Shown: positions 1 to 64,000 of the stretch, piece after piece
Numbering within the stretch: position 1 is the first letter of the stretch
Layout of the letters: each line of letters begins with the position of its first letter
Origin: Brasilonema sp. UFV-L1
GTDB taxonomy: Bacteria > Cyanobacteriota > Cyanobacteriia > Cyanobacteriales > Nostocaceae
DNA: 64,000 bases
Direction of reading: 5' to 3'
Assembly (NCBI RefSeq): GCF_012912105.1
Contig: NZ_QMEA01000011.1
Location: forward strand, 25,520 to 89,519
Notes under the pieces: generated by a model
Seen by the model: only the letters and a program-made list of their open reading frames with translations
Database searches by the model: none
Told to the model about the DNA's origin: nothing
Translations under genes and position numbers: made by a program

Positions 1-577
1 TCTCTGTTTCCTGCTGTTGCAGCTTCTTTAAACAGTCGAAGAATTCAGAATGTAAATTAGTCAAAATACTTGATAAAGAAGCAGCATTTTCTGTTTCTAT
101 TAAGGATAAATAATCAGAGAAATTTGCTGCTGTGGGTTCGGTGCTGAATGTCTCATTTAAATGGTTTATCCAACCCTGTAAAAGGGCGATCGCCTCCGCT
201 TCACCCGTCGTCACTAACCTCACCAAATCTGCAATTGAAATTTGAGACAATTCTGTTGCCTCGATTGCTACTGCTACTAAACTCAAAGATTCACCAATTT
301 TGGTTGCTGCACCAAACAACGCCGCTCCTGGACTTACACTAAATAAATAACGGCGATGCTCGTTTTGAGCCGCTTCTGTGAAGCGATAAGCCGGAGGCTT
401 GACACTTTTTTGCGTATCGCCCTTTTCTCCCATCCCTTTGGGATCATCACCCTCTGACATCTCATCCTTGACTTTTGTTGCAAACACTGCTATTGAGCCA
501 GTCTGCACGATCCATACTTTTTCTGAGTCATCTAGCAGTAATCGTTCATTTGCTTTCAGGCGGTACAGGACTTCCAT
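1..577 (-). CDS. NHLM-type export ABC transporter, second ATPase/permease subunit (partial, 5' end only)
   Basis: This gene runs off the left edge; 192 codons are visible from the ATG at 577. I translated it by eye from the reverse strand. The visible part begins MEVLYRLKANERLLL, continues KVWIVQTGSIAVF, and later has YLFSVSPGAALFG. This is the regulatory-like N-terminal region typical of the second ABC protein (NHLM_micro_ABC2 type) of NHLP/Nif11-leader peptide export systems. The transmembrane and ATPase domains lie outside the window. The HlyD-like protein (4994-6601) and the C39-peptidase ABC protein (1820-4066) follow on the same strand, which supports the call. Residues at about 53-62 come from a small repeat inserted in a HIP1 octamer (383-420). 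The family call rests on the N-terminus and context only. Confidence 0.75.
   Translation of the reverse strand, partial: MEVLYRLKANERLLLDDSEKVWIVQTGSIAVFATKVKDEMSEGDDPKGMGEKGDTQKSVKPPAYRFTEAAQNEHRRYLFSVSPGAALFGAATKIGESLSLVAVAIEATELSQISIADLVRLVTTGEAEAIALLQGWINHLNETFSTEPTAANFSDYLSLIETENAASLSSILTNLHSEFFDCLKKLQQQETE
383..420. repeat. SDR5-like element inside a HIP1 octamer, in frame in the ABC gene
   Basis: The stretch is GCGAT at 383-387, a 28-bp insert at 388-415, then ATCGC at 416-420. Removing the insert plus one AT restores GCGATCGC and removes exactly 10 codons. The insert contains the inverted pair AAGCC-GGCTT. The same core occurs in the AraC gene at 13227-13251. Confidence 0.75.
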
Positions 578-717
578 ATATCTATTACAATACCAAGGTT
601 ATGCAAAACTACCCAACCTTCTACAGCAAGAGCGGACAGATTTGCTAAATCGATTTTATGTTTAATTTGGTTGAGTACTTACCACAGCTAATCGCTTCCC
701 GCCAGAAGAATACCTAA

Positions 718-855
718 TTTAACGAACCGCAAAGACGCGTTAGACGCGTTTGCGCAGCGCCCCCTTAGGGGCTAGCGGCGTGCCGAAGGCTAGGACACGG
801 AGCGCGCAGCGTGCGCCCTTGGCGCATAGGAAGAAGAAAAAGAAGATAGGTAATC
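718..855. repeat. Nested dispersed repeats
   Basis: An AACCGCAAAGACGC / GGACACGGAG / GAAGAAGAAAAAGAAG backbone, common between genes in Nostocales, is broken up by GC-rich palindromic pieces. Examples are CCCCTTAGGGG and GCGCCCTTGGCGC. A relative lies at 39779-39855 and carries the related piece GCGCCAAGGGCGC. No gene is visible here. Confidence 0.6.
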
Positions 856-892
856 TTAGACCACCGAAGGGAGTAATCGCTTTGTTATGAAC

Positions 893-1123
893 GCACAAGC
901 TGTCGTCACCACAGCACAAGCTGTCGTTATAAACGCACAAGCTGTCGTAACTACAGCACAAGCTGTCGTTATAAACGCACAAGCTGTCGTAACTACAGCA
1001 CAAGCCGTCGTTATGAACGCACAAGCTGTCGTCACCACAGCACAAGCTGTCGTTATAAACGCACAAGCTGTCGTAACTACAGCACAAGCTGTCGTTATGA
1101 ACGCACAAGCTGTCGTCACCACA
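893..1123. repeat. 21-bp tandem repeat, 11 copies
   Basis: Eleven units start at 893, 914, 935, 956, 977, 998, 1019, 1040, 1061, 1082 and 1103. Each has the 14-bp core GCACAAGCTGTCGT (one copy GCACAAGCCGTCGT) and a 7-bp linker. The linkers alternate between two classes, CACCACA/AACTACA and TATAAAC/TATGAAC, so the true period is 42 bp. Where a linker ends in ACA, the sequence ACAGC-ACAA-GCTGT can form a short hairpin. Because 21 is a multiple of three, several frames stay open on both strands. I see no reason to call any of these a gene. Confidence 0.9.
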
Positions 1124-1302
1124 GCTAGATCGATGCTGTGCGCGATCGCCTTCTTTGACTCAAGGCAGTAAGCGTACCAGTAGCCACCGTTTATCGATTT
1201 CCAATGCCTCAATGAGTTCATCTTATAGATGCTTTTTTTGGAAATTGTCAGCAAGATGATTGACAATTTAGAATATATGTACAAAATTCTGTACATAAAC
1301 GG

Positions 1303-1521
1303 ATGCTACCCTACAAAATCACATCCCCAACCGATGCCAGAAATGACTTTTTTAAGCTCTTAGACCTGGTAGTAAAAAATCATCAAGTGTATATCATCAA
1401 CCGTCGTGATAGCGAAAATGTAGCCTTGATTGCTGAGTCAGATTTAGTGAGTTTGGTTGAAACGGTTTATCTTTTGCGATCGCCTGCGAATGCACATCGC
1501 CTGCTGGATGCAATGAGTTAG
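1303..1521 (+). CDS. Phd/YefM-family type II antitoxin (orphan)
   Basis: The 72-residue protein begins MLPYKITSPTDARNDFFKLL and ends LLRSPANAHRLLDAMS. It has the usual Phd/YefM layout: an N-terminal DNA-binding and dimerisation fold (VVKNHQVYIINRR, VALIAESDL) followed by a short LVETVYLLRSPANA helix that would bind the toxin. Family members are commonly 75-90 residues, so the C-terminus is slightly short. No YoeB/Doc/RelE-type toxin follows; the stop codon abuts a Uma2 fragment. It lies opposite in direction to the export genes around it. Its antitoxin function is inferred from the family, and it may be a remnant. Confidence 0.75.
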   Translation: MLPYKITSPTDARNDFFKLLDLVVKNHQVYIINRRDSENVALIAESDLVSLVETVYLLRSPANAHRLLDAMS

Positions 1522-1763
1522 TGATTGAGGTATTGTCTCCTGGGGAAAAGCAGCGAAATAGAGACCGTGAGTTAAAGTTAAAGCTGTACTCAATTGCTGG
1601 TGTGCATGAATACTGGATTTTTGACCGCGAAAGGCAATCATGTGAAATTTATCGTCGGGAAAAGGCTGTTTTGAAACTAACTGCAACCTTGTATAAGGAT
1701 GATAATTTAACCAGTCCTCTTTTGCCAGGGTTTAGTTGTGCTGTTGAGCGTTTGTTTGGGTAA
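1521..1763 (+). pseudogene. Uma2-family endonuclease, C-terminal remnant
   Basis: The reading frame VIEVLSPGEKQRNRDRELKL, then HEYWIFDRE and a C-terminal LPGFSCAVERLF, matches the second half of Uma2 (DUF820) proteins. In these the E of the xxEVLSP motif belongs to the nuclease core. Only about 80 of the usual 190-200 residues are left. The N-terminal half with the ELIDGEL and PD motifs is missing. The frame opens with GTG directly at the antitoxin stop codon, so a deletion or recombination joined the two. It is probably non-functional. Confidence 0.7.
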
Positions 1764-1819
1764 GACTTACTTAAAACGTGGTAAAAACTGGTAATAATTA
1801 TAATTTTATTACCTTTTAA

Positions 1820-4066
1820 TCATTCTTCAGTACGAAGCAACTGGGCATATTTCCCCCCTGAGTGCCACAACTCCTCATGAGTGCCCCGCTGCACCACTTT
1901 CCCTTGCTCCAGTACAATAATTTCATCACAATCGCGAATCGTGCTGAGTCTATGCGCTATCACAATACAAGAGCAACCGCGTCGCCGCAGATTCCTATCA
2001 ATAATCAATTCTGTTTGAGCATCCAGCGCAGAAGTCGCTTCATCCATGACCAAAACTGAGGGATTCCGAACCATTGCACGAGCAATTTCTAAACGTTGGC
2101 GCTGTCCACCACTGATGTTCATTCCCCCTTCAATCAGTTTGGCATCATATCCCCCAGGCATAGATTCAATCAAATCGTGAATAACTGCATCAGAACAAGC
2201 CCGCACTAAGTCAGTTTGTGATACTGTGGAATCCCATAAAGTCAGATTTTCCCGAACTGTCCCAGCAAAGAGAAAAATATCCTGTTCTACCATTGCCAAA
2301 GAATTCGCCAAAACAGAGCGAGGAATCTGGGTTCTAGGTACGCCATCAAAGTAAATTTTCCCATCCCAAGGTTCGTATAAACCGCAAACTAGCTTAGCAA
2401 TTGTAGATTTACCAGAACCACTCCCTCCTACTATCGCCACTCGTTGTCCCGGCTCCAAAATTAAACTAAAGTTCTCAATCAGAGGATTGTCCACACGGCT
2501 ATACCCAAAAGTTATATTCCGCAACTCAACATAACCCTGCAACCGAAAGGGAAATGAGGAGTGAGGGAGTGAGGGAGATACTTTTAATTTTGAATTTTGA
2601 ATTTTGAATTTTGAATTGTTTTCTCCCCCTCCCCTCTGGGCTTCTGCATCGACAGTGTTTTGCAGTACATCATCAAGGCGGTTTAAGTCAGCCTCTAAAT
2701 CTTGCAACATACTGCCAAAATTAATCAAACTGTTGATTGGCTCTAGGAAGCTGGCTGTTAAACTTTGGTAGGCAACCAACATCCCAATACTCAGGTTACC
2801 GTTCATTACCCGATAACCGCCGAGAAATAAAATAGAGGTGGTTGTCAGTGCTGTCAAAAATGTGGGTAATACTGTCAGAATTTGAGTTTGTAGAGCTAAT
2901 TCCTGTTGAGCGTTGAGCGCTTTAGCATAGTTCCCGGCAAATTTAGCAAACGAGTCAGACTCAAGCCCGGAAGCTTTGATTGTTTCTATCGTTTGAATGG
3001 CTGCGATCGCCACCCCATTGACCTTACCATATTCCTGCGCCAGCTTCATATTAGCATCCACCCTCGTTCGCGCTAAAAACTGTAGGGCGAAAAAGTTTAT
3101 ACCAGCAAAACTAAGAGCAACACTCGTCAGTACCCAATCGTATTGAAGCATAATCAGAAAGTAAAATACCATCATCACCGCGTCAATAACCGTGGTGGCA
3201 AGCGAACCTGAAAGCACATTTGCAACTTTGTTGTTGAGTGGTACACGAGAGCTAATTTCACCTGCAAAGCGTTGAGCATAAAACCCAACTGGTAAGCGTA
3301 GAATATGCCAGAGAAACTGCCCCGACGTTGTCACCGACAACTTAAGCATCAGCCGCCGCAGGTAAGTCAGCCGCAGCCAAGCGAGAAAGCCCCGAAGCAC
3401 GGCGGTGACAACTATTCCTAACACCAGCGGTCGTATCCAGTCAGAGCGCTCAGTGACGAGAATTTCATCAACAAACACCTGAGTAAAAGCTGGCACAGCT
3501 AACCGGGGAAAAGTCAGTAATAATCCTGCTAGGAGGCAGAATAAGATAGTGCTCCGCGAGTTTTGCAAGCGTGAGGCTAACGCAGAGATAACGTTATTTT
3601 TTTTACCTCCTTTTTGAAAGTCTTCTCCTGGTTGCATAGCCAGGACGACTCCAGTGTAGGCGCGACTAAACTCTTCTAGGGAAACTGTCCGGCGTCCTGT
3701 GGCGGGGTCGTTGAGGTAGACGTGGTTTTTTCCAAAACCTTCCACCACTAGAAAGTGGTTGAAATTCCAAAAAATAATGTAGGGGGGAGGAAGGGTTTTG
3801 AGGCTTTCCAGAGACGGTTTGAAACCTTTAGCATTTAAGCCATAGTTCCTCGCTGCTTTGATAACATTAAAGGCGTTGCTACCATCTCGCGAGACGCCAC
3901 ACTCACGCCGTAATTCTGCCAAGGGGACAATGCGCGAGTAATAGCCTAGAATAATTCCGAGTGCTGCAGCGCCGCATTCGGTTGCTTCGATTTGCAGCAG
4001 CGTGGGGGTACGGACGCGACTCGTTTGAGATGGGGGTAGAATGCTTTTAATGAAGGCAAAACGCAT
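1820..4066 (-). CDS. NHLM-type peptidase/permease/ATPase ABC transporter (C39 domain)
   Basis: The 748-residue protein would cleave a leader peptide and export the mature peptide across the inner membrane. Residues 1-135 form a C39 peptidase with catalytic Cys31 (ATECGAA), His104 (FNHFLVVEG) and Asp120 (LNDPATG). A six-helix transmembrane domain follows at about 170-450, and an ATPase at about 505-748 with GGSGSGKST, signature ISGGQRQR, Walker B VLVMDEATSALD and the switch His in VIAHRLST. The phrases FWNFNHFLVVEGFGKN and LEEFSRAYTGVVL are characteristic of the NHLM ABC1 subgroup. The linker at about 475-500 contains NSKFKIQNSKLK, encoded by a TTTTGAA heptamer array (2581-2617) not expected in the family. 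It lies downstream of the HlyD gene with one Uma2 gene between them. Confidence 0.92.
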   Translation of the reverse strand: MRFAFIKSILPPSQTSRVRTPTLLQIEATECGAAALGIILGYYSRIVPLAELRRECGVSRDGSNAFNVIKAARNYGLNAKGFKPSLESLKTLPPPYIIFWNFNHFLVVEGFGKNHVYLNDPATGRRTVSLEEFSRAYTGVVLAMQPGEDFQKGGKKNNVISALASRLQNSRSTILFCLLAGLLLTFPRLAVPAFTQVFVDEILVTERSDWIRPLVLGIVVTAVLRGFLAWLRLTYLRRLMLKLSVTTSGQFLWHILRLPVGFYAQRFAGEISSRVPLNNKVANVLSGSLATTVIDAVMMVFYFLIMLQYDWVLTSVALSFAGINFFALQFLARTRVDANMKLAQEYGKVNGVAIAAIQTIETIKASGLESDSFAKFAGNYAKALNAQQELALQTQILTVLPTFLTALTTTSILFLGGYRVMNGNLSIGMLVAYQSLTASFLEPINSLINFGSMLQDLEADLNRLDDVLQNTVDAEAQRGGGENNSKFKIQNSKLKVSPSLPHSSFPFRLQGYVELRNITFGYSRVDNPLIENFSLILEPGQRVAIVGGSGSGKSTIAKLVCGLYEPWDGKIYFDGVPRTQIPRSVLANSLAMVEQDIFLFAGTVRENLTLWDSTVSQTDLVRACSDAVIHDLIESMPGGYDAKLIEGGMNISGGQRQRLEIARAMVRNPSVLVMDEATSALDAQTELIIDRNLRRRGCSCIVIAHRLSTIRDCDEIIVLEQGKVVQRGTHEELWHSGGKYAQLLRTEE
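2581..2617. repeat. Heptamer repeat (TTTTGAA) inside the ABC transporter gene
   Basis: About four and a half copies of the 7-bp unit TTTTGAA lie within the coding sequence, next to a second purine-rich run (2560-2580, gagtgaggga type). On the coding strand they read as SKFKIQNSKLK. Such heptamers are normally intergenic in Nostocales (compare 10085-10160). Here they sit in the linker between membrane and ATPase domains. Confidence 0.8.
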
Positions 4067-4234
4067 AAGATAATTTTGCCCTAATTAGTCACTTGGTCGC
4101 AAGTAGAAACACATGTAATAGTTCAGATTCACATAGGCAAATATAGGCAGCCCACCCTACACTACTACACTACTGTGCAAGTTTATCAAAATTAGTGCGT
4201 TGAAAAAGCAGCAATGAAGCGTGAATGTTTTGGG

Positions 4235-4840
4235 CTAATGCGGCATAATATCGTCGAGTTTGAGTTGCAAGTTCGCCAAGAGGTGAGAGGTAATAGTATC
4301 TTGTGAGCGATATTGTTGCTGCTGGTACGCGCCATTAATCAGTTGACAGACGGTAAAGGTGGGTTGTTTTGGATTACCAATGAATTGCTTACCACCCAAA
4401 CCGCGAAAGTCTACAATCCAATACTCTGGGATTTCCAAGAAAGCATATTCTTCTACTTTTCTTGCATAATCATCTTGCCAATTAGTACTCACCACTTCAG
4501 CAATGAGCTTAATTGTCCTACCATTACAGATAATAGGTTCTTTTTGCCAAAGCGGTTCGGTTTTAAGTTCTGCTTGATCTAGAACAATCACGTCTGGACG
4601 TAGTGCTGTAGCTTCAGAGGCTAGTGGTTTAATTAAACAATTTTTTGGAATCAACCAGTTTAAATTAGAACGAAAAATTTCTGCATAGATTTTACCAGCA
4701 ATACTTCCTGAAACTGCTTCATGAGGACCAGTGGGTTCCATGTCACGTAGTTCTCCGTCAATGAGTTCATAGCGGGGATTATCTCCATACTCGGTGATAA
4801 ATTGCTCGAAAGTTAGGAGTTTCGGTGGGGTGTAGGTCAT
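4235..4840 (-). CDS. Uma2-family (DUF820) putative restriction-endonuclease-fold protein
   Basis: The 201-residue protein is of full family length. It shows the Uma2 landmarks in order: RYELIDGELRDM near residue 25, RPDVIVLD near 81, LIAEVVSTNW near 112, and EYWIVDFRGLGGKQF near 138. Asp in RPD and Glu in AEV would be the PD-(D/E)XK metal ligands. The biological role of these proteins, greatly expanded in cyanobacteria, is not established. The gene sits between the two NHLM export genes in the same direction, which looks like an insertion into the export locus. Confidence 0.88.
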   Translation of the reverse strand: MTYTPPKLLTFEQFITEYGDNPRYELIDGELRDMEPTGPHEAVSGSIAGKIYAEIFRSNLNWLIPKNCLIKPLASEATALRPDVIVLDQAELKTEPLWQKEPIICNGRTIKLIAEVVSTNWQDDYARKVEEYAFLEIPEYWIVDFRGLGGKQFIGNPKQPTFTVCQLINGAYQQQQYRSQDTITSHLLANLQLKLDDIMPH

Positions 4841-4993
4841 AGGTCATATTTTGAGACCAGGTAGCTTTATTTTATTGCTTTTTAAGACATTAACGTATTG
4901 GTTTTTAGCCCAGGTCGGTGGGCTTAGTTCTTGAGCGAGCGGCTTATAGCCTGTGGGTTTTTTGCACATTTGGGATGTTCCCACGAATTAAGG

Positions 4994-6601
4994 TTAATAA
5001 ATACCCGTCCAAGAGCGTAATATTGGAATAATGTAAGAAATCGGTGCGACTTCTCCAACTTTGACCCGAACTTGAGTAGTCGTACCTGATGAAATATTTA
5101 GTGCTGGTCCATTAGAAGAAGACCATTTGTAACCGCTGACAGTGTTTGAGTCTTTTTCTAGTTGGACAAAAACTTGCACGCGAGCTGCGTTACTATTTGC
5201 AAGGCTTTTAGCTAGGTCTTCGTTGCCAACTTGCGCTATAATATCCGCCGTTGTCACAGGGAACGGAGAAACTTTTGTGACTACCCCAACAATACCACCG
5301 AAGCGATCGCGCTTGACAACGCTAGGTGTAACCTGTACTGTCATACCTGGTTTGATTTGCTTGCCATCCTTATCAGCAAAGTAAACAAGACTTTCTAGTT
5401 TGGCATTGGGGTCATGAGCTTCGATAGTCCCAATACGAGTGCCAGCATTGACAACTTGACCAGGAAGGACGCCAACTTCTAAAATCCGACCATCATATCT
5501 ACTAATAACTTGGCTTGATTTCGTTAATTGCAATTTTAACTGGGCAATCTTGCGTTTTACTTCCTGAATTTGATTTAATTTATTTATTGACTTTTCTAAA
5601 TCTTGTTGAACCAGTTTCGTTTTTTGGGATTCGATATCTTTAATTTTGGTTTTGATTTCATCAAGCTTATTAAGATTTTGCAGATAATCTCGCTCTGCAT
5701 TTGTTCTCTGAACTTCAAGTTCTTGAATGTTATTTTTGATATCGTCAATTTTACTCAAGTTTTGTAGATATTCACGTTCGCTACTCGTTTTTTGAACATC
5801 AAGGTCTTTGAGTTGTGTTGAAATCTCTGATATTTGCCTTTGAGCGTTTAACAATTCCTGCTGAGATTGTAGTAATGTATCTTGACTAATAATCTTCTGT
5901 TGAAAAAGACTACGACGCGTTTCAACTCGTTGTTGCAAAGTTTGTAGCAATGCAGTGATTTGTTGCTTCTGCTCTTCAAGGCTTTTGCGTTTTTCTGCTA
6001 GTGCGGTGAGAGTTTGTTTGTATAGCACTGGCGCGACTTGTTCTCTTGACACGCTTTGCTCAAGGCTTTGTCGTTTTTGCTTTAATGCTTGAAGCGTTTG
6101 TGAGTGTAGCATCGGTGCTACTGATTCTCGACGCAGGCTTGCTTCAAAGTCTTGTTGCTGCTGTTGAAGCGTTTTTAGGGCCAGCGCTGTTTGCTGCTTT
6201 TGTAGCTTCTCGGTGTCTAGATTCTGCTGCTGAAGTTGGTCTAACTTTGCTTTTTCTTGTTGTAGTTGTTGTCTAATATTGGATTGGTCGATTGTAGCGA
6301 GTAGTTGATCTTTCTTGATGACGTCTCCTGGCTTGACATTCAGAGTTAATAATTGACCAGCACTGAGTGCTTGAAATTGCACCACATGACGAGGTCGAAT
6401 CAACACGCCGGAACCTGTGACAGTGAGTGGAATTCGTCCGACTACACTCCAAACACCAGCTACAACAACCAAAAAGCCCATAGAAGCCAAGAGTATCCAG
6501 GCTTGAGGGCTTACTTGTTGCATTAATTTGTCGAGTTGTTCTGGTGAGGACAGGCGCGAGAGTGCTTCTTCACGGAAGAGTTTACTTCCTTTATCGTGCA
6601 T
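4994..6601 (-). CDS. NHLM-type HlyD family secretion protein (membrane fusion subunit)
   Basis: The 535-residue adaptor would link the C39 ABC transporter to an outer-membrane exit channel. A short cytoplasmic tail (1-33) is followed by one membrane helix (about 34-54, WILLASMGFLVVVAGVW). A biotinyl-lipoyl half follows (QALSAGQLLTLNVKPGDVIKKDQLLATID), then a long coiled coil at about 105-370, and a returning lipoyl half and beta-barrel (GRILEVGVLPGQVV, GMTVQVTPSVVKRDRFGG). The coiled coil contains internal repeats: YLQNLSKIDDIKNNIQELEVQ is nearly repeated as YLQNLNKLDEIKTKIKDIESQ. The N-terminal phrase FREEALSRLSSPEQLDKLM matches the NHLM HlyD subgroup. It is first in the export locus. Confidence 0.9.
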   Translation of the reverse strand: MHDKGSKLFREEALSRLSSPEQLDKLMQQVSPQAWILLASMGFLVVVAGVWSVVGRIPLTVTGSGVLIRPRHVVQFQALSAGQLLTLNVKPGDVIKKDQLLATIDQSNIRQQLQQEKAKLDQLQQQNLDTEKLQKQQTALALKTLQQQQQDFEASLRRESVAPMLHSQTLQALKQKRQSLEQSVSREQVAPVLYKQTLTALAEKRKSLEEQKQQITALLQTLQQRVETRRSLFQQKIISQDTLLQSQQELLNAQRQISEISTQLKDLDVQKTSSEREYLQNLSKIDDIKNNIQELEVQRTNAERDYLQNLNKLDEIKTKIKDIESQKTKLVQQDLEKSINKLNQIQEVKRKIAQLKLQLTKSSQVISRYDGRILEVGVLPGQVVNAGTRIGTIEAHDPNAKLESLVYFADKDGKQIKPGMTVQVTPSVVKRDRFGGIVGVVTKVSPFPVTTADIIAQVGNEDLAKSLANSNAARVQVFVQLEKDSNTVSGYKWSSSNGPALNISSGTTTQVRVKVGEVAPISYIIPILRSWTGIY

Positions 6602-6942
6602 TTTGTCTATCTTGACTTCTGGACTTATACTAACCCAAGTTGCAGCTTATCAAATTCCGAGTGCTTTTCATTCATCAATACTGAGCAAACTCTTTGAGCC
6701 GCTATTCATTGAGTCTAAACTCCTGTAAATGAAGTCCCTGTCCGCGCATAACGGGGTCTAAATAACAACGAACCACTCATCGCTCATATGCATCAAAAGA
6801 GCGGGTTGAATCATGAACTCGCTCTTTTGATAGGTAAATTTTATTTTTTTCATCCCACTCGTAAGCCTTAGTAAAAGGCTTATTCTTTATCTACGTAGCA
6901 CAATTCAACTCTCTCCTGCATGAGGTAATCATTCCCTATGCT
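6602..6942. other. Intergenic, upstream of the export locus
   Basis: I see no gene here. The region holds the hairpin at 6792-6831 and presumably the promoter of the HlyD gene, although no convincing -10/-35 pair was recognised. Confidence 0.5.
6792..6831 (+). terminator. Long hairpin followed by T-rich tract
   Basis: Arms 6792-6807 (ATCAAAAGAGCGGGTT) and 6816-6831 pair over 16 bp with one mismatch, with an 8-nt loop. A T-rich stretch follows on the plus strand (6836-6850). It looks like an intrinsic terminator, but no plus-strand gene precedes it, so its partner is unknown. Confidence 0.5.
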
Positions 6943-7137
6943 TTACAATACTGTCTCCAGCCAATCATATATTTGTTCTAACTGTTCTATGGTCACTAAC
7001 CCATATTGCCAAAGAATCATTGGCAAAGGACCTGGATCTTGCTCGCGATGACGAAGAGCAACTGCAATGGAAGCTGTGGAAATTGCTAAATCTTCCTGTA
7101 AAAAGCGAATAAATCTAGAATAAGTAGATGGTGACAC
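6943..7137 (-). CDS. DUF2949 family protein
   Basis: This is a 64-residue cytosolic protein with FIRFLQEDLAISTASIAVALRH, then LPMILWQYGLVTIEQLEQIYDWLE. That pattern defines the short cyanobacterial DUF2949 family. No catalytic motif is visible, and the family function is unknown to me. It stands alone, with over 1 kb without a clear gene upstream. Confidence 0.85.
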   Translation of the reverse strand: MSPSTYSRFIRFLQEDLAISTASIAVALRHREQDPGPLPMILWQYGLVTIEQLEQIYDWLETVL

Positions 7138-8247
7138 TTTATATTAGACCTCCTCACATAGTGTGTACCTTCATATCTCAATTCACTATCTTTCGTTAGT
7201 TGTAACTAGTCGTCATGAATTGCGTACACCAGAACTTATGAAAATTTATCTTTTCTTCTGTGTCAGGAGTTACGAAGTTGGTGTTTGATAGTGCGGGGCG
7301 TTTGCGTAGCGCGGCGTTACTCAAATGCCTATAGGGGCTAACCCGTTCTATTTTCAAGCCAACAATTTCCTGTCACTGTACCTTTGTTTAATAGATAATT
7401 CAGAAAAGCTTGTCTGGTGTCCTTCAAAGAAACATAAAAAAAATAAACAATGAGAAAGAGTGGAGCTAGGCCTACGCTCAGCCTCCAGTTAGAAGACAGC
7501 AATTTCTAATCAGAACCTGAGGAGACTTTAGCCTCCGGTCACAGAGTATCCCCATGAATAAATATAGGGATTTTAAGCTCAACTCACTACCACTCCACAC
7601 TCGCCATTCTGAACGGCAGTTGCTTTATGCCGGGGAACCCGTTCACCGCACTGCCTCCTCCTGACTTCTGGCTCCTAAGTTCTTTTTTGGTCATACCACT
7701 GACTTTATCTAGTCTTAGGTAGCACAATATTCAGGTGAATGATGATTTATCTTTTTTACTTCAGTGCTTTGGTCAACTACAACTGTTGTAAGGAAGATTC
7801 CTTAGCCTAATCCTCCCTTATTGACTACTCTTTACACGTATGTCAAAAGGAAGATTTTTTGTTATCTAGGATAAAATTCATCATCTCGTCTTGGAATAAC
7901 AAAACTTTTCACGCTCAACACTGAATTTTCTTTTCTCCTCAATGTACTTTTTAATACTTTGTATATCATAGCTGTTGGATAGAAAAATTGCACAAACAAT
8001 ACCAATAAAGTTTGGGGTGTTGCTGAATTCGAGTGTGAAATGACAAAAGCAACGACTAACACTGGCTCTGGAAAGCCTGGTGCGCCTACTCCTTTCATAC
8101 CGTTTCACGAAAATCCTGATACAATTAACTCCCCCTACAGCCCCCAACCCCAGAGGGGATATATTCTGACGACTGGAGCGCGTAGCGGGGCGTAGCGCGT
8201 TCTGTGTTCTGTGTTCTGTGTTCTGTGTTCTTATTAAGTAAATACCC
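7138..8247. other. Long intergenic region with repeats and a possible structured RNA
   Basis: No convincing protein gene is present. The section 7460-7615 has several local stems: GTGGAG with CTCCAC, TTAGAA with TTCTAA, and ATCCC with GGGAT. A repeat piece (CCGCACTGCCTCCTCC at about 7640-7680) resembles sequence at 30790-30810 and 63950-63975. It is followed by TTCTTTTTTGG. Two overlapping minus-strand frames at 7862-8147 show no family pattern. A 7-bp tandem repeat (TTCTGTG) lies at 8199-8231. Confidence 0.4.
8199..8231. repeat. Heptamer tandem repeat TTCTGTG
   Basis: Four or more head-to-tail copies of the 7-bp unit lie just downstream of the DUF192 gene. They are of the short tandemly repeated class common in this genome. 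Confidence 0.85.
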
Positions 8248-8787
8248 TTAATTTAAAGAATTTATTTTGATATAAGAGCCTACCTTCAAACCCAACTCGG
8301 CGGCTCGTCCTGAACGCAATTCAATGACTTGATTAGACACTGTCTGGGGACCATAAGTAGAACAAGGATCGCTACTGCAAGGAGGTACGGAAGCAGCAAT
8401 GTACAGCACCTTCCCATCCAGCATAAAAACCATATCTAGGGGTACTGGTACATTTTTCATCCAGAAATTTGCTTGGATGGGTGACGGAAACTGAAACAGC
8501 ATTCCACGGTTGTCAGGCAAAGTTGGGCGATACATCAACCCCATCGCTTGTTGTTGGGGTGTTTGCGCGACTTCTAACTGAATTTTTGTACCATCTGGAA
8601 TAATCGCCACCGCTGAAATCGGTAGTTGTTGACCTGTATTTTTAGTAGATGGTTTTTGCTTTGAAGACATTGGTGCTTGAGATTGAGAACTAGGCGTAGC
8701 GGTGGGGAGAACTGCTGGTGTTGGAGCAGAACAGCTCGCTAGCAAAACACACAAAATTATAGATAGCAAACCTGGCAAAATTATCAT
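8248..8787 (-). CDS. DUF192 family lipoprotein
   Basis: The 179-residue precursor has a lipoprotein signal: a hydrophobic stretch at 1-18 followed by the lipobox LLASC, with Cys19 or so as the lipidation site. A low-complexity Pro/Ser linker follows to about residue 55. The DUF192 domain spans about 60-175 with VAQTPQQQAMGLMYR, MLFQFPSPIQANFWMKNV and PLDMVFML, ending in VIELRSGRAAELGLKVG. DUF192 proteins are exported and their function is poorly defined. It is probably anchored on the periplasmic face. A CSSDPC pair near residue 137 could form a disulfide. Confidence 0.92.
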   Translation of the reverse strand: MIILPGLLSIILCVLLASCSAPTPAVLPTATPSSQSQAPMSSKQKPSTKNTGQQLPISAVAIIPDGTKIQLEVAQTPQQQAMGLMYRPTLPDNRGMLFQFPSPIQANFWMKNVPVPLDMVFMLDGKVLYIAASVPPCSSDPCSTYGPQTVSNQVIELRSGRAAELGLKVGSYIKINSLN

Positions 8788-8935
8788 AGCAATTTTAGTT
8801 ATTAATTATGAATTATTAGTGGTTCACCAAACAAACTTTGACGAGTTGCTTACACAAAAAATCTTATTCTCTGCTCTGTGAAGCTTACTTTAAACAGTTT
8901 TATACCCCTACTTTCTTGATTTTCCCCACCTGTGT

Positions 8936-9622
8936 TCAAGTCTCTCTCAAGACGTAACCGACACCCCGCACTGTTTGAATGAGTCGCTTTTGACCTTGAT
9001 CTTCTATTTTCAATCGCAAGTAGCGAATATACACTTCAATCACATTCGACTCGCCCATAAAGTCGTAACCCCAAACATTTTCCAGAATTTGTTCGCGAGT
9101 TAATACTTCACGGGGATGTTCCATCAGATACTTAAGCAACTCAAATTCTTTCATTGTTAAGTCAATCGCTCGTCCATTGAGTATAGCGCGGCGCGTTGCT
9201 ATATCTAAAACGAGGTCGCCAAAACGTAATTGCTCGGAAGTATCGATATCAGGCTTCAAGTATAAACGAACCAAGTTCAAAAAATCCTCGGAGCGGTAAG
9301 GCTTGAGAAAGTAATCATCAGCTCCAGCTTCCAAGCAAGCGACGCGATCATCAACTGTATCGCGTGCCATAAGTACCAAGACAGGCGATCGCATTCCAGT
9401 CGTTCTAAAATTTTTACATAGCGAGAGTCCTGATTCACCTGCTAGCATTCGGTCAATGACAACTAAAGCAGGTTGGCGATCACAGCTAGATTGTATACCT
9501 TTTGTCCCATCATGAGCCACGATGGGATCATAACCAGCTTCTTTTAAATCGAAAGCAAGCTGATTCGCAAGGTTTTCATCGCTTTCAATCACCAAAACAC
9601 AAGGATTATGAGCAAGTATCAT
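8936..9622 (-). CDS. nblR: OmpR/PhoB-type response regulator, NblR-like
   Basis: The 228-residue protein has a receiver domain (1-120) and a winged-helix DNA-binding domain (about 130-225, ending RLIQTVRGVGYVLRET). The phospho-acceptor is Asp57 (VVIDRMLAGE) and the conserved Lys is Lys107 (FLKPY). The usual Thr/Ser switch residue is Met85 (VLMARD), and the acidic pocket reads ESDEN. From memory the sequence matches the cyanobacterial NblR group, which controls phycobilisome breakdown under nutrient stress and can act without phosphorylation. The symbol is by resemblance, not a search. No histidine kinase is adjacent. Confidence 0.75.
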   Translation of the reverse strand: MILAHNPCVLVIESDENLANQLAFDLKEAGYDPIVAHDGTKGIQSSCDRQPALVVIDRMLAGESGLSLCKNFRTTGMRSPVLVLMARDTVDDRVACLEAGADDYFLKPYRSEDFLNLVRLYLKPDIDTSEQLRFGDLVLDIATRRAILNGRAIDLTMKEFELLKYLMEHPREVLTREQILENVWGYDFMGESNVIEVYIRYLRLKIEDQGQKRLIQTVRGVGYVLRET

Positions 9623-10077
9623 ATTAATTTTAGATGTTCGATTTGAGATTTTGAAGCCACTTAGCCCTTGAAGGTTCCCAAGGTTGAATGCACAAGCGCG
9701 TGGTTTCCTCTCGTTGAGTGTAAGTGGCGTGATTTACATTAAGTTGGTAGAAATGCAATTTACTGGTTTTTGATGATTCATCAATCTTTAGCTGACACGT
9801 CTTCTACCTACTATGTTTTAGCAGGTACAAGTATCTGCCATATTAATCACAGATACAGTCATTTTAAGCACTAATTTAAAATCTGGCTGACACTTGCTTA
9901 CGCCCCCATTGATGCATCATTGAGGACTAAGGTGAGGTTTCTTTGGCTGATGACTTGTCTGAAAAGTCAAAAAACACTATTTCTTATCATCAACCAAATT
10001 TATCCACAATCCCAAATCCTGCTAGTACACCGATTCACTAATGCCAAAAACCCGGAATAGTTTTCAGGAAGACCGAA
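9623..10077. other. Intergenic, no gene recognised
   Basis: There are no coding frames with family patterns on either strand. It should contain the promoter of the regulator gene ending at 8936. No classic hairpin or known regulatory motif was recognised. Confidence 0.4.
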
Positions 10078-10084
10078 ATGATTA

Positions 10085-10265
10085 ATCAGTTACCAGTTAC
10101 CAGTTACCAGTTATCAGTTACCAGTTATCAGTTGTCAGTTATCAGTTATCAGTTGTCAGTTATCAAGCAGATTTTTTGTTCACTGTGTACTGTGTACTGT
10201 TCATTGTGTACTGTTTACTGTTTACTGTTTACTGTTTACTGTTTACTGTTCATTGTTCATCGTGT
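10085..10265. repeat. Two heptamer tandem arrays
   Basis: The first array (10085-10163) is built from CAGTTAC/CAGTTAT/CAGTTGT units. The second (10180-10263) is built from TACTGTT/TTACTGT units with variants. Both are the intergenic short tandem repeats of heterocyst-forming cyanobacteria. The plus-strand frame that spans them is a by-product of the repeats. Confidence 0.9.
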
Positions 10266-10280
10266 ACTGATAGCGGTGTT

Positions 10281-11204
10281 CTAGGGTAATTCCACAGAAG
10301 TGGGTTTCGCAATGTGTGGTAAACCCCAACCCAGTTTTTCTCGTAAAATCCGGAAAAACTCTGGGGGTTGCAAGCGAACAAACCGGGCGCAGTAGTGTGA
10401 TTTCTCTACATAAACTCTATCGTCTGGCATAACATAGCACCCGCCATTACCATCCACAACCATAACTAATCGAGGAGTATTCACTGGGTAGATCGTCACT
10501 GGTTCACTATCTGGAAAGACTAATGCTCTAGAAGCTAGAGAATGAGGACAAATGGGTACAAGCTGTAGTACGGGGACACCTGGAGTCACGACTGGACCCC
10601 CAGCACTCAACGAATATGCTGTAGAACCTGTTGGCGTAGATATAATCACACCATCAGCTGCAATGTCTACTGGTGCATGCCGACCGACTGCTATTTCAAA
10701 ATGACACATAGAGGTCAATGGCTCGCGATGCAGCACCATCTCATTTAAGCACAGAGCTTCCCACAGTAAAGAATCCCCTCGAAAAACCTTGATGGTGAGC
10801 ATTGCTCTTTCCTCAATCTCATAATCACCCAAGAGCAACTTTTCTATTGCTTGAGGTAATTGATTGAGGTAAGTTTCCGTCAAAAACCCCATGTGCCCAG
10901 TGTTGATAGTTAACATTGGGATACCACAAGGGGCGACTAAGCGAGAAGCCGCTAGAACTGTACCGTCTCCTCCTAACACCACCGCGAATTTCATATCTGA
11001 ATCAAATCCGGGAGGTGTTAGTCCATCTATGGGGGTGTGGCATACGGGACTTTCGGGAGTAGAGTAACCCAATATTCCACCAACAGCTGTTGTGATGCAG
11101 ATATCCCAACCTGCACCCGTGAAACTGTCTTTCAGTTCGATAGCGATGCGACTCGCTATCGGCTTAACGTCATTATAGATAATGCCTGCTTTGGGCACAC
11201 TCAA
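10281..11204 (-). CDS. nadK: NAD(+) kinase
   Basis: The 307-residue enzyme phosphorylates NAD to NADP with ATP. The nucleotide-binding GGDGTVL motif is near residue 76, and [13 protein letters not shown] follows near 98. The family signature [21 protein letters not shown] lies near 183, with the late [13 protein letters not shown] strand typical of NadK. The length matches the longer of the two NAD kinase types found in cyanobacteria. It is followed on the same strand by heptamer repeats, and lies about 130 bp downstream of the ycf39-like gene. Confidence 0.95.
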
Positions 11205-11335
11205 ATATCCAACTACTGGTGACGCATTTTATTACATTAATCGTTACACATTTTGACTCTTTAGTCATTAATCCTTTGTCATTTGTCATTTGTTTTATGT
11301 GTCATCACTCGTGACTCATGACTTATGACTGATAA

Positions 11336-12325
11336 CTACTGATTATTGGTTTTCTTAAACGGGGATCTTTTTGGTTTTTGCTTTTTGGGCTGAACTTTCT
11401 CGTAGTCTAGCTCCTTAAGCTTCTTCATAATTCTGTTAAAGTACTCTTGCAGGTAATTTTCTAAGGTGGTGGTTTCGTTTGGATCTAATCCAAAAACCTG
11501 ATAAACTTCTTCCATTGGGGCACTTAAGGGTCTACCACTGGCGATGACTTCTGTAAAGGCAAGTCTGTCTGCGACGTTCCATCCCCACTGAAAAAAGCGT
11601 ATGAATCGGCGCATGGTACGTAGTAAGTTTATTGGCATCCGCGTCACTCGTGCTTCCTTTCCAGACAAACGTTCACACAAACTAATAATTTCCTCGGCAC
11701 TCCAAGCGCGAGTTCCTACCACTGGAAAAGTTTGCTTTTCGGTTTCTGGGACTTTCAAAGCACGGATGGCAAATTTAGCAACATCTTGAGTGTCCATATA
11801 GCCAATGGGAGACGATTCTCCTGTCACCCAAACAGGCTGTCCTTCCAATATGGGAATTCCATATTGACCAATTAAGCCTTGCATGAAGCCAGCAAGTTGC
11901 AAGATGGTGTAATTCAAACCAGACTCAGCCAAAAACAGCTCTGTACACCGCTTAATTTCCATTAGCGGCACATCTGGGTATTTTTCAGCATCGAGTATCG
12001 AAAAAAAGATAAAACGTTCGACGCCTGCAGCAACAGACTCTTGAATCAAAGAGACCTTGCCTTCCCAATCGACTTGTTTAATACTCAGAGAATCTGTAGG
12101 ACGAGATGTTGCTGCATCAATGACTGCTGTCACACCTTCAAGTGCTGCTGTTAACGTATGACGATAACACAAATCTCCCCGTACAAGTTCCGCTCCCCAC
12201 TCTTTTAAAAAAGTAGCTTTCTTTGGACTCCGAACAAGACAGCGGACTTTATACCCCTCATCGATGGCACGACGAGCCACTTGTCTCCCTAAGGTGCCAG
12301 TGGCACCAACTATTAATAATGTCAT
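11336..12325 (-). CDS. ycf39: Ycf39-like NmrA/atypical SDR family protein
   Basis: The 329-residue protein begins with a Rossmann nucleotide-binding motif, LLIVGATGTLGRQVARRA. It continues with RCLVRSPKKATFLKEWGAELVRGDL, the pattern of cyanobacterial and plastid Ycf39. Ycf39 works with Hlip proteins in early photosystem II assembly, near chlorophyll delivery. It lacks the classical SDR Tyr-Lys pair, as expected for NmrA-like members. The last 30 residues are basic (KKQKPKRSPFKK) and may contact membranes. It neighbours petM, on the same strand. Confidence 0.88.
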   Translation of the reverse strand: MTLLIVGATGTLGRQVARRAIDEGYKVRCLVRSPKKATFLKEWGAELVRGDLCYRHTLTAALEGVTAVIDAATSRPTDSLSIKQVDWEGKVSLIQESVAAGVERFIFFSILDAEKYPDVPLMEIKRCTELFLAESGLNYTILQLAGFMQGLIGQYGIPILEGQPVWVTGESSPIGYMDTQDVAKFAIRALKVPETEKQTFPVVGTRAWSAEEIISLCERLSGKEARVTRMPINLLRTMRRFIRFFQWGWNVADRLAFTEVIASGRPLSAPMEEVYQVFGLDPNETTTLENYLQEYFNRIMKKLKELDYEKVQPKKQKPKRSPFKKTNNQ

Positions 12326-12464
12326 GAGGGCTTTTTACAAATTTTAAAGTTTTATGAATAAAATCTTATCAGACTTGTTTATGCAAACAAAAGTTTACAT
12401 GCTTGTCAAGCGCGTATACGAGACAAAGAGACTTTATCGCCTCTTGCCTCGATAGCGTGCCCCT

Positions 12465-12578
12465 TTAAAGGGATTCCTCTTCTCCACCCTGAATTTTCAG
12501 CAACAAAGTGCCTAAACCCCAGCCTACAAAGATTAATCCGAAGGAAAACAGAGCTGCATTCAACATTTCGCCGCTCAT
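12465..12578 (-). CDS. petM: Cytochrome b6-f complex subunit 7 (PetM)
   Basis: This is a 37-residue single-span thylakoid protein found by reading the reverse strand: [20 protein letters not shown], then [17 protein letters not shown]. It is nearly the textbook PetM sequence, with one membrane helix at about residues 5-28 and an acidic tail. The ATG at 12578 has a good ribosome-binding site (AAAGGAG, about 11 nt upstream). A longer overlapping frame in another register (12406-12645) is a shadow. It lies upstream of ycf39 on the same strand, separated by about 140 bp. Confidence 0.95.
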
Positions 12579-12873
12579 CGCTGTAATTCTCCTTTGTTAA
12601 TTGTTTAATTAAGTTAAGTTTACCAGAGCCTGAAAGAACTGCCATAGTATTAGACTTGTGTAAAACATTGTAAACTTGCCGACACCCTAAGTCGTCCTGC
12701 TTGTCTTGTTGTCCTTATTGCCTTCAGGGCTTCAGGTAGAACCTTTAGTAGGTAAGCTGCTCATCCACTCTTATTTTTTTGACCTCTTGCTTTGCTCCCG
12801 GTATTCTTAAAATCAGAAATTTTGGCAGAAATTTTGGCAGAAATTTTGGTTTCTCATTCAGGCACTTCTAAAC

Positions 12874-13803
12874 ATGATTCAGGGAAACATCAAAGTCATT
12901 GATGCTGTAAGCAACAAAGCTGTCCCCTTACCTGTGACTCCAGGAACTTCATTGCTAGCCACAAATTCGTTTCAATTCTTAAATGAATTAAACATTGATC
13001 GCCTCTATATGTCAGCCTGTGAAATGCCTGAAGTGATTGTTCGCGAGCATTTACTGACACTGCAACTGAGTCCGCAGCATTTATTTGAAACTTGGGAAGA
13101 CGGACAACTCAAACAGATTCATAAAGGGGTTGGGAGTGTTACACTAGCTCCGGCTGGGTTCAGGTTTCGCGGTAGATGGGATCGCGATGTTGAGATTTTG
13201 ATTTTGACGCTTAAACCTGCTGCGATACGCGGAGCGTCAAGCCGGAGGCTTATCGCAAAGTGTGCAGCCCAATTACATGATACCAATCAAACTGAACTCG
13301 TCCGCTGTACTGGCAGACTGGACTCGCAGATTTGGCATCTTGGGTTAGCCTTAGAAGCTGAATTCAAAGAGGGAAATCCTAATTGTCGATACTTTTGGGA
13401 ATCTCTGACGAATGCTTTAGCGCTGAGAGTACTCAAGCAATATTCAGCCAAAGAGCCAAAAATTCAACACTACTGCGGTGGTTTATCACCTCACCAATTG
13501 AGACGCACGATTGAGTACATTAACGATAACCTCGCAACCCATCTCTCGTTGAATGTTCTCGCGGCGATGCTTGGTATGAGTCCATACTACTTTGAGCGAT
13601 TATTCAAACAATCCGTTGGATGCACGCCTCACCAATACATTCTCCAACGTCGAATAGAAAGAGCCAAGCAACTGTTGCGAACAACCCAGCTATCAATCAT
13701 GGAAATCGCATTCCAAGTTGGCTGCAAAAACCACAGCCATTTCTCAAAACTGTTTCGGAAGTTGACAGGAATATCTCCTAGAACTTATCGCAATTCACTT
13801 TAA
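12874..13803 (+). CDS. AraC-family transcriptional regulator
   Basis: The 309-residue protein has two C-terminal helix-turn-helix motifs at about 210-309: LSLNVLAAMLGMSPYYFERLFKQ, then IMEIAFQVGCKNHSHFSKLFRKLTGISPRTYR. Together they make a full AraC/XylS domain. The N-terminal half would sense an unknown ligand. Residues at about 119-127 (RGASSRRLI) are encoded by an SDR5-like element inserted in a HIP1 octamer (13227-13251); without it the chain reads PAAIAKCAAQ. A dehydrogenase gene follows on the same strand 178 bp downstream and is a plausible target. ATG start at 12874. Confidence 0.93.
   Translation: MIQGNIKVIDAVSNKAVPLPVTPGTSLLATNSFQFLNELNIDRLYMSACEMPEVIVREHLLTLQLSPQHLFETWEDGQLKQIHKGVGSVTLAPAGFRFRGRWDRDVEILILTLKPAAIRGASSRRLIAKCAAQLHDTNQTELVRCTGRLDSQIWHLGLALEAEFKEGNPNCRYFWESLTNALALRVLKQYSAKEPKIQHYCGGLSPHQLRRTIEYINDNLATHLSLNVLAAMLGMSPYYFERLFKQSVGCTPHQYILQRRIERAKQLLRTTQLSIMEIAFQVGCKNHSHFSKLFRKLTGISPRTYRNSL
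13222..13256. repeat. SDR5-like element inside a HIP1 octamer, in frame in the AraC gene
   Basis: GCGAT (13222-13226), a 25-bp insert with the core AAGCCGGAGGCTT, then ATCGC (13252-13256). Counting the repeated AT, 27 bp were added, which is nine codons. Removing them restores GCGATCGC and a natural protein sequence. Confidence 0.8.
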
Positions 13804-13980
13804 AGTTCGGCTCAATTTATTGATGGATTCCCCTACACCCCTATACCCTTACCCCCTTACACCCCTTTTGCTGACAAAAGATTTTGCAAATTTAGAACAG
13901 TTTCGCAAGATCTGCCAAGTCAACTTGAGATGGATGCTGATACAGTTTTACAGGTGTTCTAGAAGTCAAGCAGGTAAATT

Positions 13981-14748
13981 ATGGTATCTCTTTCAGGGAA
14001 AGTCGCAATCGTGACTGGTTCATCGCGTGGTATTGGACGGGCGTTAAGCGTAGCTCTGCCGTAGGCAATCGCTCTTCGACTCGGACGCGATGGCGCAAAG
14101 GTAGTTGTCACTTATGCTGGAAATCGAGACAAAGCAGAGGAAGTTGTTTCAGCTATTAAAGCAAATGGTTCAGATGCGATCGCTCTCCAAACAGACCTTT
14201 CCAAACTGGACGACATTCGAGCCTTATTCCAGAAGACGATGAGCCATTTTGGTAAACTGAACATCCTCGTCATCAGCGGGGGAGCGCCCAGACTCACAAA
14301 ACCACTCGTAGAAACCACCGAAGAAGAATTTGATTCTGTTTTCACGTTTAATGCCAAGGGCAACTTCTTTGCCCTCCAGGAAGCCGCTAAACACATGGCT
14401 GACGGTGGGCGCATTGTCACTTTTTCCACTCCGTATACGGTACAGCCTCAACCTAACCTATCTGTCATCGCGGGTAGCAAAGCTGCAATTGAAGCGTTTA
14501 CTTTTGCGCTAGCTTTAGAATTAGGCAATCGAGGAATTACCGTCAACGCCATTATGCCGGGACCAACCACCACTGAATCGTTTGGTGAGATGGTTTCAGC
14601 CGAAGAGCAAGCCCAGTTGAAACAAATTGCACCACTGGGACGATTGGCAGAACCGGAGGATGTTGCTAACGCGGTTGCATTCCTTGTCAGTGATGAGGCG
14701 GCTTATGTGACTGGACATACACTTCACGCCACAGGTGGGTTGGCTTAA
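13981..14748 (+). pseudogene. Short-chain dehydrogenase/reductase, interrupted by a TAG inside a tiny repeat
   Basis: The frame from ATG 13981 starts MVSLSGKVAIVTGSSRGIGR, the SDR nucleotide-binding motif, and reaches a TAG at codon 28 (14062-14064). The same frame then continues to 14748 with the classical SDR features: VVTYAG, LVISGGAP, a catalytic region with Ser and the GSKAAIEAF helix, and the C-terminal TGHTLHATGGLA. The usual catalytic YxxxK Tyr appears replaced (VIAGSKAA). The stop lies in a 24-bp element (14044-14067) inserted into a HIP1 octamer; without it the chain reads GRAIALRLGRDGA. A restart downstream would lack the NADP-binding loop, so function is doubtful. Confidence 0.88.
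14041..14072. repeat. 24-bp SDR5-like element that introduces a stop codon
   Basis: GCG (14041-14043), insert 14044-14067, ATCGC (14068-14072). The insert is identical, in the opposite strand, to 39380-39403 in the DUF2252 gene. It contains GCGTAGC/GCTCTGC and CCGTAGG; the latter supplies the TAG here. Confidence 0.85.
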
Positions 14749-14766
14749 GTTAAGAAATAACTCGAG
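14649..14766 (+). repeat. 118-bp direct repeat, copy 1 (3' end of the dehydrogenase)
   Basis: This segment codes the last 33 residues of the dehydrogenase plus 18 bp after its stop, ending CTCGAG. It recurs at 21299-21416 with one mismatch (14685 T against 21335 A), exactly 6650 bp away and in the same direction. Confidence 0.95.
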
Positions 14767-14810
14767 AAGATAAGAAAAAGGGCAAAAAAGCAAACTTTCA
14801 ATTCAAACAA

Positions 14811-15007
14811 TAGACTTCTTACAAAAATGCTTGAAATGTCATGTTGAGCGAAGCGAAACATCTCTTGAGATTCTGAGGCTTCGCCGCGCCAAGGCGTTAG
14901 CGTAGCGTCTTTGAAGGAGATACGCTACACTGCGTTTTGCTGCCCTCCCTTGCCTGCTGCGTTAACAGAATGACATCCACAACTTTTCTGCTTTTGCAAG
15001 AAGTCTA
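14811..15007. mobile_element. MITE-like element A
   Basis: A 197-bp non-coding element with outer inverted ends TAGACTTCTT...AAGAAGTCTA (left 14811, right to 15007). The inner inverted ends are TGTCATGTTGAG and CAGAATGACA. It contains GC-rich sub-repeats (GCGTTAGCGTAGCGTCTTTGAAGG). The related element B is at 19696-19895 in the same direction. There is no transposase. Confidence 0.65.
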
Positions 15008-15334
15008 ATTTGTTGATGAGTCGTTGCTCCAATCTTTGGCGTGGTTACACAACGAATTCTGATGTACATAGAGCTTGTGTTCTCAACAAGTTTTTGCAAC
15101 ACAACCATAATATTGACATTTTTCTTTGAAGAATAGAAACTAAGACTAGGGTGGTAAGAGTGTGAGTGAAGCGATTAGTAATTAGTCATTGCAAAGATAT
15201 AGAAGGAAGGTTATTTCCTTTAGTTTGAAAAGCTTATGTAGCGAAATGGATAAATTTTACACCGCAAAATAAAAGTGGCTAAGTATCAATGTTTGGAATT
15301 TCTCATTAAGAATCAAGTAAGGATTTGCCAAACT

Positions 15335-15655
15335 ATGAGGAATAGAAAAAGACTTGTAAAAAATGTCATCTCTCTGATTGTAACTCTTGGTATTACTACG
15401 ATTAGCAGTAGTGCGACTGATGCCCGTTCTTTAAAAGGAAATACAGAAAAAGGAGCGAATTCTGTTTCCAATTGTATTAGAAATCACAAGGAAAAACCAA
15501 CTCCACTAAAAGTGAACCGAATTCCTAGTACTGGTAACAAACAAACGGACGATTCGAGTTCTTGTTATGCGTGTCGTAGAACTAGAAGGGGTTGCAGCTA
15601 TGTACTATTACCATGTTCTAATGCATATGATACTTGCAATTGTGAGCGTGAGTAG
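15335..15655 (+). CDS. Small secreted Cys-rich protein of unknown function
   Basis: I chose the ATG at 15335 (a frame from GTG 15275 adds 20 residues) because it gives a classical signal peptide. MRNRKRLVKNV is positively charged, ISLIVTLGITTI is hydrophobic, and likely cleavage follows SSSATDA. The mature part of about 76 residues has one Cys near its start (SNCIRNH) and six packed in the last 33 residues (CYACRRTRRGC, then CSNAYDTCNC). That suggests disulfide bonding outside the cytoplasm. I do not recognise the family. It converges on the CHAT protein gene, with ends 112 bp apart, inside the island bracketed by the 118-bp repeat. A toxin-like or adhesive peptide is possible but unproven. 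Confidence 0.65.
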   Translation: MRNRKRLVKNVISLIVTLGITTISSSATDARSLKGNTEKGANSVSNCIRNHKEKPTPLKVNRIPSTGNKQTDDSSSCYACRRTRRGCSYVLLPCSNAYDTCNCERE

Positions 15656-15766
15656 CCCGTTGAAGGTATGTAAAGCTTTGCACAGAAAACTTTTTTATTT
15701 TTAATTCTGTTTAGTGTACTCAATTAGGAATCCTGTAATTTCAGGGTTCTTTCTCTTGTTGATGTA

Positions 15767-18700
15767 CTAAATTTTGTTATCATAACCCAGCAATTCCAAG
15801 ACCGCTTGGATTATTTTAGATATACTCAATAAAGAAATAGTGTGGTTTTCATCGTCTGCTATCTCTTGCTTTTGGTAACCTATATTTATAGCTTTCTCTG
15901 AATTACTTTGTTTTTTATAGATAGATTCGAATCCACCCAGAATCTCTTTTACATCTCGAACCAGTTTATTCTGATTTTCATCTAATGAGGAATTTTTATT
16001 TTTTATCAGTTGGTTTATCGTATTTAATGCTTGACAAAAATACCTTTCAGCATCTGGATACTGTTCTAATGTATAATTAGTAAAACCCAAGTTTTTTTTA
16101 TCTTGCACTATCTTGAAGTGATCGCCTAACACTCGCCTTCTAATTTCTAAGGCTTGGAGAAAGAAGTTTTGAGCCGAGCTATAACTTTCCTGTTGATACC
16201 AAACTTTGGCTAAGGAACTCAAAAAAGTAGCTACAGATAGAGGCTCCTGTCCTTGTAAATATTGACTCTGATATAACGCTTGTTGATAAAGAGATTCAGC
16301 TTTTTTATAGAATTTTTGCTCATCTTCATAAAGTTTTTGCTCCTGGTAATGGAGTGCTTGCTCAAAGTAGACCGTACCTAAATTGTGGTAACTTTCAGCA
16401 ATAACAAGATCATCCTCGTTTGAGAGTTGTTGATACATTGTCAACGCTTTATCATAATAGAATTCAGCCTGTTCCCAATGACATTGTTCACGATGCCAAT
16501 ATGCTAAATGGCTGTAACTTTGCGCTATATCTGGGTGCTCTTTAAGTTTAAGTTTTTCTTTTCTGATCTTTAATGCTTCCTCAAGCATCGGTTTAGCTTT
16601 CTTATACTCCCCAATCCAGGAGTATGAGTAACCTAAACCATCCAATATTTTAGCTTTGTCAAGATCTTCCTCTTCCGAGAGTTGCTTTTGGGCTGTGCTG
16701 TAGTTAAATATTGCCTTCCCATAGTTTCCCTGCAACAGGTGTGAAGCTGCTAGCACACTGCAAATTTCCATTACCAAATTCTTAGGTACATCATCGGAAT
16801 ATACCTTTTTCAAGTCGTCTAAGGTTGATGTACACAATTCCACTACTTCTCGCAAACGACTTCTTCTAGAGTTCCAGCGCCTTGCCAAAATCTCTGTCAT
16901 TTCTACTTCTACTTCTATTACATTCCCTAGCTTAGCCAGTCGATGAATCTCTAAAAGTCGTTCCTCTAGAGTTTTTTCTTCTGGCTTGAACCAGAGGTCA
17001 CATAACACATTTGTTGCTTGCCGATATAAATCATGTGAAGAGGTTTCATCCAACTTCTCTATCCAATTTACTACATGCAAAATGCGGGGTACTCGTAGTA
17101 ACTCTTTATCATAACTAACTTCCAAAAGTCCCAAGGCAATAGCCTTTTTTATATGCTGCTCCAAATTCAAATTGGAAATAGTTTGACAAATCTCCTCTAA
17201 CGCCTTCCTCGGTACTGGTAACTCATAAACTAATCCCCGTTGCAACATCTCTCGCATTGGCGGATCTATATCTATTTGTTTCTTCAAGTCTTCTTTTTGT
17301 TTTTTTGTCAAGACTTGCTTTTGTAATTCTACAGGATTGTCTTCCAAACCCTTGAGAGTCTCAATTTTATTGCTTGATTTTTGTAATTTCTCATATAGGA
17401 ACTCCAGCAAGCGGAGATTACCGTCTGCCAGCTTTTTCATTTGCGACTGCCACTTCTCATCTTCCTGAGATTTATTACTAGGGGGAAATAAGTGCTTCCA
17501 CTTTTTCTGTAAATCTGCTCCTCGCATCGCATCCAATGGTTGCTTGTAGAAATTCTGCAATTTAGTAAAGTCGAAATCGTAACGGCAGGTAATAATTATG
17601 CGGTTACTAGAGTAAATTTGTTCAATTGCCCAAACTATTGCATTTAAAACGGTTACTGCTTCTGTTGTGAGCATATACTTATCATTGCGAAGTTCCAAAT
17701 TCTCTTCAAAGTCAACTAGCACCAACAAAAAATGCTTTTCACCATTTTTATGTAACAGCTCAAATACGTCCCTCAAGCGATATTTCAATTCATCACCAGA
17801 GTCTTCTAGCTTTTCCCGAAGTTCCTTGTTCAACTTCTGCGCTAATTTACTCACCAAGCTCTGTTCATCTACTTTTTCCACCCAGACAACTTGCTCATAA
17901 TTCGAGAGTCTGTCGCACAACCTTGCTGCTAAACTAGCTTTACCCAAGCCACCCATGCCATGAATCAACACTCCTGTCTTTTCGATTAGCTCTCGCAAGC
18001 AGTTTTGTATCTGACGGCGACGACCGACAAAACTTTCACGGGTAGCGACTTTTCTGTTTCCGTCTTGCTCAAATAACCTGGGGGCTACTGATGGTCGTGG
18101 TGCTGGTTTTCGTCGAGGAGTGTTCCAGGGCGTGACTAACTCTCCTGGTAAAGTCTCTTTTGTGTAAAGCCGCAATAGATGCCAATCTCGCGCGTTATTT
18201 CTAATCAATTCCTTGTAGGTCTGAGCAACTGCTTGAGCTACCTGCATCCCTTGTGACAATTGCTGATACAAAACTTTTGCTGCTAGTGTTGCATCTTTGT
18301 CTGAAACACTGTTACCCCAACCTAAAACTGCTTGCACTCTTGATTCCAGTAACTCTTGTGCCAAAGAAGATACAGCTCCCAACCGACTTGCTCGTCCAGT
18401 ATGACAACCTGAGAGAAATACTAGTTCGGGTAGTCGGTATGGTATTGCATCAACTATATCCCTGGCGCTAGCATGATAAGCCTCACCTGTTACCGTCTCT
18501 GTGATAAAGGAAGGTTTTCCATCTTTACTTCCACCTTTAGTGGCATGACCTGTCAGGTGTAAAATGTCAAAAGTTCCCTCCCCATTAGGGTTAATTACTT
18601 CCTTCAAACCTTCCAAAGAACCGCTTTCTTCCACAATCAAAGCTAAGGATTTTTCTGGCGATCGCACTTTCGTTGCTTCTAGAATACGTGCTTCCTCAGT

Positions 18701-19192
18701 CTCATAATCCAGTACAGGTTCTACATCTATCGGTGACGAAGCCATAAACAAAACTTGCAACGCTCGATTTGTCTTTTTCGGTTTGATGGATAATTTCTTT
18801 ACCTTGTCCGATGATACCCATCGCACTGGAACAATCGCACGCTCAACCAGAAACTTTTCGCCATCGTGTAGCACTTCCCAAGGCAGATGAGCAAGTTTTT
18901 CTGCCACAGCAATGGCTAAGACAACTCCATAATTCGACGGATACTCATGCAACAAGTTTTGCAAAAAGCAATCGCTTCCATCCAACCAGCCATACAACTG
19001 CTGTCCAGTTTTGACATAGTCCACCGCTTCCCATGAGTTAACGTAGTAGTCTCGTTCAGCTATCTCAATCAGTTCATCAATTTCTTTCAACCTAAGGGAA
19101 CGCGGTTCATATTGATTTTGATTATCTTGAAAGTAGCGTAGTTCTACATTATCACCTGTAACTCTTTTGAGGTCGAGGTGGAGAATTTTCAT
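15767..19192 (-). CDS. CHAT protease - STAND-type NTPase - TPR protein
   Basis: This large cytosolic protein (1141 residues from ATG 19192) fits conflict or cell-death signalling. I prefer this ATG over TTG 19222 because GGAG lies 8 nt upstream. The caspase-like CHAT domain covers about 1-345, with catalytic His216 (LHLTGHAT) and Cys263 (FLSGCHTG). A P-loop NTPase follows, with Walker A at about 412-420 (HGMGGLGKAS), Walker B LLVLVDFEEN and sensor-like RIIITCRYD. At least six TPR-like repeats fill about 780-1100 (for example AESYHNLGTVYFEQAL). Such proteins sense a signal with the repeats, assemble through the NTPase and activate the protease. Oddity: Walker A reads GKA instead of GKT/GKS. 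Confidence 0.9.
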   Translation of the reverse strand: MKILHLDLKRVTGDNVELRYFQDNQNQYEPRSLRLKEIDELIEIAERDYYVNSWEAVDYVKTGQQLYGWLDGSDCFLQNLLHEYPSNYGVVLAIAVAEKLAHLPWEVLHDGEKFLVERAIVPVRWVSSDKVKKLSIKPKKTNRALQVLFMASSPIDVEPVLDYETEEARILEATKVRSPEKSLALIVEESGSLEGLKEVINPNGEGTFDILHLTGHATKGGSKDGKPSFITETVTGEAYHASARDIVDAIPYRLPELVFLSGCHTGRASRLGAVSSLAQELLESRVQAVLGWGNSVSDKDATLAAKVLYQQLSQGMQVAQAVAQTYKELIRNNARDWHLLRLYTKETLPGELVTPWNTPRRKPAPRPSVAPRLFEQDGNRKVATRESFVGRRRQIQNCLRELIEKTGVLIHGMGGLGKASLAARLCDRLSNYEQVVWVEKVDEQSLVSKLAQKLNKELREKLEDSGDELKYRLRDVFELLHKNGEKHFLLVLVDFEENLELRNDKYMLTTEAVTVLNAIVWAIEQIYSSNRIIITCRYDFDFTKLQNFYKQPLDAMRGADLQKKWKHLFPPSNKSQEDEKWQSQMKKLADGNLRLLEFLYEKLQKSSNKIETLKGLEDNPVELQKQVLTKKQKEDLKKQIDIDPPMREMLQRGLVYELPVPRKALEEICQTISNLNLEQHIKKAIALGLLEVSYDKELLRVPRILHVVNWIEKLDETSSHDLYRQATNVLCDLWFKPEEKTLEERLLEIHRLAKLGNVIEVEVEMTEILARRWNSRRSRLREVVELCTSTLDDLKKVYSDDVPKNLVMEICSVLAASHLLQGNYGKAIFNYSTAQKQLSEEEDLDKAKILDGLGYSYSWIGEYKKAKPMLEEALKIRKEKLKLKEHPDIAQSYSHLAYWHREQCHWEQAEFYYDKALTMYQQLSNEDDLVIAESYHNLGTVYFEQALHYQEQKLYEDEQKFYKKAESLYQQALYQSQYLQGQEPLSVATFLSSLAKVWYQQESYSSAQNFFLQALEIRRRVLGDHFKIVQDKKNLGFTNYTLEQYPDAERYFCQALNTINQLIKNKNSSLDENQNKLVRDVKEILGGFESIYKKQSNSEKAINIGYQKQEIADDENHTISLLSISKIIQAVLELLGYDNKI

Positions 19193-19695
19193 ATTATGGC
19201 TCCAGAACTTTGAAGACTCCAATTATATTTTCAAAACTATAACTAGCTATTCCAGATATTGCATATAATTATTTTAAGTTTTCAGTCAACTGCCTTTTAT
19301 TGAGCAAACCTACAAATCATGCTAATCAGCAACATGACGAAACTTAAGTCAACATTGATGAGGAGCGTAGACATAATTCAATCACAAACACTTAACCGAG
19401 AGTATTCAGTTTTGTGATTTTTATTAGTAAATTATCTAACTAATCTAACCTTTCTTGAAATAGACAAACGTAAATATTAAGAGTAACTATAATGACAGTA
19501 ACGTTAATGCAAATACTAAACTTATTATTGGACTTTAGACAAAAAGTAAGAGTTCGCACAAATCATGACTATGGAGCGCGAGTTTAATTTAGAGTCGGCA
19601 CTGCTGTGTTATCAATAAACAAAAGAAGTTGGCGAGCACGCAGTGCCCACCCTACAATTCGAGGTTTTTACTTAGAGAGGATTACTATATTAGTC
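19193..19695. other. Intergenic, no gene recognised
   Basis: AT-rich sequence upstream of the CHAT gene; I see no gene or strong repeat in it. It presumably holds the CHAT gene's promoter. Confidence 0.4.
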
Positions 19696-19895
19696 TTAGA
19701 GGATGTCTGAGAAGTCAAAAATGTCATGCTGAGTCCTGAGCAAAGCGAAGGAACTGATAGCGTAGTGAAGCATCTCAAGACTACGCCTCAAAATCTGGAT
19801 TCTTCGCTCCACTAGTTCCTAAGAGGAACCGCTACGCTGCGTTACGCTCAGAATGACAAAATATACCTTGGTTAATCTTTTCAGATATCCTCTTA
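19696..19895. mobile_element. MITE-like element B
   Basis: A 200-bp element with outer inverted ends TTAGAGGATGTCTGAGAAG (19696) and CTTTTCAGATATCCTCTTA (to 19895), which match at 16 of 19 positions. The inner inverted ends TGTCATGCTGAG and CTCAGAATGACA match at 11 of 12. It resembles element A inside, and there is no coding capacity. Confidence 0.75.
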
Positions 19896-19904
19896 TACTA
19901 AAAA

Positions 19905-20270
19905 TCAATTATTTGTGTTTAAATCATCTAATCTCTGAGCTAATTTTTTAAGTGTCTTATCATCAATCGTCTCACCTATTAAAAGAATGCGTTCCTCATT
20001 ACGCCCAATAACAATAATAATTACCACTTTTTCAATTCTTTTCCCAGACTGTCCTTTTTTATACTCCTCATACCACTTGCGAATTTGTTCGGCTATCGCA
20101 ATACCTCCACCAATAATTCCAACAATCGCCGCGACTGTTGACAATATTGTCTCTCTTTCAGGTTCTTCTGTTACCTTATAGCCTCCGGGTATTATTTCCG
20201 GAATTGCTAAAAGAGCTTCTGTTGCATCAATTGCGTCCTCTCCCTCAATCACTAACCGAATTTCTGTCAT
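19905..20270 (-). CDS. Small protein resembling EACC1-type effector-associated components
   Basis: The 121-residue protein starts with a strand and turn MTEIRLVIEGEDAIDATEAL. A strongly hydrophobic helix follows at about 46-64 (VAAIVGIIGGGIAIAEQI), then a charged helix RKWYEEYKKG and a paired beta region (EKVVIIIVIGRNEERILLIGET), ending in a helix (LKKLAQRLDDL). This order is like EACC1, a small constant partner of bacterial conflict systems with CHAT and other effectors. I infer this from the layout and cannot confirm it without a profile search. It lies upstream of the CHAT gene on the same strand, with MITE B between them. Confidence 0.6.
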   Translation of the reverse strand: MTEIRLVIEGEDAIDATEALLAIPEIIPGGYKVTEEPERETILSTVAAIVGIIGGGIAIAEQIRKWYEEYKKGQSGKRIEKVVIIIVIGRNEERILLIGETIDDKTLKKLAQRLDDLNTNN

Positions 20271-20330
20271 TGCTTTACCTGCTCATCATAGGAAAGTTTC
20301 AAATTTAGTTTCACATAGTTTCAGAGTAGT

Positions 20331-20384
20331 GCGATAGCCGTTCGCGTAGCGTTCCGCAGGAAAGGCTTAAGCTCTGCTTATCGC
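20331..20384. repeat. SDR5-like element in a HIP1 octamer (intergenic)
   Basis: GCGAT (20331-20335) and ATCGC (20380-20384) frame a 44-bp GC-rich insert with AAGGCTTAAGCTCTGCTT and GCGTAGCGTTCC pieces. This is the same architecture as the coding-sequence copies at 383, 13222, 14041 and 39375. Confidence 0.65.
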
Positions 20385-20619
20385 CACTGACATGAATACT
20401 CGGCTCAATCGTTTCATGTACAATTGCTCGAGGCGCGCTACTCTGATGAGCGATGCTCCCAAAGAGAGCCATTTCATGATCATTATTTTTTGTTCTTTGA
20501 TATTAGGTGTACTATACCATTGGGTCACATTTCATAGCATGTGACACGACTGGGTACAGAATGTGAGATGTACAAAAAGTCAATTGTTGAAGTCCTTAAT
20601 AATACAAGTTAAGGTGACT

Positions 20620-21225
20620 ATGCTTTCCCAAAAAAAATTGCTCTATATAGGAGTTGCTTGTATAAGTAGTATAAGTAGTGTTTTAATCGGTAGTTGCTTT
20701 AATAGTCCTACTCAGTTTATCCTTGCCCAGACGAATAGTGCCTGTGGAAACACCAAAATTGCTCCAGAAACTACAAATTCTGGTTCTTCACTAAGTGCTC
20801 CAGACAAAGAATTCATGACTAAAGTGGCGCGAAGTAACAGAATAGGGATTGCAACAAGTGACCTTGCACTCCAAAAGTCTGTAAATCAAACAGTGACACA
20901 CTTTGCAAAGCAAATGAAGCGAGACTATGAAGATTGGAAGAAACAGCTGGAGAAAATAGCAAGGAATAAACGTTTTAATTTACCAAAAGATTTTGGTCCA
21001 GATAACGAATCCTTCTTGAAAACACTGAAGTCGCTTGATGATGATAAAAAATTTAACCGAGCATATATGCGAGTGCAGGTTCAAATTCATTCCAACATTC
21101 AGAGTGAGTTTCAAAACTATTGTCAACAAGGACAAGACCAAGCTTTGAAAGGATTTGCAGAGAAAATCTTACCAGTTGTTGAGAAAAATCGACAAGACGC
21201 TGGAAGAAAAGGAAAACAGTTTTAA
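20620..21225 (+). CDS. DUF4142 family exported protein
   Basis: The 201-residue protein from ATG 20620 has AAGGTGA just upstream. It begins with a signal-like region MLSQKKLLYIGVACISSISS, with GSC near residue 26 that could be a lipobox. The mature part has the ferritin-like helical DUF4142 pattern: DKEFMTKVARSNRIGIATSDLAL, then VTHFAKQMKRDYEDWKKQL and late EKILPVVEKNRQDA. The family is periplasmic and of unknown function. A longer frame from 20563 is less likely. It is the last gene of the island before the second copy of the 118-bp repeat. Confidence 0.82.
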   Translation: MLSQKKLLYIGVACISSISSVLIGSCFNSPTQFILAQTNSACGNTKIAPETTNSGSSLSAPDKEFMTKVARSNRIGIATSDLALQKSVNQTVTHFAKQMKRDYEDWKKQLEKIARNKRFNLPKDFGPDNESFLKTLKSLDDDKKFNRAYMRVQVQIHSNIQSEFQNYCQQGQDQALKGFAEKILPVVEKNRQDAGRKGKQF

Positions 21226-21298
21226 GGAATCACCAAAAGTGTTTCCAGCATGAAAGTTAGATTTTTCTACTCCTACAATGGAGAGTTAACTGTTTGAG

Positions 21299-21416
21299 AG
21301 AACCGGAGGATGTTGCTAACGCGGTTGCATTCCTAGTCAGTGATGAGGCGGCTTATGTGACTGGACATACACTTCACGCCACAGGTGGGTTGGCTTAAGT
21401 TAAGAAATAACTCGAG
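21299..21416 (+). repeat. 118-bp direct repeat, copy 2 (dehydrogenase 3' fragment)
   Basis: Identical to 14649-14766 except at one base. It is a detached dehydrogenase 3' end directly in front of the monooxygenase gene, 7 bp before its ATG. The natural reading is that dehydrogenase and monooxygenase were once adjacent. Confidence 0.95.
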
Positions 21417-21423
21417 GTTGGAA

Positions 21424-21729
21424 ATGAAGTCTCCGATTGTGCTAATTAATGTCTTTTCAGTTCCTCAAGGCAAAGAAAACGAATTTGCCAGTATGTGGAC
21501 TGAGGCGCTTGAGTTGATCAAAAATGAACCAGGTTTCATTGATGCAAAACTGCATCGAAGTCTTGATCCAAATGCCCAGTTTCAATTTGTTAACGTTGCT
21601 CATTGGGAGAATCAAGAGGCTTGGAAAACAGCATTCGATAAGCTACAGCTTCAAGAACTGACCAAACAAGTCTCTTTTGAGCAAATTCCTGCTCTCTACA
21701 AAGTTGAAGTGCATCTTGAGAAAGAATAA
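21424..21729 (+). CDS. Antibiotic biosynthesis monooxygenase (ABM) family protein
   Basis: The 101-residue protein from ATG 21424 has the short ferredoxin-like ABM fold. It begins [27 protein letters not shown], has [32 protein letters not shown] in the middle, and ends YKVEVH. ABM proteins oxidise aromatic or other small substrates without cofactor, or act as ligand-binding dimers. Its substrate is unknown. It probably formed a unit with the dehydrogenase (13981-14748) and the AraC regulator before the island came between them. It precedes pdxA by 1 bp. Confidence 0.88.
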
Positions 21730-21730
21730 T

Positions 21731-22843
21731 ATGCCGACAATCCACAAATTACATGAAAAAGATATAATATCAGTGCAAAGCCGCCCACGCTTGGCATTGA
21801 CACTCGGAGACCCAGCAGGAATTGGACCAGAAGTTATTTTAAAAGCTTTAGCCGACCCGGAAATAAGCAAAAGTTGTGATGTGACAATAGTGGGTAGCCG
21901 GGATTTACTAGTAGAGATTTTTACGAAACTAAAGTTAGCCAAAGATTCTCAGCCTTTAGCAAATCCAGCAGAGTTATCAATTCTTGATGTGTCTTTAGAC
22001 AAGCACACACAGGATGAAATTCTGATTGGGACGGGTAATGCAGCAAGTGGTGCGGCTAGCTTTGCTTATATGGAAACAGCGATCGCCCAAACACTCGCAA
22101 ATCAATTTGATGGTATCGTCACAGGTCCAATTGCCAAATCAGCATGGAAGGCAGCAGGATATAATTATCCAGGTCAAACAGAACTTTTGGCCCAAAAGTC
22201 GGGTGCAAAACGTGTAGGAATGTTGTTTGTTGCGCGATCGCCCCACACTCACTGGACACTTTGTACTCTGCTTGCTAGCACACATATTCCATTAAGTCAA
22301 GTACCAAAAGTATTAACACCGCAGCTGATGACAGAAAAACTTGACTTACTGGTGGAGTGTTTAGAGAAAGATTTTGGTTTAGAAAGAGCGAGGATTGCGA
22401 TCGCTGGTTTAAATCCCCACAGCGGCGAACAAGGACAACTCGGACACGAAGAACAAGATTGGTTAATTCCGTGGATTGAGCAAGAACGTAAAAACCGCCC
22501 AAATTTACAGCTAGATGGTCCCATTCCACCAGATACAATGTGGGTTAAACCAGGTCAAGCTTGGTATGGTAACATTGACCCGTCACAAGCAGCAGATGCC
22601 TACCTTGCACTGTACCATGACCAAGGTTTGATACCCGTGAAGTTGATGGCATTTGATAGAGCAGTCAATACTTCTATTGGTCTTCCTTTCGTGCGGACTT
22701 CACCGGATCATGGGACAGCCTTTGATATTGCGGGTAAAGGAATCGCTGATGCTACGAGTATGAAAGCAGCAATAGAGTTAGCAGCACAGTTGGTATCTCA
22801 GAGGAAAAAAGTGGAGAACACAAAGACACCATCACGGATATAG
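21731..22843 (+). CDS. pdxA: 4-hydroxythreonine-4-phosphate dehydrogenase
   Basis: The 370-residue enzyme of pyridoxal phosphate synthesis oxidises 4-phosphohydroxy-L-threonine with [21 protein letters not shown] is the family's N-terminal signature. Metal-binding residues lie in [33 protein letters not shown] and the C-terminal [18 protein letters not shown] chose ATG 21731 over 21677 because it starts one base after the ABM stop and gives the usual length. Its 3' end overlaps the convergent ABC ATPase gene by 12 bp. Confidence 0.95.
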
Positions 22844-24016
22844 TCTATCTCCAGTCGCGGAATCAAACACAAACAACTGATCTAAATCTAATTCTAGAGA
22901 AAGGCGTTCGCCTCTTTGGGGCACAAAAGCGTCATCGCTTGAATGAAGGCGTACATCTGCACCAGTCTGAATATTAAGTATGACTCCCGAATTTGGTAAA
23001 CCTGCACGAATCAAGGTTTCTCGTCCCAAAGGTTCCACCACCTTCACCTCAACGAGCAACTCTCCCAACTGCTGCTGTGTGTGTTCTCTGTCTTGGAAAG
23101 CTTTGAGCGAAGGAAACCTCCGCTCAGACTTTGGGCTGCGCCTGGGCGATTCATTTAAATAAATATTCTCCGGACGAATTCCCAAATCAAATCCTTGTCC
23201 GGCTGTCGGGCGTAGTTTCTCTTGTATAACAAGAGGACAAGGTAACACCTGACCACTCACATCAAAACTATGATCCATGAACTTGGCAGGTAAAATATTC
23301 ATTGGAGGATTTCCCAAAAAAGTTGCTACCATGCGGTTAGCTGGTTGGGAATAAATATTTTGTGGTTCGCCGATTTGTTGAATGTGTCCCCGGTTGAGCA
23401 CGACAATTTTATCAGCCAAAGTCATAGCTTCAACTTGGTCGTGGGTAACGTAGATAGTCGTAATTCCCAAGTCCTGATGGAGCTGTTTTAACTCTGCGCG
23501 GGTGTCATCTCGCAACTGAGCATCTAAATTAGATAAAGGCTCATCCAGCAAAAAGACTTGTGGTTGACGGGCGATCGCTCTTCCCAATGCAACCCGCTGC
23601 TGTTGTCCACCAGAAAGCTGTTTGGGTTTGCGTTCTAAAAGATGTTCCAAACAAAGCGATCGCGCTACTGTCATCAGTCTTTCTTGAATCACTTTAGGAT
23701 CTACTTTTCGCATCTGCAACCCAAAAGCAATGTTTTGCGCCACGCTCATGTGAGGATACAAAGCATAATTTTGAAATACCATTGCCACATCCCGTTGTCG
23801 GGCTGGGATATGATTAACTTGTTTATCCCCGATATAAAGTTTACCAGAGGTGGCAGTTTCCAAACCAGCGATGGTTCGCAAAATGGTAGACTTACCACAA
23901 CCAGAAGGTCCCACCAGCACCCAAAACTCACCATCAGGAATTTCAAAAGTAATATCCTCAATAGCGGTAACGTTATTAAATCTACGCTTAATGCTGTCCA
24001 GACGAACGTTTGCCAT
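22832..24016 (-). CDS. Sugar-type (UgpC/MalK-like) ABC transporter ATP-binding protein
   Basis: The 394-residue ATPase has Walker [10 protein letters not shown] near residue 37, the signature [14 protein letters not shown], Walker [13 protein letters not shown] and the His switch in [16 protein letters not shown]. The C-terminal TOBE-type extension ([24 protein letters not shown]) is typical of MalK/UgpC proteins, which often serve several permeases. No permease or binding protein is adjacent. The stretch [18 protein letters not shown] at about 287-304 is Arg/Ser-rich and less conserved; it may come from a repeat insertion. Confidence 0.92.
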
Positions 24017-24081
24017 TTTGAGATTTTATCCTTTGTTTTTTATCCTTATATCCTTTGTAACTAAAAACTAAGGATCCATAA

Positions 24082-24933
24082 CTAATTCCAGGCAGGGTGA
24101 GAGAGTAAAGAAGCAATCACTCGCACTCCACGCAGTTGGTTAGATAGAGGTAGATGACCTCTAGGAGCGCTCAGATTCCAGGTAAACTCGTTAGGATAAC
24201 GCGTCCAGTTATTACCTTTTTTCCAACCAATTTTTTCCCAAAGATTCTCCCAGTTTTTACCCAGGCTCAACCAAATTTCTCGTTGTACAGAAAAACCAAA
24301 CTTTCCCTCTGAGTGGACTAGCCACAGAGTATTGATAGTCTTTAAGTCAGTTGCTGGGAAGCTTTCTACCTCAGTAAAATACAACCATTTTCTTTGCACC
24401 GCTGTTGTTCCAGCGAGTTCACACATTTTTTGTAAAGTCATGTGATCAGCTGCTTGGAAGTCACAAGCTGCAAGCAATTGTTGCACACGACTGTAATCAA
24501 TACCACAATCTGATTTTAGAGGTACGATCCCAGAAGGGAAATAAGCTTGCAAAAATTCTTTTGCTTTGGGTGAATCAGAGTTATAAAGAGCCTGGTATAC
24601 TTTACCATCCACCCAGTTTGCCGGATTTTTTTTACGTTCAAATAAAAATTCCATGAGGACATCCAAGCCCATATCTCCCAAGTTTGCTAACTGTGGGATA
24701 ACCTGCTGTTGGGTGCCAACAGATCCAGAGACTAACGGTTGGCGGAGGGAGTCGATGTTATGAGTGCCTGATACAATCAATGGGTCTGTCATGCCATTAC
24801 TCGTAGAATGCAATTGGTGAACAAGCGATTGGCTATCAGGTTTTGTGGATGGGTGTTGCACTGATAGCGAAGAGTAGTTTACAGGAAATCGCAAAGAATG
24901 CCCACTCATTACTTTACTTTTGTTATCCGTCAC
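24082..24933 (-). CDS. GUN4-domain protein
   Basis: The 283-residue protein has a GUN4 domain at about 145-280: IDYSRVQQLLAACDFQAADHMT, TINTLWLVHSEGKFGFSVQREIW, WEKIGWKKGNNW and APRGHLPLSN. Before it comes a helical LANLGDMGLDVLMEFL segment as in cyanobacterial Gun4. Gun4 binds porphyrins and stimulates magnesium chelatase in chlorophyll synthesis. Cyanobacteria have several GUN4-domain proteins and this may not be the canonical one. The start is uncertain: GTG at 24933, with ATG at 24909 or further in (GMTDPLIV) also possible. The first 75 residues are low in recognisable structure. Confidence 0.88.
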   Translation of the reverse strand: MTDNKSKVMSGHSLRFPVNYSSLSVQHPSTKPDSQSLVHQLHSTSNGMTDPLIVSGTHNIDSLRQPLVSGSVGTQQQVIPQLANLGDMGLDVLMEFLFERKKNPANWVDGKVYQALYNSDSPKAKEFLQAYFPSGIVPLKSDCGIDYSRVQQLLAACDFQAADHMTLQKMCELAGTTAVQRKWLYFTEVESFPATDLKTINTLWLVHSEGKFGFSVQREIWLSLGKNWENLWEKIGWKKGNNWTRYPNEFTWNLSAPRGHLPLSNQLRGVRVIASLLSHPAWN

Positions 24934-25219
24934 TCAAGACTCAGGAGAGTCTTCACGAATAAGTTCACAATTCATTTGGGTTTGCTATATATTCAAAGAG
25001 TATACTAATAAAGCGTGCGAGCTATCAGATAGCGGCGGTTTAGAGAGATCCCACGCACCTGTGCCCGCCATGCTCCCCAGGGGAAAGGAAAACTCTGCGC
25101 CTCATAGACCTTATACATCTATCAAAAAAATTCGCGCTTCCTTCCAAACATGATTTTTCCTCCTTTGAGTTTATAGCCCAAAGGACACTATGTTGCAGCG
25201 TAGCCATCAGGAGTGTTCG

Positions 25220-26641
25220 ATGTACGATAAAATTACCCCGCCCACAACAGGAACAAAAATCACCTTTAAGAATGGGGAACCAATTGTTCCTGACAACCCA
25301 ATTATCCCTTTTATTCGAGGTGATGGTACGGGGATCGATATTTGGCCCGCGACTGTAAAAGTTCTTGATGCTGCGGTAGAAACGGCGTACAAGGGCAAGC
25401 GGCAGATAAGTTGGTTTAAGATTTATGCCGGAGATGAAGCTTGTGAATTATACGGAACATATCAGTATTTACCTCAAGACACTCTCACGGCAATTAAGGA
25501 GTATGGTGTTGCGATTAAAGGACCATTAACAACCCCCGTTGGAGGTGGAATACGGTCTCTTAATGTTGCACTGCGGCAAATTTTTGACCTATATGCCTGC
25601 GTACGTCCTTGCCGCTACTATGCAGGAACACCTTCACCTCATAAAAATCCAGAGAAACTTGATGTCATTGTTTACCGGGAAAATACGGAAGATATTTACT
25701 TGGGTATTGAGTGGCGACAAGGTAACGAAATAGGCGATCGCCTAATTTCCATCCTCAACAACGAACTCATTCCCGCCACACCGGAACACGGAAACAAAAG
25801 AATTCCTCTAGATTCAGGCATTGGCATTAAACCCATCAGCAAAAAGGGTTCCCAGCGCTTAGTACGACGTGCTATCAAACACGCCTTGCAACTCCCCAAG
25901 AATAAGCAAATGGTGACTTTGGTGCATAAAGGTAACATCATGAAGTACACTGAAGGCGCTTTCCGTGATTGGGGTTACGAGTTGGCAACAAGCGAGTTTC
26001 GCAATGAGACGATTACCGAAAGAGAATGTTGGATTTTGAGTAACAAGGAGAGTAACCCCAATATCTCCCTAGAAGAGAACGCTCAATTGATTGATCCTGG
26101 CTTTAACGCCCTGACCACAGAAAAGCAGAGCTTTATTGTCAAGGAAGTTGAAACAGTTCTTAACTCAATTTGGGAAACTCACGGTCATGGCAAGTGGAAA
26201 GATAAGATAATGGTCAATGACCGCATTGCCGATAGTATTTTCCAACAAATTCAAACTCGACCAGATGAGTATTCGATTCTGGCAACAATGAACTTGAATG
26301 GTGATTACTTGTCGGATGCAGCAGCTGCTATTGTTGGCGGACTGGGAATGGGACCTGGGGCTAATATTGGTGATCAATGTGCCATTTTTGAAGCCACTCA
26401 CGGTACAGCACCCAAACATGCAGGATTAGACAAAATAAATCCTGGTTCCGTGATATTATCTGGTGTAATGATGCTAGAGTATCTCGGTTGGCAAGAAGCG
26501 GCTGATTTGATTAAGAAAGGTTTAGGTGATGCGATCGCGAACCGTCAAGTGACTTATGACTTGGCGCGGTTGCTAGAACCTCCAGTCGCACCTTTAAAGT
26601 GTTCTGAATTTGCTGAGGCAATCATTAAACATTTCAATTAG
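25220..26641 (+). CDS. icd: Isocitrate dehydrogenase (NADP)
   Basis: The 473-residue enzyme makes 2-oxoglutarate and NADPH from isocitrate. In cyanobacteria this supplies the carbon skeleton and signal for nitrogen assimilation. The start at ATG 25220 has CAGGAG seven bases upstream; the frame extends back to 25190 but that start is unlikely. Visible signatures are [16 protein letters not shown], the substrate serine region [15 protein letters not shown], the tyrosine in [13 protein letters not shown], and [27 protein letters not shown]. No obvious NtcA site (GTA-N8-TAC) was recognised upstream. A likely terminator follows at 26736. Confidence 0.97.
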
Positions 26642-27233
26642 TGCAATACCTTCGCCAAAATGTCCTAACTCTAGAAGAATGGACAACAGTGTCTATTGGA
26701 CTTTTCAGAAAATGGCGAAGGCTTGTAAAGTCTAGAAACCGGGTTTCGCAAAAGTCACCCGGTTTTTGATTACCTGTCAAAACTTGTGTAGTCGAGTACT
26801 AGTAGAGGCAAATCTAAAAAACTTGTGACCAGAGGAAATTGCTGATATCTTGCACCGGGGTCAAACTAGCAGGTTTGTTGAGAATAACGACACAAGCCTT
26901 ACCTTAATTTTCCGCCTCAGTGACCCGGTTTTTTTGGTCTTGTTGAGAATTTTGCATTCCGGTCAGGTAGGGTGTTTTCCCTGGTTCATTTAGCATGACT
27001 TCTGGCTCCTTAAAGTTTTAATTAAGAAGATTGTGATTAAAATTTTGATTCCAAAAAGTAGGGTAAAATTTTCCCTGTCTTGTGTTTTTTCTCTGATATG
27101 TATTATAACAGCATCTAAAAATATACATTTCATGACTGATGTATATTCAGCCAAAAATGTTGTTTGAATGCTGTCAAGAATTATAAACATTCAATCATGG
27201 GTCATATTCAGTGCGTCATCGTAAATCTAAACT
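26642..27233. other. Intergenic between icd and the glycosyltransferase cluster
   Basis: It contains two CCGGGT/ACCCGG hairpin motifs (26736-26770, and GACCCGGTTTTTTT near 26920-26935) and no gene that I can recognise. Confidence 0.5.
26736..26770 (+). terminator. Putative intrinsic terminator of icd
   Basis: AAACCGGGT (26736-26744) pairs with ACCCGGTTT (26757-26765) and is followed by TTGATT. It is about 95 bp after the icd stop. The AAACCGGGTTTC sequence is also part of a dispersed repeat (compare 41337-41435), so it may be a repeat used as terminator. Confidence 0.5.
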
Positions 27234-28202
27234 ATGAAAGTATCCATCATCATATCTAACTATAACTATGCTCGATATCTACCATCAGCTATTGAATCTG
27301 TCATAGCTCAGACTTATAAAAACACTGAAATTATTGTTGTGGATGACGGTTCCAAGGACGATAGCTGTCAAGTTCTTTTACAACTTTCACAGAAATACCC
27401 AAATAAAATCAAGGCAATATTCCAAGTCAATCAAGGACAAGGTGCTGCCTTCAACACAGGGTTTGGGGCAGCGAGTGGAGATATTATTGCTTTCTTGGAT
27501 GCAGATGATGTTTGGAAGCCCAACAAATTGCAGCGAATTATAGAGATATTCCAAAATTCAGACGTAGTGGGCGTTATGCATTTTTTGGAAAATATTGATA
27601 GCAATGGCAAACCGATCAAAGGTTCCATTGTCGGAAAGTCACTTGATGATGATCTGGCAAGAATCATCGTAGAGACAGGTAATGCTTGGTGTTTCCCACC
27701 GACCTCTGGACTTGCCTACCGTCGTGATGCACTCCAAAAAGTGTTTCCTATAGATTCTGTGAAATGGCGGTTGTGTGTAGATGGTTGCCTCATATACTGT
27801 ACAGCGTTTTTGGGCAAGATTAAAACACTGGATGAAGTTTTGGGAAGTTACCGCATTCATGGTGCAAACCACTACGTCAAACAGCAGATAGAAATAACCA
27901 CACAAGTAGCAAAATCGCAAGCAGGAATTGAGATGACCAACCAATGCATCAACGAGTATTTGGAAAGCATCAATCATCCGTACAGAGTGGACTTATCGCG
28001 CAACCTCCAGTACCAACGCACGAATTATTACACACGTGGCAAATGGAATATCAAAGATGCGTTGGCTATATCAAATTTGATACTAAGGTGGCGTTTCTAC
28101 AATCAGCAAGAACAAATTTATTATTTCACTCGGTTCTGGATGAAAAATATACAATTGCTTTTCCGTCAAAACTCTGATACAAAAACTTTAAAACCCTCTT
28201 GA
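27234..28202 (+). CDS. Family 2 glycosyltransferase
   Basis: The 322-residue GT-A fold enzyme starts MKVSIIISNYNYARYLPSAIESV. It has IIVVDDGSKDDS near residue 35 and the metal-binding DADD in IIAFLDADDVW near 88. An acceptor-side segment (GNAWCFPPTSGLAYRRDAL) follows. No membrane helices are visible, so it is probably a cytosolic enzyme on the membrane face. The stop overlaps the upstream edge of the next glycosyltransferase frame, which suggests co-transcription. Donor and acceptor sugars cannot be read from the sequence. Confidence 0.92.
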   Translation: MKVSIIISNYNYARYLPSAIESVIAQTYKNTEIIVVDDGSKDDSCQVLLQLSQKYPNKIKAIFQVNQGQGAAFNTGFGAASGDIIAFLDADDVWKPNKLQRIIEIFQNSDVVGVMHFLENIDSNGKPIKGSIVGKSLDDDLARIIVETGNAWCFPPTSGLAYRRDALQKVFPIDSVKWRLCVDGCLIYCTAFLGKIKTLDEVLGSYRIHGANHYVKQQIEITTQVAKSQAGIEMTNQCINEYLESINHPYRVDLSRNLQYQRTNYYTRGKWNIKDALAISNLILRWRFYNQQEQIYYFTRFWMKNIQLLFRQNSDTKTLKPS

Positions 28203-28210
28203 AGTTTTTT

Positions 28211-29254
28211 ATGCATCAACCACATCCTCATCGTCCCGTAATTCCACCCGTTCCAGAAGGAGTAACACGTCCACTCTGGTCTGTGATGATTCCAACTTAC
28301 AATTGTGCTGAATATCTGCGCCAAACACTAGCTAGTGTTTTAGCGCAAGATCTAGGACCTAAGGTCATGCAAATCACCATAGTTGATGATTGTTCTACGC
28401 AGGATGATCCAGCAGCCGTTGTCGAAGAACTAGGAAGGGGGCGTGTGGAGTTTTACCGGCAGCCAAAGAATGTGGGTGCTACTAAAAACTTTCAAACTTG
28501 CTTAGAACTTGCTCGTGGGAAGTTAATTCATCAGCTACATGGCGACGATTATGTACATGATGGCTTTTATCAAAAAATGCAAAAAGCTTTCAGCGATTAC
28601 CCGGAAATCGGTGCAGCCTTTTGTCGCAACATTTTTATAGATGAACATGGCAATCTGCAACATTATTCCGATCTTGAGTTACCTGAAAGTGGAGTATTAC
28701 CCGGAAAGTGGTTGGAGCAAATTGTTGGCGTTTGTCGTATCCAAACACCTGCAATTGTAGTACGGCGCGAAGTGTATGAAAAGCTAGGAGGATTTGACCA
28801 CCGCTTTTCACTTGGTGGTGAAGACTGGGAAATGTGGGTAAGAATTGCTGCTAACTACCCCATGTGGTATGAAGTTGAACCCTTAGCTGTGTATCGCTTA
28901 CATTCACAATCTCTGACTAGAAGGAATGTGGTGAACGGTGTTTATATTGAACAACTGTACAAAGCTATAACTGTTTTTCAATCGTATCTACCCAAAACGT
29001 TTCCCAGTAAAATTCTCAAGCAAGCAAAGCGCAATTGTGCGTTCTTTGCTCTTGAAACCGCAGACAAATTACTCGCCAAAGGTGATATACCAAAAGCACT
29101 GTCTCAAATTCATACAGCATTGAGGTATAGCCGCTCCTTTAGAGTTATCAGGTCAGCTGCTCGCATTATTCTATTATATCGGACACTATGGCTGTTGCGA
29201 ACCGCAGTTGAAATGATGCTCAAAATCAATAAATTCTTGCGTAATCTGCGCTGA
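28211..29254 (+). CDS. Family 2 glycosyltransferase
   Basis: About 347 residues from ATG 28211; a TTG at 28199 would add four and overlap the preceding stop. Core motifs are WSVMIPTYNCAEYLRQTLASVL, ITIVDDCSTQDD and the metal site LHGDDYVHDGFY. FSLGGEDWEMWVRIA is the catalytic-base region (ED). The C-terminal 80 residues are helical and basic, which suggests membrane association. It follows 27234-28202 directly and probably shares its transcript. Confidence 0.92.
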   Translation: MHQPHPHRPVIPPVPEGVTRPLWSVMIPTYNCAEYLRQTLASVLAQDLGPKVMQITIVDDCSTQDDPAAVVEELGRGRVEFYRQPKNVGATKNFQTCLELARGKLIHQLHGDDYVHDGFYQKMQKAFSDYPEIGAAFCRNIFIDEHGNLQHYSDLELPESGVLPGKWLEQIVGVCRIQTPAIVVRREVYEKLGGFDHRFSLGGEDWEMWVRIAANYPMWYEVEPLAVYRLHSQSLTRRNVVNGVYIEQLYKAITVFQSYLPKTFPSKILKQAKRNCAFFALETADKLLAKGDIPKALSQIHTALRYSRSFRVIRSAARIILLYRTLWLLRTAVEMMLKINKFLRNLR

Positions 29255-29620
29255 CCGATATGAATTTATAATTTGAAAAGGATAATGTCAGTTAAGTAGA
29301 ACTCTTGTTCTAAATGCAAAGTTGTTAAATAAACCTCTTGCAAAAATCTTTGACAGTACAATAAGAAATTTTTGAATTGTATAAGCAAAGAGCCTGTGTT
29401 CCATCATGAGTACGTCTCATTAATATAGAAGACAGATTTTTAGAAATTTTGAATGGTACTACGAATCGATTTTTGCCAGAGTTTTTTTGTTTGCGATCGC
29501 TATAGTTTTGCTTCAATCAGCTCTCAAATGTATTACAGTTCTAAATCATAAGCCCTACGTGACGCACTCGCGTTCGTGAGATTGACTCCATATTTACGTT
29601 GAACCAAAAATAGTAACCCT
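29255..29620. other. Intergenic, no gene recognised
   Basis: AT-rich spacer with no family-like frame. CGTGACGCACTCGCGTTCGTGAG near 29560 is a short GC-rich dispersed-repeat piece. Confidence 0.4.
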
Positions 29621-30619
29621 ATGTCAATGATTGAGGCTATGGCTCATAACACTGAAACTGAAACACCAAACCCCTTAGTTAGCATTATTACTCCTACCTA
29701 CAACCGTCCAGAATATTTGAAAGCAGCTTTAACAAGTGCAGTCAAACAAACTTATCGCAATATAGAGATTATAGTTTCTGACAATTGCAGTCTAGAAAAT
29801 CCGCAATCGATTGTTGAGTCTTTTGAGGATTCTAGAATTCGCTTTTTCCGCAATTCAACAAATTTGGGAATGTTTGCCAATACAATGAATGCCTTTAAAA
29901 AGGCACGAGGCAAATATGTTGCTAGTTTACTTGATGATGATATGTGGGAAGAAGATTTTTTAGAAAAGCTTGTCCCCCCATTAGAAAAGAATCCAAATAT
30001 AGCTATTGCTTTTTGTGACCATTACATGATAGATGCCGATGGTGAAATAGATTATCCTTTAAGTGACCATTGTTCACAGTTATTTCATCGGGCTGGTCTC
30101 AAAGAAGGAGTTTACCAACCTTTTTGTAAGTTAAGCTTGGTAGATAGAGCAGTGTCCACAGCAACTGCAGCTGTCATTCGTCGAGATGTTGTAGATTGGG
30201 ATAGCATTCCACCGGAAGTAGGAGGCTCATGGGATGTGTATTTGAACTATCTGTGTTGCCGTTCCGGTTTGGGAGCTTATTATTATCCTGAGAGATTAAC
30301 TCGCTATCGAGTTCATGAGCAAACAGACACAATGCTCAGTGGTAGTCAAAATTATCAGGCAAAAATCAGGAAAGCTCAAGCTGATCTTTTTTGCTACGAA
30401 CGGTTTATAGAAGATGAGAAACTCCAAGAACTCAAACCATATTTTCAGCAACAATGGGGGTTTGTCAGCACAACTTTAGGAATTGGTTTAATGCGATCTC
30501 AGCAACTGAAAGAGGCACGTCATTATTTTTGGCGTTCCTTGCGTCAGAAGCTTAGTCTAAGAACATTAGCGGCACTTTTCCTAAGTTTTACCTCTCCAAA
30601 AATAGCAGCGAAATTTTAA
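29621..30619 (+). CDS. Family 2 glycosyltransferase
   Basis: The 332-residue enzyme has VSIITPTYNRPEYLKAALTSAVKQTYRNIEIIVSDN near its start. The metal-binding segment is YVASLLDDDMW, and the middle phrase GGSWDVYLNYLCCRSG covers the catalytic region. ATG 29621 and 29627 are both possible starts. No signal or membrane segment is visible. It belongs to the polysaccharide region but is separated from its neighbours by 370-400 bp on each side, so it is probably its own unit. Confidence 0.92.
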   Translation: MSMIEAMAHNTETETPNPLVSIITPTYNRPEYLKAALTSAVKQTYRNIEIIVSDNCSLENPQSIVESFEDSRIRFFRNSTNLGMFANTMNAFKKARGKYVASLLDDDMWEEDFLEKLVPPLEKNPNIAIAFCDHYMIDADGEIDYPLSDHCSQLFHRAGLKEGVYQPFCKLSLVDRAVSTATAAVIRRDVVDWDSIPPEVGGSWDVYLNYLCCRSGLGAYYYPERLTRYRVHEQTDTMLSGSQNYQAKIRKAQADLFCYERFIEDEKLQELKPYFQQQWGFVSTTLGIGLMRSQQLKEARHYFWRSLRQKLSLRTLAALFLSFTSPKIAAKF

Positions 30620-30635
30620 CAGTTATCAGTTATCA

Positions 30636-30870
30636 GTGAGCCAGCGCTGCAGAAGGGTTTCCAACGCGGCTATGCTCCACTTGGGGAGCCAGTGCGTTTG
30701 CGGGGTTCCCCCGCTTAAAGCACCTGGCGTGAGACCCCAAGACGAGCCACTGCTGCTTTGAGGGTTTCCCGACAGCCAGGCATGTGGCGTCCGCACTGGC
30801 TCCTCCGTAGGCGACTGGCGGAACGCGCAGCGAGACCGGAGGTCTTCCCCGAAGGGTTATCAGTTATCAG
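30636..30870. repeat. Composite GC-rich repeat inserted in a heptamer array
   Basis: A TTATCAG heptamer array begins near 30622, is interrupted by about 210 bp of GC-rich palindromic pieces (GAGCCAGCGC, GGGGTTCCCCC, CCGCACTGGCTCC), and resumes at about 30855. Similar GAGCCAGTGCGGTGG sequence occurs at 63950-63975. The order shows that the GC-rich element entered the older array. Confidence 0.65.
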
Positions 30871-31021
30871 TACTTGTTATTCATAACCGCTGATTTGTGT
30901 TCACTGTGTACGGTTTACTGATAACTGTGTACTGTGTACTGATTTAAGACAGAAACTGGAACTATGAGAGAATTTCTACTCTCATAGAACAAAGAAAGAA
31001 ACATCTATTAAGGAAAAAACT

Positions 31022-31903
31022 ATGCGAATCTCGGCTTGTATCACAACAAGAAATCGACCGAAAAACTTAAGTGAATGTTTAGAAGCACTGTGGAATTCTG
31101 ACATCAAACCTCACATGGTAGTCGTCTCTGATGACTCTCCCAGTTTGGAAATGCAACAGCAAAATAATCAAATTGTTCAAAAGTATCCAGGAACAGCTTA
31201 TATTCTTGGTCCTTGTCGTGGAGTTTGCGCTAATAGAAATAATGCAGTCAATGCTATCCCAGCATCGGAAACGGATTTTGTCGCTTTTATTGATGATGAT
31301 ATTTGTGTCAAGCCAGATTTCATTGCTGGTGCTTTAGCTCGATACAATCAAATGAGTGCTGAGCAAAAAAATAACACGATTCTTTCAGGTGTCAGTCAAA
31401 ATCCAGATGGTACCTACGAAATGGTTCCAGGTAAACTTTCTTTTCGTGGGTACTTCTGTTATTCTGATGTTCCTGAATCTGTAGCGATTCATGCTGCTTT
31501 ATTTCCCCGGTTATTCTTTGAGCAAGAACAGTGGGACGAGAATATCTTTTTTGGCTATGAAGATGCGGAACTTTGTTTGCGAGCGTTAAAACGCGGGTAC
31601 AAAATACTATCGTGTCCGGAATTGCGAGTTATTCATGCAGGTGCAGGTCATAAAAGTACTTTGCATGAGGCTGGAATCGGCAGCATGACAAAGTATGAAA
31701 TATCAGTAGAAGCCGCTAGGCTTTACGTTGGCATCAAACGCTATAAAGATTTATTTCCTAATCCCGTCAAACTGATAGTTTTTCTCACCTTATACTTTTC
31801 TCATATGACAGGATATCTTTTAAAGCGAGGAGCACTCCACGCTTGGCCTGAAATTGTTCGTCTTTCCCATATTCAACGGTTATGGCAGCCTTCTGTTGTT
31901 TGA
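31022..31903 (+). CDS. Family 2 glycosyltransferase
   Basis: The 293-residue enzyme begins MRISACITTRNRPKNLSECLEAL. It has VVVSDDSPS near residue 37, the metal site FVAFIDDDICVKPDF near 91, and a clear galactosyltransferase-like FFGYEDAELCLRALKRGYKI near 180. A helical C-terminus follows. The ATG at 31022 is preceded by AAGGAAAAA. It is followed by a GT4 gene 42 bp downstream, probably in one transcript. Confidence 0.92.
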   Translation: MRISACITTRNRPKNLSECLEALWNSDIKPHMVVVSDDSPSLEMQQQNNQIVQKYPGTAYILGPCRGVCANRNNAVNAIPASETDFVAFIDDDICVKPDFIAGALARYNQMSAEQKNNTILSGVSQNPDGTYEMVPGKLSFRGYFCYSDVPESVAIHAALFPRLFFEQEQWDENIFFGYEDAELCLRALKRGYKILSCPELRVIHAGAGHKSTLHEAGIGSMTKYEISVEAARLYVGIKRYKDLFPNPVKLIVFLTLYFSHMTGYLLKRGALHAWPEIVRLSHIQRLWQPSVV

Positions 31904-31945
31904 GTTTTAATTAAGTTTTGACTTTATTTTGCAGGATAATTAAGC

Positions 31946-33097
31946 GTGAAGCTCTGCATTGTTACCCACAGTGTTATTAAAGGTGATGGACAGGGCCGAG
32001 TCAATTATGAAATTGCCACCGAAGCAATTCGTCGCGGTCACCACGTTACCCTAGTCGCAACTCAGGTTGCTTTAGAATTAGAACAAAGCAATCATGTACA
32101 CTGGGTTGTTATTCCAGTTGAAGGATGGCCTACGGAATTACTCCGTAATTTAATTTTTGCTTGGCGCAGCGCTCATTGGTTACGTCAAAATCGCTCTCAA
32201 GTTGATGTTGTAAAAGTGAATGGTGCAATTACTTGGGGGAAAAGTGATGTCAATGCGGCACATTTTGTGCATGGTTCGTGGTTGAAGTTTTCCTCTCAAC
32301 AGGCACAGCCTAAGTCACTTTGGTCTATCTTCAATTTCCGAAAAAGTTTATACAATTTTTATCAGTGGTTTTACACAGCTTTTAATGCAAGCTGGGAAAA
32401 AGTCGCTTTCCAACAAACGCAAGTTGTCGTCGCAGTTTCTAACAAGATAGCTAAAGATTTGTTAGAAATCGGTGTACCGCCAGAGTCAATTCAAGTGATT
32501 CTTAATGGTGTTGATTTGCAGGAGTTTTCACCAGGTGTAGGCGATCGCAAAAAGTGGAATCTTCCAGAGAAAGTCACTCTTGCACTTTTTGCAGGCGATA
32601 TCAGAATCCCTCGGAAAAACTTGGATACGGTATTGCACGCCTTAGTGAAAGTGCCTGATTTGCATCTAGCCGTTGCAGGCATAACCGAAGGTAGCCCTTA
32701 TCTTCAACTCGCAGTATCCCTGGGATTAAGTGAACGGGTGCATTTTCTGGGATTGCGGCGTGATGTACCAGAAATCATGAAAGCTGTGGATTTCTTGGTT
32801 TTTCCCTCACGTTACGAACCTTTTGGCTTAGTCGTGATCGAAGCAATGGCAACAGGGATACCCGTGATTACAGCAAGTTCAACAGGCGCAGCAGATTTAG
32901 TGACAAAAGAAGCTGGAATAGTTTTGCCAGACTCAGATGACGCTGAGGCTTTGGCAACTGCGCTTTTGTCTTTGGCAGACAATCCACAATTGAGGATGCA
33001 AATGGGGCAAGCAGCCCGAACTATAGCTGAACAACACAGTTGGGATAAAATGGCGCAAACTTATGCGGATTTATTGGAGGAAGTTGGAAAAAGTTAA
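31946..33097 (+). CDS. Family 4 glycosyltransferase
   Basis: The 383-residue GT-B enzyme starts at GTG 31946 (AGGA about 12 nt upstream). The N-terminal domain begins MKLCIVTHSVIKGDGQGRVNYE. The C-terminal donor-binding domain has LFAGDIRIPRKNLDTVL, RVHFLGLRRDVPEIMKAVDFLVFPS and the intact EX7E motif in YEPFGLVVIEAMATG. It is a retaining enzyme by family. Substrates are unknown. It is probably translated with the preceding GT2. Confidence 0.93.
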   Translation: MKLCIVTHSVIKGDGQGRVNYEIATEAIRRGHHVTLVATQVALELEQSNHVHWVVIPVEGWPTELLRNLIFAWRSAHWLRQNRSQVDVVKVNGAITWGKSDVNAAHFVHGSWLKFSSQQAQPKSLWSIFNFRKSLYNFYQWFYTAFNASWEKVAFQQTQVVVAVSNKIAKDLLEIGVPPESIQVILNGVDLQEFSPGVGDRKKWNLPEKVTLALFAGDIRIPRKNLDTVLHALVKVPDLHLAVAGITEGSPYLQLAVSLGLSERVHFLGLRRDVPEIMKAVDFLVFPSRYEPFGLVVIEAMATGIPVITASSTGAADLVTKEAGIVLPDSDDAEALATALLSLADNPQLRMQMGQAARTIAEQHSWDKMAQTYADLLEEVGKS

Positions 33098-33281
33098 TTA
33101 ACCAATGAATAATTTTCTGGTGTTGCTAATTCACAGGGTGATGCAAATAAATGTAAATTTATTTCTCTGCTTACGTAAAACCTCTATATATTACTGAAAA
33201 ATATACCGCAACTCAATTTCGAGTCCGTATATTTTACAGTTCCATTCTGCAACACCAGAATTCCTAAAAGGAGCCATTTCT

Positions 33282-34316
33282 ATGCAAGAATTGCCTTCAG
33301 TTGCTGTGTGTATACCTACCTATAATCAAGCTCAATACTTAATCCATTCTGTGGGGAGTGCCTGTTCTCAAACTTACCGCAATGTAGAAGTATGGGTTTC
33401 AGACAATGCTAGCACTGACGAGACACCTGAACTCATGACACAGATTTGCGAGCACTTTCCCCAAGTGCGATATCATCGCCATCCACAAAATATGGGGATG
33501 ACAGCAAATTGTAACTGGGTTTTGAGTCAGCCAAAGACTGAATTCGTGATTCGCTTGGACTCAGACGACGTTATGCTACCACGTTATGTGGAAACTTTAG
33601 TCGGTCTTATGCAAAAATATCCAGAGGTTGGTTGGGCTCATGTCGCAACACAAGAGATTGATGAATACGGAAAAAAAAGCTCTGTACGACGAGTCTTGAG
33701 AAAACATGAGTTTCAAAGTGCTGAGGAGGCATTAAGAGCGTCAGTTTCTGGTTTGCGGACGGCTTCTAGCATTTTCTTGTTTAGAACTCAAGCTTTACAA
33801 GAAGTCGGGTTTTATGGCGATGCTCACCTAAAATATAGCGAAGACTACGATCTGGCTATTAGAATGTCTGATGCAGGCTATGCCAATATTTACTCAGATG
33901 ACATCTTGGCTGAATACCGTGTTTGGAGTGATGCTGAACACACACGTCCGAAGCGAAAAGGCGATCAGCTTAGAGCATATCTTTGGATATACGGAAAATC
34001 GTTACTTTCTGCTTTTCAAAAACGTGGCTGGGATACAAAAGTCATTGATAAATATCGGCGGAAGATGGCATTAATTCATGCTGCTGCTTGTTTTTCTCCC
34101 ATTTTTACAAAAGCAGAACGAGAAGAACTTATTGGTTTGTTAAAGGAATTAGGCGATTCACCTGCTTTACGGTTTCGACTTTTTGCGTTGTCGCTTGGTC
34201 TTGCTCCTTTCTTTGAGTGGCAGCACCATACAGAATTAAAATTAAAAGGTTTAGTGAAGGGGTGGTTAAGCAAATTTAAAGCTGCTTTCAAACTCAAAAA
34301 AGTAGAATCGGTATAA
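33282..34316 (+). CDS. Family 2 glycosyltransferase (tandem paralogue 1)
   Basis: The 344-residue enzyme starts MQELPSVAVCIPTYNQAQYL. It has VWVSDNASTDETPE and the metal site VIRLDSDDVMLPRY, and LKYSEDYDLAIRMSDAGYANI covers the catalytic acid region. AAAAGGAGC precedes the ATG. It is strongly similar along its whole length to the next gene (34502-35542): IPTYNQAQYLIHSVGSAC, SDDILAEYRVW and ELGDSPALRFRLFALSLGLAPFFEWQ all recur. The pair therefore arose by tandem duplication. Confidence 0.93.
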   Translation: MQELPSVAVCIPTYNQAQYLIHSVGSACSQTYRNVEVWVSDNASTDETPELMTQICEHFPQVRYHRHPQNMGMTANCNWVLSQPKTEFVIRLDSDDVMLPRYVETLVGLMQKYPEVGWAHVATQEIDEYGKKSSVRRVLRKHEFQSAEEALRASVSGLRTASSIFLFRTQALQEVGFYGDAHLKYSEDYDLAIRMSDAGYANIYSDDILAEYRVWSDAEHTRPKRKGDQLRAYLWIYGKSLLSAFQKRGWDTKVIDKYRRKMALIHAAACFSPIFTKAEREELIGLLKELGDSPALRFRLFALSLGLAPFFEWQHHTELKLKGLVKGWLSKFKAAFKLKKVESV

Positions 34317-34501
34317 ACCAGACTGAGACTAGAAAAGGAAACTTAGCTGGAAAAAGTGGGTTGCATTTCTTTTGGGAAATTACCATAATAAAACTGACCT
34401 TTGGTAGAAAGACAATTTTTGCTTTGTAAGTCAAGATGGACTTTTGTTCTCAATGCACATTGAAAAAACTGATTAAATGCCCTGTTATCTGACTATTTCA
34501 T

Positions 34502-35542
34502 ATGACTTCAATGCTAGAATTGCCCTCAGTTGCTGTCTGTATACCCACCTATAATCAAGCTCAATACTTGATTCATTCTGTGGGTAGTGCCTGCTGTCAA
34601 ACTTATCCAAATGTCGAAGTATGGGTTTCAGACGACGGTAGTACTGACGAAACAGCCCAAGTAATGGAACAGCTTTGCCAGCAGTTTCCTCAAGTACACT
34701 ACTATCGCCAGCCCAAAAACCTTGGTATTGCCGGTAACAACACTTGGTTGATGAGCCAGCCGAAAACTGAATTTATTGTTCGCTTAGATTCAGACGATAT
34801 TTTGTTACCAAACTATGTAGAGAAACTCGTTGCGCTACTTCAGAAGTATCCAGAAGCTGGTTATGCTCATACTGCTATTCAAGAAATTGATGAGTATGGA
34901 AATAACCGTCCTGTAGGACGACTCGCAAGAACAGAAGAGTTTCAAAACTCTGAAGAAGCACTCATGGCAGCAGTTTCTGGCTACAGAGTCGTGGCAAACA
35001 TTGTCATGTTTAGAACAAAAGCTTTACAAGAATTAAGATATTACGAAAATCGTCCGGAATTTGTTGAAGATTACGATTTATCTGTAAGAATTGCAGATGC
35101 TGGCTATGGTAATGTTTACGCAGATGAAATATTAGCCAAATACCGAGTTTGGACTGATGTTAAAAAAACACGTTCCAAGCGCAAGCATTTGCAATTGAAA
35201 GGATATGTTCGAATTTTTGAAGAAAGTTTCGTACCAGCATTTCAACAACGAGGTTGGGATACAAAAGTGCTGGAAAAGCAGAGACGCAAGTTGGCTATCT
35301 TACATTCAGCATACTGTTTCTTGCCTATTTATAATCAAGCAGAACGAGCAGAACTGATTGCTTTGTTAAAAAAATTAGGTGATTCGCCTGCCTTGCAGCT
35401 TCGCCTTTTTGCATTAAATCTAGGTCTTGCTCCTTTCTTTGAATGGCAGCTGCATACAGAATTAAAGTTAAAAGGTATAGTCAAGGATTGGTTAAGCAAA
35501 TTCAAGACTCGTTCAGCGGTGAAAACAGCAGGAACTACCTAA
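34502..35542 (+). CDS. Family 2 glycosyltransferase (tandem paralogue 2)
   Basis: The 346-residue enzyme carries the same motifs as its neighbour: PSVAVCIPTYNQAQYL, VWVSDDGSTDETAQ, VRLDSDDILLPNY and EDYDLSVRIADAGY. Differences concentrate in the loop after the metal site (NRPVGRLARTEE against KKSSVRRVLRKHE), where acceptor choice is usually set. The two copies may therefore add different linkages. ATG 34502 lies 185 bp after the first copy. Confidence 0.93.
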   Translation: MTSMLELPSVAVCIPTYNQAQYLIHSVGSACCQTYPNVEVWVSDDGSTDETAQVMEQLCQQFPQVHYYRQPKNLGIAGNNTWLMSQPKTEFIVRLDSDDILLPNYVEKLVALLQKYPEAGYAHTAIQEIDEYGNNRPVGRLARTEEFQNSEEALMAAVSGYRVVANIVMFRTKALQELRYYENRPEFVEDYDLSVRIADAGYGNVYADEILAKYRVWTDVKKTRSKRKHLQLKGYVRIFEESFVPAFQQRGWDTKVLEKQRRKLAILHSAYCFLPIYNQAERAELIALLKKLGDSPALQLRLFALNLGLAPFFEWQLHTELKLKGIVKDWLSKFKTRSAVKTAGTT

Positions 35543-35651
35543 TTCATAGTTGAGTCATGATTTGTGATTAGTTATTAGATAAGAAATCATGACTCATTCA
35601 ATTAACTTGTGAGTAAACAACTCTCACCCAGACATATCCAGACATATATTT

Positions 35652-36617
35652 ATGTTTACTATCACTGCGATCGTTCCTACTTATCATCGTCCCAAAGACT
35701 TAACTCGTTGTCTGGAAGCACTTCATCGGCAAACTCGTCCAGCGGATGAAGTGCTGGTTGTGGTGCGTGATACCGACAGCGATACTTGGACACTATTCAA
35801 AGAGTTCAACTACGAACCTTTGAAGTTGCGTACCTTAACAGTTACAGTTCCAGGCGTCGTCGCCGCCCTGAATGTCGCCCTCCATGAAGCCAAAGGGGAT
35901 ATTATTACAGTGACTGATGACGATGCAGCACCTCATAGTGATTGGTTTGAACGCATAGAAAAGTATTATTTGTCAGATGAGCGTATAGGCGCTGTCGGTG
36001 GACGAGATTGGGTGTATTGGCAAAACAAGCTGCTTGATGATGGCACGAGTGAAGTTGTCGGTCAAATTCAGTGGTTTGGGCGTGTTGTTGGGAAGCATCA
36101 CATCGGTGTGGGTAAAGCCCGTGAAGTCGATGTTCTTAAGGGCGTAAATATGAGTTTTCGTCGAAGTGCGATCGCCTCGATTGGTTTTGATGAACGGATG
36201 CGAGGTACAGGAGCACAAGTTCACTTTGAGATGGCGTTATGCTTGGCATTGAAGCGAGCAGATTGGAAAATTGTCTATGATCCTGAGATTACAGTAGATC
36301 ACTATCCAGCGCTCCGTTTTGATGAAGATAAGCGAGACAGGCTCAATGAAACTGCGATACGAAATTCAGTACACAATGAAACCCTTGTTTTGCTAGAACA
36401 CTTATCACCTGTACGGCGTATTGTGTTTATGATGTGGGCTATATTGGTAGGAACCCAAGAGGCTTTGGGTTTCGTGCAGTGGTTGCGATTTTTACCCAGT
36501 GAAGGAAGCTTGGCTGGAAAAAAATGGTTTGCATCTGTTGGTGGACGTTGGCAAGGCTGGCTAACTTGGCAAGCGAGCCAAAACCGATCGCCTGCGAAGA
36601 TGATAGTCAGTCAATAA
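35652..36617 (+). CDS. Family 2 glycosyltransferase
   Basis: The 321-residue enzyme has ITAIVPTYHRPKDLTRCLEAL at the start and DEVLVVVRDTDSDTW near residue 36. The metal-binding ITVTDDDAAPHSDWF is near 92, followed by LKGVNMSFRRSAI and a C-terminal helical part. DVLKGVNMSFRR with a later VHFEMALCLAL is typical of cyanobacterial polysaccharide GT2 proteins. The next gene starts 24 bp after its stop, which implies one operon with the polymerase-like protein. Confidence 0.92.
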   Translation: MFTITAIVPTYHRPKDLTRCLEALHRQTRPADEVLVVVRDTDSDTWTLFKEFNYEPLKLRTLTVTVPGVVAALNVALHEAKGDIITVTDDDAAPHSDWFERIEKYYLSDERIGAVGGRDWVYWQNKLLDDGTSEVVGQIQWFGRVVGKHHIGVGKAREVDVLKGVNMSFRRSAIASIGFDERMRGTGAQVHFEMALCLALKRADWKIVYDPEITVDHYPALRFDEDKRDRLNETAIRNSVHNETLVLLEHLSPVRRIVFMMWAILVGTQEALGFVQWLRFLPSEGSLAGKKWFASVGGRWQGWLTWQASQNRSPAKMIVSQ

Positions 36618-36641
36618 TTTATCATTGACCGGAGTAGCTTA

Positions 36642-38102
36642 GTGACTCAAAGGCAGCTCATCTCAAATAATAACCCGACAGCAAGTGATATCCAACAACC
36701 GTCACCCTTGTATGCTTGGATAGCAATTGGAGCGCTGATACTTTTTACAGTCGCGGGTATTGCAGTCCATGCTGCAAGCATCGTGCGCCCAGGGTACATA
36801 GTATTATCTTTTGCTGTTGCTATTTTTCTATATTTGCGGTATCCCGCCATCTATATTGGTTTTACCTGGTGGATATGGTTTGTCACGCCACTGGTTTCTC
36901 GCTTAATTGATTATTACAGTACTTTTGATGAATCTCGTTTGTTACTTATTTCACAATATCTGGTGACATTTGTCACCATGCATAGCCTTGTCAAAGACCT
37001 TCCCAAATTTTCTCGCAAAGGTGGTTTACCTTTTATCTTAGCTTTTATAGGTGTAGTTTATGGCTTTCTTGTTGGATTGATTCAGACCTCACCAGTAACT
37101 GCTGTCCGATCTGTTCTGGACTGGTTAGTTCCTATTCCCTTCGCTTTTTACTTATTTGCCAATTGGCATAATTATCCTGACTATCGCCAAAGCATCCAGC
37201 GCACATATCTCTGGGGCGTATTGGTTACAGGAGTCTATGGAATTGTGCAATACTTGATTGCTCCAGAGTGGGACCGATTCTGGCTGATCAGCACAAAAAT
37301 CACCAGCTTTGGAGATCCGGAACCTTTGAAAATCCGGCTTTGGAGTACAATGTCATCACCTGGACCTTATGCAGTGATGATGATGGCAGGTTTGCTGTTG
37401 TTGCTGACTTGTAAAGGACCGTTAACCATTCCAGCAGCTGGTACAGGCTTTTTGAGCTTCTTATTAACGATGGTACGTACTCTGTGGGGAACCTGGTTGC
37501 TGGGACTGCTTAGTATGCTCACTGCAATGAAGCCAGGCCTGCAAATGCGCCTATTTGTCACCATTTTGGTGATGGCAATTTGTGTCGTCCCATTAACCAC
37601 TATGGAGCCATTCGCTGAGGCAATCAACACTCGTTTGGAAAGTTTAACTAATCTTGAGAACGATGACAGCGCGAATGTCCGAAAAAAAATCTATGAAGAC
37701 GGACTTACTAAAGCATTGACAAACCCTCTAGGTAACGGAATAGGCAACACATTCATCGTCGATAAAGATGGCAAACTTCTACCTATTGTAATTGACAGTG
37801 GTTTCCTAGAAACGTTTTTCACCTTAGGTTGGCTTGGAGCGATTCCTTACTTAGGTGGAATGCTGATGCTTTTTTTCACTGTGTTCCAATATTCTGAGTT
37901 CCGCTTCGATCCATTTATGGCTGCATCTCGTGCTGTTGCTCTTGGTTGTTTCGCAGCGTTACCCGGAGGTAGCGCGATGCTATCGTTTTCTGGTATGATA
38001 CTTTGGGGCTTTTTAGCAACTGTTGTGGCAGGGCACAAATACTATCAACATCAGAAAACTATCAATTTTCATCAAAATTTTCATCCAACAAGATATCCTT
38101 GA
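36642..38102 (+). CDS. O-antigen ligase/polymerase (Wzy)-like membrane protein
   Basis: The 486-residue protein starts at GTG 36642 and has about ten hydrophobic segments, from WIAIGALILFTVAGIAV to MILWGFLATVVAG. A long loop at about 325-385 contains LENDDSANVRKKIYEDGL and NPLGNGIGNTF. This is the arrangement of the Wzy_C/O-antigen ligase family, which links or polymerises undecaprenyl-linked glycans outside the membrane. It closes the plus-strand glycosyltransferase run and would be the export-side step for its product, probably an exopolysaccharide. Confidence 0.85.
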   Translation: MTQRQLISNNNPTASDIQQPSPLYAWIAIGALILFTVAGIAVHAASIVRPGYIVLSFAVAIFLYLRYPAIYIGFTWWIWFVTPLVSRLIDYYSTFDESRLLLISQYLVTFVTMHSLVKDLPKFSRKGGLPFILAFIGVVYGFLVGLIQTSPVTAVRSVLDWLVPIPFAFYLFANWHNYPDYRQSIQRTYLWGVLVTGVYGIVQYLIAPEWDRFWLISTKITSFGDPEPLKIRLWSTMSSPGPYAVMMMAGLLLLLTCKGPLTIPAAGTGFLSFLLTMVRTLWGTWLLGLLSMLTAMKPGLQMRLFVTILVMAICVVPLTTMEPFAEAINTRLESLTNLENDDSANVRKKIYEDGLTKALTNPLGNGIGNTFIVDKDGKLLPIVIDSGFLETFFTLGWLGAIPYLGGMLMLFFTVFQYSEFRFDPFMAASRAVALGCFAALPGGSAMLSFSGMILWGFLATVVAGHKYYQHQKTINFHQNFHPTRYP

Positions 38103-38135
38103 GACATCAGCCCAAGAAATCTCGGTGTCAATAAC

Positions 38136-39545
38136 CTATTTTGCCAAAATCCGACCAGATTGTACTGCTGCTACGAGGGCTTGATAGTCCTCCTCAACTT
38201 GATTGGCGTAAGTAACAGCAAAATCTGCTATGGCAGAGTCAAAAGCATCACTTCTGCCCAAGTAGCTACTGATAATAACAGGATCACCAGAACGGGAATG
38301 GGCGCGGCCTAACGCAGCGCCGCAAATTTCCACATAACCTTCCAAACCCCTGGCAGACATCCCCTTAAGCTTAATCGAGGTTTTCATGTCTTTCAATTGC
38401 CGAAAATAGAAATCTTGTCCGCGAGTGTTACTCGTCCAACCCAAGAAAATATCACTAGCAGCCTGCATGAGGCGTTGACCATTGACTATCCGCTGTCCGT
38501 TGTGGGAGTAAGGACTTTCCCCAGCTAATGGTTCTAATACTGATGGACGGGCTTCTTTAAATTGTAGCAGCAGAGGATCATTATCGTTACTCAACAGCAG
38601 TGCAACTCCGCAGTGAGTACCGACACTGCCAACACCAACGACCTTCATGGCGACATCTACTAGACGATAGCGATCTAACAAAAACTGGCGATCGCTTTGC
38701 AGAGTGTCACGATATTGTTCAAATACTACCTCTACTTCTTCTAAATATTGCTCCTGATTCGGTAAATGATATACCAAGGGTGGTTGATCAATAAACCGTC
38801 GTTGTCCGTTTACCTCCTCCGTCATCTGCACAAATGTCTGTTCTAGAGTGCGGGTAAAGGCTTTACTTGCCATTTGCTGCCAGTATTGACGAGTTTCCTC
38901 ATTCGGTGCGTGTTCCACCAGCATGTTAGCATCTTGTCGCGCATACCACACCGCCAAGGTTCCCATCTGCGCATACTCTTGAATCGACAAGCGATAGGCA
39001 CGGACTGCTGCTTTGGCTGCATCATAGCAGTCTTTGTCAGTCAAAGACATATCTTTCCCCGCGACAATAATACTTGTTGCTAAGCGTTTTACATCCCATT
39101 CCCAAGGTGCGCTTAAGGTTTCGTCAAAGTCATTGAGGTCAAATATGAGATTTCGTTCCGGTGTCGCAAACCCACCGAAGTTAAGTAAGTGACAATCTCC
39201 ACACGCCTGTACACGGATATCTGTTGTCGCAGTGGTTGCCAAGTCAGCCGCCATAATAATTGCACTTCCCCGCAGAAATGCGAAGGTAGACTGTAACATC
39301 CGACCGTAACGGATGGGGATTAACTCTGGTATGCGTCCTTGATTTGATACTTCTAATAAATCGATTGGATTTGGGCGATTGCCTACGGCAGAGCTACGCT
39401 TAACGCCACTCGGACGCCACTCGCAATGGGCACTTCGAGAAACAACTTGACGTAATGCTTTGCCTGCTTCCTGTCGCTGTGCTACTGTTAAGTGATTATT
39501 TGTAGGAGTAAATTCCGCTGATTCAATAGATGGTGTAGTGGTCAT
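38136..39545 (-). CDS. DUF2252 family protein
   Basis: The 469-residue protein has the DUF2252 pattern: PELIPIRYGRMLQSTFAFLRGSA, CGDCHLLNFGGFATPERNLIFDLNDFDET and VGVGSVGTHCGVALLL. Late YLGRSDAFDSAIADFAVTYANQ is also typical. These resemble kinase-like folds, but their function is unestablished. Residues at about 49-56 (VKRSSAVG) come from a 24-bp element inserted in a HIP1 octamer (39380-39403). Without it the chain reads RPSGDRPNPIDLL, close to the family. It lies tail to tail with the polymerase-like gene, 33 bp apart. Confidence 0.92.
   Translation of the reverse strand: MTTTPSIESAEFTPTNNHLTVAQRQEAGKALRQVVSRSAHCEWRPSGVKRSSAVGNRPNPIDLLEVSNQGRIPELIPIRYGRMLQSTFAFLRGSAIIMAADLATTATTDIRVQACGDCHLLNFGGFATPERNLIFDLNDFDETLSAPWEWDVKRLATSIIVAGKDMSLTDKDCYDAAKAAVRAYRLSIQEYAQMGTLAVWYARQDANMLVEHAPNEETRQYWQQMASKAFTRTLEQTFVQMTEEVNGQRRFIDQPPLVYHLPNQEQYLEEVEVVFEQYRDTLQSDRQFLLDRYRLVDVAMKVVGVGSVGTHCGVALLLSNDNDPLLLQFKEARPSVLEPLAGESPYSHNGQRIVNGQRLMQAASDIFLGWTSNTRGQDFYFRQLKDMKTSIKLKGMSARGLEGYVEICGAALGRAHSRSGDPVIISSYLGRSDAFDSAIADFAVTYANQVEEDYQALVAAVQSGRILAK
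39375..39406. repeat. 24-bp SDR5-like element in a HIP1 octamer, in frame in DUF2252
   Basis: GCGAT (39375-39379), insert 39380-39403, CGC (39404-39406). The insert is base-for-base the reverse complement of 14044-14067. It adds eight codons without a stop in this frame. Confidence 0.85.
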
Positions 39546-39995
39546 ATAAAGGGAAGTATTTTTCAGTCGTTAGAAAGTAGAAGCAGTCGCAGGAGATGAG
39601 ATTTTTCCTCTCTTCCCCTACATCATCACAATCTTGGAAAGATACTGCCAAATGTTAGCAACAGTTCTGGCAAAACATGGAGATAACCTTTCTATACCAT
39701 TAACTCAATACGAGGTCAATCCCAAAGGACGAATAAAACCGTCCCTAGTACTCTACCAAGGGAACTTTAAGGGGTAAATAAAAAACCACAAAGGCACATT
39801 AGCGTAGCGTGCGCCAAGGGCGCATAGAGCACAAAGTAAGAGGAAAAGAAGATGAATTTGAGAGTTGATCAACCAAGCATTGTTGGTGTGGTGGACTACT
39901 AGTCTTTATTGAGATTGGAAGCCCCAACTTACGAGCAAAGCTAGGTTGGGATACTTCACCAGTTATATCAATCTTGATTTTTCAAAATCGTTGAA
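39546..39995. other. Intergenic with a nested dispersed repeat
   Basis: No gene was recognised. An AACCACAAAGGCAC...AGCACAAAGTAAGAGG backbone (39779-39855) is interrupted by an insert with GCGTAGCGTGCGCC and GCGCCAAGGGCGC. It is a relative of 718-855. Confidence 0.55.
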
Positions 39996-41078
39996 TCAGA
40001 CAACAGAAAAAACGTTGCTAGGTGTTGTTAATTCCTGGTATACCGATATAGTTTCATCATTGACTCGCGTAACACTCAATCGCTCTAAGTTCTGTTGCGC
40101 TAGTGTCTTCCACTGTTGCATGATCTCATGACTACCTAACAGTTGGCTAAGAGCCTGCGCTAAGGCTTGGCTATTTGCTGGTGGTATAAGAATACCAGCC
40201 TGTCCACCATCCAAAGCTTCTGGTATACCATCTACATTGCTACCTATAATCGCGCAACCGGCTTCACGAGCTTCTGGAATCACGAGCGGAGAAGGGTCAC
40301 GGTGCGAAGCCAGTACAAAGACATCACATCCTAGCATATAAGATTGTGGCTCTTTTTGGAAGCCAAGAAAATGAATCCTATTAGCAAAGGAAGTACTTTG
40401 CGCTTGCTGTTCAAACAAAGTCTTGTCAGGACCATCTCCCACTAAGTAGAGATGTGCATCCGGAAAATGACTAGCGATTTGCGCAAAAGCATCGATTAAC
40501 TCGCTAATCCCCTTGCGCTTATACATCCCTGCAACTGTAGCAATTGCTGGTCTTTGTAGTTTTATCGCCACGTACTCTTGAAGGTCTCTCACACGAACAC
40601 TCCCCAGCGTCCCATTAGATATTACCTTCAACTTGTTTTGTCCAACACCACGCCGTACCATAGATTCAGCAACTGCATGGCTAACTGCTATGACGCGATC
40701 AGCGCAACCCATGAGCACTGCACTACGCTGGAATTCATTGTGTACTGTAGAGACGAGAGCATATGTAGATAAACCTTTCCAGAGTCTTGCTAACACAACT
40801 CCAGTCATCATATGTGCATGGACAACATCCGGTTGGAATTCTTGGATGATTCTCCAATAACGCCAAGCAGCTTTTATGATATTAGCTGGTGTTCTTGCTT
40901 GATTCAAGTTGAAGTGTTTTACAGTGTACTTGGCAAGTAATACTTCATACTCTCCACCAGCAGATACTACGCCGACACGATGACCATTTTTTGCTTGTAG
41001 ACAAGCTAAATCTACAGCTACATTGACAATACCATTACCAACTTCTTGGACATGGTTCAAAATGTGTAGGATTCGCAT
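39996..41078 (-). CDS. Family 4 glycosyltransferase (tandem paralogue, altered EX7E motif)
   Basis: The 360-residue GT-B enzyme begins MRILHILNHVQEVGNGIVNVAVDLACLQ and has VHAHMMTGVVLAR. The donor domain includes VAGMYKRKGISELIDAF, ANRIHFLGFQKEPQSYML and VDGIPEALDGGQAGILIPP. The segment that normally carries EX7E reads HRDPSPLVIPEAREAG: the first Glu is Asp and the usual FG is lost. The sister gene at 41503 keeps ESFGLVLTE. Activity may therefore be altered or lost. The two genes are tandem duplicates. Confidence 0.9.
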   Translation of the reverse strand: MRILHILNHVQEVGNGIVNVAVDLACLQAKNGHRVGVVSAGGEYEVLLAKYTVKHFNLNQARTPANIIKAAWRYWRIIQEFQPDVVHAHMMTGVVLARLWKGLSTYALVSTVHNEFQRSAVLMGCADRVIAVSHAVAESMVRRGVGQNKLKVISNGTLGSVRVRDLQEYVAIKLQRPAIATVAGMYKRKGISELIDAFAQIASHFPDAHLYLVGDGPDKTLFEQQAQSTSFANRIHFLGFQKEPQSYMLGCDVFVLASHRDPSPLVIPEAREAGCAIIGSNVDGIPEALDGGQAGILIPPANSQALAQALSQLLGSHEIMQQWKTLAQQNLERLSVTRVNDETISVYQELTTPSNVFSVV

Positions 41079-41336
41079 TTAGCTTTTTTTTCTGAATTAT
41101 AAGTACACTAAATACATTCAGAAAAAAAATATAGCAATTCGGATATTTTCGCCAATTGATCACATATCTTTACTCAAGCTCATATTCTTAATATCTAGCT
41201 ACACTCATCACTCTACATCTTGATCAGCTAGGAACTTGAGTTTCTGGTAGATTGTAGGTTGATTAAGGGAACTCCAAGAAATAAATTATTCTGCTGGATA
41301 TTTTTTTATTTGGAAGTCCCTGACAGTTCATCATCA

Positions 41337-41435
41337 GGACTTACGCAAAGAAACCCGGTTTCTATCAAAAATCGTCTGTTTTACAACTAAATACGAATGA
41401 AGAAACCGGGTTTCTAGCAGATAGTGCCTAAGTCC
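41337..41435. mobile_element. Small MITE-like element (GGACTTACGCA ends)
   Basis: A 99-bp element with inverted ends GGACTTACGCA and TGCCTAAGTCC, which match at 10 of 11. Inside is an inverted pair AAGAAACCCGGTTTCTA/AGAAACCGGGTTTCTA. Related ends occur at 42641, 42858 and 44004. It has no coding capacity. Confidence 0.65.
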
Positions 41436-41455
41436 CAATCATGCTTAACGTTCTA

Positions 41456-41489
41456 AGCGTCGGTCAATTACGAATACTTAACCGACGCT
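41456..41489 (-). terminator. Hairpin after the GT4 gene
   Basis: AGCGTCGGT (41456-41464) pairs perfectly with ACCGACGCT (41481-41489). It begins 14 bp beyond the stop of the minus-strand GT4 gene. There is no clear T-run, so it may stabilise or weakly terminate the transcript. Confidence 0.4.
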
Positions 41490-41502
41490 CTAGAACTCGA
41501 TA

Positions 41503-42582
41503 TCAAACTATACTGACTGCATTGTAGTTAGTTAATAATTCGCGGTACGTAGCCAGTGTTTCCTCATTAACTCGTGTAGCACTAAATCGCTCTAAATTTA
41601 GTTTTGCTTGACATTTCCACTGATGTAATTCAGAAGGGTTACTGAGTAATTTCGTTAAAGCCTCTGCCAAAGCATGACTATTTTTAGGTGGTACCAGAAG
41701 ACCAGCCTGTCGATTATCTAATGTTTCAGGAATACCGTCCACATCGCTAGCAACGATCGCGCATCCTGCTTCTCGCGCCTCTGTCAAAACTAAACCAAAA
41801 GATTCGCAGTATGAAGCAAGCACGAAAATGTCACTTGCTAGCATATACCTTTGTGGCTCTGGCTGGAAGCCCTCAAAATGAATACGATTAGCAACAGCTG
41901 TACTTTGCGCCTTTGCCTCAAATATTGCACGATCAGGACCATCTCCCACCACATACAGATGAGCATCAGGAAAATCAGTCGCAATTTCTACAAAGGCATC
42001 AATTAACTCACCAATTCCTTTGCGTTTATAGATCCCTGCTACAGTGGTAATCGCAGGACGGTGTAAGGGCAGAGGCTCATATTCTGTAATGTTGGGATGG
42101 CGAGGACTACCCAATGTGCCGTTGGAGACTATCCGTATTTTGTGTTTAGGTATACCACGTCGTAGCATTGAATCCGCTACCGCACTGCTGACTGCAATCA
42201 CGCGATCAGCTAATCCCATCATGATTGCGCTTCGCTGAAACTCATTATGTACTGTGGACACTAAACCATACGAGGACGTTCTCACAAATGCAGCTAGCAC
42301 AACTCCTGTCATCATATGGGCATGGACGATATCTGGCTGAAACTCTTTTAAAATACCCCAGTAATACCATGCTGCTTTCGCAATATTGAGCGGTGTCCTC
42401 GACTGATTGAGGTGAAAGTGCTTAATGCCATGATCTTCTAGTAATGTTTCGTATTCTCCTCCAGCTGATGCGACAGCGACATCACAACCAAGTTTGGCTT
42501 GCAAACAAGCTAAGTCTATGGCGACATTAACGATACCGTTGCCTATTTTTTGGACGTGATTTGTAATATGTAGGACACGCAT
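41503..42582 (-). CDS. Family 4 glycosyltransferase (tandem paralogue)
   Basis: The 359-residue GT-B enzyme begins MRVLHITNHVQKIGNGIVNVAIDLACLQ. It has YKRKGIGELIDAFVEIATDFPDAHLYVVGDGPDR and the intact EX7E motif in CESFGLVLTEAREAG. It is closely similar to 39996-41078 over its full length, so the pair is a tandem duplication. The retained catalytic motif makes this the more likely active copy. It lies downstream of a PIG-L deacetylase gene on the same strand, a common partner in glycan assembly. Confidence 0.93.
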   Translation of the reverse strand: MRVLHITNHVQKIGNGIVNVAIDLACLQAKLGCDVAVASAGGEYETLLEDHGIKHFHLNQSRTPLNIAKAAWYYWGILKEFQPDIVHAHMMTGVVLAAFVRTSSYGLVSTVHNEFQRSAIMMGLADRVIAVSSAVADSMLRRGIPKHKIRIVSNGTLGSPRHPNITEYEPLPLHRPAITTVAGIYKRKGIGELIDAFVEIATDFPDAHLYVVGDGPDRAIFEAKAQSTAVANRIHFEGFQPEPQRYMLASDIFVLASYCESFGLVLTEAREAGCAIVASDVDGIPETLDNRQAGLLVPPKNSHALAEALTKLLSNPSELHQWKCQAKLNLERFSATRVNEETLATYRELLTNYNAVSIV

Positions 42583-42902
42583 TTATGTAATCTCCCAGTT
42601 ATTGTTCGTTATAAATGGTTAATTTTAATTCAGTACTGACAGGACTGACGCAAAAGAATGAAAAATGAACCGCATAGACACGTATCCCGAGGGCGGGACC
42701 CCTTGGGACTCAATAGCGCATCCATTGGCTAGGAATAAGATTTTTAGAGAGTTTTTGTGTAAGTCTTAATCATGAAAAAATGAACCGCGATGCTCTTAAC
42801 ACAAAGTGGCTTTCCATAGGGTAGATAAGAAAGTTTTAAAGGGTTTTTGCGTAAGTCTTAACTGATACAAGTAAACACAGAAAGAAAAAGCAGAGGTTGC
42901 TT
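42583..42902. repeat. Two degenerate MITE-like copies
   Basis: Ends of the GGACTTACGCA type occur at 42641 (AGGACTGACGCAAAAG), 42752-42767 (TTTTTGTGTAAGTCTT) and 42843-42858 (GTTTTTGCGTAAGTCT). They suggest two abutting or partly deleted copies. No gene is visible here. Confidence 0.5.
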
Positions 42903-43691
42903 TTAAGATTCTGCTTTAAAAAAGATTTCATAAGACCCCACAAATCGCTTAACAAAGCTACGAGGTAAGTTTTCAAGTTGTGAACAGTAAGAGGCGATCG
43001 CTCTATTTTTTTTCTCTTGAACCGATTCAATTGAAAGTCGGTACGCCGCTGCAATATCCTGCACCTTAAGCATAATAAACAGGGGCGCTCTCCAAAATAA
43101 CCAAATAGGATATTGTAGAAGTTCTACTTTGATTTTTACTTGAGCAATTGCTTCTTTCACGAGTTCATACGTAGCCTCATGGTCTTTATGACAATCTTTT
43201 CTGTGAGGAACATACACTTCTTCTGGTTGATAAAGTATGAGCAGTTCAGCTAACTGCTGAATTGTTTGTTCCCGTTGCTCTTTTTGTAAATCTTGCAAAG
43301 TTCCGTCTGGCTTTTCCAAAAAGTGAATTTTTGAGGTTTCTACTCCCAAAATTTCTAAGGCTTTTACCGCTTCTTGCTTCCGAATTTGGATAATTTTTTC
43401 TTTGATTTGAGAATCTGGACCATGTGATCCCTGTCCATCCGTCAGAAAAGCGACTGTTACCGGTATTCCATGTTCTCGTTTGAGAGCAATCATACCTCCA
43501 CAACCAAAGGTTTCATCATCTTGATGAGGAGAAAAAACCATCGCTGATTTTTTGCTGAAACCTATCGGCTCACTTCCTTTGAGTAAAATCCACCTAAACA
43601 GTAAACTAGAGTGGATATTCTGTAGCAGATAAAGCAAGTTCATTGGAATGAGTTTTTGAAAGAATTTGAGAATTTCTTTGGTTTTCATCAT
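42903..43691 (-). CDS. PIG-L family deacetylase
   Basis: 262 residues from ATG 43691 (AGGA five bases upstream); a frame from TTG 43730 adds 13 residues and is less likely. The zinc site and catalytic Asp are in AMVFSPHQDDETFGCGGMIAL. The third ligand is probably in VYVPHRKDCHKDHEATY. The family removes acetyl groups from GlcNAc-type sugars in glycolipids or small molecules. Next to glycosyltransferases it probably modifies a cell-surface glycan. A hydrophobic stretch (LLQYPIWLFWRAPLFIMLK) may dock it on the membrane. Confidence 0.92.
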   Translation of the reverse strand: MMKTKEILKFFQKLIPMNLLYLLQNIHSSLLFRWILLKGSEPIGFSKKSAMVFSPHQDDETFGCGGMIALKREHGIPVTVAFLTDGQGSHGPDSQIKEKIIQIRKQEAVKALEILGVETSKIHFLEKPDGTLQDLQKEQREQTIQQLAELLILYQPEEVYVPHRKDCHKDHEATYELVKEAIAQVKIKVELLQYPIWLFWRAPLFIMLKVQDIAAAYRLSIESVQEKKNRAIASYCSQLENLPRSFVKRFVGSYEIFFKAES

Positions 43692-44474
43692 TTTTCCTGA
43701 TAAGATTAATAATCTGGGTGAGTTGTGCAAGAAGGCTAAAGGTCAACCACTGTGGTAGTCAAGCAGAACTGTAGGATGATCATCCTGTCGTAGAAAACTG
43801 GTGTTTGGGCAATGCCCAACAGTCCCGTACCTAGCGTCAATAGGCTCTCCAGTTGGACAGCTTTGTTGAAGTCAGAAAGTCATCTTGCCTCTCAAATAAG
43901 CTTTTGGTCGATTTTAAACTGTTTAGTGATTTCTGACGCGCCGTATTAAGGTCAAGTTTTTTGATTATTGTTTTTCAGAAATACTATAGAAGTTAAAGAG
44001 TTCAGGACTTACGCACGAACAACATAAACTTGTCCACAGCGACCGTTACAAGAGCGTGCTGTTAGGCATAGGAAAGCGATCGCAACCCACTTTTTTTCGT
44101 AGCACGTGCGTAAGTCCTAGAGTTGCTGTGAAATAATCTTACTACTCTATATAATTTGATAACAACTATTAAGACGTGCTTTTTACTATAACTTTAAGAT
44201 TTTTTGGGCTTTGCTGTTAAATTTGAAAGATTGCTTCATTTCCAAGCTAAACCAAGGTTGAAAATGAATCAGAGTAAACCAGGGCAAACGCATCTAAAAT
44301 TTTACAAGAACAACATTGACAAAAAGTGAATTTTCTGCTGATAGTCAAAGAATCGGATAAATAGCCCTACACCCCTGTGTTTCTTGAAAGACTGCTTTCT
44401 ATCGTTGAATGTTAAACAGATGTATGTGTGTGGCTTTGCGACTGAATCCTGAGAACTGAATTCTAACCAATAAT
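43692..44474. other. Intergenic with MITE-like element
   Basis: It contains a perfect 14-bp palindrome AGGATGATCATCCT (about 43775) and the element at 44004-44118. I see no gene, and the frames on the minus strand at 44302-44490 carry no family pattern. Confidence 0.45.
44004..44118. mobile_element. MITE-like element with perfect 14-bp inverted ends
   Basis: AGGACTTACGCACG at 44004-44017 and CGTGCGTAAGTCCT at 44105-44118 are perfect inverted repeats framing 115 bp. The family is the same as 41337-41435. Confidence 0.75.
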
Positions 44475-46226
44475 CTACTTTCTTCGCCAATCTTTAATAT
44501 TCCAAGTCTCAGCATCCCACGGCGTGACATCTACACCAGCAAGCCTATTACTACTTCCATTGACTTTGGCTCTAGCAACTAAGGGAATCACAATTGCATC
44601 TTTAATCAGCAAATCGTTCATTTGGATAAATAGCTGTCGGCGTTTTTCTGGATTTAGCTCTGTAGCAGACTGTTTCCAAAGCTTGTCATATTCAGGATTA
44701 CAATAGCGTGAGTAGTTTCTTCTTGACCAATTATTTTTCTTCTGTGGAATTTCATCACAAGTCCACTCTTTCATATAAGCACCAGGGTCCGGATTTTCAT
44801 TGCCGTTAGTAAACATTTGTATATCGGCGTAGAAATGATTAACTGTGTCTGGGTTAGCGGGATCACTGGAAAAGTAAATACTTGGATCTATACTTTTGAG
44901 TTCTACTTTCACGCCGATAGATGTTAATGCCTGTTTGATAATTTCTTGAGTCTTTTGTCGTAATGGGTTGACTGCAGTTTGGAAAACAAGACTCATTTCT
45001 ACGCCATTTTTATCCCGGATACCATTACCATTACTGTCTTTCCATCCAGCCTCATCCAGCAAGGCAGCAGCTTTTTTGAGATCAAATTCGTATTTCGTAT
45101 TTGGCGAATTGTAGATATCTGGTCCGACTAGAGTATTGGAAGTGGCGCGACCTGTTGCACCATATAACTGCCGATTAATAGTATCGCGATCAATGGCATA
45201 ATTGAAAGCCTGACGCACTTTCTTATCACTCAAGAAAGGATGGGGAAACTGAAGGCTAGAGCGTTCGCCGTCCTTCGTTGCTTTGTTGGGATCGGTTTGA
45301 TTGAGGAAAATCCGCTCTGCATAACCTCCAAAGACGGTATCTACTTTACCCTTACCTGCTGCTTCTAGTTGCTTGAGAATAGAAGCTTCCACTTGAGGAT
45401 TCCAGACAAAGTCAGCATCCCCAGTTTGAAGTACAGCTCTTGCTGCTGAAGTCGCATCACCGCCACCTTTGAGTTCTACTCGCTTAAAAAAAAGCTGATT
45501 GGCATCTCGGAAAAAAGGATTAGCCTCATAGATAACAATATCACCAGGCTTAAATTCTACAACTCGGTAGGGACCAGTACCAACAGGAGCCAGATTAGCA
45601 GGAGCCTCTCTAACATTGGAGCCATTATATTTCTCAAAAATGTGACGTGGTAAAATTAATCCATTTTGACCAACGAAAGGTAGCGACCATGAGGGATTAG
45701 CAGATTTGAAAGTTATTTTGACAGTGTTGTCGTCAACAGCTTCAACATTTTTAACAGTTTCATAATAAGCCATAGAGGTGCTAGCTACAGCAGGATTTGA
45801 GATAAATTTGTAAGTAAACACCACGTCTTTTGCCGTAAAAGATTGTCCATCAGACCATTTGATTCCCTGCTTGAGTTTCCAAGTTACAGACTTGCCGTCT
45901 TTAGCCAATCCACCGTTCTCTAAGGAAGGAATTTCTGCTGCTAAAAAGGGAATTAATTTACTTTGTTTGTCATAACTGGCAAGAGGTTCGTAAGTCACTC
46001 GACTGGCATGCAAATCTTTATCCCCTTGAGAAAGATGGGAATTGAGAATAGTTGGGGCTTGCCAATAAAGCAGTCGTAATTTGTCTCCACTGCTACTTGA
46101 TGTTTCTAGAGGAGATTCTTTGTTAGTCGAAGATTCGGGCTTCTGGGAAGAACAAGCTGTAAAAAAAAGTCCTATCAATAACAAAGGAAAAATTTGACTT
46201 ATAGTGGACTTATTGAAAACAGTCAT
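44475..46226 (-). CDS. ABC transporter substrate-binding lipoprotein, peptide/nickel (SBP_bac_5) family
   Basis: The 583-residue precursor has a signal with lipobox (LLLIGLFFTACSSQ, Cys about 25). The family domain follows: YEPLASYDKQSKLIPFLAAEIP, WKLKQGIKWSDGQSFTAKDVVFTYKF and PVGTGPYRVVEFKPGD. KVRQAFNYAIDRDTINRQLYG and the late NPEKRRQLFIQMNDLLIKDA are typical of oligopeptide/dipeptide binding proteins. It would sit on the periplasmic face and deliver peptides to a permease. No permease or ATPase genes are adjacent. Confidence 0.94.
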   Translation of the reverse strand: MTVFNKSTISQIFPLLLIGLFFTACSSQKPESSTNKESPLETSSSSGDKLRLLYWQAPTILNSHLSQGDKDLHASRVTYEPLASYDKQSKLIPFLAAEIPSLENGGLAKDGKSVTWKLKQGIKWSDGQSFTAKDVVFTYKFISNPAVASTSMAYYETVKNVEAVDDNTVKITFKSANPSWSLPFVGQNGLILPRHIFEKYNGSNVREAPANLAPVGTGPYRVVEFKPGDIVIYEANPFFRDANQLFFKRVELKGGGDATSAARAVLQTGDADFVWNPQVEASILKQLEAAGKGKVDTVFGGYAERIFLNQTDPNKATKDGERSSLQFPHPFLSDKKVRQAFNYAIDRDTINRQLYGATGRATSNTLVGPDIYNSPNTKYEFDLKKAAALLDEAGWKDSNGNGIRDKNGVEMSLVFQTAVNPLRQKTQEIIKQALTSIGVKVELKSIDPSIYFSSDPANPDTVNHFYADIQMFTNGNENPDPGAYMKEWTCDEIPQKKNNWSRRNYSRYCNPEYDKLWKQSATELNPEKRRQLFIQMNDLLIKDAIVIPLVARAKVNGSSNRLAGVDVTPWDAETWNIKDWRRK

Positions 46227-46705
46227 GTTTGGTTTTTTTTAAGAATAGTGTTGTTAGTTTGTTGTTTAGGCGATGGCGCAAAGCGCCCGCCGGGGCGATC
46301 GCAAGAAAGCGTCTGTGCTACCAGAGCAGCGGTACAGTAATCCCAAAAACTCAGTTTTTGCTGGAAAGACCGAGTTTGAGTGAGTTCAACCCAAACAAAC
46401 CTGGTTTTTTACCTGAATGCGTGAGTCATGTACCGGCGCTCTAGAAGACGCTACGGAAAGAGACTCTTGTTAGCTAATCGTTGCATATGTCTTACTTTTT
46501 TCAACTAAAAATACAAATATTTTTTCTTGCCATTTTGACGAAATTATTTTAAGTATATTAGCTGATTGACAAAAAACGCACTATACATATAAATCACACA
46601 TGAGTCCATGTAGGCGGACTAATAAATTTATTTCTATTTATTTCTATAGGAAGAACTAGTGATGATACTATTAAGCACGGTGTTTTCTATCCACTCGGAG
46701 AAATA
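46227..46705. other. Intergenic with an SDR5-like element
   Basis: No gene was recognised. GCGAT (46270-46274), a 23-bp GC-rich insert and ATCGC (46298-46302) form another HIP1-framed element. An AAACTCAGTTTTT/GACCGAGTTTGAG pair follows at 46347-46385. Confidence 0.5.
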
Positions 46706-47230
46706 ATGACTAACAGAAATAACCTCCTTCGCAATGTACTAGTTGGCGCAGGAGTCGCTGCGGTTGGTGCAATTGGAACGAAAGCAGCAGTAGATTATTT
46801 TCGTAACCGTGGAAAAGAAGAAGTTGTTGATGAAAGCCAAGGCGATGCTGAACCAACATCTTCAGAAGAAGTTGCTTATGCAACTGTAGAAGAAAGTTCC
46901 GTTCAAGACTTTCTTGATAAAAGCTTTGGTAATCCTGGTCGTTATGTTCCTAATCGTCCGCCAAAAGTATTTGATTATCAAGGCAAACAATACATGGTGA
47001 TTTGGGCATACGACAATCAGCAGAAAAAAAATCAAATGTTGGCTTTCATTTATACAGACCAAGGTCGTAAAATGATTGCCAGTGTTGGATATACAAATCA
47101 AAAAACTGACTACAATATCAACCTGCAAGGCACGCCTTTTGCAGTAGAAGTGAATAATCAGAAACTGACATCTGGTAAGTCAGAAACAGGCGGAACGAAT
47201 GAGGTTGACTTTGTTCTTGCTGCGGCTTAG
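46706..47230 (+). CDS. Hypothetical protein with N-terminal hydrophobic helix
   Basis: The 174-residue protein has ATG 46706 preceded by GGAGAAATA. NLLRNVLVGAGVAAVGAIGT (about 5-24) could span the membrane or act as an uncleaved signal. A charged Glu-rich linker follows to about residue 65. The rest is a probable beta-rich domain: FDYQGKQYMVIWAYDNQQKKNQMLAFIYT, MIASVGYTNQ and FAVEVNNQKL. I do not recognise the family. It has its own terminator at 47268, so it is probably a single-gene unit. Confidence 0.75.
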   Translation: MTNRNNLLRNVLVGAGVAAVGAIGTKAAVDYFRNRGKEEVVDESQGDAEPTSSEEVAYATVEESSVQDFLDKSFGNPGRYVPNRPPKVFDYQGKQYMVIWAYDNQQKKNQMLAFIYTDQGRKMIASVGYTNQKTDYNINLQGTPFAVEVNNQKLTSGKSETGGTNEVDFVLAAA

Positions 47231-47267
47231 TTGATAGTGATTTGATGAGAACATTTTGACTTTTAAT

Positions 47268-47290
47268 GGTGGTTGCAACAACCACCTTTT
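47268..47290 (+). terminator. Intrinsic terminator of the preceding gene
   Basis: GGTGGTTG (47268-47275) pairs perfectly with CAACCACC (47279-47286) around a CAA loop, followed by TTTT. It is about 40 bp after the stop. Confidence 0.85.
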
Positions 47291-47324
47291 AGTTTAAGTT
47301 TAGTTAAACACGTCTATCTTAGTG

Positions 47325-47432
47325 TTCTCGTCCGCCTAGGACTGTAAGTCCCAGGCTAACAGCCTAAGTCCATTAAAATGGACTAACAGATGCATCACCA
47401 AAGCTTGTCTCATGGAAATGAGACGCTAGACT
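47325..47432. repeat. Row of small hairpins
   Basis: Three or more stem-loops in series: CCTAGGACTGTAAGTCCCAGG (with GGACT/AGTCC), GTCCATTAAAATGGAC and GTCTCATGGAAATGAGAC. This is a known style of intergenic repeat in Nostoc relatives. Confidence 0.6.
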
Positions 47433-47476
47433 AGTTTTTATAGCCAAAATTCCTATCTCTAAGTGGTTGTCTGTGT

Positions 47477-48058
47477 ATGGCTACTTTCGCAGCGGTTACT
47501 CCCAAACGTTTTACGATCGCCGACTATCACCGCCTAATTGAGTTGGGGTTTCTTACAGAAAATGACCGAGTAGAGTTAATTCGTGGAGAACTCATGCAAA
47601 TGGTATCTAAAGGAACGCCCCACACCGTTTGCAATACCTCCTTAGTTTACGAACTCACAATATTGCTGCAAGGACGGGCAATAGTCCGAGGACAAGAACC
47701 GATTACCTTACCTCCCAAGAGTGAACCTGAACCGGATTTGGTGATTGCTTATAGTCGGAGCGATCGCTACTTATCAGGACATCCAAGTCCGGCTGATATT
47801 TTGCTAGTGGCTGAAGTTGCAGATGCTACGCTCAAGTATGACCAACAGGTAAAGTTACCACTCTACGCTGAGTCTGGAATTGCTAATTACTGGATATTCA
47901 ATTTGGTGGCAAGTTGTTTGGAAGTTTACACTCAGCCCTATCAAGACTTGCAAGGCAACTTTGGCTATGCAAGCAAGCAGATTTTTTTGCCTCATGCTGT
48001 TGTGACTCTCCCTGGTTTCCCGGATTTGTCTGTTGATTTGTCTAAGGTGTTTCCTTGA
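47477..48058 (+). CDS. Uma2-family (DUF820) protein
   Basis: The 193-residue protein is of full family length. It has FTIADYHRLIELGFLTENDRVELIRGELMQM at the start and EPEPDLVIAYSRSDRY near 88. LLVAEVADATLKYDQQVKLPLYAESGIANYWIFNL is near 115. These are the Uma2 landmarks with the nuclease-fold Asp and Glu. It is distinct from the copy at 4235-4840 and belongs to the SEPEPDL subtype. Function is unproven. Confidence 0.9.
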   Translation: MATFAAVTPKRFTIADYHRLIELGFLTENDRVELIRGELMQMVSKGTPHTVCNTSLVYELTILLQGRAIVRGQEPITLPPKSEPEPDLVIAYSRSDRYLSGHPSPADILLVAEVADATLKYDQQVKLPLYAESGIANYWIFNLVASCLEVYTQPYQDLQGNFGYASKQIFLPHAVVTLPGFPDLSVDLSKVFP

Positions 48059-48104
48059 AGTTGTGATAAGTTATTTGTGCGATCGCCCCTGGATATCATG
48101 TCCG

Positions 48105-48390
48105 GCAAATTAAGTAGGTGGGCGGGAAAATTTATCGGTGTGTCCGCAGCGAGTGGAACGCAGTGAAACGTAGACGACGCACTTATCTACACCGAAAGTG
48201 CCAACCGACGCATTGTCCCCGAAAATTTTGCCAGCCCTATTACCCCGCGTACCCGACGAGCGAAGACAGATCAATAAAACCAGGGCTGGCAAAATTTTTA
48301 CGTGTTAGACCCCCGTTCCTCCCCAAATCAAGCAGGATTTTTAGTATTAATCGACAATTCTTTCTAATAAACTGCTTGATTTGGTAACGC
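48105..48390. repeat. Stacked inverted-repeat element
   Basis: Two perfect inverted pairs stand in series. One is AAAATTTTGCCAGCCCT / AGGGCTGGCAAAATTTT (17 bp, about 48222-48298). The other is CCAAATCAAGCAG (48323-48335) / CTGCTTGATTTGG (48372-48384). The TGCCAGCC arm resembles that of the element at 54980-55116. Open frames through this region on both strands look like by-products. Confidence 0.7.
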
Positions 48391-48799
48391 ATTGGGACAA
48401 AGAAATGGGGACGCACTAATCTATAAAAAACGAGCAAACTTTGCACGAGTTTCTGTTCTAGACGATAAATCTTTGATTGAGGCTCCGGGGGGGCTTCCCG
48501 CAGGGTAGCAATCGCTGCGGGTTTTGACTACTTTATATTTTGTTACATAGTTAGGTTTATTTGTGCCTACCTACTTACTTGTGATATGTCCGCAGCGTTC
48601 GCGCATATTAAATGTTAGAAAAGTTACTTTATTAATGCAAATAAACAATTCGTTAATTGCATAACATATGCTTTAATTCAAGGCAAATTAAAAAACAATA
48701 ACAGTTTATATGATTGAAATAAATTATGAATCTTTTCTAGCATTTTTTTGGAATTGCCATTTTTACTTTTGTAGCTTTATCCATGTCAGAATTCATTTC
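48391..48799. other. Intergenic, upstream of the CHAT cassette
   Basis: It contains a GC-rich repeat piece (48480-48525, GGGGGGGCTTCCCGCAGGG) and AT-rich sequence that presumably holds the promoter of the RHH gene. No other gene was seen. Confidence 0.4.
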
Positions 48800-48973
48800 A
48801 TGAGTGCTAAAACAAATAAAGAAATGCACATTAATATGGACGATAACTTAAAAAAGCGGTTTCATGCTACCTGCGTTATGCAGAGTAAAAAAATGAACAA
48901 AGTAGTCATTGAGTTAATCCAGCAATGGTTGGAAACAAACGAAATAGGGCTTCCTAATGAAGCAAAGAGCTAA
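48800..48973 (+). CDS. ParG-like ribbon-helix-helix DNA-binding protein
   Basis: 57 residues from ATG 48800 (a frame from 48710 adds an unlikely hydrophobic leader). After a short basic tail the sequence MHINMDDNLKKRFHATCVMQ, then SKKMNKVVIELIQQWLETNE, shows the beta-strand/helix/helix pattern of RHH proteins. It is close to the C-terminal domain of the plasmid protein ParG. No ParF/ParA ATPase is near. It lies 82 bp before the CHAT gene in the same direction, so it may be the repressor of that cassette; this is inferred from position. Confidence 0.72.
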   Translation: MSAKTNKEMHINMDDNLKKRFHATCVMQSKKMNKVVIELIQQWLETNEIGLPNEAKS

Positions 48974-49055
48974 CAAATTACTACTAAATCAGGCATTTGA
49001 ACAGCCAAGTTAGTTATGTAAAAAATTTTCAACTTAAATATAACTGGAGTTATAT

Positions 49056-49958
49056 ATGCAGCAAAAAATCTTGATTTTGACAGCAAATCCGACAAATACC
49101 TCAAGGTTGCGACTGGATGAAGAGGTACGGGAAATTGATGAAGGATTACGACGAGCCAACAAACGGGAGAAGTTCAAGCTAGAGCAGAGGTGGGCAGTGC
49201 GACCGAGGGACATTCAACGGGCAATGTTGGATACTAATCCGCAGATTGCTCATTTTTCAGGTCATGGGACGGGAGATGAAGGTCTGGTATTTGAAGATGA
49301 AACCGGGCAGATAAAGCTAGTCAATGGACTCGCCTTAGCAGAACTGTTTTCACTGTTTGCTGAACAGTTAGAGTGTGTTGTTCTTAACGGCTGTTACTCA
49401 GAAGTGCAGGCGAACGCTATCGCCCAACATATCCCCTACGTCATTGGCATGAACAAGGCAATTGGGGATAAAGCTGCAATTGAATTTGCTGTGGGCTTTT
49501 ACAATGCTCTAGGAGCAGGGAAATCCGTCGAATTTGCTTACAAATTTGGTTGTGCTGCAGTTCGGTTGGCGGGTATTCCAGAACAACTAATCCCAATTTT
49601 AAAGAAGAAGCCAAATACTGAGGAGCCTCCAGTCAATAATGAATCTGTGTCTGAGTCAGATCAAGAACTAAACGACTCTGATAGAGAACTACTCACAAAA
49701 CTCTTAATACGTAGTGGACGTGCGGAATATTCGGCACGAAGACCACTGTGTCTAAAGATTAGAATTGAACCAAATCAACTTGGATTTCTAAGAGAATCTA
49801 CTGTTACTGACTTTGCCTTACAGCTAATTGAGTATTTAAATGAAATAAATGATAAAGAAGCCCTTTGTAAAATTTGCTTTGAACTAGAACTTGTCTTTAA
49901 AAGAGGTAAGTACTCGATTGATTTGGAAAATGTTAAATCAAAACTAAATTGTAACTAA
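49056..49958 (+). CDS. CHAT-domain protease with C-terminal adaptor (EAD-like) domain
   Basis: This is a 300-residue protein. The caspase-like CHAT domain spans about 1-180: MQQKILILTANPTNTSRLRLDEEVREID is a typical start, and the catalytic pair is His70 (AHFSGHG) and Cys113 (VVLNGCYS). After an acidic linker, residues about 208-300 form a helical domain (ELLTKLLIRSGRAE, FALQLIEYLNEINDKEALCKICFEL, VKSKLNCN). It is plainly homologous to the N-terminus of the next protein. Shared adaptor domains of this sort (effector-associated domains) bring a protease and its partner together. The next gene's first ATG overlaps the stop, so translation is coupled. Confidence 0.9.
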   Translation: MQQKILILTANPTNTSRLRLDEEVREIDEGLRRANKREKFKLEQRWAVRPRDIQRAMLDTNPQIAHFSGHGTGDEGLVFEDETGQIKLVNGLALAELFSLFAEQLECVVLNGCYSEVQANAIAQHIPYVIGMNKAIGDKAAIEFAVGFYNALGAGKSVEFAYKFGCAAVRLAGIPEQLIPILKKKPNTEEPPVNNESVSESDQELNDSDRELLTKLLIRSGRAEYSARRPLCLKIRIEPNQLGFLRESTVTDFALQLIEYLNEINDKEALCKICFELELVFKRGKYSIDLENVKSKLNCN

Positions 49959-49975
49959 TGCGCGGAGTTAAAAGT

Positions 49976-50632
49976 ATGTCAACTCAATTCTTTTTAGACG
50001 AAATTGATATAGAAGCATTAGCAAAGCTAATGCTTCGTAGCCAACAATTAAGAACGCGAGAAGCACTATGTCTAAGAATTGGAATAGACCATAGGAGACT
50101 TTGGTTTATCAAAGATTCTTCTGATTCTGACTTTGTTATACAGTTAATTAACCACTTAAATGAAATAGGTAATAAAGAAGCTCTTTGTAAACTTTGTTGT
50201 GAGGAATTATTCCCGATTTTTTGTAATTCAGAAATTCCTACAGATATTTTAAGAAATATTGCAGCAAAACTCCATTGTAACCAAGAGCTTAGCAATAATT
50301 ATTCAAATAGTTCTAAAACTCAAGATTTAACTTTAACTGAAGTTTCAACAAATGGTTCAATTTTTGGTAGAGGTATAAGTACTCTTGTAGCAGGTGCAGG
50401 TCTTGTAGTCTTTTTTGGAGGAGGAGGATTAATTTATTATTTAACATCACAGTCACAGCAACTCCCATTAGGAACCTACCAAGCTACTTGTTCAAATATT
50501 TCTGTAAATGACGGTATTTTGACTGCTACTTGTGCAGATCTTCAAGGTCAACCGAGAAAAAGTAGTCTAGATTTTAAGCTATGTCGTTATGGTATTGAAA
50601 ACCTAAATGGTAGACTGGAATGTAAATCGTAA
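49976..50632 (+). CDS. EAD-like adaptor - transmembrane - cyanovirin-like protein
   Basis: 218 residues from ATG 49976 (GGAG nine bases upstream); ATG 49958, overlapping the previous stop, is the alternative. Residues about 8-102 match the C-terminal adaptor of the CHAT protein: LAKLMLRS, DFVIQLINHLNEIGNKEALCKLCCEEL and IAAKLHCN. One membrane helix lies at about 136-158 (LVAGAGLVVFFGGGGLIYYL). The last 54 residues (GTYQATCSNISVNDGILTATCAD, then QPRKSSLDFKLC) resemble one of the two repeats of a cyanovirin-N homology domain, a sugar-binding fold. It would join a cytosolic adaptor to an outside lectin-like sensor or effector. Confidence 0.82.
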   Translation: MSTQFFLDEIDIEALAKLMLRSQQLRTREALCLRIGIDHRRLWFIKDSSDSDFVIQLINHLNEIGNKEALCKLCCEELFPIFCNSEIPTDILRNIAAKLHCNQELSNNYSNSSKTQDLTLTEVSTNGSIFGRGISTLVAGAGLVVFFGGGGLIYYLTSQSQQLPLGTYQATCSNISVNDGILTATCADLQGQPRKSSLDFKLCRYGIENLNGRLECKS

Positions 50633-50917
50633 GAATTTCCGCGCCTGACTCCTGAGTTCTTTTGTTAAAAACAAATTATTAAAAAAACTTATTTGTAGTC
50701 AGCAAGTCTGATAAGCTAGTCTACCATTAGACGGAAATGTAGAACCTTCCCTCTCAAGAAAGAGCAATTCAGGTAGTGTTGTTCGGTACATTTCTGTCAA
50801 GAGAATAAATTTTCAATTGGCGAATCTGATGTAAAGATGCGCTAGTCAAGCCCGTCTATCGATCTATGTCGTCTTGAAGTTTTTGCAAGGCGTCCAATCT
50901 AATCAGCGAGGAATACT

Positions 50918-51481
50918 ATGTCCGAATCAGCAAACAACACTGTCGAATCAGTCAAAAATGCTGCAGAATCAGCGAAGAATACTGTCGAATCAGCAGCGAA
51001 GAACACTGTCGAATCAGCTAAGAATGCTGTGGATAATATAGCAGGCGGAATCATTCCACCACAGCCACCAATTGAGCCACAGACTGATGCTCATGTCCTC
51101 AAGTCTCGTTTGGAATGGGGTGAACCTGCTTTAACAATTTTGGATGTGCGCGATCGCAATACCTACAACCAAGGTCATATCATGGGCGCAATGCCTTATC
51201 CAATTGATCAATTGGTAGATCGAGCTGTATCATCTTTGGCTAAAAGCCGTGATATCTACGTTTACGGTGAAAACGAGGAACAAACTGCTCAAGCTGCGCA
51301 ATCGTTGAAAAGTGCAGGCTTTGTACACGTTTCTCAACTCAAAGGTGGTTTGGCAGCATGGAAGGCTATCGGGGGTCCTACTGAAGGTATTGTAGAATCA
51401 CAAACTCCTGCTGGCGCAGATGACTACAATGTTGTAGACCGTTTGAAAAATCACGCAGAAACACAGCAAAAGGATGTTTAG
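50918..51481 (+). CDS. Rhodanese-like domain protein lacking the catalytic Cys, with repeat N-terminus
   Basis: The 187-residue protein begins with about 45 residues of imperfect 7- to 11-residue repeats (NTVESVKNAAESAKNTVES), predicted to be an amphipathic helix like those of LEA proteins. The rhodanese domain covers about 60-165: LTILDVRDRNTYNQGHIMGAMPYP, then IYVYGENEEQTAQAAQSLKSAGF and QLKGGLAAWKAIGG. The active-site loop, normally YC(x)4-R, reads YGENEEQ, so sulfur transfer is not expected. It may bind a partner or act in stress protection. Single-gene context. Confidence 0.9.
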   Translation: MSESANNTVESVKNAAESAKNTVESAAKNTVESAKNAVDNIAGGIIPPQPPIEPQTDAHVLKSRLEWGEPALTILDVRDRNTYNQGHIMGAMPYPIDQLVDRAVSSLAKSRDIYVYGENEEQTAQAAQSLKSAGFVHVSQLKGGLAAWKAIGGPTEGIVESQTPAGADDYNVVDRLKNHAETQQKDV

Positions 51482-51540
51482 TCATAAGTCATAAGTCATA
51501 AGTCATGAGTCATGAGTTATTAATGACTCATGACGACTTG
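51482..51540. repeat. Heptamer-type repeat (AGTCATA/AGTCATG)
   Basis: Head-to-tail AGTCATA/AGTCATG units and an inverted copy (TAATGACTCATGAC) lie between the convergent rhodanese and exonuclease genes. The inverted part can form a hairpin. Confidence 0.75.
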
Positions 51541-52164
51541 TTAATGTTCAAACAAGTCTTTGAATTGCAACAAATCTAGAGAAACTATTGTCGGTAAACA
51601 TCGAAAGCATTCTTGAGCAAGTTCTAGGCGTTCTTCCCGTTTGAGCATTTCTGTAAGTTTCTTTTGTACACTGATTAAGTAACGTACATCGTTTGCAGCA
51701 TAATTGAGTTGAGCCTCAGATAAATTAGCCGCGTTTCCCCAGTCGGAACTTTGAGAACTTTTGTCTAACTCCACTTGCTCTAATTCCTGCACGACATCCT
51801 TTAGTCCATGACGTTGGGTGTAGGTGCGAGCTAACTTACTGGCAATTTTGGTACAAAAAACCCGATTGACGTGAATGCCCAAATTGTAACGCAGTGTGGC
51901 AACGTCAAAACGTGCAAAGTGAAAAACCTTGAGGACACTCGTAGCTTCTAAGAGCTTCTTTAAGTTTGGAGCATCAGTTTGACCTTTAGCAATACGAATC
52001 GCAGTTACTTTACCCTCACTGTTGCACAGCTGAACCAGACACAAGCGATCGCGTTGTGGTAATAATCCCATCGTTTCTGTATCTACAGCTATAACTTCAC
52101 CATGTAGATAATGGGAAAGTAAGTTGTCAGCAAGATCGCGATCGCAAACTTGAAAATCTTCCAT
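51541..52164 (-). CDS. RNase D-like 3'-5' exonuclease (DEDD family)
   Basis: The 207-residue single-domain protein has the DEDDy motifs in order: VIAVDTETMGL (Asp, Glu), KVFHFARFDVATL (Asp) and LNYAANDVRYLISVQKKL (Tyr, Asp). Fixed by these motifs, it should degrade RNA ends, for example in tRNA maturation. It has no HRDC domains, as is usual for the short cyanobacterial form. Its start ATG at 52164 gives the expected N-terminus. Confidence 0.93.
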   Translation of the reverse strand: MEDFQVCDRDLADNLLSHYLHGEVIAVDTETMGLLPQRDRLCLVQLCNSEGKVTAIRIAKGQTDAPNLKKLLEATSVLKVFHFARFDVATLRYNLGIHVNRVFCTKIASKLARTYTQRHGLKDVVQELEQVELDKSSQSSDWGNAANLSEAQLNYAANDVRYLISVQKKLTEMLKREERLELAQECFRCLPTIVSLDLLQFKDLFEH

Positions 52165-52250
52165 GAATGAGATGTAGTTCGGTTAAATATTTATATTATC
52201 TACGTTTCTAGTGACTGCTAAAGCGCTCAATCTTAGTATCCACACGAGTA

Positions 52251-52277
52251 ACCGAAGGAGGATCTCCCTCCTTCGGT
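52251..52277. terminator. Perfect 11-bp hairpin
   Basis: ACCGAAGGAGG (52251-52261) pairs with CCTCCTTCGGT (52267-52277). It lies 30 bp downstream of the CAP gene stop on the minus strand. A T-run is missing there; on the plus strand it is followed by ATATATCT. Probably a terminator or transcript-end hairpin. Confidence 0.55.
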
Positions 52278-52307
52278 ATATATCTGACTACAAACTCATT
52301 CCTAAAA

Positions 52308-52871
52308 TTATCTACCGGTGCGAAGGAAAATTTGCGTCAGATAAACCTTACCTTCCTTATTAGTAGCTACGCCAATTCCAGTCATGTTGTAATTGCCTTT
52401 GAGATTAGCCAGATGTCCAGGACTATGAAGCCAACCACTCACAGCTTCCTCAGCAGGATCACTATACCCTAGGTTAAAAGCAAGGTTTTCTGCCGCACTC
52501 CTGTAGCGAATAGGAATAGCATTAACTCTCCTTCTAAATCCCTGATGACTAAATGGAACTTTACCGTTAGCCATATTCTGGCTATGAATCCTTGCTTGTC
52601 GAGATACTCTAGCATTGAGAGAGAGTTTTGGCAAACCTCTAGAAGCTCGATATCGATTAATTTGGTCAAAAACTGACCTTTCTAAATCAGTGGATTTAAT
52701 AGTCACAGCAGGAGGTGATGTCACTCGACGTGATGACATTGATAACACCTGGTTGTGGTCTGATTTATGTGATTTCTTTGTAGAGGTTTGACCTATTACA
52801 TCAGTGGATGACATTCCACTAGCAAGGACAAGCGTACTTAAAGCAATGCCAAAAGCAGTTTGTCGAAACAT
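52308..52871 (-). CDS. CAP (SCP/PR-1) domain secreted protein
   Basis: The 187-residue precursor has a signal peptide at about 1-27 (FGIALSTLVLASGMSS). The CAP domain covers about 62-185: FDQINRYRASRGLPKLSLNARVSRQARIHSQNMA, FSHQGF, AAENLAFN and the C-terminal signature AVSGWLHSPGHLANLKGNYNMTGIGVA. The His/Glu pairs are those of the YkwD-like bacterial group. The role of these secreted proteins in bacteria is mostly unknown. Confidence 0.93.
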   Translation of the reverse strand: MFRQTAFGIALSTLVLASGMSSTDVIGQTSTKKSHKSDHNQVLSMSSRRVTSPPAVTIKSTDLERSVFDQINRYRASRGLPKLSLNARVSRQARIHSQNMANGKVPFSHQGFRRRVNAIPIRYRSAAENLAFNLGYSDPAEEAVSGWLHSPGHLANLKGNYNMTGIGVATNKEGKVYLTQIFLRTGR

Positions 52872-53306
52872 GGAGAATTAAGTAGTGTGTAGGGTTATAA
52901 GGGGTAAAACCTGGTTGGTTGTTTTTTAATATACCCGTATACTTTTCAGTATTTGGCAGGTGAGGCAATCATTACATATAGGATTAGAAGCGTCAAGAGT
53001 CTTTGATAATCATCTTAAGAAAGCAAAGTGATAGAAGAAAAACACACCTCATTTTACGTAATTGCTGGTAAGCTGTTTCTAATTCAGCAAGAGTGTTCAT
53101 TCGCATTTGCGGGACATACTTACTACCAAAGCCTCGAAAACGTCCTTGAGCATTGGGACGCTCAGCCGTTGATTGAAAACTGGAAAGTAAAGGAGTATGA
53201 GTCACGGACAAGCTAAAATGACATAATGACCATAATTATATATAGCTCTCCAAACTTTTTGTTATCTGCATTTTCTACATCTGTTGTGGTTCGTTAAATA
53301 AAATCT
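52872..53306. other. Intergenic with a trpB fragment
   Basis: Apart from the remnant at 53047-53211 I see no gene. It contains the upstream regions of the CAP gene (minus) and the SUI1 gene (plus). Confidence 0.45.
53047..53211 (-). pseudogene. Tryptophan synthase beta chain, N-terminal remnant
   Basis: The minus-strand frame reads NAQGRFRGFGSKYVPQ, then MNTLAELETAYQQL. This matches the N-terminus of TrpB (QGRFGxFGGKYVPE, then ALAELExAY). Only about 55 codons are present and the match ends at about 53055. It includes changes at conserved positions (GGKYVPE has become GSKYVPQ). It is therefore a decayed fragment, not a gene. Confidence 0.7.
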
Positions 53307-53678
<372 letters not shown>

Positions 53679-53783
53679 TTTGTAGTGTTTACCGAACTCT
53701 AGAAACCTGCTGTTTCAGCACATAAATGTTATCTTTGAAATGTACAAAAATTCTGTTCATTTTGATATTTATAGGAGGAAACG

Positions 53784-53942
53784 ATGGATATAGTTCGCCT
53801 ACTTTGTGCTATTTTTCTACCACCTCTGGGAGTATTTTTACAAGTTGGTATTGGTATAGATTTTTGGATTAATATACTTTTGACACTTTTTGGTTATATT
53901 CCTGGAATTATTCACGCTGTGTGGGTGATTGCAAGAAAATAA
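53784..53942 (+). CDS. YqaE/Pmp3 family (UPF0057) membrane peptide
   Basis: This 52-residue gene was found by reading the plus strand: MDIVRLLCAIFLPPLGVFLQ, then VGIGIDFWINILLTLFGYIP and GIIHAVWVIARK. It has the two membrane helices and the FLPPLGV and GYIPGIIHA motifs of the family. Members modulate membrane potential and respond to salt or cold in other organisms. AGGAGGAA lies seven bases before ATG 53784. Confidence 0.95.
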   Translation: MDIVRLLCAIFLPPLGVFLQVGIGIDFWINILLTLFGYIPGIIHAVWVIARK

Positions 53943-54182
53943 ACGTAGAGTTAAGAAACTGACATAAAAAACAAAGAAGACCAAAAAAGTCAGCCAAAAT
54001 TTTTGGCATTGAAGATTTAAAAGTTGATTGTTGAGGGTGGGCATCGCTCACCCTTATTGGATTATGTAGGTTAGCAAAAAGTCTTTTTTGGTAAACTCTC
54101 CGAAAATTCATTGAGAGGTTTTGTAGTGAAAGCCGTTCACTTAGTTTCGGATGAATTTAACCTACAGAGTAGGTGCAAGATA

Positions 54183-54980
54183 ATGGCAGCAAATTCTCCA
54201 AGAAAAGACCTTCACGAAGAAAATCGTTTATCGTGGAATGAAGCTACCAAGGCACATAATAGCCATAAAGGCAATCAAGCGAAGTTTTTTCGGGAGGGAG
54301 GAAGCACGCTCTTTCTAGAAGAGAAAGAACTTTTAGGAGATATGACTGGCTTGTCCTTGGTTCATCTTCAATGTAATGCTGGACAAGATTCTTTAAGTTT
54401 GGCTCGACTGGGTGCTACTGTCACTGGTGTTGATATAAGTGATGAAGCAATTGCTTTTGCTCAAAAACTTTCAGAAGAATCTGGAATTTCAGCGTCCTTT
54501 TATCGTGCAGACGTGTTTGATTGGCTGGAGGTAACAGCAAAGCGAGGCGAGCAATTTGATATTGCTTTCTCCTCTTATGGTGCAGTTTGTTGGATATCTA
54601 ATCTCAATATCTGGGCTAAGGGAATTGCAGACGTTCTCAAGCATGGTGGACGCTTTGTAGTGGTGGATTTTCATCCTGTAGCTATGATGTTTGATGTGGA
54701 TTGGAGTCACAAGTTTTCTTACTTCAGTCAAGCAAAGCCCTTAACTTGGGAAGATGGAATCAGTGATTACGTAGCTTCATCAGGTACGGCGCTAACTCCT
54801 TGGGGCTATGAAACGGGTATTGAGAATTTTCGCAATCCCTACCGTTCCCATGAGTTTCAATGGGGTATGAGTGAAATAGTCTCTGCGCTGTTGTCAGCTG
54901 GACTAACTCTGGAGGTTTTGAAGGAGTACCCTTACGCTAACGGCTGTAAGATGTTTGAACGGTTGGGTCACAACGATTGA
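54183..54980 (+). CDS. SAM-dependent methyltransferase, 3' end cut by a repeat element
   Basis: 265 residues from ATG 54183 (a TTG start at 54111 is less likely). The Rossmann SAM-binding motif is LVHLQCNAGQDSLSLARLGATVTGVDIS near residue 56. FDIAFSSYGAVCWISNL and GGRFVVVDFHPVAMMF follow as motifs II and III. After EYPYANGCKMFERL the frame meets a stop that begins at an inverted-repeat element. The expected C-terminal strand is found beyond the element at 55117-55227. The visible protein keeps the SAM-binding core but lacks the last beta strand, so activity may be reduced. Substrate unknown. Confidence 0.85.
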   Translation: MAANSPRKDLHEENRLSWNEATKAHNSHKGNQAKFFREGGSTLFLEEKELLGDMTGLSLVHLQCNAGQDSLSLARLGATVTGVDISDEAIAFAQKLSEESGISASFYRADVFDWLEVTAKRGEQFDIAFSSYGAVCWISNLNIWAKGIADVLKHGGRFVVVDFHPVAMMFDVDWSHKFSYFSQAKPLTWEDGISDYVASSGTALTPWGYETGIENFRNPYRSHEFQWGMSEIVSALLSAGLTLEVLKEYPYANGCKMFERLGHND

Positions 54981-55116
54981 AAAATCTGCCAGCCTCCGGA
55001 AAAATCGCCCATGTATAAATACTCATTTTTTTGAAAAAATCTACGTTTGGGCGATTTTTCCGCCCAGATCGTTGGCGCGCTCACCAACCAATTAGTAATG
55101 AGGCTGGCAGATTTTT
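54980..55116. mobile_element. Nested inverted-repeat element in the methyltransferase gene
   Basis: Outer arms AAAAATCTGCCAGCCTC (54980-54996) and 55100-55116 pair perfectly over 17 bp. Inner arms CGGAAAAATCGCCCA (54997-55011) and 55048-55062 pair perfectly over 15 bp. The element is 137 bp with no coding capacity. Its outer arm resembles that at 48222. Confidence 0.8.
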
Positions 55117-55227
55117 CCGGTTTTAATGAAGCGGATGCGGGAAGCACCCGGACGCCGGATGTTTCCACCTGAAGATGTGCCGAATTTGCCTTTGATGTAT
55201 GGGATTGTGGCTCGAAAAAAGTTTTAA
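55117..55227 (+). pseudogene. Detached C-terminus of the methyltransferase
   Basis: The frame reads VLMKRMREAPGRRMFPPEDV, then PNLPLMYGIVARKKF and a stop. The phrase FPPEDxPNLPLMYxIVA is the usual last strand of this methyltransferase group. It is in a different frame from 54183-54980 and has no start or ribosome-binding site of its own. Confidence 0.75.
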
Positions 55228-55414
55228 ATATCTGTATTAAAAATAGAGTGTATTAAGTGCGAGTATAGACTGTTGTATGTCGTTAGTCAGATGCAGTAAA
55301 ACGCAAGTTCTATTAACACTGAATTGTATATTGTTGAGCAGCAAATACCAACTTGACTCACGATGAAGCTTAAATTCGCTCATTCAAAATTCAAGAAAAG
55401 AATGGTATCAATCA

Positions 55415-55912
55415 ATGTTTCTCAGAACTTGGCGTTTCATGACGCTCATTTTTGTTGCGCTTTTCATGGGTTTGGAGTTTAGTCACACATTAGAACTGCC
55501 TGCCAAAATGCAGTACGATGGTCCACTGTATGTGACCCTTCAGAATACACTTTATCAATACTTTGGAGCGCCTGGTCCCGGCGCGTTGATCACACTCGGG
55601 GCGCTCCTTTTTGCAATTGTACTGTTGTTTGTTGTACGTAAACGCCGACCAGCCTTTTACTGGACGCTACTTGGCACAATCTGTCTGGCGATCGCCTTCC
55701 CTGTGGTCTTCTTCCTACTCATCGAGCCTGTGAATGTCGTGATTTCGCAGGGGACACCTGCGTCCGTACCAGCGAACTGGATGCGACTGCGGAATCAGTG
55801 GGAATACTCGCACGCAGCAAACTTCGTCCTTAGTTTGGTCGGGTTTAGTGCGCTTGTGCTCTCTATACTGTGCGAGGTTCCGGCAAATTATCCTCGCAAT
55901 CGCGTGACTTGA
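55415..55912 (+). CDS. DUF1772 (anthrone oxygenase-like) membrane protein
   Basis: The 165-residue protein has four hydrophobic segments: MTLIFVALFMGLEFSH, GALITLGALLFAIVLLFVV, TLLGTICLAIAFPVVFFLL and FVLSLVGFSALVLSIL. The phrase RLRNQWEYSHAANFVLSLVGF matches the DUF1772 signature before the last helix. Some members of this superfamily oxygenate anthrones; most are uncharacterised. It is convergent with the oxidoreductase gene at 55923. Confidence 0.85.
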   Translation: MFLRTWRFMTLIFVALFMGLEFSHTLELPAKMQYDGPLYVTLQNTLYQYFGAPGPGALITLGALLFAIVLLFVVRKRRPAFYWTLLGTICLAIAFPVVFFLLIEPVNVVISQGTPASVPANWMRLRNQWEYSHAANFVLSLVGFSALVLSILCEVPANYPRNRVT

Positions 55913-55922
55913 TGTTCCTACT

Positions 55923-57431
55923 TCACATGCTTTTCTCCAAATCTTTAACAGCCGGTCCATGAATGACCTCGCCGTCGTAGCTGAAGCGAGAACCGTGACA
56001 AGGACAATCCCAACTCTTCTCAGCACTATTCCAGTTGACAACACAAGCCAAGTGAGGACATACAGCAGAGACAGTATGTAAGGTTCCTTGTGTGTCGCGG
56101 TAAGCAGCTATCTTTTCGCCTTTGACAGTGACTAATTTTCCTTCGCCGTTAGCAACTTCAGACAGAGAGGTTGCTAGACCTTTGAGGCGATCGCCCACCC
56201 AATGAATTCCCACATCCACGTTTTCCTTGAGTGAGGTTGGAGTGACGAACGGGGTTGCACGGGTTGCGTCATAAAGTTCAGCCCAAGGATTCTTGATACC
56301 CAAAATGAGATCTGATAGCAGCATTCCGGACATTGTACCTTTTGTCATTCCCCACAGACTAAACCCAGTTGCTACATAAATGTGTTGGTTCAACGGAGTT
56401 AGTTTGCCGATGTAAGGTAGTTTGTCAAACGAAACCATGTCTTGGGTTGACCACCGGTACTCAAACGAATCAACTCCAAACTTATCACGAGCATACGCTT
56501 CCAATTTCAGATACGGCTCTTCGGTCTCAGAAACCGTGCCAACTTTATGTCCCTCACCACCAATCAGCAGCAAAAGACCATCTTGGTAGGGAGTTGTACG
56601 AATCGAGCGGTATTGCTCCCCAATTCCGATAAACATTCCTTCCGGTGCTTTTGCTCTTTCAATGCGTGCGCCAATGATGTAAGAACGCTTGGGATAAGTT
56701 TTGGCAAAGAAAAGTCCTTGATCTAGAATCGGCAGATGCGTTGCGACGATAACATCTTGCGCTCTGACTATTCCCTTGTCTGTGATCACCTGACAAGGCG
56801 ATCCCTCTTCAACTTTCTCGACTCGTGTGTTTTCAAATAGATAACTGCCGTTGTCGGGAATGCGCTTAGCCAGATGCAGCAAGTACTTGCGGACGTGAAA
56901 CTGTGCTTGGTTATCAAACTTGACAGCTCCAAAGATTGGAAATGGAAGAGTTGTTTCTCGTACAAAAGAAGCGGGAAGTCCTAGTTTAACTGCTGCTTCC
57001 ACCTCTTGTTTAATTTGCTCCAGGTTATCTTCTTTGTCTGTATAGGTATAGGCACTTTGGCGACTGAAGTCACAGTCAATTTGTTCTTCTTCGACAAACT
57101 TAGCAACCTGTTCAAGTCCCGCTTGGTTTGATTCTGCGTAGAGTCGTGCTTTCTCTTGCCCAAATTGCTTAATTAAATCTGCGTAGATTAATTGGTGCAG
57201 CGATGTGACTTTTGCCGTTGTATGACCACTTACACCTGTGACAATATGCCTCGACTCAATGACAGCAACGGTTTTGCCAGCACGTTTGAGCAGTGTAGCA
57301 GCCGTCAATCCAACAATTCCTCCACCGATGATTGCGACATCTACTGTTACTTGATTCGTCAACGATGAGAAATTGATGTTTGGGGTTGAGTCAATCCAAA
57401 AGGAGATTGGTTTTCCAGGTAAGTTAGTCAT
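55923..57431 (-). CDS. FAD-dependent oxidoreductase with C-terminal Rieske domain
   Basis: 502 residues from ATG 57431 (the frame extends to 57581 without conserved sequence). The DAO-type FAD-binding motif VDVAIIGGGIVGLTAATLLKRAG is near residue 24, and the second flavin region is YRWSTQDMVSFDKLPYIGKL. The last 75 residues form a Rieske [2Fe-2S] domain: CPHLACVVNWN (Cys, His), then WDCPCHGSRFSYDGEVIHGPA (Cys, His). Such fusions carry electrons between a flavin and an iron-sulfur centre; the substrate is unknown. Confidence 0.92.
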   Translation of the reverse strand: MTNLPGKPISFWIDSTPNINFSSLTNQVTVDVAIIGGGIVGLTAATLLKRAGKTVAVIESRHIVTGVSGHTTAKVTSLHQLIYADLIKQFGQEKARLYAESNQAGLEQVAKFVEEEQIDCDFSRQSAYTYTDKEDNLEQIKQEVEAAVKLGLPASFVRETTLPFPIFGAVKFDNQAQFHVRKYLLHLAKRIPDNGSYLFENTRVEKVEEGSPCQVITDKGIVRAQDVIVATHLPILDQGLFFAKTYPKRSYIIGARIERAKAPEGMFIGIGEQYRSIRTTPYQDGLLLLIGGEGHKVGTVSETEEPYLKLEAYARDKFGVDSFEYRWSTQDMVSFDKLPYIGKLTPLNQHIYVATGFSLWGMTKGTMSGMLLSDLILGIKNPWAELYDATRATPFVTPTSLKENVDVGIHWVGDRLKGLATSLSEVANGEGKLVTVKGEKIAAYRDTQGTLHTVSAVCPHLACVVNWNSAEKSWDCPCHGSRFSYDGEVIHGPAVKDLEKSM

Positions 57432-57673
57432 AGAGATTTTTTGGTTAGATACTGAACTAAGCTGATGTGCTTTCAAACTACACTTATTTTCGTTGAGACT
57501 GTCATGGCTAATGACAAAAGACAATCCACAAGATAAGGTCTGGAATTTCAACGCGTTACAGCTTATGAAATCAAATATCAACCCGAAAAAAATCTCTCTA
57601 TGGCTATGATTTGACTCAGAACTGGGGATTAAAACAGTTATCAGTTCACTGATAACTGATAACTGATAACTGA

Positions 57674-60600
57674 TTAAAGCACTTTACGCGCTGCCAAATA
57701 CTCGTACGTCTGCCAACGAGCATCTACCTCGGCTTGTGCTTCTTCCAACAAGCGCTTGGCAAGGGCGGGTTTGCTCTTAGTGAGCATTTTAAAGCGATTC
57801 TCTTGGTACATCGACTCGTCTACTGATTGCTTAGGCTGACGCATATCCAACTGCAAAGGATTCTTACCCTCTTTTCGTAAGTCAGGATTATACCGATACA
57901 ACAACCAACGACCTGATTCTACCAAAGCTTTTTGATGATTCATTGCCGTTGTCATGTTGATACCATGAGCAATGCAGTGGCTATAGGCAATAATGAGTGA
58001 TGGTCCGTCGTAAGCCTCTGCTTCTAGAAATGCTTTGAGGGTATGTTCATCTCGTGCGCCAAGAGCTACACTTGCTACATAAACGTGACCGTATGTCATC
58101 GCAAGAAGTCCCAAGTCTTTCTTCGCTGCTGGCTTACCACTCGCGGCAAACTTAGCAACTGCTGCTCGTGGAGTTGCTTTGGAAGACTGACCACCAGTGT
58201 TGGAATATACCTCTGTATCCATGACCAAAATATTCACGTTGCGACCGCTGGCAAGTACATGGTCGAGTCCACCAAAGTCGATGTCATATGCCCAACCGTC
58301 ACCGCCGACAATCCAAACACTTTTCCTAACTAGATAATCAGCTATTGATTTAAGATTTTGGATTTTAGATTTTAGAGTGTCACCCTGTAGAGACGTTACA
58401 TGCAACGTCTTTACATCAGCCAGCTTATCTAGCCGTTGTTTCAAGAGGGTAAGCCGTTCGCGTTGTTCGTAGATATCTGCTTCGGTTTGTTGCTGAGCAT
58501 TTAAGATAGACTGAACCAGAGTATGATCGCCTATTTGATCACTCAGTTTTTGCAGAAGTTCAGCGGCATATTCGGTGTGCTTATCCAGGGAGAGGCGGAA
58601 ACCAAAGCCGAATTCAGCGTTGTCTTCAAACAAACTATTAGACCATGCGGGACCTTTTCCTGCAGCGTTTGTTGTCCAAGGAGTTGTCGGTAGGTTTCCA
58701 CCGTAGATTGAAGAACAACCTGTAGCGTTGGCAATGATTGCGCGATCGCCAAACAATTGTGTCAGCAATTTTAAGTAAGGCGTCTCGCCACAACCAGCAC
58801 AAGCACCAGAAAATTCAAACAACGGTTCTTGCAATTGTTGTTGGCGAACCTGATTTAATTTGAGTTGTCTACGGTCAGGATTTGGCAAACTTAAGAAGAA
58901 ATTCCAGTTTTCGCGCTCTTGCTCCCGCAAAGGTAATTGCGCTTCCATATAAATTGCTTTGCGTTCTGGCAAAGATTTATTTTTGGCAGGACAAACATCT
59001 ACACAGATAGCACATCCCGTACAGTCTTCTGGGGCAACTTGAATCGTAAACTTTTGTCCCGCAAAGTCCTTATCTTTAGCGCTGACTGATTTAAAAGTTG
59101 CTGGGGCGTTAGTTAATTCACCCGCTTGATAAACCTTACTCCGAATGACACCGTGCGGACAAACGATGACACACTTACTGCATTGTACGCAGACATCAGG
59201 GTCCCAAACAGGAATTTCTTGTGCGACATTGCGTTTTTCTAATTTGGCGGTCCCTGTAGGAAAAGTTCCATCTGCTCTGAACGCACTGACGGGCAATTCA
59301 TCCCCTTCCCATACCATGATTTTGCCGAGAACTTCCCGTATAAATTCTGGCGTACTGACAGGGAGTGGCGGATGAGCAGATGGGGGAGATGAGGGAGATG
59401 GAGGAGATGGGGGAGATGAGGGAGATGGGGGAGATGAGGGAGATGGGGAAGATGAGGGAGATGAGGAAGTGATGTCCGTTAGTCGAATGTCTACTTCGAC
59501 TTTATGCAAATTTTCCAAAGTTCTGTCTACAGCTTCTAAGTTCATGCGGACAACTTCCACTCCTTTTTTGCCGTAGGTTTTTTCGATAGCTTGCTTAATT
59601 TTGGCGATCGCTTCTTCTTGTGACAAAACACCTGCTAAGGCAAAGAAACATACTTGCATTATTGTGTTAATCCGTCCTCCCATACCACTTTCACGAGCGA
59701 CTTGATTAGCATTGATGACATACAACTTAAGTTGTTTGCTAATAATTTGCTCTTGCACTTTCACTGGGAGATGTTCCCAAACAGTATCAGCATCATAAGG
59801 ACTGTTTAGCAGGAATGTTGCTCCAACAACAGCGGCCTTTAGTACATCAATGCGTTCTAGTAAAAGCCACTGATGACAACCAATAAAGTTGGCTTTGTCA
59901 ATCAGGTAAGTTGAGCGAATTGGCAATTGCCCGAAGCGCAGATGTGATACAGTCATGGAACCGGATTTCTTTGAGTCGTAAACAAAATAGCCTTGAGCGT
60001 AGTTGTCGGTTTCTTCACCAATAATCTTGATTGAGTTTTTGTTTGCCCCAACAGTACCATCGGAACCTAACCCATAGAACATTGCCCGCACAACGTTATC
60101 CGGTTCAATAGAAAAGTCGGGGTCAAATGTCAAAGAGGTGTAACTAACGTCGTCGTGAATACCGATGGTAAAGTGATTTTTTGGTTTTGCTTGAGTTAGG
60201 TTTTCAAAAACTGCTCGCACCATTGCTGGGGTAAATTCTTTCGAGGAAAGACCGTAACGACCACCGATAATTTTAGGAGGAGAAATTCTTCCACTTCCTC
60301 TTTCTCTATCTGCCCATTCTTCGTGAACAGCAGTGACGACATCTAGATATAAAGGTTCACCTGCACTACCAGGTTCTTTGGTCCTGTCCAGTACTGCTAT
60401 TGCTTTCACACTGACAGGTAGAACTTCCACAAAGCGTTTGACATCAAAAGGACGGTATAGCCTGACTTTGACAACACCAACTTTTTCTCCACGGGCGATA
60501 AGGTTATCTACCGTTTCATGCACTGTTTCACAAGCAGAACCCATGACTACGATAACTTGTTCTGCATCAGGGGCACCGTGGTATTCAAAGATGCGATAAT

Positions 60601-61369
60601 GTCGTTCTGTAAGTTCCCCAAATTGATCCATCGTTTGTTGGACAATGTTGGGACAGGCGTTGTAATACGGATTAATGCTTTCGCGGGACTGAAAGTAAAC
60701 ATCGGGGTTTTGAGCAGTTCCCCGCAAGACTGGATGATCTGGAGTTAAAGCGCGATCGCGGTGGGCAAAGACCAGCTCATCATCAATCAGCGCCTGGAGG
60801 TCACTATCTTCTAGGAGTTGAACTTTCTGAATTTCGTGAGAGGTGCGGAAGCCGTCAAAGAAGTGCATAAATGGCACTCGTATCTGAAGAGTGGCGGCTT
60901 GAGCAATAAGAGCAAAGTCGTGACTTTCCTGTACTGAAGCGGAACATAACAAGGCAAAACCAGTTGCACGCGCAGCCATTACGTCACTATGGTCGCCAAA
61001 AATTGACAGGGCGTGGGTTGCTAAAGAGCGCGCTGCAACGTGAATAACGGCACTGGTCAGCTCACCTGCTATTTTGTACAGGTTGGGAATCATCAACAGT
61101 AATCCTTGTGATGATGTGAAGGTCGTCGTCAGACTACCTGTTTGCAATGCTCCATGCACCGCAGCTGCTGCGCCGCCTTCACTCTGCATTGCTACCACTC
61201 TTGGAACAGTACCCCACAAATTGGGATGCTCTTGGGAGGACCAAGTATCTGTCCATTCACCCATTGATGATGAAGGGGTAATGGGATAAATAGCGATAAC
61301 TTCATTTAGGCGGTAAGCAACACGGGCAACAGCCTCATTTCCGTCTATTGTTGCAAAGGTTTTTTCCAT
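57674..61369 (-). CDS. nifJ: Pyruvate:ferredoxin (flavodoxin) oxidoreductase
   Basis: The 1231-residue enzyme oxidises pyruvate with CoA to acetyl-CoA and reduces ferredoxin or flavodoxin. Domain I starts IDGNEAVARVAYRLNEVIAIYPITPSS. Two [4Fe-4S] sites lie at CVQCSKCVIVCPHGVI and CTGCAICVDVCPAKN (about 700-770). The thiamine-diphosphate domain has GACAGCGETPYLKL and GGDGWAYDIDFGGLDHVL. Two low-complexity insertions are unlike the family: a Ser/Pro tract at about 633-666 from 9-bp repeats, and LKSKIQNLKS at about 988-1011 from repeats. They explain a length about 30 residues above the usual 1200. Start ATG 61369. Confidence 0.96.
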   Translation of the reverse strand: MEKTFATIDGNEAVARVAYRLNEVIAIYPITPSSSMGEWTDTWSSQEHPNLWGTVPRVVAMQSEGGAAAAVHGALQTGSLTTTFTSSQGLLLMIPNLYKIAGELTSAVIHVAARSLATHALSIFGDHSDVMAARATGFALLCSASVQESHDFALIAQAATLQIRVPFMHFFDGFRTSHEIQKVQLLEDSDLQALIDDELVFAHRDRALTPDHPVLRGTAQNPDVYFQSRESINPYYNACPNIVQQTMDQFGELTERHYRIFEYHGAPDAEQVIVVMGSACETVHETVDNLIARGEKVGVVKVRLYRPFDVKRFVEVLPVSVKAIAVLDRTKEPGSAGEPLYLDVVTAVHEEWADRERGSGRISPPKIIGGRYGLSSKEFTPAMVRAVFENLTQAKPKNHFTIGIHDDVSYTSLTFDPDFSIEPDNVVRAMFYGLGSDGTVGANKNSIKIIGEETDNYAQGYFVYDSKKSGSMTVSHLRFGQLPIRSTYLIDKANFIGCHQWLLLERIDVLKAAVVGATFLLNSPYDADTVWEHLPVKVQEQIISKQLKLYVINANQVARESGMGGRINTIMQVCFFALAGVLSQEEAIAKIKQAIEKTYGKKGVEVVRMNLEAVDRTLENLHKVEVDIRLTDITSSSPSSSPSPSSPPSPSSPPSPPSPSSPPSAHPPLPVSTPEFIREVLGKIMVWEGDELPVSAFRADGTFPTGTAKLEKRNVAQEIPVWDPDVCVQCSKCVIVCPHGVIRSKVYQAGELTNAPATFKSVSAKDKDFAGQKFTIQVAPEDCTGCAICVDVCPAKNKSLPERKAIYMEAQLPLREQERENWNFFLSLPNPDRRQLKLNQVRQQQLQEPLFEFSGACAGCGETPYLKLLTQLFGDRAIIANATGCSSIYGGNLPTTPWTTNAAGKGPAWSNSLFEDNAEFGFGFRLSLDKHTEYAAELLQKLSDQIGDHTLVQSILNAQQQTEADIYEQRERLTLLKQRLDKLADVKTLHVTSLQGDTLKSKIQNLKSIADYLVRKSVWIVGGDGWAYDIDFGGLDHVLASGRNVNILVMDTEVYSNTGGQSSKATPRAAVAKFAASGKPAAKKDLGLLAMTYGHVYVASVALGARDEHTLKAFLEAEAYDGPSLIIAYSHCIAHGINMTTAMNHQKALVESGRWLLYRYNPDLRKEGKNPLQLDMRQPKQSVDESMYQENRFKMLTKSKPALAKRLLEEAQAEVDARWQTYEYLAARKVL
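58345..58412. repeat. Two dispersed repeats inside nifJ
   Basis: A heptamer-like run (TTTTGGATTTTAGATTTTAG, about 58350-58373) is followed by a palindromic element GTAGAGACGTTACATGCAACGTCTTTAC (58388-58415, written here as arms GTAGAGACGTT and AACGTCTTTAC). Together they encode about 20 extra residues before the thiamine domain. Confidence 0.7.
59378..59476. repeat. 9-bp tandem repeat inside nifJ
   Basis: About eleven copies of GGGGGAGAT/GAGGGAGAT stand head to tail. On the coding strand they read as SPP/SSP triplets, giving a 30-residue Ser/Pro linker before the ferredoxin domain. Confidence 0.9.
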
Positions 61370-62040
61370 GATTTCTCCTGTTTAATGACCGCATGCCAGT
61401 ATGGGTATGCGGTCATCTGTTACTACCTAGTGATGCAAGTTTCGTTTTCTTCCCTGATGAGCAACTAGCACTACAGGCTATGAGCGGCGATCATCTCAAA
61501 ATGGATGTCATCCACTTGTAAGATACGTTGGTAGCGATTATATTTTGGCTCACTTAATCGAAACGTAATGAATTTAAAATAATTCATTGGAGACAAAATA
61601 TACTGTGTATTTGCTACCAGTTAAGCAACTTTTTACATCAGTATTTTTTTCATCCTAGGTTATCTCATCGACTAGCTATGTTTAGCTCTTCTTTTGAAGA
61701 AGAACTCATCTTGCTTTTTTAGTATCTCATCATATTTTTTATATATATTCATGTTAATTACTGATGTACTCAAACAAAAAAGCCTTTATTTTATAAGGCT
61801 CTCAGTCAAAAAAATATTTTTATTGGGGTATGGGTTCGAGAATTAGCTCAGCACTTTTATTTAGCAATGTGGAGCATAATTAACAATATAAAAACCGTAT
61901 CATATAAACATTCTGATTAAAAAAGAATTAGAGAAAATATTTCAATTAAAAATATACCTAACGCTCAAATTCAAAATCGCAACGCTAAGCCCTTTGGGCA
62001 CGCTACAAAGAATGCGATTTTGAATTCCAAGACAGCGGTA
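61370..62040. other. Intergenic with terminator and repeat hairpin
   Basis: It contains the nifJ upstream region, the terminator at 61774-61800, and an inverted pair AATTCAAAATCGCA (61968-61981) / TGCGATTTTGAATT (62013-62026) framing a small GC-rich insert (ACGCTAAGCCC). No gene was seen. Confidence 0.55.
61774..61800 (-). terminator. Intrinsic terminator on the minus strand
   Basis: On the minus strand AGCCTT-ATAAAATA-AAGGCT is followed by TTTTTTGTTTG. It lies 240 bp after the stop of the phosphatase gene and before nifJ, and separates their transcripts. Confidence 0.75.
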
Positions 62041-63624
62041 CTAGATTTGTTCAGCACCTGGTCGCCCATTTTGAACAACAAACGAACCGAGAGTGCTGAC
62101 ACTTGCATTCGGTTCACGGATGGTGGAAACAATGCGGTAGTCACTTTGCCAAGTATTTTGTGTCAGATGACAACGCACATACCCTCGGTTTTTAGCGTCG
62201 AAGAATTTCGTATGAGGATTGGCGCTTAGAGCTGCGACGACGGGGGGAATAAAGGTTTCAGGGAAGTCTGAGGAAATTGAAGTACCTACGAACTCTGTAG
62301 CAACAGTAGGTGAGTTTGGGTCGTTGAAGTCAGTTTTCAGGTCGTGTACCCAACTCGAATGAATGTCACCAGTAATCACAACTGGATTGCTGGGTTGCTG
62401 TTGTTGTACAAATTTCAATAGGCGATTGCGTGCAGCTACATAACCATCCCACTGATCCAAATTGAAAAGTTCTTGGTCTGGACGGGCATCAAAGTCATAT
62501 TGTGCGATCATAGTTTGCTGAGCGATAACATTCCAACGAGCTTGGGATTTACTCAAACCTCGGAATAACCACTGTTCTTGTTTTGTGCCAGTCATCGTCG
62601 CATTTGAATCAAAAGCTTGCGAGCAACGGGGTTTTAAGCCGTCATCGCAAGGTTGGTCGGTGCGGTACTGACGGGTATCTAGCACGTTAAACTCAGCTAT
62701 ATTCCCGAAGGTGAAACGCCGATAGAGCTGTAAATCAGAACCACGAGGCAGCGATAATCGACGTAGGGGCATATGTTCGTAGTAAGCTTGGTAAGCGTTG
62801 GCACGACGAGTCACAAACTCTTGTTGACTTTGATTTTCTTCTGGAATCAAACCAGCATAGTTATTTTCGACTTCATGATCGTCCCAAGTGACTATCCAGG
62901 GAAAAGCTGCATGAGCCGCTTGCAGGTTGGAATCAGTTTTGTAAAGGGCATGACGATTGCGGTAGTCAGCAAGAGTGACGATTTCAGGACTATTGTGTTG
63001 ACGTGGACCTCCAGATTGTGGTCCATACTCATAAATGTAGTCACCCAAGTGAACGACTAAATCTAGATCCTCTTTCGCCAAGCCTTGGTAAGCTGTGTAA
63101 TAACCGTTTTGCCAATCCTGACAGTTGACAAAGCCAAAGCGGAATTGAGCGACACGGGTATCGCGTGCTGGTGCTGTACGGGTGCGCCCGATGTTACTCA
63201 CTTCATTACCTGCTTTGAACTGATACCAATACCAACGTTCAGGTTGCAACCCACCGACTTCTACATGGACAGAGTGTGCAAATTCGGGAGTGGCGATCGC
63301 CGTACCTCGTTGCACAACATTTTTCATGTTTTCATCCAAAGCAACTTGCCACTGCACTGGAACGTTCACAGACGGCATCCCACCACCATTTAACGGTTCT
63401 GGAGCCAGCCGCGTCCATAGTACGACACTATCTGGTAAGGGGTCACCTGAAGCAATACCGAGACTGAAGGGATAAGCAGAAAAACTGGGCTGTGCAATCG
63501 CTCTTGTGTGAGTCCATTGACTAGCAATGATACTTCCAGTCACACCAAAAGCACCAATGAGAAAGCCCCGTCGCTTGTATTTAGTAGATAGTAAGCGAGC
63601 AAACTGAAAACGCTCCATATGCAT
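62041..63624 (-). CDS. PhoD-type alkaline phosphatase, Tat-exported
   Basis: The 527-residue precursor has a twin-arginine signal (KYKRRGFLIGAFGVTGSIIAS, about 15-35). The PhoD metal-dependent phosphatase domain follows: SGDPLPDSVVLWTRL, FRFGFVNCQDWQNG, DLVVHLGDYIYEYG, WDDHEVENNY and NPVVITGDIHSSWV. These carry the Asp/Asn/His ligands of the calcium-iron site. The enzyme releases phosphate from phosphodiesters and monoesters outside the cytoplasm. A predicted Pho box is 75-105 bp upstream (63699-63728). Two starts are possible (M at 63624 or two codons later). Confidence 0.95.
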   Translation of the reverse strand: MHMERFQFARLLSTKYKRRGFLIGAFGVTGSIIASQWTHTRAIAQPSFSAYPFSLGIASGDPLPDSVVLWTRLAPEPLNGGGMPSVNVPVQWQVALDENMKNVVQRGTAIATPEFAHSVHVEVGGLQPERWYWYQFKAGNEVSNIGRTRTAPARDTRVAQFRFGFVNCQDWQNGYYTAYQGLAKEDLDLVVHLGDYIYEYGPQSGGPRQHNSPEIVTLADYRNRHALYKTDSNLQAAHAAFPWIVTWDDHEVENNYAGLIPEENQSQQEFVTRRANAYQAYYEHMPLRRLSLPRGSDLQLYRRFTFGNIAEFNVLDTRQYRTDQPCDDGLKPRCSQAFDSNATMTGTKQEQWLFRGLSKSQARWNVIAQQTMIAQYDFDARPDQELFNLDQWDGYVAARNRLLKFVQQQQPSNPVVITGDIHSSWVHDLKTDFNDPNSPTVATEFVGTSISSDFPETFIPPVVAALSANPHTKFFDAKNRGYVRCHLTQNTWQSDYRIVSTIREPNASVSTLGSFVVQNGRPGAEQI

Positions 63625-63698
63625 CCTTGTTGGAAATTTTTAAAATAGGGGAGAAAGCAAAAGCTGAATTATAATCAACTTAATGTCGCAACATTAAC

Positions 63699-63728
63699 AT
63701 ATCAACTGAGTATTAACTAGGTATTAAG
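63699..63728 (-). promoter_or_regulatory. Predicted Pho box upstream of phoD
   Basis: Read on the minus strand there are three 8-mers with exactly 11-bp spacing: CTTAATAC, GTTAATAC and GTTGATAT, separated by CTA and TCA. This is the architecture of cyanobacterial PhoB sites (repeats close to CTTAACCT with 3-bp gaps), and it sits before a phosphatase gene. Confidence 0.65.
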
Positions 63729-63917
63729 AGCTTGTTAATGTTGAGATAAATATCAAGCTCATGAACTACCCAGACCCACCTTCGGTGAGAGATTGGTAAT
63801 TCTCTACTCGCCCTACTCCCTGAAGAAATTGCAACGACTAGCGGTTACGCATGTGTTATTAGTAACTAAAATTGTCTGCGTGGGCAGTTTGACCGACATG
63901 TTAGCGCAGCGTCTTTA

Positions 63918-63975
63918 AAACAGTGAACAGTGAACAGTGAAGGAGTCAGGAGTCAGGAGGAGCCAGTGCGGTGGA
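63918..63975. repeat. Heptamer array followed by GC-rich repeat
   Basis: CAGTGAA units (63918-63940) and GAGTCAG units are followed by GAGCCAGTGCGGTGGACGG. The last is shared with 7640-7680 and the 30640-30830 composite. The repeat continues beyond the right edge. Confidence 0.7.
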
Positions 63976-64000
63976 CGGTGAGACCAGTGCTCTTGGTAGG

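What the first reader, a model, noticed from the sequence alone, without database searches (positions are those of the whole stretch)
48800..50632. CHAT protease paired with an adaptor-TM-half-cyanovirin membrane protein
The C-terminal domain of the CHAT protein (residues about 208-300) and the N-terminal domain of the next protein (about 8-102) align over their length: KL..RS, LCL.I.I, DF..QLI..LNEI..KEALCK.C, KL.CN. The genes are translationally coupled or nearly so. The second protein then has one membrane helix and a single cyanovirin-like repeat (TCSNISVNDGILTATC). This suggests a surface glycan sensor or effector wired to a caspase-like protease through like-with-like adaptor contacts. 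CHAT and effector-associated domains are established in bacterial conflict systems; this combination with half a CVNH domain is, as far as I know, not described.
Basis: partly seen in the sequence, partly recalled or inferred. Interest (0 to 1): 0.85.

Follow-up and report, generated by a model that had tools for sequence, protein, structure and literature searches.

The report
Bacterial death receptor with swappable lectins
A cyanobacterium carries a two-gene cassette in which a caspase-like (CHAT) protease domain and a predicted membrane protein ending in half a cyanovirin lectin share the same adaptor domain, and relatives carry many other modules in place of that half lectin, so it likely works as a simple bacterial counterpart of an animal death receptor, with the two adaptors predicted to bind each other and the protease predicted to carry out the response.

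Summary
Gene 1 (49056-49958) encodes a CHAT protease-like domain plus a helical adaptor. Gene 2 (49976-50632) encodes a homologous adaptor (43/98 identical, E 1e-20), one predicted membrane helix and a single cyanovirin (CVNH) repeat. The pair is a recurrent cassette: 11 of 16 loci with this adaptor in 388 order-level genomes have adjacent effector-adaptor and adaptor-sensor genes, and so do 7 of 7 named loci. The far end is interchangeable: half CVNH, ricin-type, PA-IL/PllA-like and PLL-like lectins, CHASE2, GUN4, TPR and others, about 16 kinds. No enzyme domain passed Pfam's cut-off in the 22 partner proteins scanned. The adaptor matched no Pfam family convincingly (faint EAD8 similarity); its predicted fold resembles CARD and death domains. 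Best reading: a membrane receptor-protease pair that follows the published 'effector-associated domain' (EAD) principle, with a new adaptor family and several lectin-like ends. Adaptor binding, topology, glycan sensing and protease activation are inferred. A co-evolution signal between paired adaptors was seen in 32 pairs but not in the 17 with confirmed adjacency. New variant of a known kind.

The parts
48800..48973 (+). Small ribbon-helix-helix (ParG-like) gene upstream; possible regulator, present at a minority of related loci
   Evidence: Pfam ParG 27.8 bits, cut-off 21.4; relative within 700 nt upstream at 6 of 23 loci with this adaptor against 1 of 73 other CHAT loci; tblastn adds L030 and a fragment at L141
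49056..49958 (+). Gene 1: CHAT domain plus C-terminal adaptor, 300 aa
49056..49610 (+). CHAT catalytic domain; His70 codon 49263-49265, Cys113 codon 49392-49394
49668..49955 (+). Adaptor (EAD-like) domain of gene 1, residues 205-300, predicted all-helical
49964..49967 (+). GGAG, likely ribosome-binding site of gene 2, 8 nt before its ATG
   Evidence: sequence
49976..50632 (+). Gene 2: adaptor, membrane helix, half CVNH, 218 aa
49976..50284 (+). Adaptor domain of gene 2, residues 1-103; predicted fold resembles CARD/death domains
50372..50452 (+). Predicted single membrane helix, about residues 133-159, adaptor side predicted cytoplasmic
   Evidence: hydropathy; positive charge on the adaptor side in 50 of 63 partners, equal in 11, fewer in 2; low model confidence here
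50465..50629 (+). Single CVNH repeat, residues 164-218, with four cysteines

Best explanation
This is a two-gene cassette whose first gene encodes a CHAT (caspase-like protease) domain with a C-terminal adaptor and whose second encodes a homologous adaptor, a predicted membrane helix and a single cyanovirin-type repeat that is predicted to face outward, and it likely works as a receptor-protease pair in which the outer module would sense a glycan or other cue and the two adaptors would bind each other to cluster and activate the protease. Shown by sequence: the CHAT domain with its invariant His and Cys, the homology of the two adaptors, the single CVNH repeat, the tight gene order, the recurrence of the pair and the exchange of the outer module. 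Predicted: the membrane helix with the adaptor inside and the module outside, and the death-domain-like adaptor fold. Inferred: adaptor-adaptor binding, ligand sensing, and proteolysis leading to cell suicide or another response. The design parallels FAS/TNFR1 receptors upstream of caspase-8 (recalled), but without an intermediate adaptor protein.
For: Adaptors homologous. Effector-adaptor followed within 41 nt by adaptor-partner at 11 of 16 loci in 388 genomes and at 7 of 7 named loci. Ends include profile- or structure-matched lectins and known sensory domains: CVNH, ricin B, PllA/PA-I (E 0.0055 and 0.21), PLL (E 2.4e-7), CHASE2 (195 bits) and GUN4. No enzyme domain passed Pfam's cut-off in 22 partner proteins. 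Positive charge lies on the adaptor side in 50 of 63. Death-superfamily chains are the best fold matches of the adaptor. In a wider set, 27 of 53 CHAT tails match a neighbour of the same locus against 3.2 expected by permutation.
Confidence: 0.55

Rival explanations
1. The variable end is the payload, not the sensor: as proposed for EACC1 and VMAP systems, the CHAT protease would cut its adaptor-bound partner and release the lectin or other domain as an effector that blocks or tags an invader.
For: In Kaur et al. 2020 variable ends are read as effectors, FGS lectin-fold domains as possible neutralising ones (passages). The linker between adaptor and helix is long and poorly ordered in the model.
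Against: No enzyme domain among the 22 partners scanned, CHASE2 among the ends, and a predicted position across the membrane from the protease.
Confidence: 0.2
2. It is a receptor-protease pair, but for development, self-recognition or symbiosis (sensing the cell's own or a neighbour's polysaccharide) and not for defence or suicide.
For: Mostly ordinary gene neighbourhoods, no match of gene 2 in the phage and plasmid collections, and GUN4 and CHASE2 ends that suggest physiological cues.
Against: Patchy occurrence (13 of 388 genomes) and frequent exchange of ends (33 changes, floor 15, shuffled mean 43) look like conflict-system evolution.
Confidence: 0.3
3. The shared adaptor only makes each protein self-associate; the two genes are neighbours without a direct contact, or gene 2 restrains gene 1 as an inhibitor.
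For: CHAT-side and partner-side adaptors form two old clades, co-variation is not robust, and three singleton loci (G326, G231, G297) plus own C41 have the CHAT-side adaptor without a partner next to it.
Against: The pairing seems to have arisen more than once (L146/L147 and L143 in the tree), and tail sharing with a neighbour is common for CHAT proteins in general.
Confidence: 0.2

Closest known systems
Effector-associated domain (EAD) systems, Kaur et al. 2020 and 2021 (PMC7159879, PMC8195603)
   Same: Small helical terminal domain repeated in adjacent genes; caspase-like and TIR effectors; variable other ends; here also a copy beside AAA, vWA and TIR-EAD1 genes.
   Different: Adaptor in no Pfam EAD family; no NTPase needed at the paired loci; the partner is an adaptor-membrane-module protein.
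EACC1 and EACC2/TRADD-N two-gene systems (same papers)
   Same: Two genes, caspase-family peptidase, membrane segment, variable ends including CHASE2 or PBP.
   Different: There a constant EACC domain is the common part, and the variable end is on the caspase protein; here protease and variable end are on separate proteins joined by a shared adaptor.
NPCBM and FGS lectin-fold systems; EAD8-STAND-CLec with trypsin partner (PMC8195603; PMC10907252, passages)
   Same: Lectin-fold ends proposed as sensors, linked by EADs to a peptidase.
   Different: Those are NTPase-centred and mostly read as intracellular; other lectin folds; some are diversified by retroelements.
Animal death receptors (FAS, TNFR1) with caspases (recalled; described in PMC8195603)
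   Same: Works like: ectodomain, one membrane helix, cytoplasmic adaptor, caspase-fold effector.
   Different: No sequence kinship shown, no FADD-like middle adaptor; membership not claimed.
Cyanovirin-N lectins
   Different: One repeat instead of two, an additional cysteine pair, membrane-tethered.

Membership tests
CHAT peptidase family | CHAT profile over cut-off | tested here: met
   38.1 bits, cut-off 24
CHAT peptidase family | Conserved His and Cys | tested here: met
   His70 and Cys113 invariant in 22 of 22
CHAT peptidase family | Proteolytic activity | not testable with these tools
   no experiment
EAD principle (Kaur et al.) | Same small domain on adjacent genes, one with an effector | tested here: met
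   11 of 16 surveyed loci and 7 of 7 named loci
EAD principle (Kaur et al.) | Terminal position of the domain | tested here: met
   C-terminal on effectors, N-terminal on partners at the 18 paired loci
EAD principle (Kaur et al.) | A copy on a core component of an NTPase or ternary system | tested here: inconclusive
   own C41 copy lies beside AAA and vWA genes, but that protein's own N-terminal part matched no Pfam model other than CHAT
Named Pfam families EAD1, EAD7, EAD8 | Profile match | tested here: not met
   Pfam on 20 members: EAD8 in 6, best E 0.016; EAD7 in 1, E 0.044; EAD1 not listed. hhalign P 0.0023 (EAD8), 0.017 (EAD1), 0.28 (EAD7) from thin alignments; distant kinship to EAD8 remains open
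Death-fold superfamily | Six-helix death fold | tested here: inconclusive
CVNH lectin | Profile over cut-off | tested here: not met
   24.2 bits against 24.5; 30.1 against 80 in NCBIfam
CVNH lectin | Two tandem repeats | tested here: not met
   one repeat; 12 of 13 relatives end there, the 13th record is shorter
CVNH lectin | CVNH-type fold | tested here: met
CVNH lectin | Mannose binding | not testable with these tools
   no experiment
EACC1/EACC2 systems | EACC constant domain (in EACC2, on the caspase protein) | not tested
   no profile at hand; architecture differs from the text read

The most novel reading that the evidence does not exclude
Filamentous cyanobacteria possess true two-component death receptors: single-pass proteins with interchangeable lectin or small-molecule ectodomains and a cytoplasmic death-fold domain that directly recruits a caspase-fold (CHAT) protease. 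Half-cyanovirin is one of about sixteen ectodomain cassettes, making this a bacterial extrinsic-apoptosis pathway with a swappable recognition repertoire.
Probability: 0.38. Interest if true: 0.86.

Novelty: new variant of a known kind. Interest (0 to 1): 0.64.

Why it matters
If true, the receptor-to-caspase logic of animal extrinsic apoptosis exists in bacteria in its shortest form, with both halves in one small operon and the recognition module exchanged like a cassette. It would give cyanovirin-type, PA-IL-type and PLL-type lectin modules of cyanobacteria a signalling role, and it offers a minimal, laboratory-tractable pair for testing whether homotypic adaptor contact activates a CHAT protease. 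Separately, 27 of 53 CHAT proteins with a tail of 50 residues or more share it with a neighbour in the same locus, so shared-tail pairing may be a general guide to what controls CHAT proteases.

Tried and rejected
Chance adaptor similarity: rejected. A truncated CVNH from a frameshift: rejected, because 12 of 13 relatives end at the same place and the 13th is a shorter record. Membership in EAD1, EAD7 or EAD8: not met. Cyanovirin-specific system: rejected, because CVNH is 2 of the 19 partners at the 18 paired loci. Phage or plasmid cargo: no match of gene 2 in either collection at E 1e-5; gene 1 was not searched there. Defence island: not supported. Of 100 neighbouring ORFs of 18 loci I scanned 92, leaving out the eight of own C41; PADLOC families each hit one or two ORFs (25 of 33 shown, E <= 1e-5), and Pfam gave mostly ordinary genes plus CHAT in 3 (25 of 113 families shown). 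A class-wide search found the adaptor in 1 of 388 genomes, the window's own; at most 12 candidates per genome were scored, so rates are lower bounds. Co-evolution: suggestive in 32 pairs, absent in the confirmed 17, so it is not used as proof. 'Half CVNH must dimerise' was considered: the model folds one repeat alone and aligns over chain ranges spanning a whole CVNH, so dimerisation is neither required nor excluded. A search with residues 106-218 of gene 2 found only members of this family, 7 of 7; it sees only proteins of similar length. No tool for predicting a complex was available. Other paper searches: (listings; the three papers cited were then opened).

Module names ConA-like, trefoil-like and Ig-like are my reading from memory of sequence patterns: the ConA-like and trefoil-like groups found no convincing solved relative, and Ig-like members matched no Pfam model above cut-off (P0020, L139).

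Full report
What is there. The window lies in an 8.3 Mb, 337-contig cyanobacterial genome with 61 CHAT matches. Gene 1 (49056-49958) encodes 300 residues: a CHAT domain (Pfam 38.1 bits, cut-off 24; PADLOC chat 5.5e-24) and a C-terminal helical domain. Gene 2 (49976-50632) encodes 218 residues: a helical domain, a hydrophobic helix and a single cyanovirin repeat (CVNH 24.2 bits against a cut-off of 24.5, profile positions 1-49 of 102). The gap is 17 nt, with GGAG 8 nt before the ATG. A small ribbon-helix-helix gene (48800-48973, ParG 27.8 bits) precedes them.

The two helical domains are homologous: 43 of 98 identical, E 1e-20. With 29 CHAT-side and 29 partner-side rows (three divergent pairs of 32 left out), profile-profile probability is 99.9%, P 4.3e-36. 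In a tree of 98 adaptors the main CHAT-side and partner-side copies separate (99/91 and 98/92), so the duplication is old. L146/L147 and L143 are exceptions in which partner and CHAT copies group together, which suggests that pairing arose more than once; the tree has few columns and L143's place is weak (94/74).

How common it is. An adaptor profile (A3) searched over 388 genomes of the order found 27 matches in 13 genomes, at 16 loci; 11 loci are adjacent pairs and 5 are single (at most 12 candidates per genome were scored). Of 80 named CHAT loci (the best of 529 confirmed), 7 carry this adaptor and all 7 have the partner directly downstream. At the 18 paired loci the effector precedes the partner, and the first partner starts no more than 41 nt after the effector's stop. 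Of 18 effectors, 17 are CHAT (one, own C302, split between two ORFs) and one is TIR (L140). In Iningainema tapete one CHAT gene is followed by a half-CVNH partner and then a ricin-type partner (L031; the ricin match is 23.7 bits, under its cut-off of 29). In the protein database, 25 of 53 partner clusters share a contig length with one of the best CHAT relatives (119 of 120 rows entered), which is consistent with linkage but does not prove adjacency. A class-wide sample of 388 genomes found the adaptor only in the window's own genome.

What the partners carry. Of 71 partner entries (53 from the database, 18 from loci, some of them the same protein), similarity beyond the helix gave eight groups plus singletons; some links run through the linker only. 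Identified by profile: half CVNH (13 database clusters), ricin B (P0018 78.8 bits), GUN4 (L147; P0026, P0036, P0039, P0042 and P0044 precomputed), TPR (P0037 and P0045), CHASE2 (L146, 195 bits). By solved relatives: PllA, with PA-I lower (E 0.0055 and 0.21), and PLL propeller lectin (L029, E 2.4e-7). I call others ConA-like, trefoil-like and Ig-like by eye only. No catalytic domain passed Pfam's cut-off in the 22 partner proteins scanned. On the adaptor tree, 16 end labels over 62 rows need 33 changes; the floor is 15 and shuffled labels average 43 (lowest 38). Ends therefore follow ancestry in part but are exchanged often.

Mechanism. The most economical reading is a receptor: an outer module senses a cue, the inner adaptor contacts the CHAT adaptor, and the protease is clustered and acts in the cytoplasm. 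The adaptor contact is predicted from homology and from the EAD principle, not shown. Cognate adaptors are slightly more alike than non-cognate ones (44.7% against 42.7%, permutation P 0.0001, 32 pairs). Partial Mantel tests controlling for the CHAT catalytic domain gave r 0.30, P 0.012 for 32 pairs (0.014 on rerun) and r 0.41, P 0.003 after removing five divergent rows. Restricted to 17 pairs with confirmed adjacency they gave r 0.20, P 0.14, and for 14 of those r 0.02, P 0.47. I treat this as unresolved. A broader test is stronger: of 53 CHAT proteins with tails of 50 residues or more, 27 have a tail homologous to a neighbour in the same locus, against 3.2 on permutation (maximum 9 in 5000). 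The shared segments include this adaptor (7 loci), TIR-like tails (2, by eye) and others. These come from the 80 best of 529 loci, so the rate is not for all CHAT genes.

Relation to known systems. Kaur et al. 2020 and 2021 define EADs as small terminal domains shared by adjacent genes and propose homotypic recruitment. They describe EACC1 (membrane segment plus caspase gene with variable ends), EACC2/TRADD-N (caspase with variable ends including CHASE2), and lectin-fold NPCBM and FGS systems (PMC7159879, passages; PMC8195603, passages and section 9). An EAD8-linked STAND lectin with a trypsin partner is in PMC10907252 (passages). The present cassette follows that principle but differs in the adaptor family (no convincing Pfam EAD match; EAD8 weak), in separating protease and membrane module into two adaptor-bearing proteins, and in the number of lectin-type ends. 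In the window's own genome the adaptor also ends a CHAT protein beside AAA, vWA and TIR-EAD1 genes, which ties it to the EAD network. Library searches for CHAT domain with cyanovirin, CHASE2 with CHAT domain, and SAVED-CHAT with lectin gave none; CHAT protease with lectin gave one fungal review, listing only. The library is open access only, so absence there is weak evidence.

Verdict. A real, recurrent, modular cassette; the function is inferred. Novelty lies in the adaptor family, the adaptor-membrane-module architecture and the half-CVNH end. I rate it a new variant of a known kind, interest 0.64.

Noticed in passing
window 48800-48973; L025, L026, L027, L030, L140, L141, L144: A ParG-like ribbon-helix-helix gene lies just upstream of the effector at 6 of 23 loci with this adaptor and 1 of 73 other CHAT loci by profile; tblastn adds L030 and a fragment at L141. 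Possibly a transcriptional regulator of the cassette.
   Followed up: partly
L138 29-4998 (own genome C41): The same adaptor ends a 491-residue CHAT protein next to AAA, vWA (CoxE-type) and TIR-EAD1 genes, which looks like a ternary conflict system in the window's own genome.
   Followed up: partly
L137 3270-5139 (own genome C302): A second copy of the cassette in the same genome: the CHAT-adaptor gene is split between two ORFs, while the adaptor-helix partner (my Ig-like class) is an intact ORF.
   Followed up: no
L034, L038, L052, L054, L068, L096 and other CHAT loci: Unrelated CHAT proteins share other tail domains (TIR-like, about 240-residue, or short 24-60-residue segments) with neighbouring genes.
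   Followed up: partly
alignment A3; window 49668-49955 and 49976-50284: The predicted cytoplasmic adaptor has several conserved cysteines, two of them invariant in 20 of 20 rows; a metal or redox role is possible.
   Followed up: no
L035 3115-4179 and L142 3561-4529: A similar uncharacterised end module (starting QIYTIVT) is fused directly to a CHAT domain in L035 and to the adaptor protein in L142, seen by eye.
   Followed up: no
window 50465-50629: The closest predicted structures of the half CVNH among viral proteins are cyanovirin-domain proteins of giant viruses (Foldseek E 1.2e-4 to 4.2e-4).
   Followed up: no
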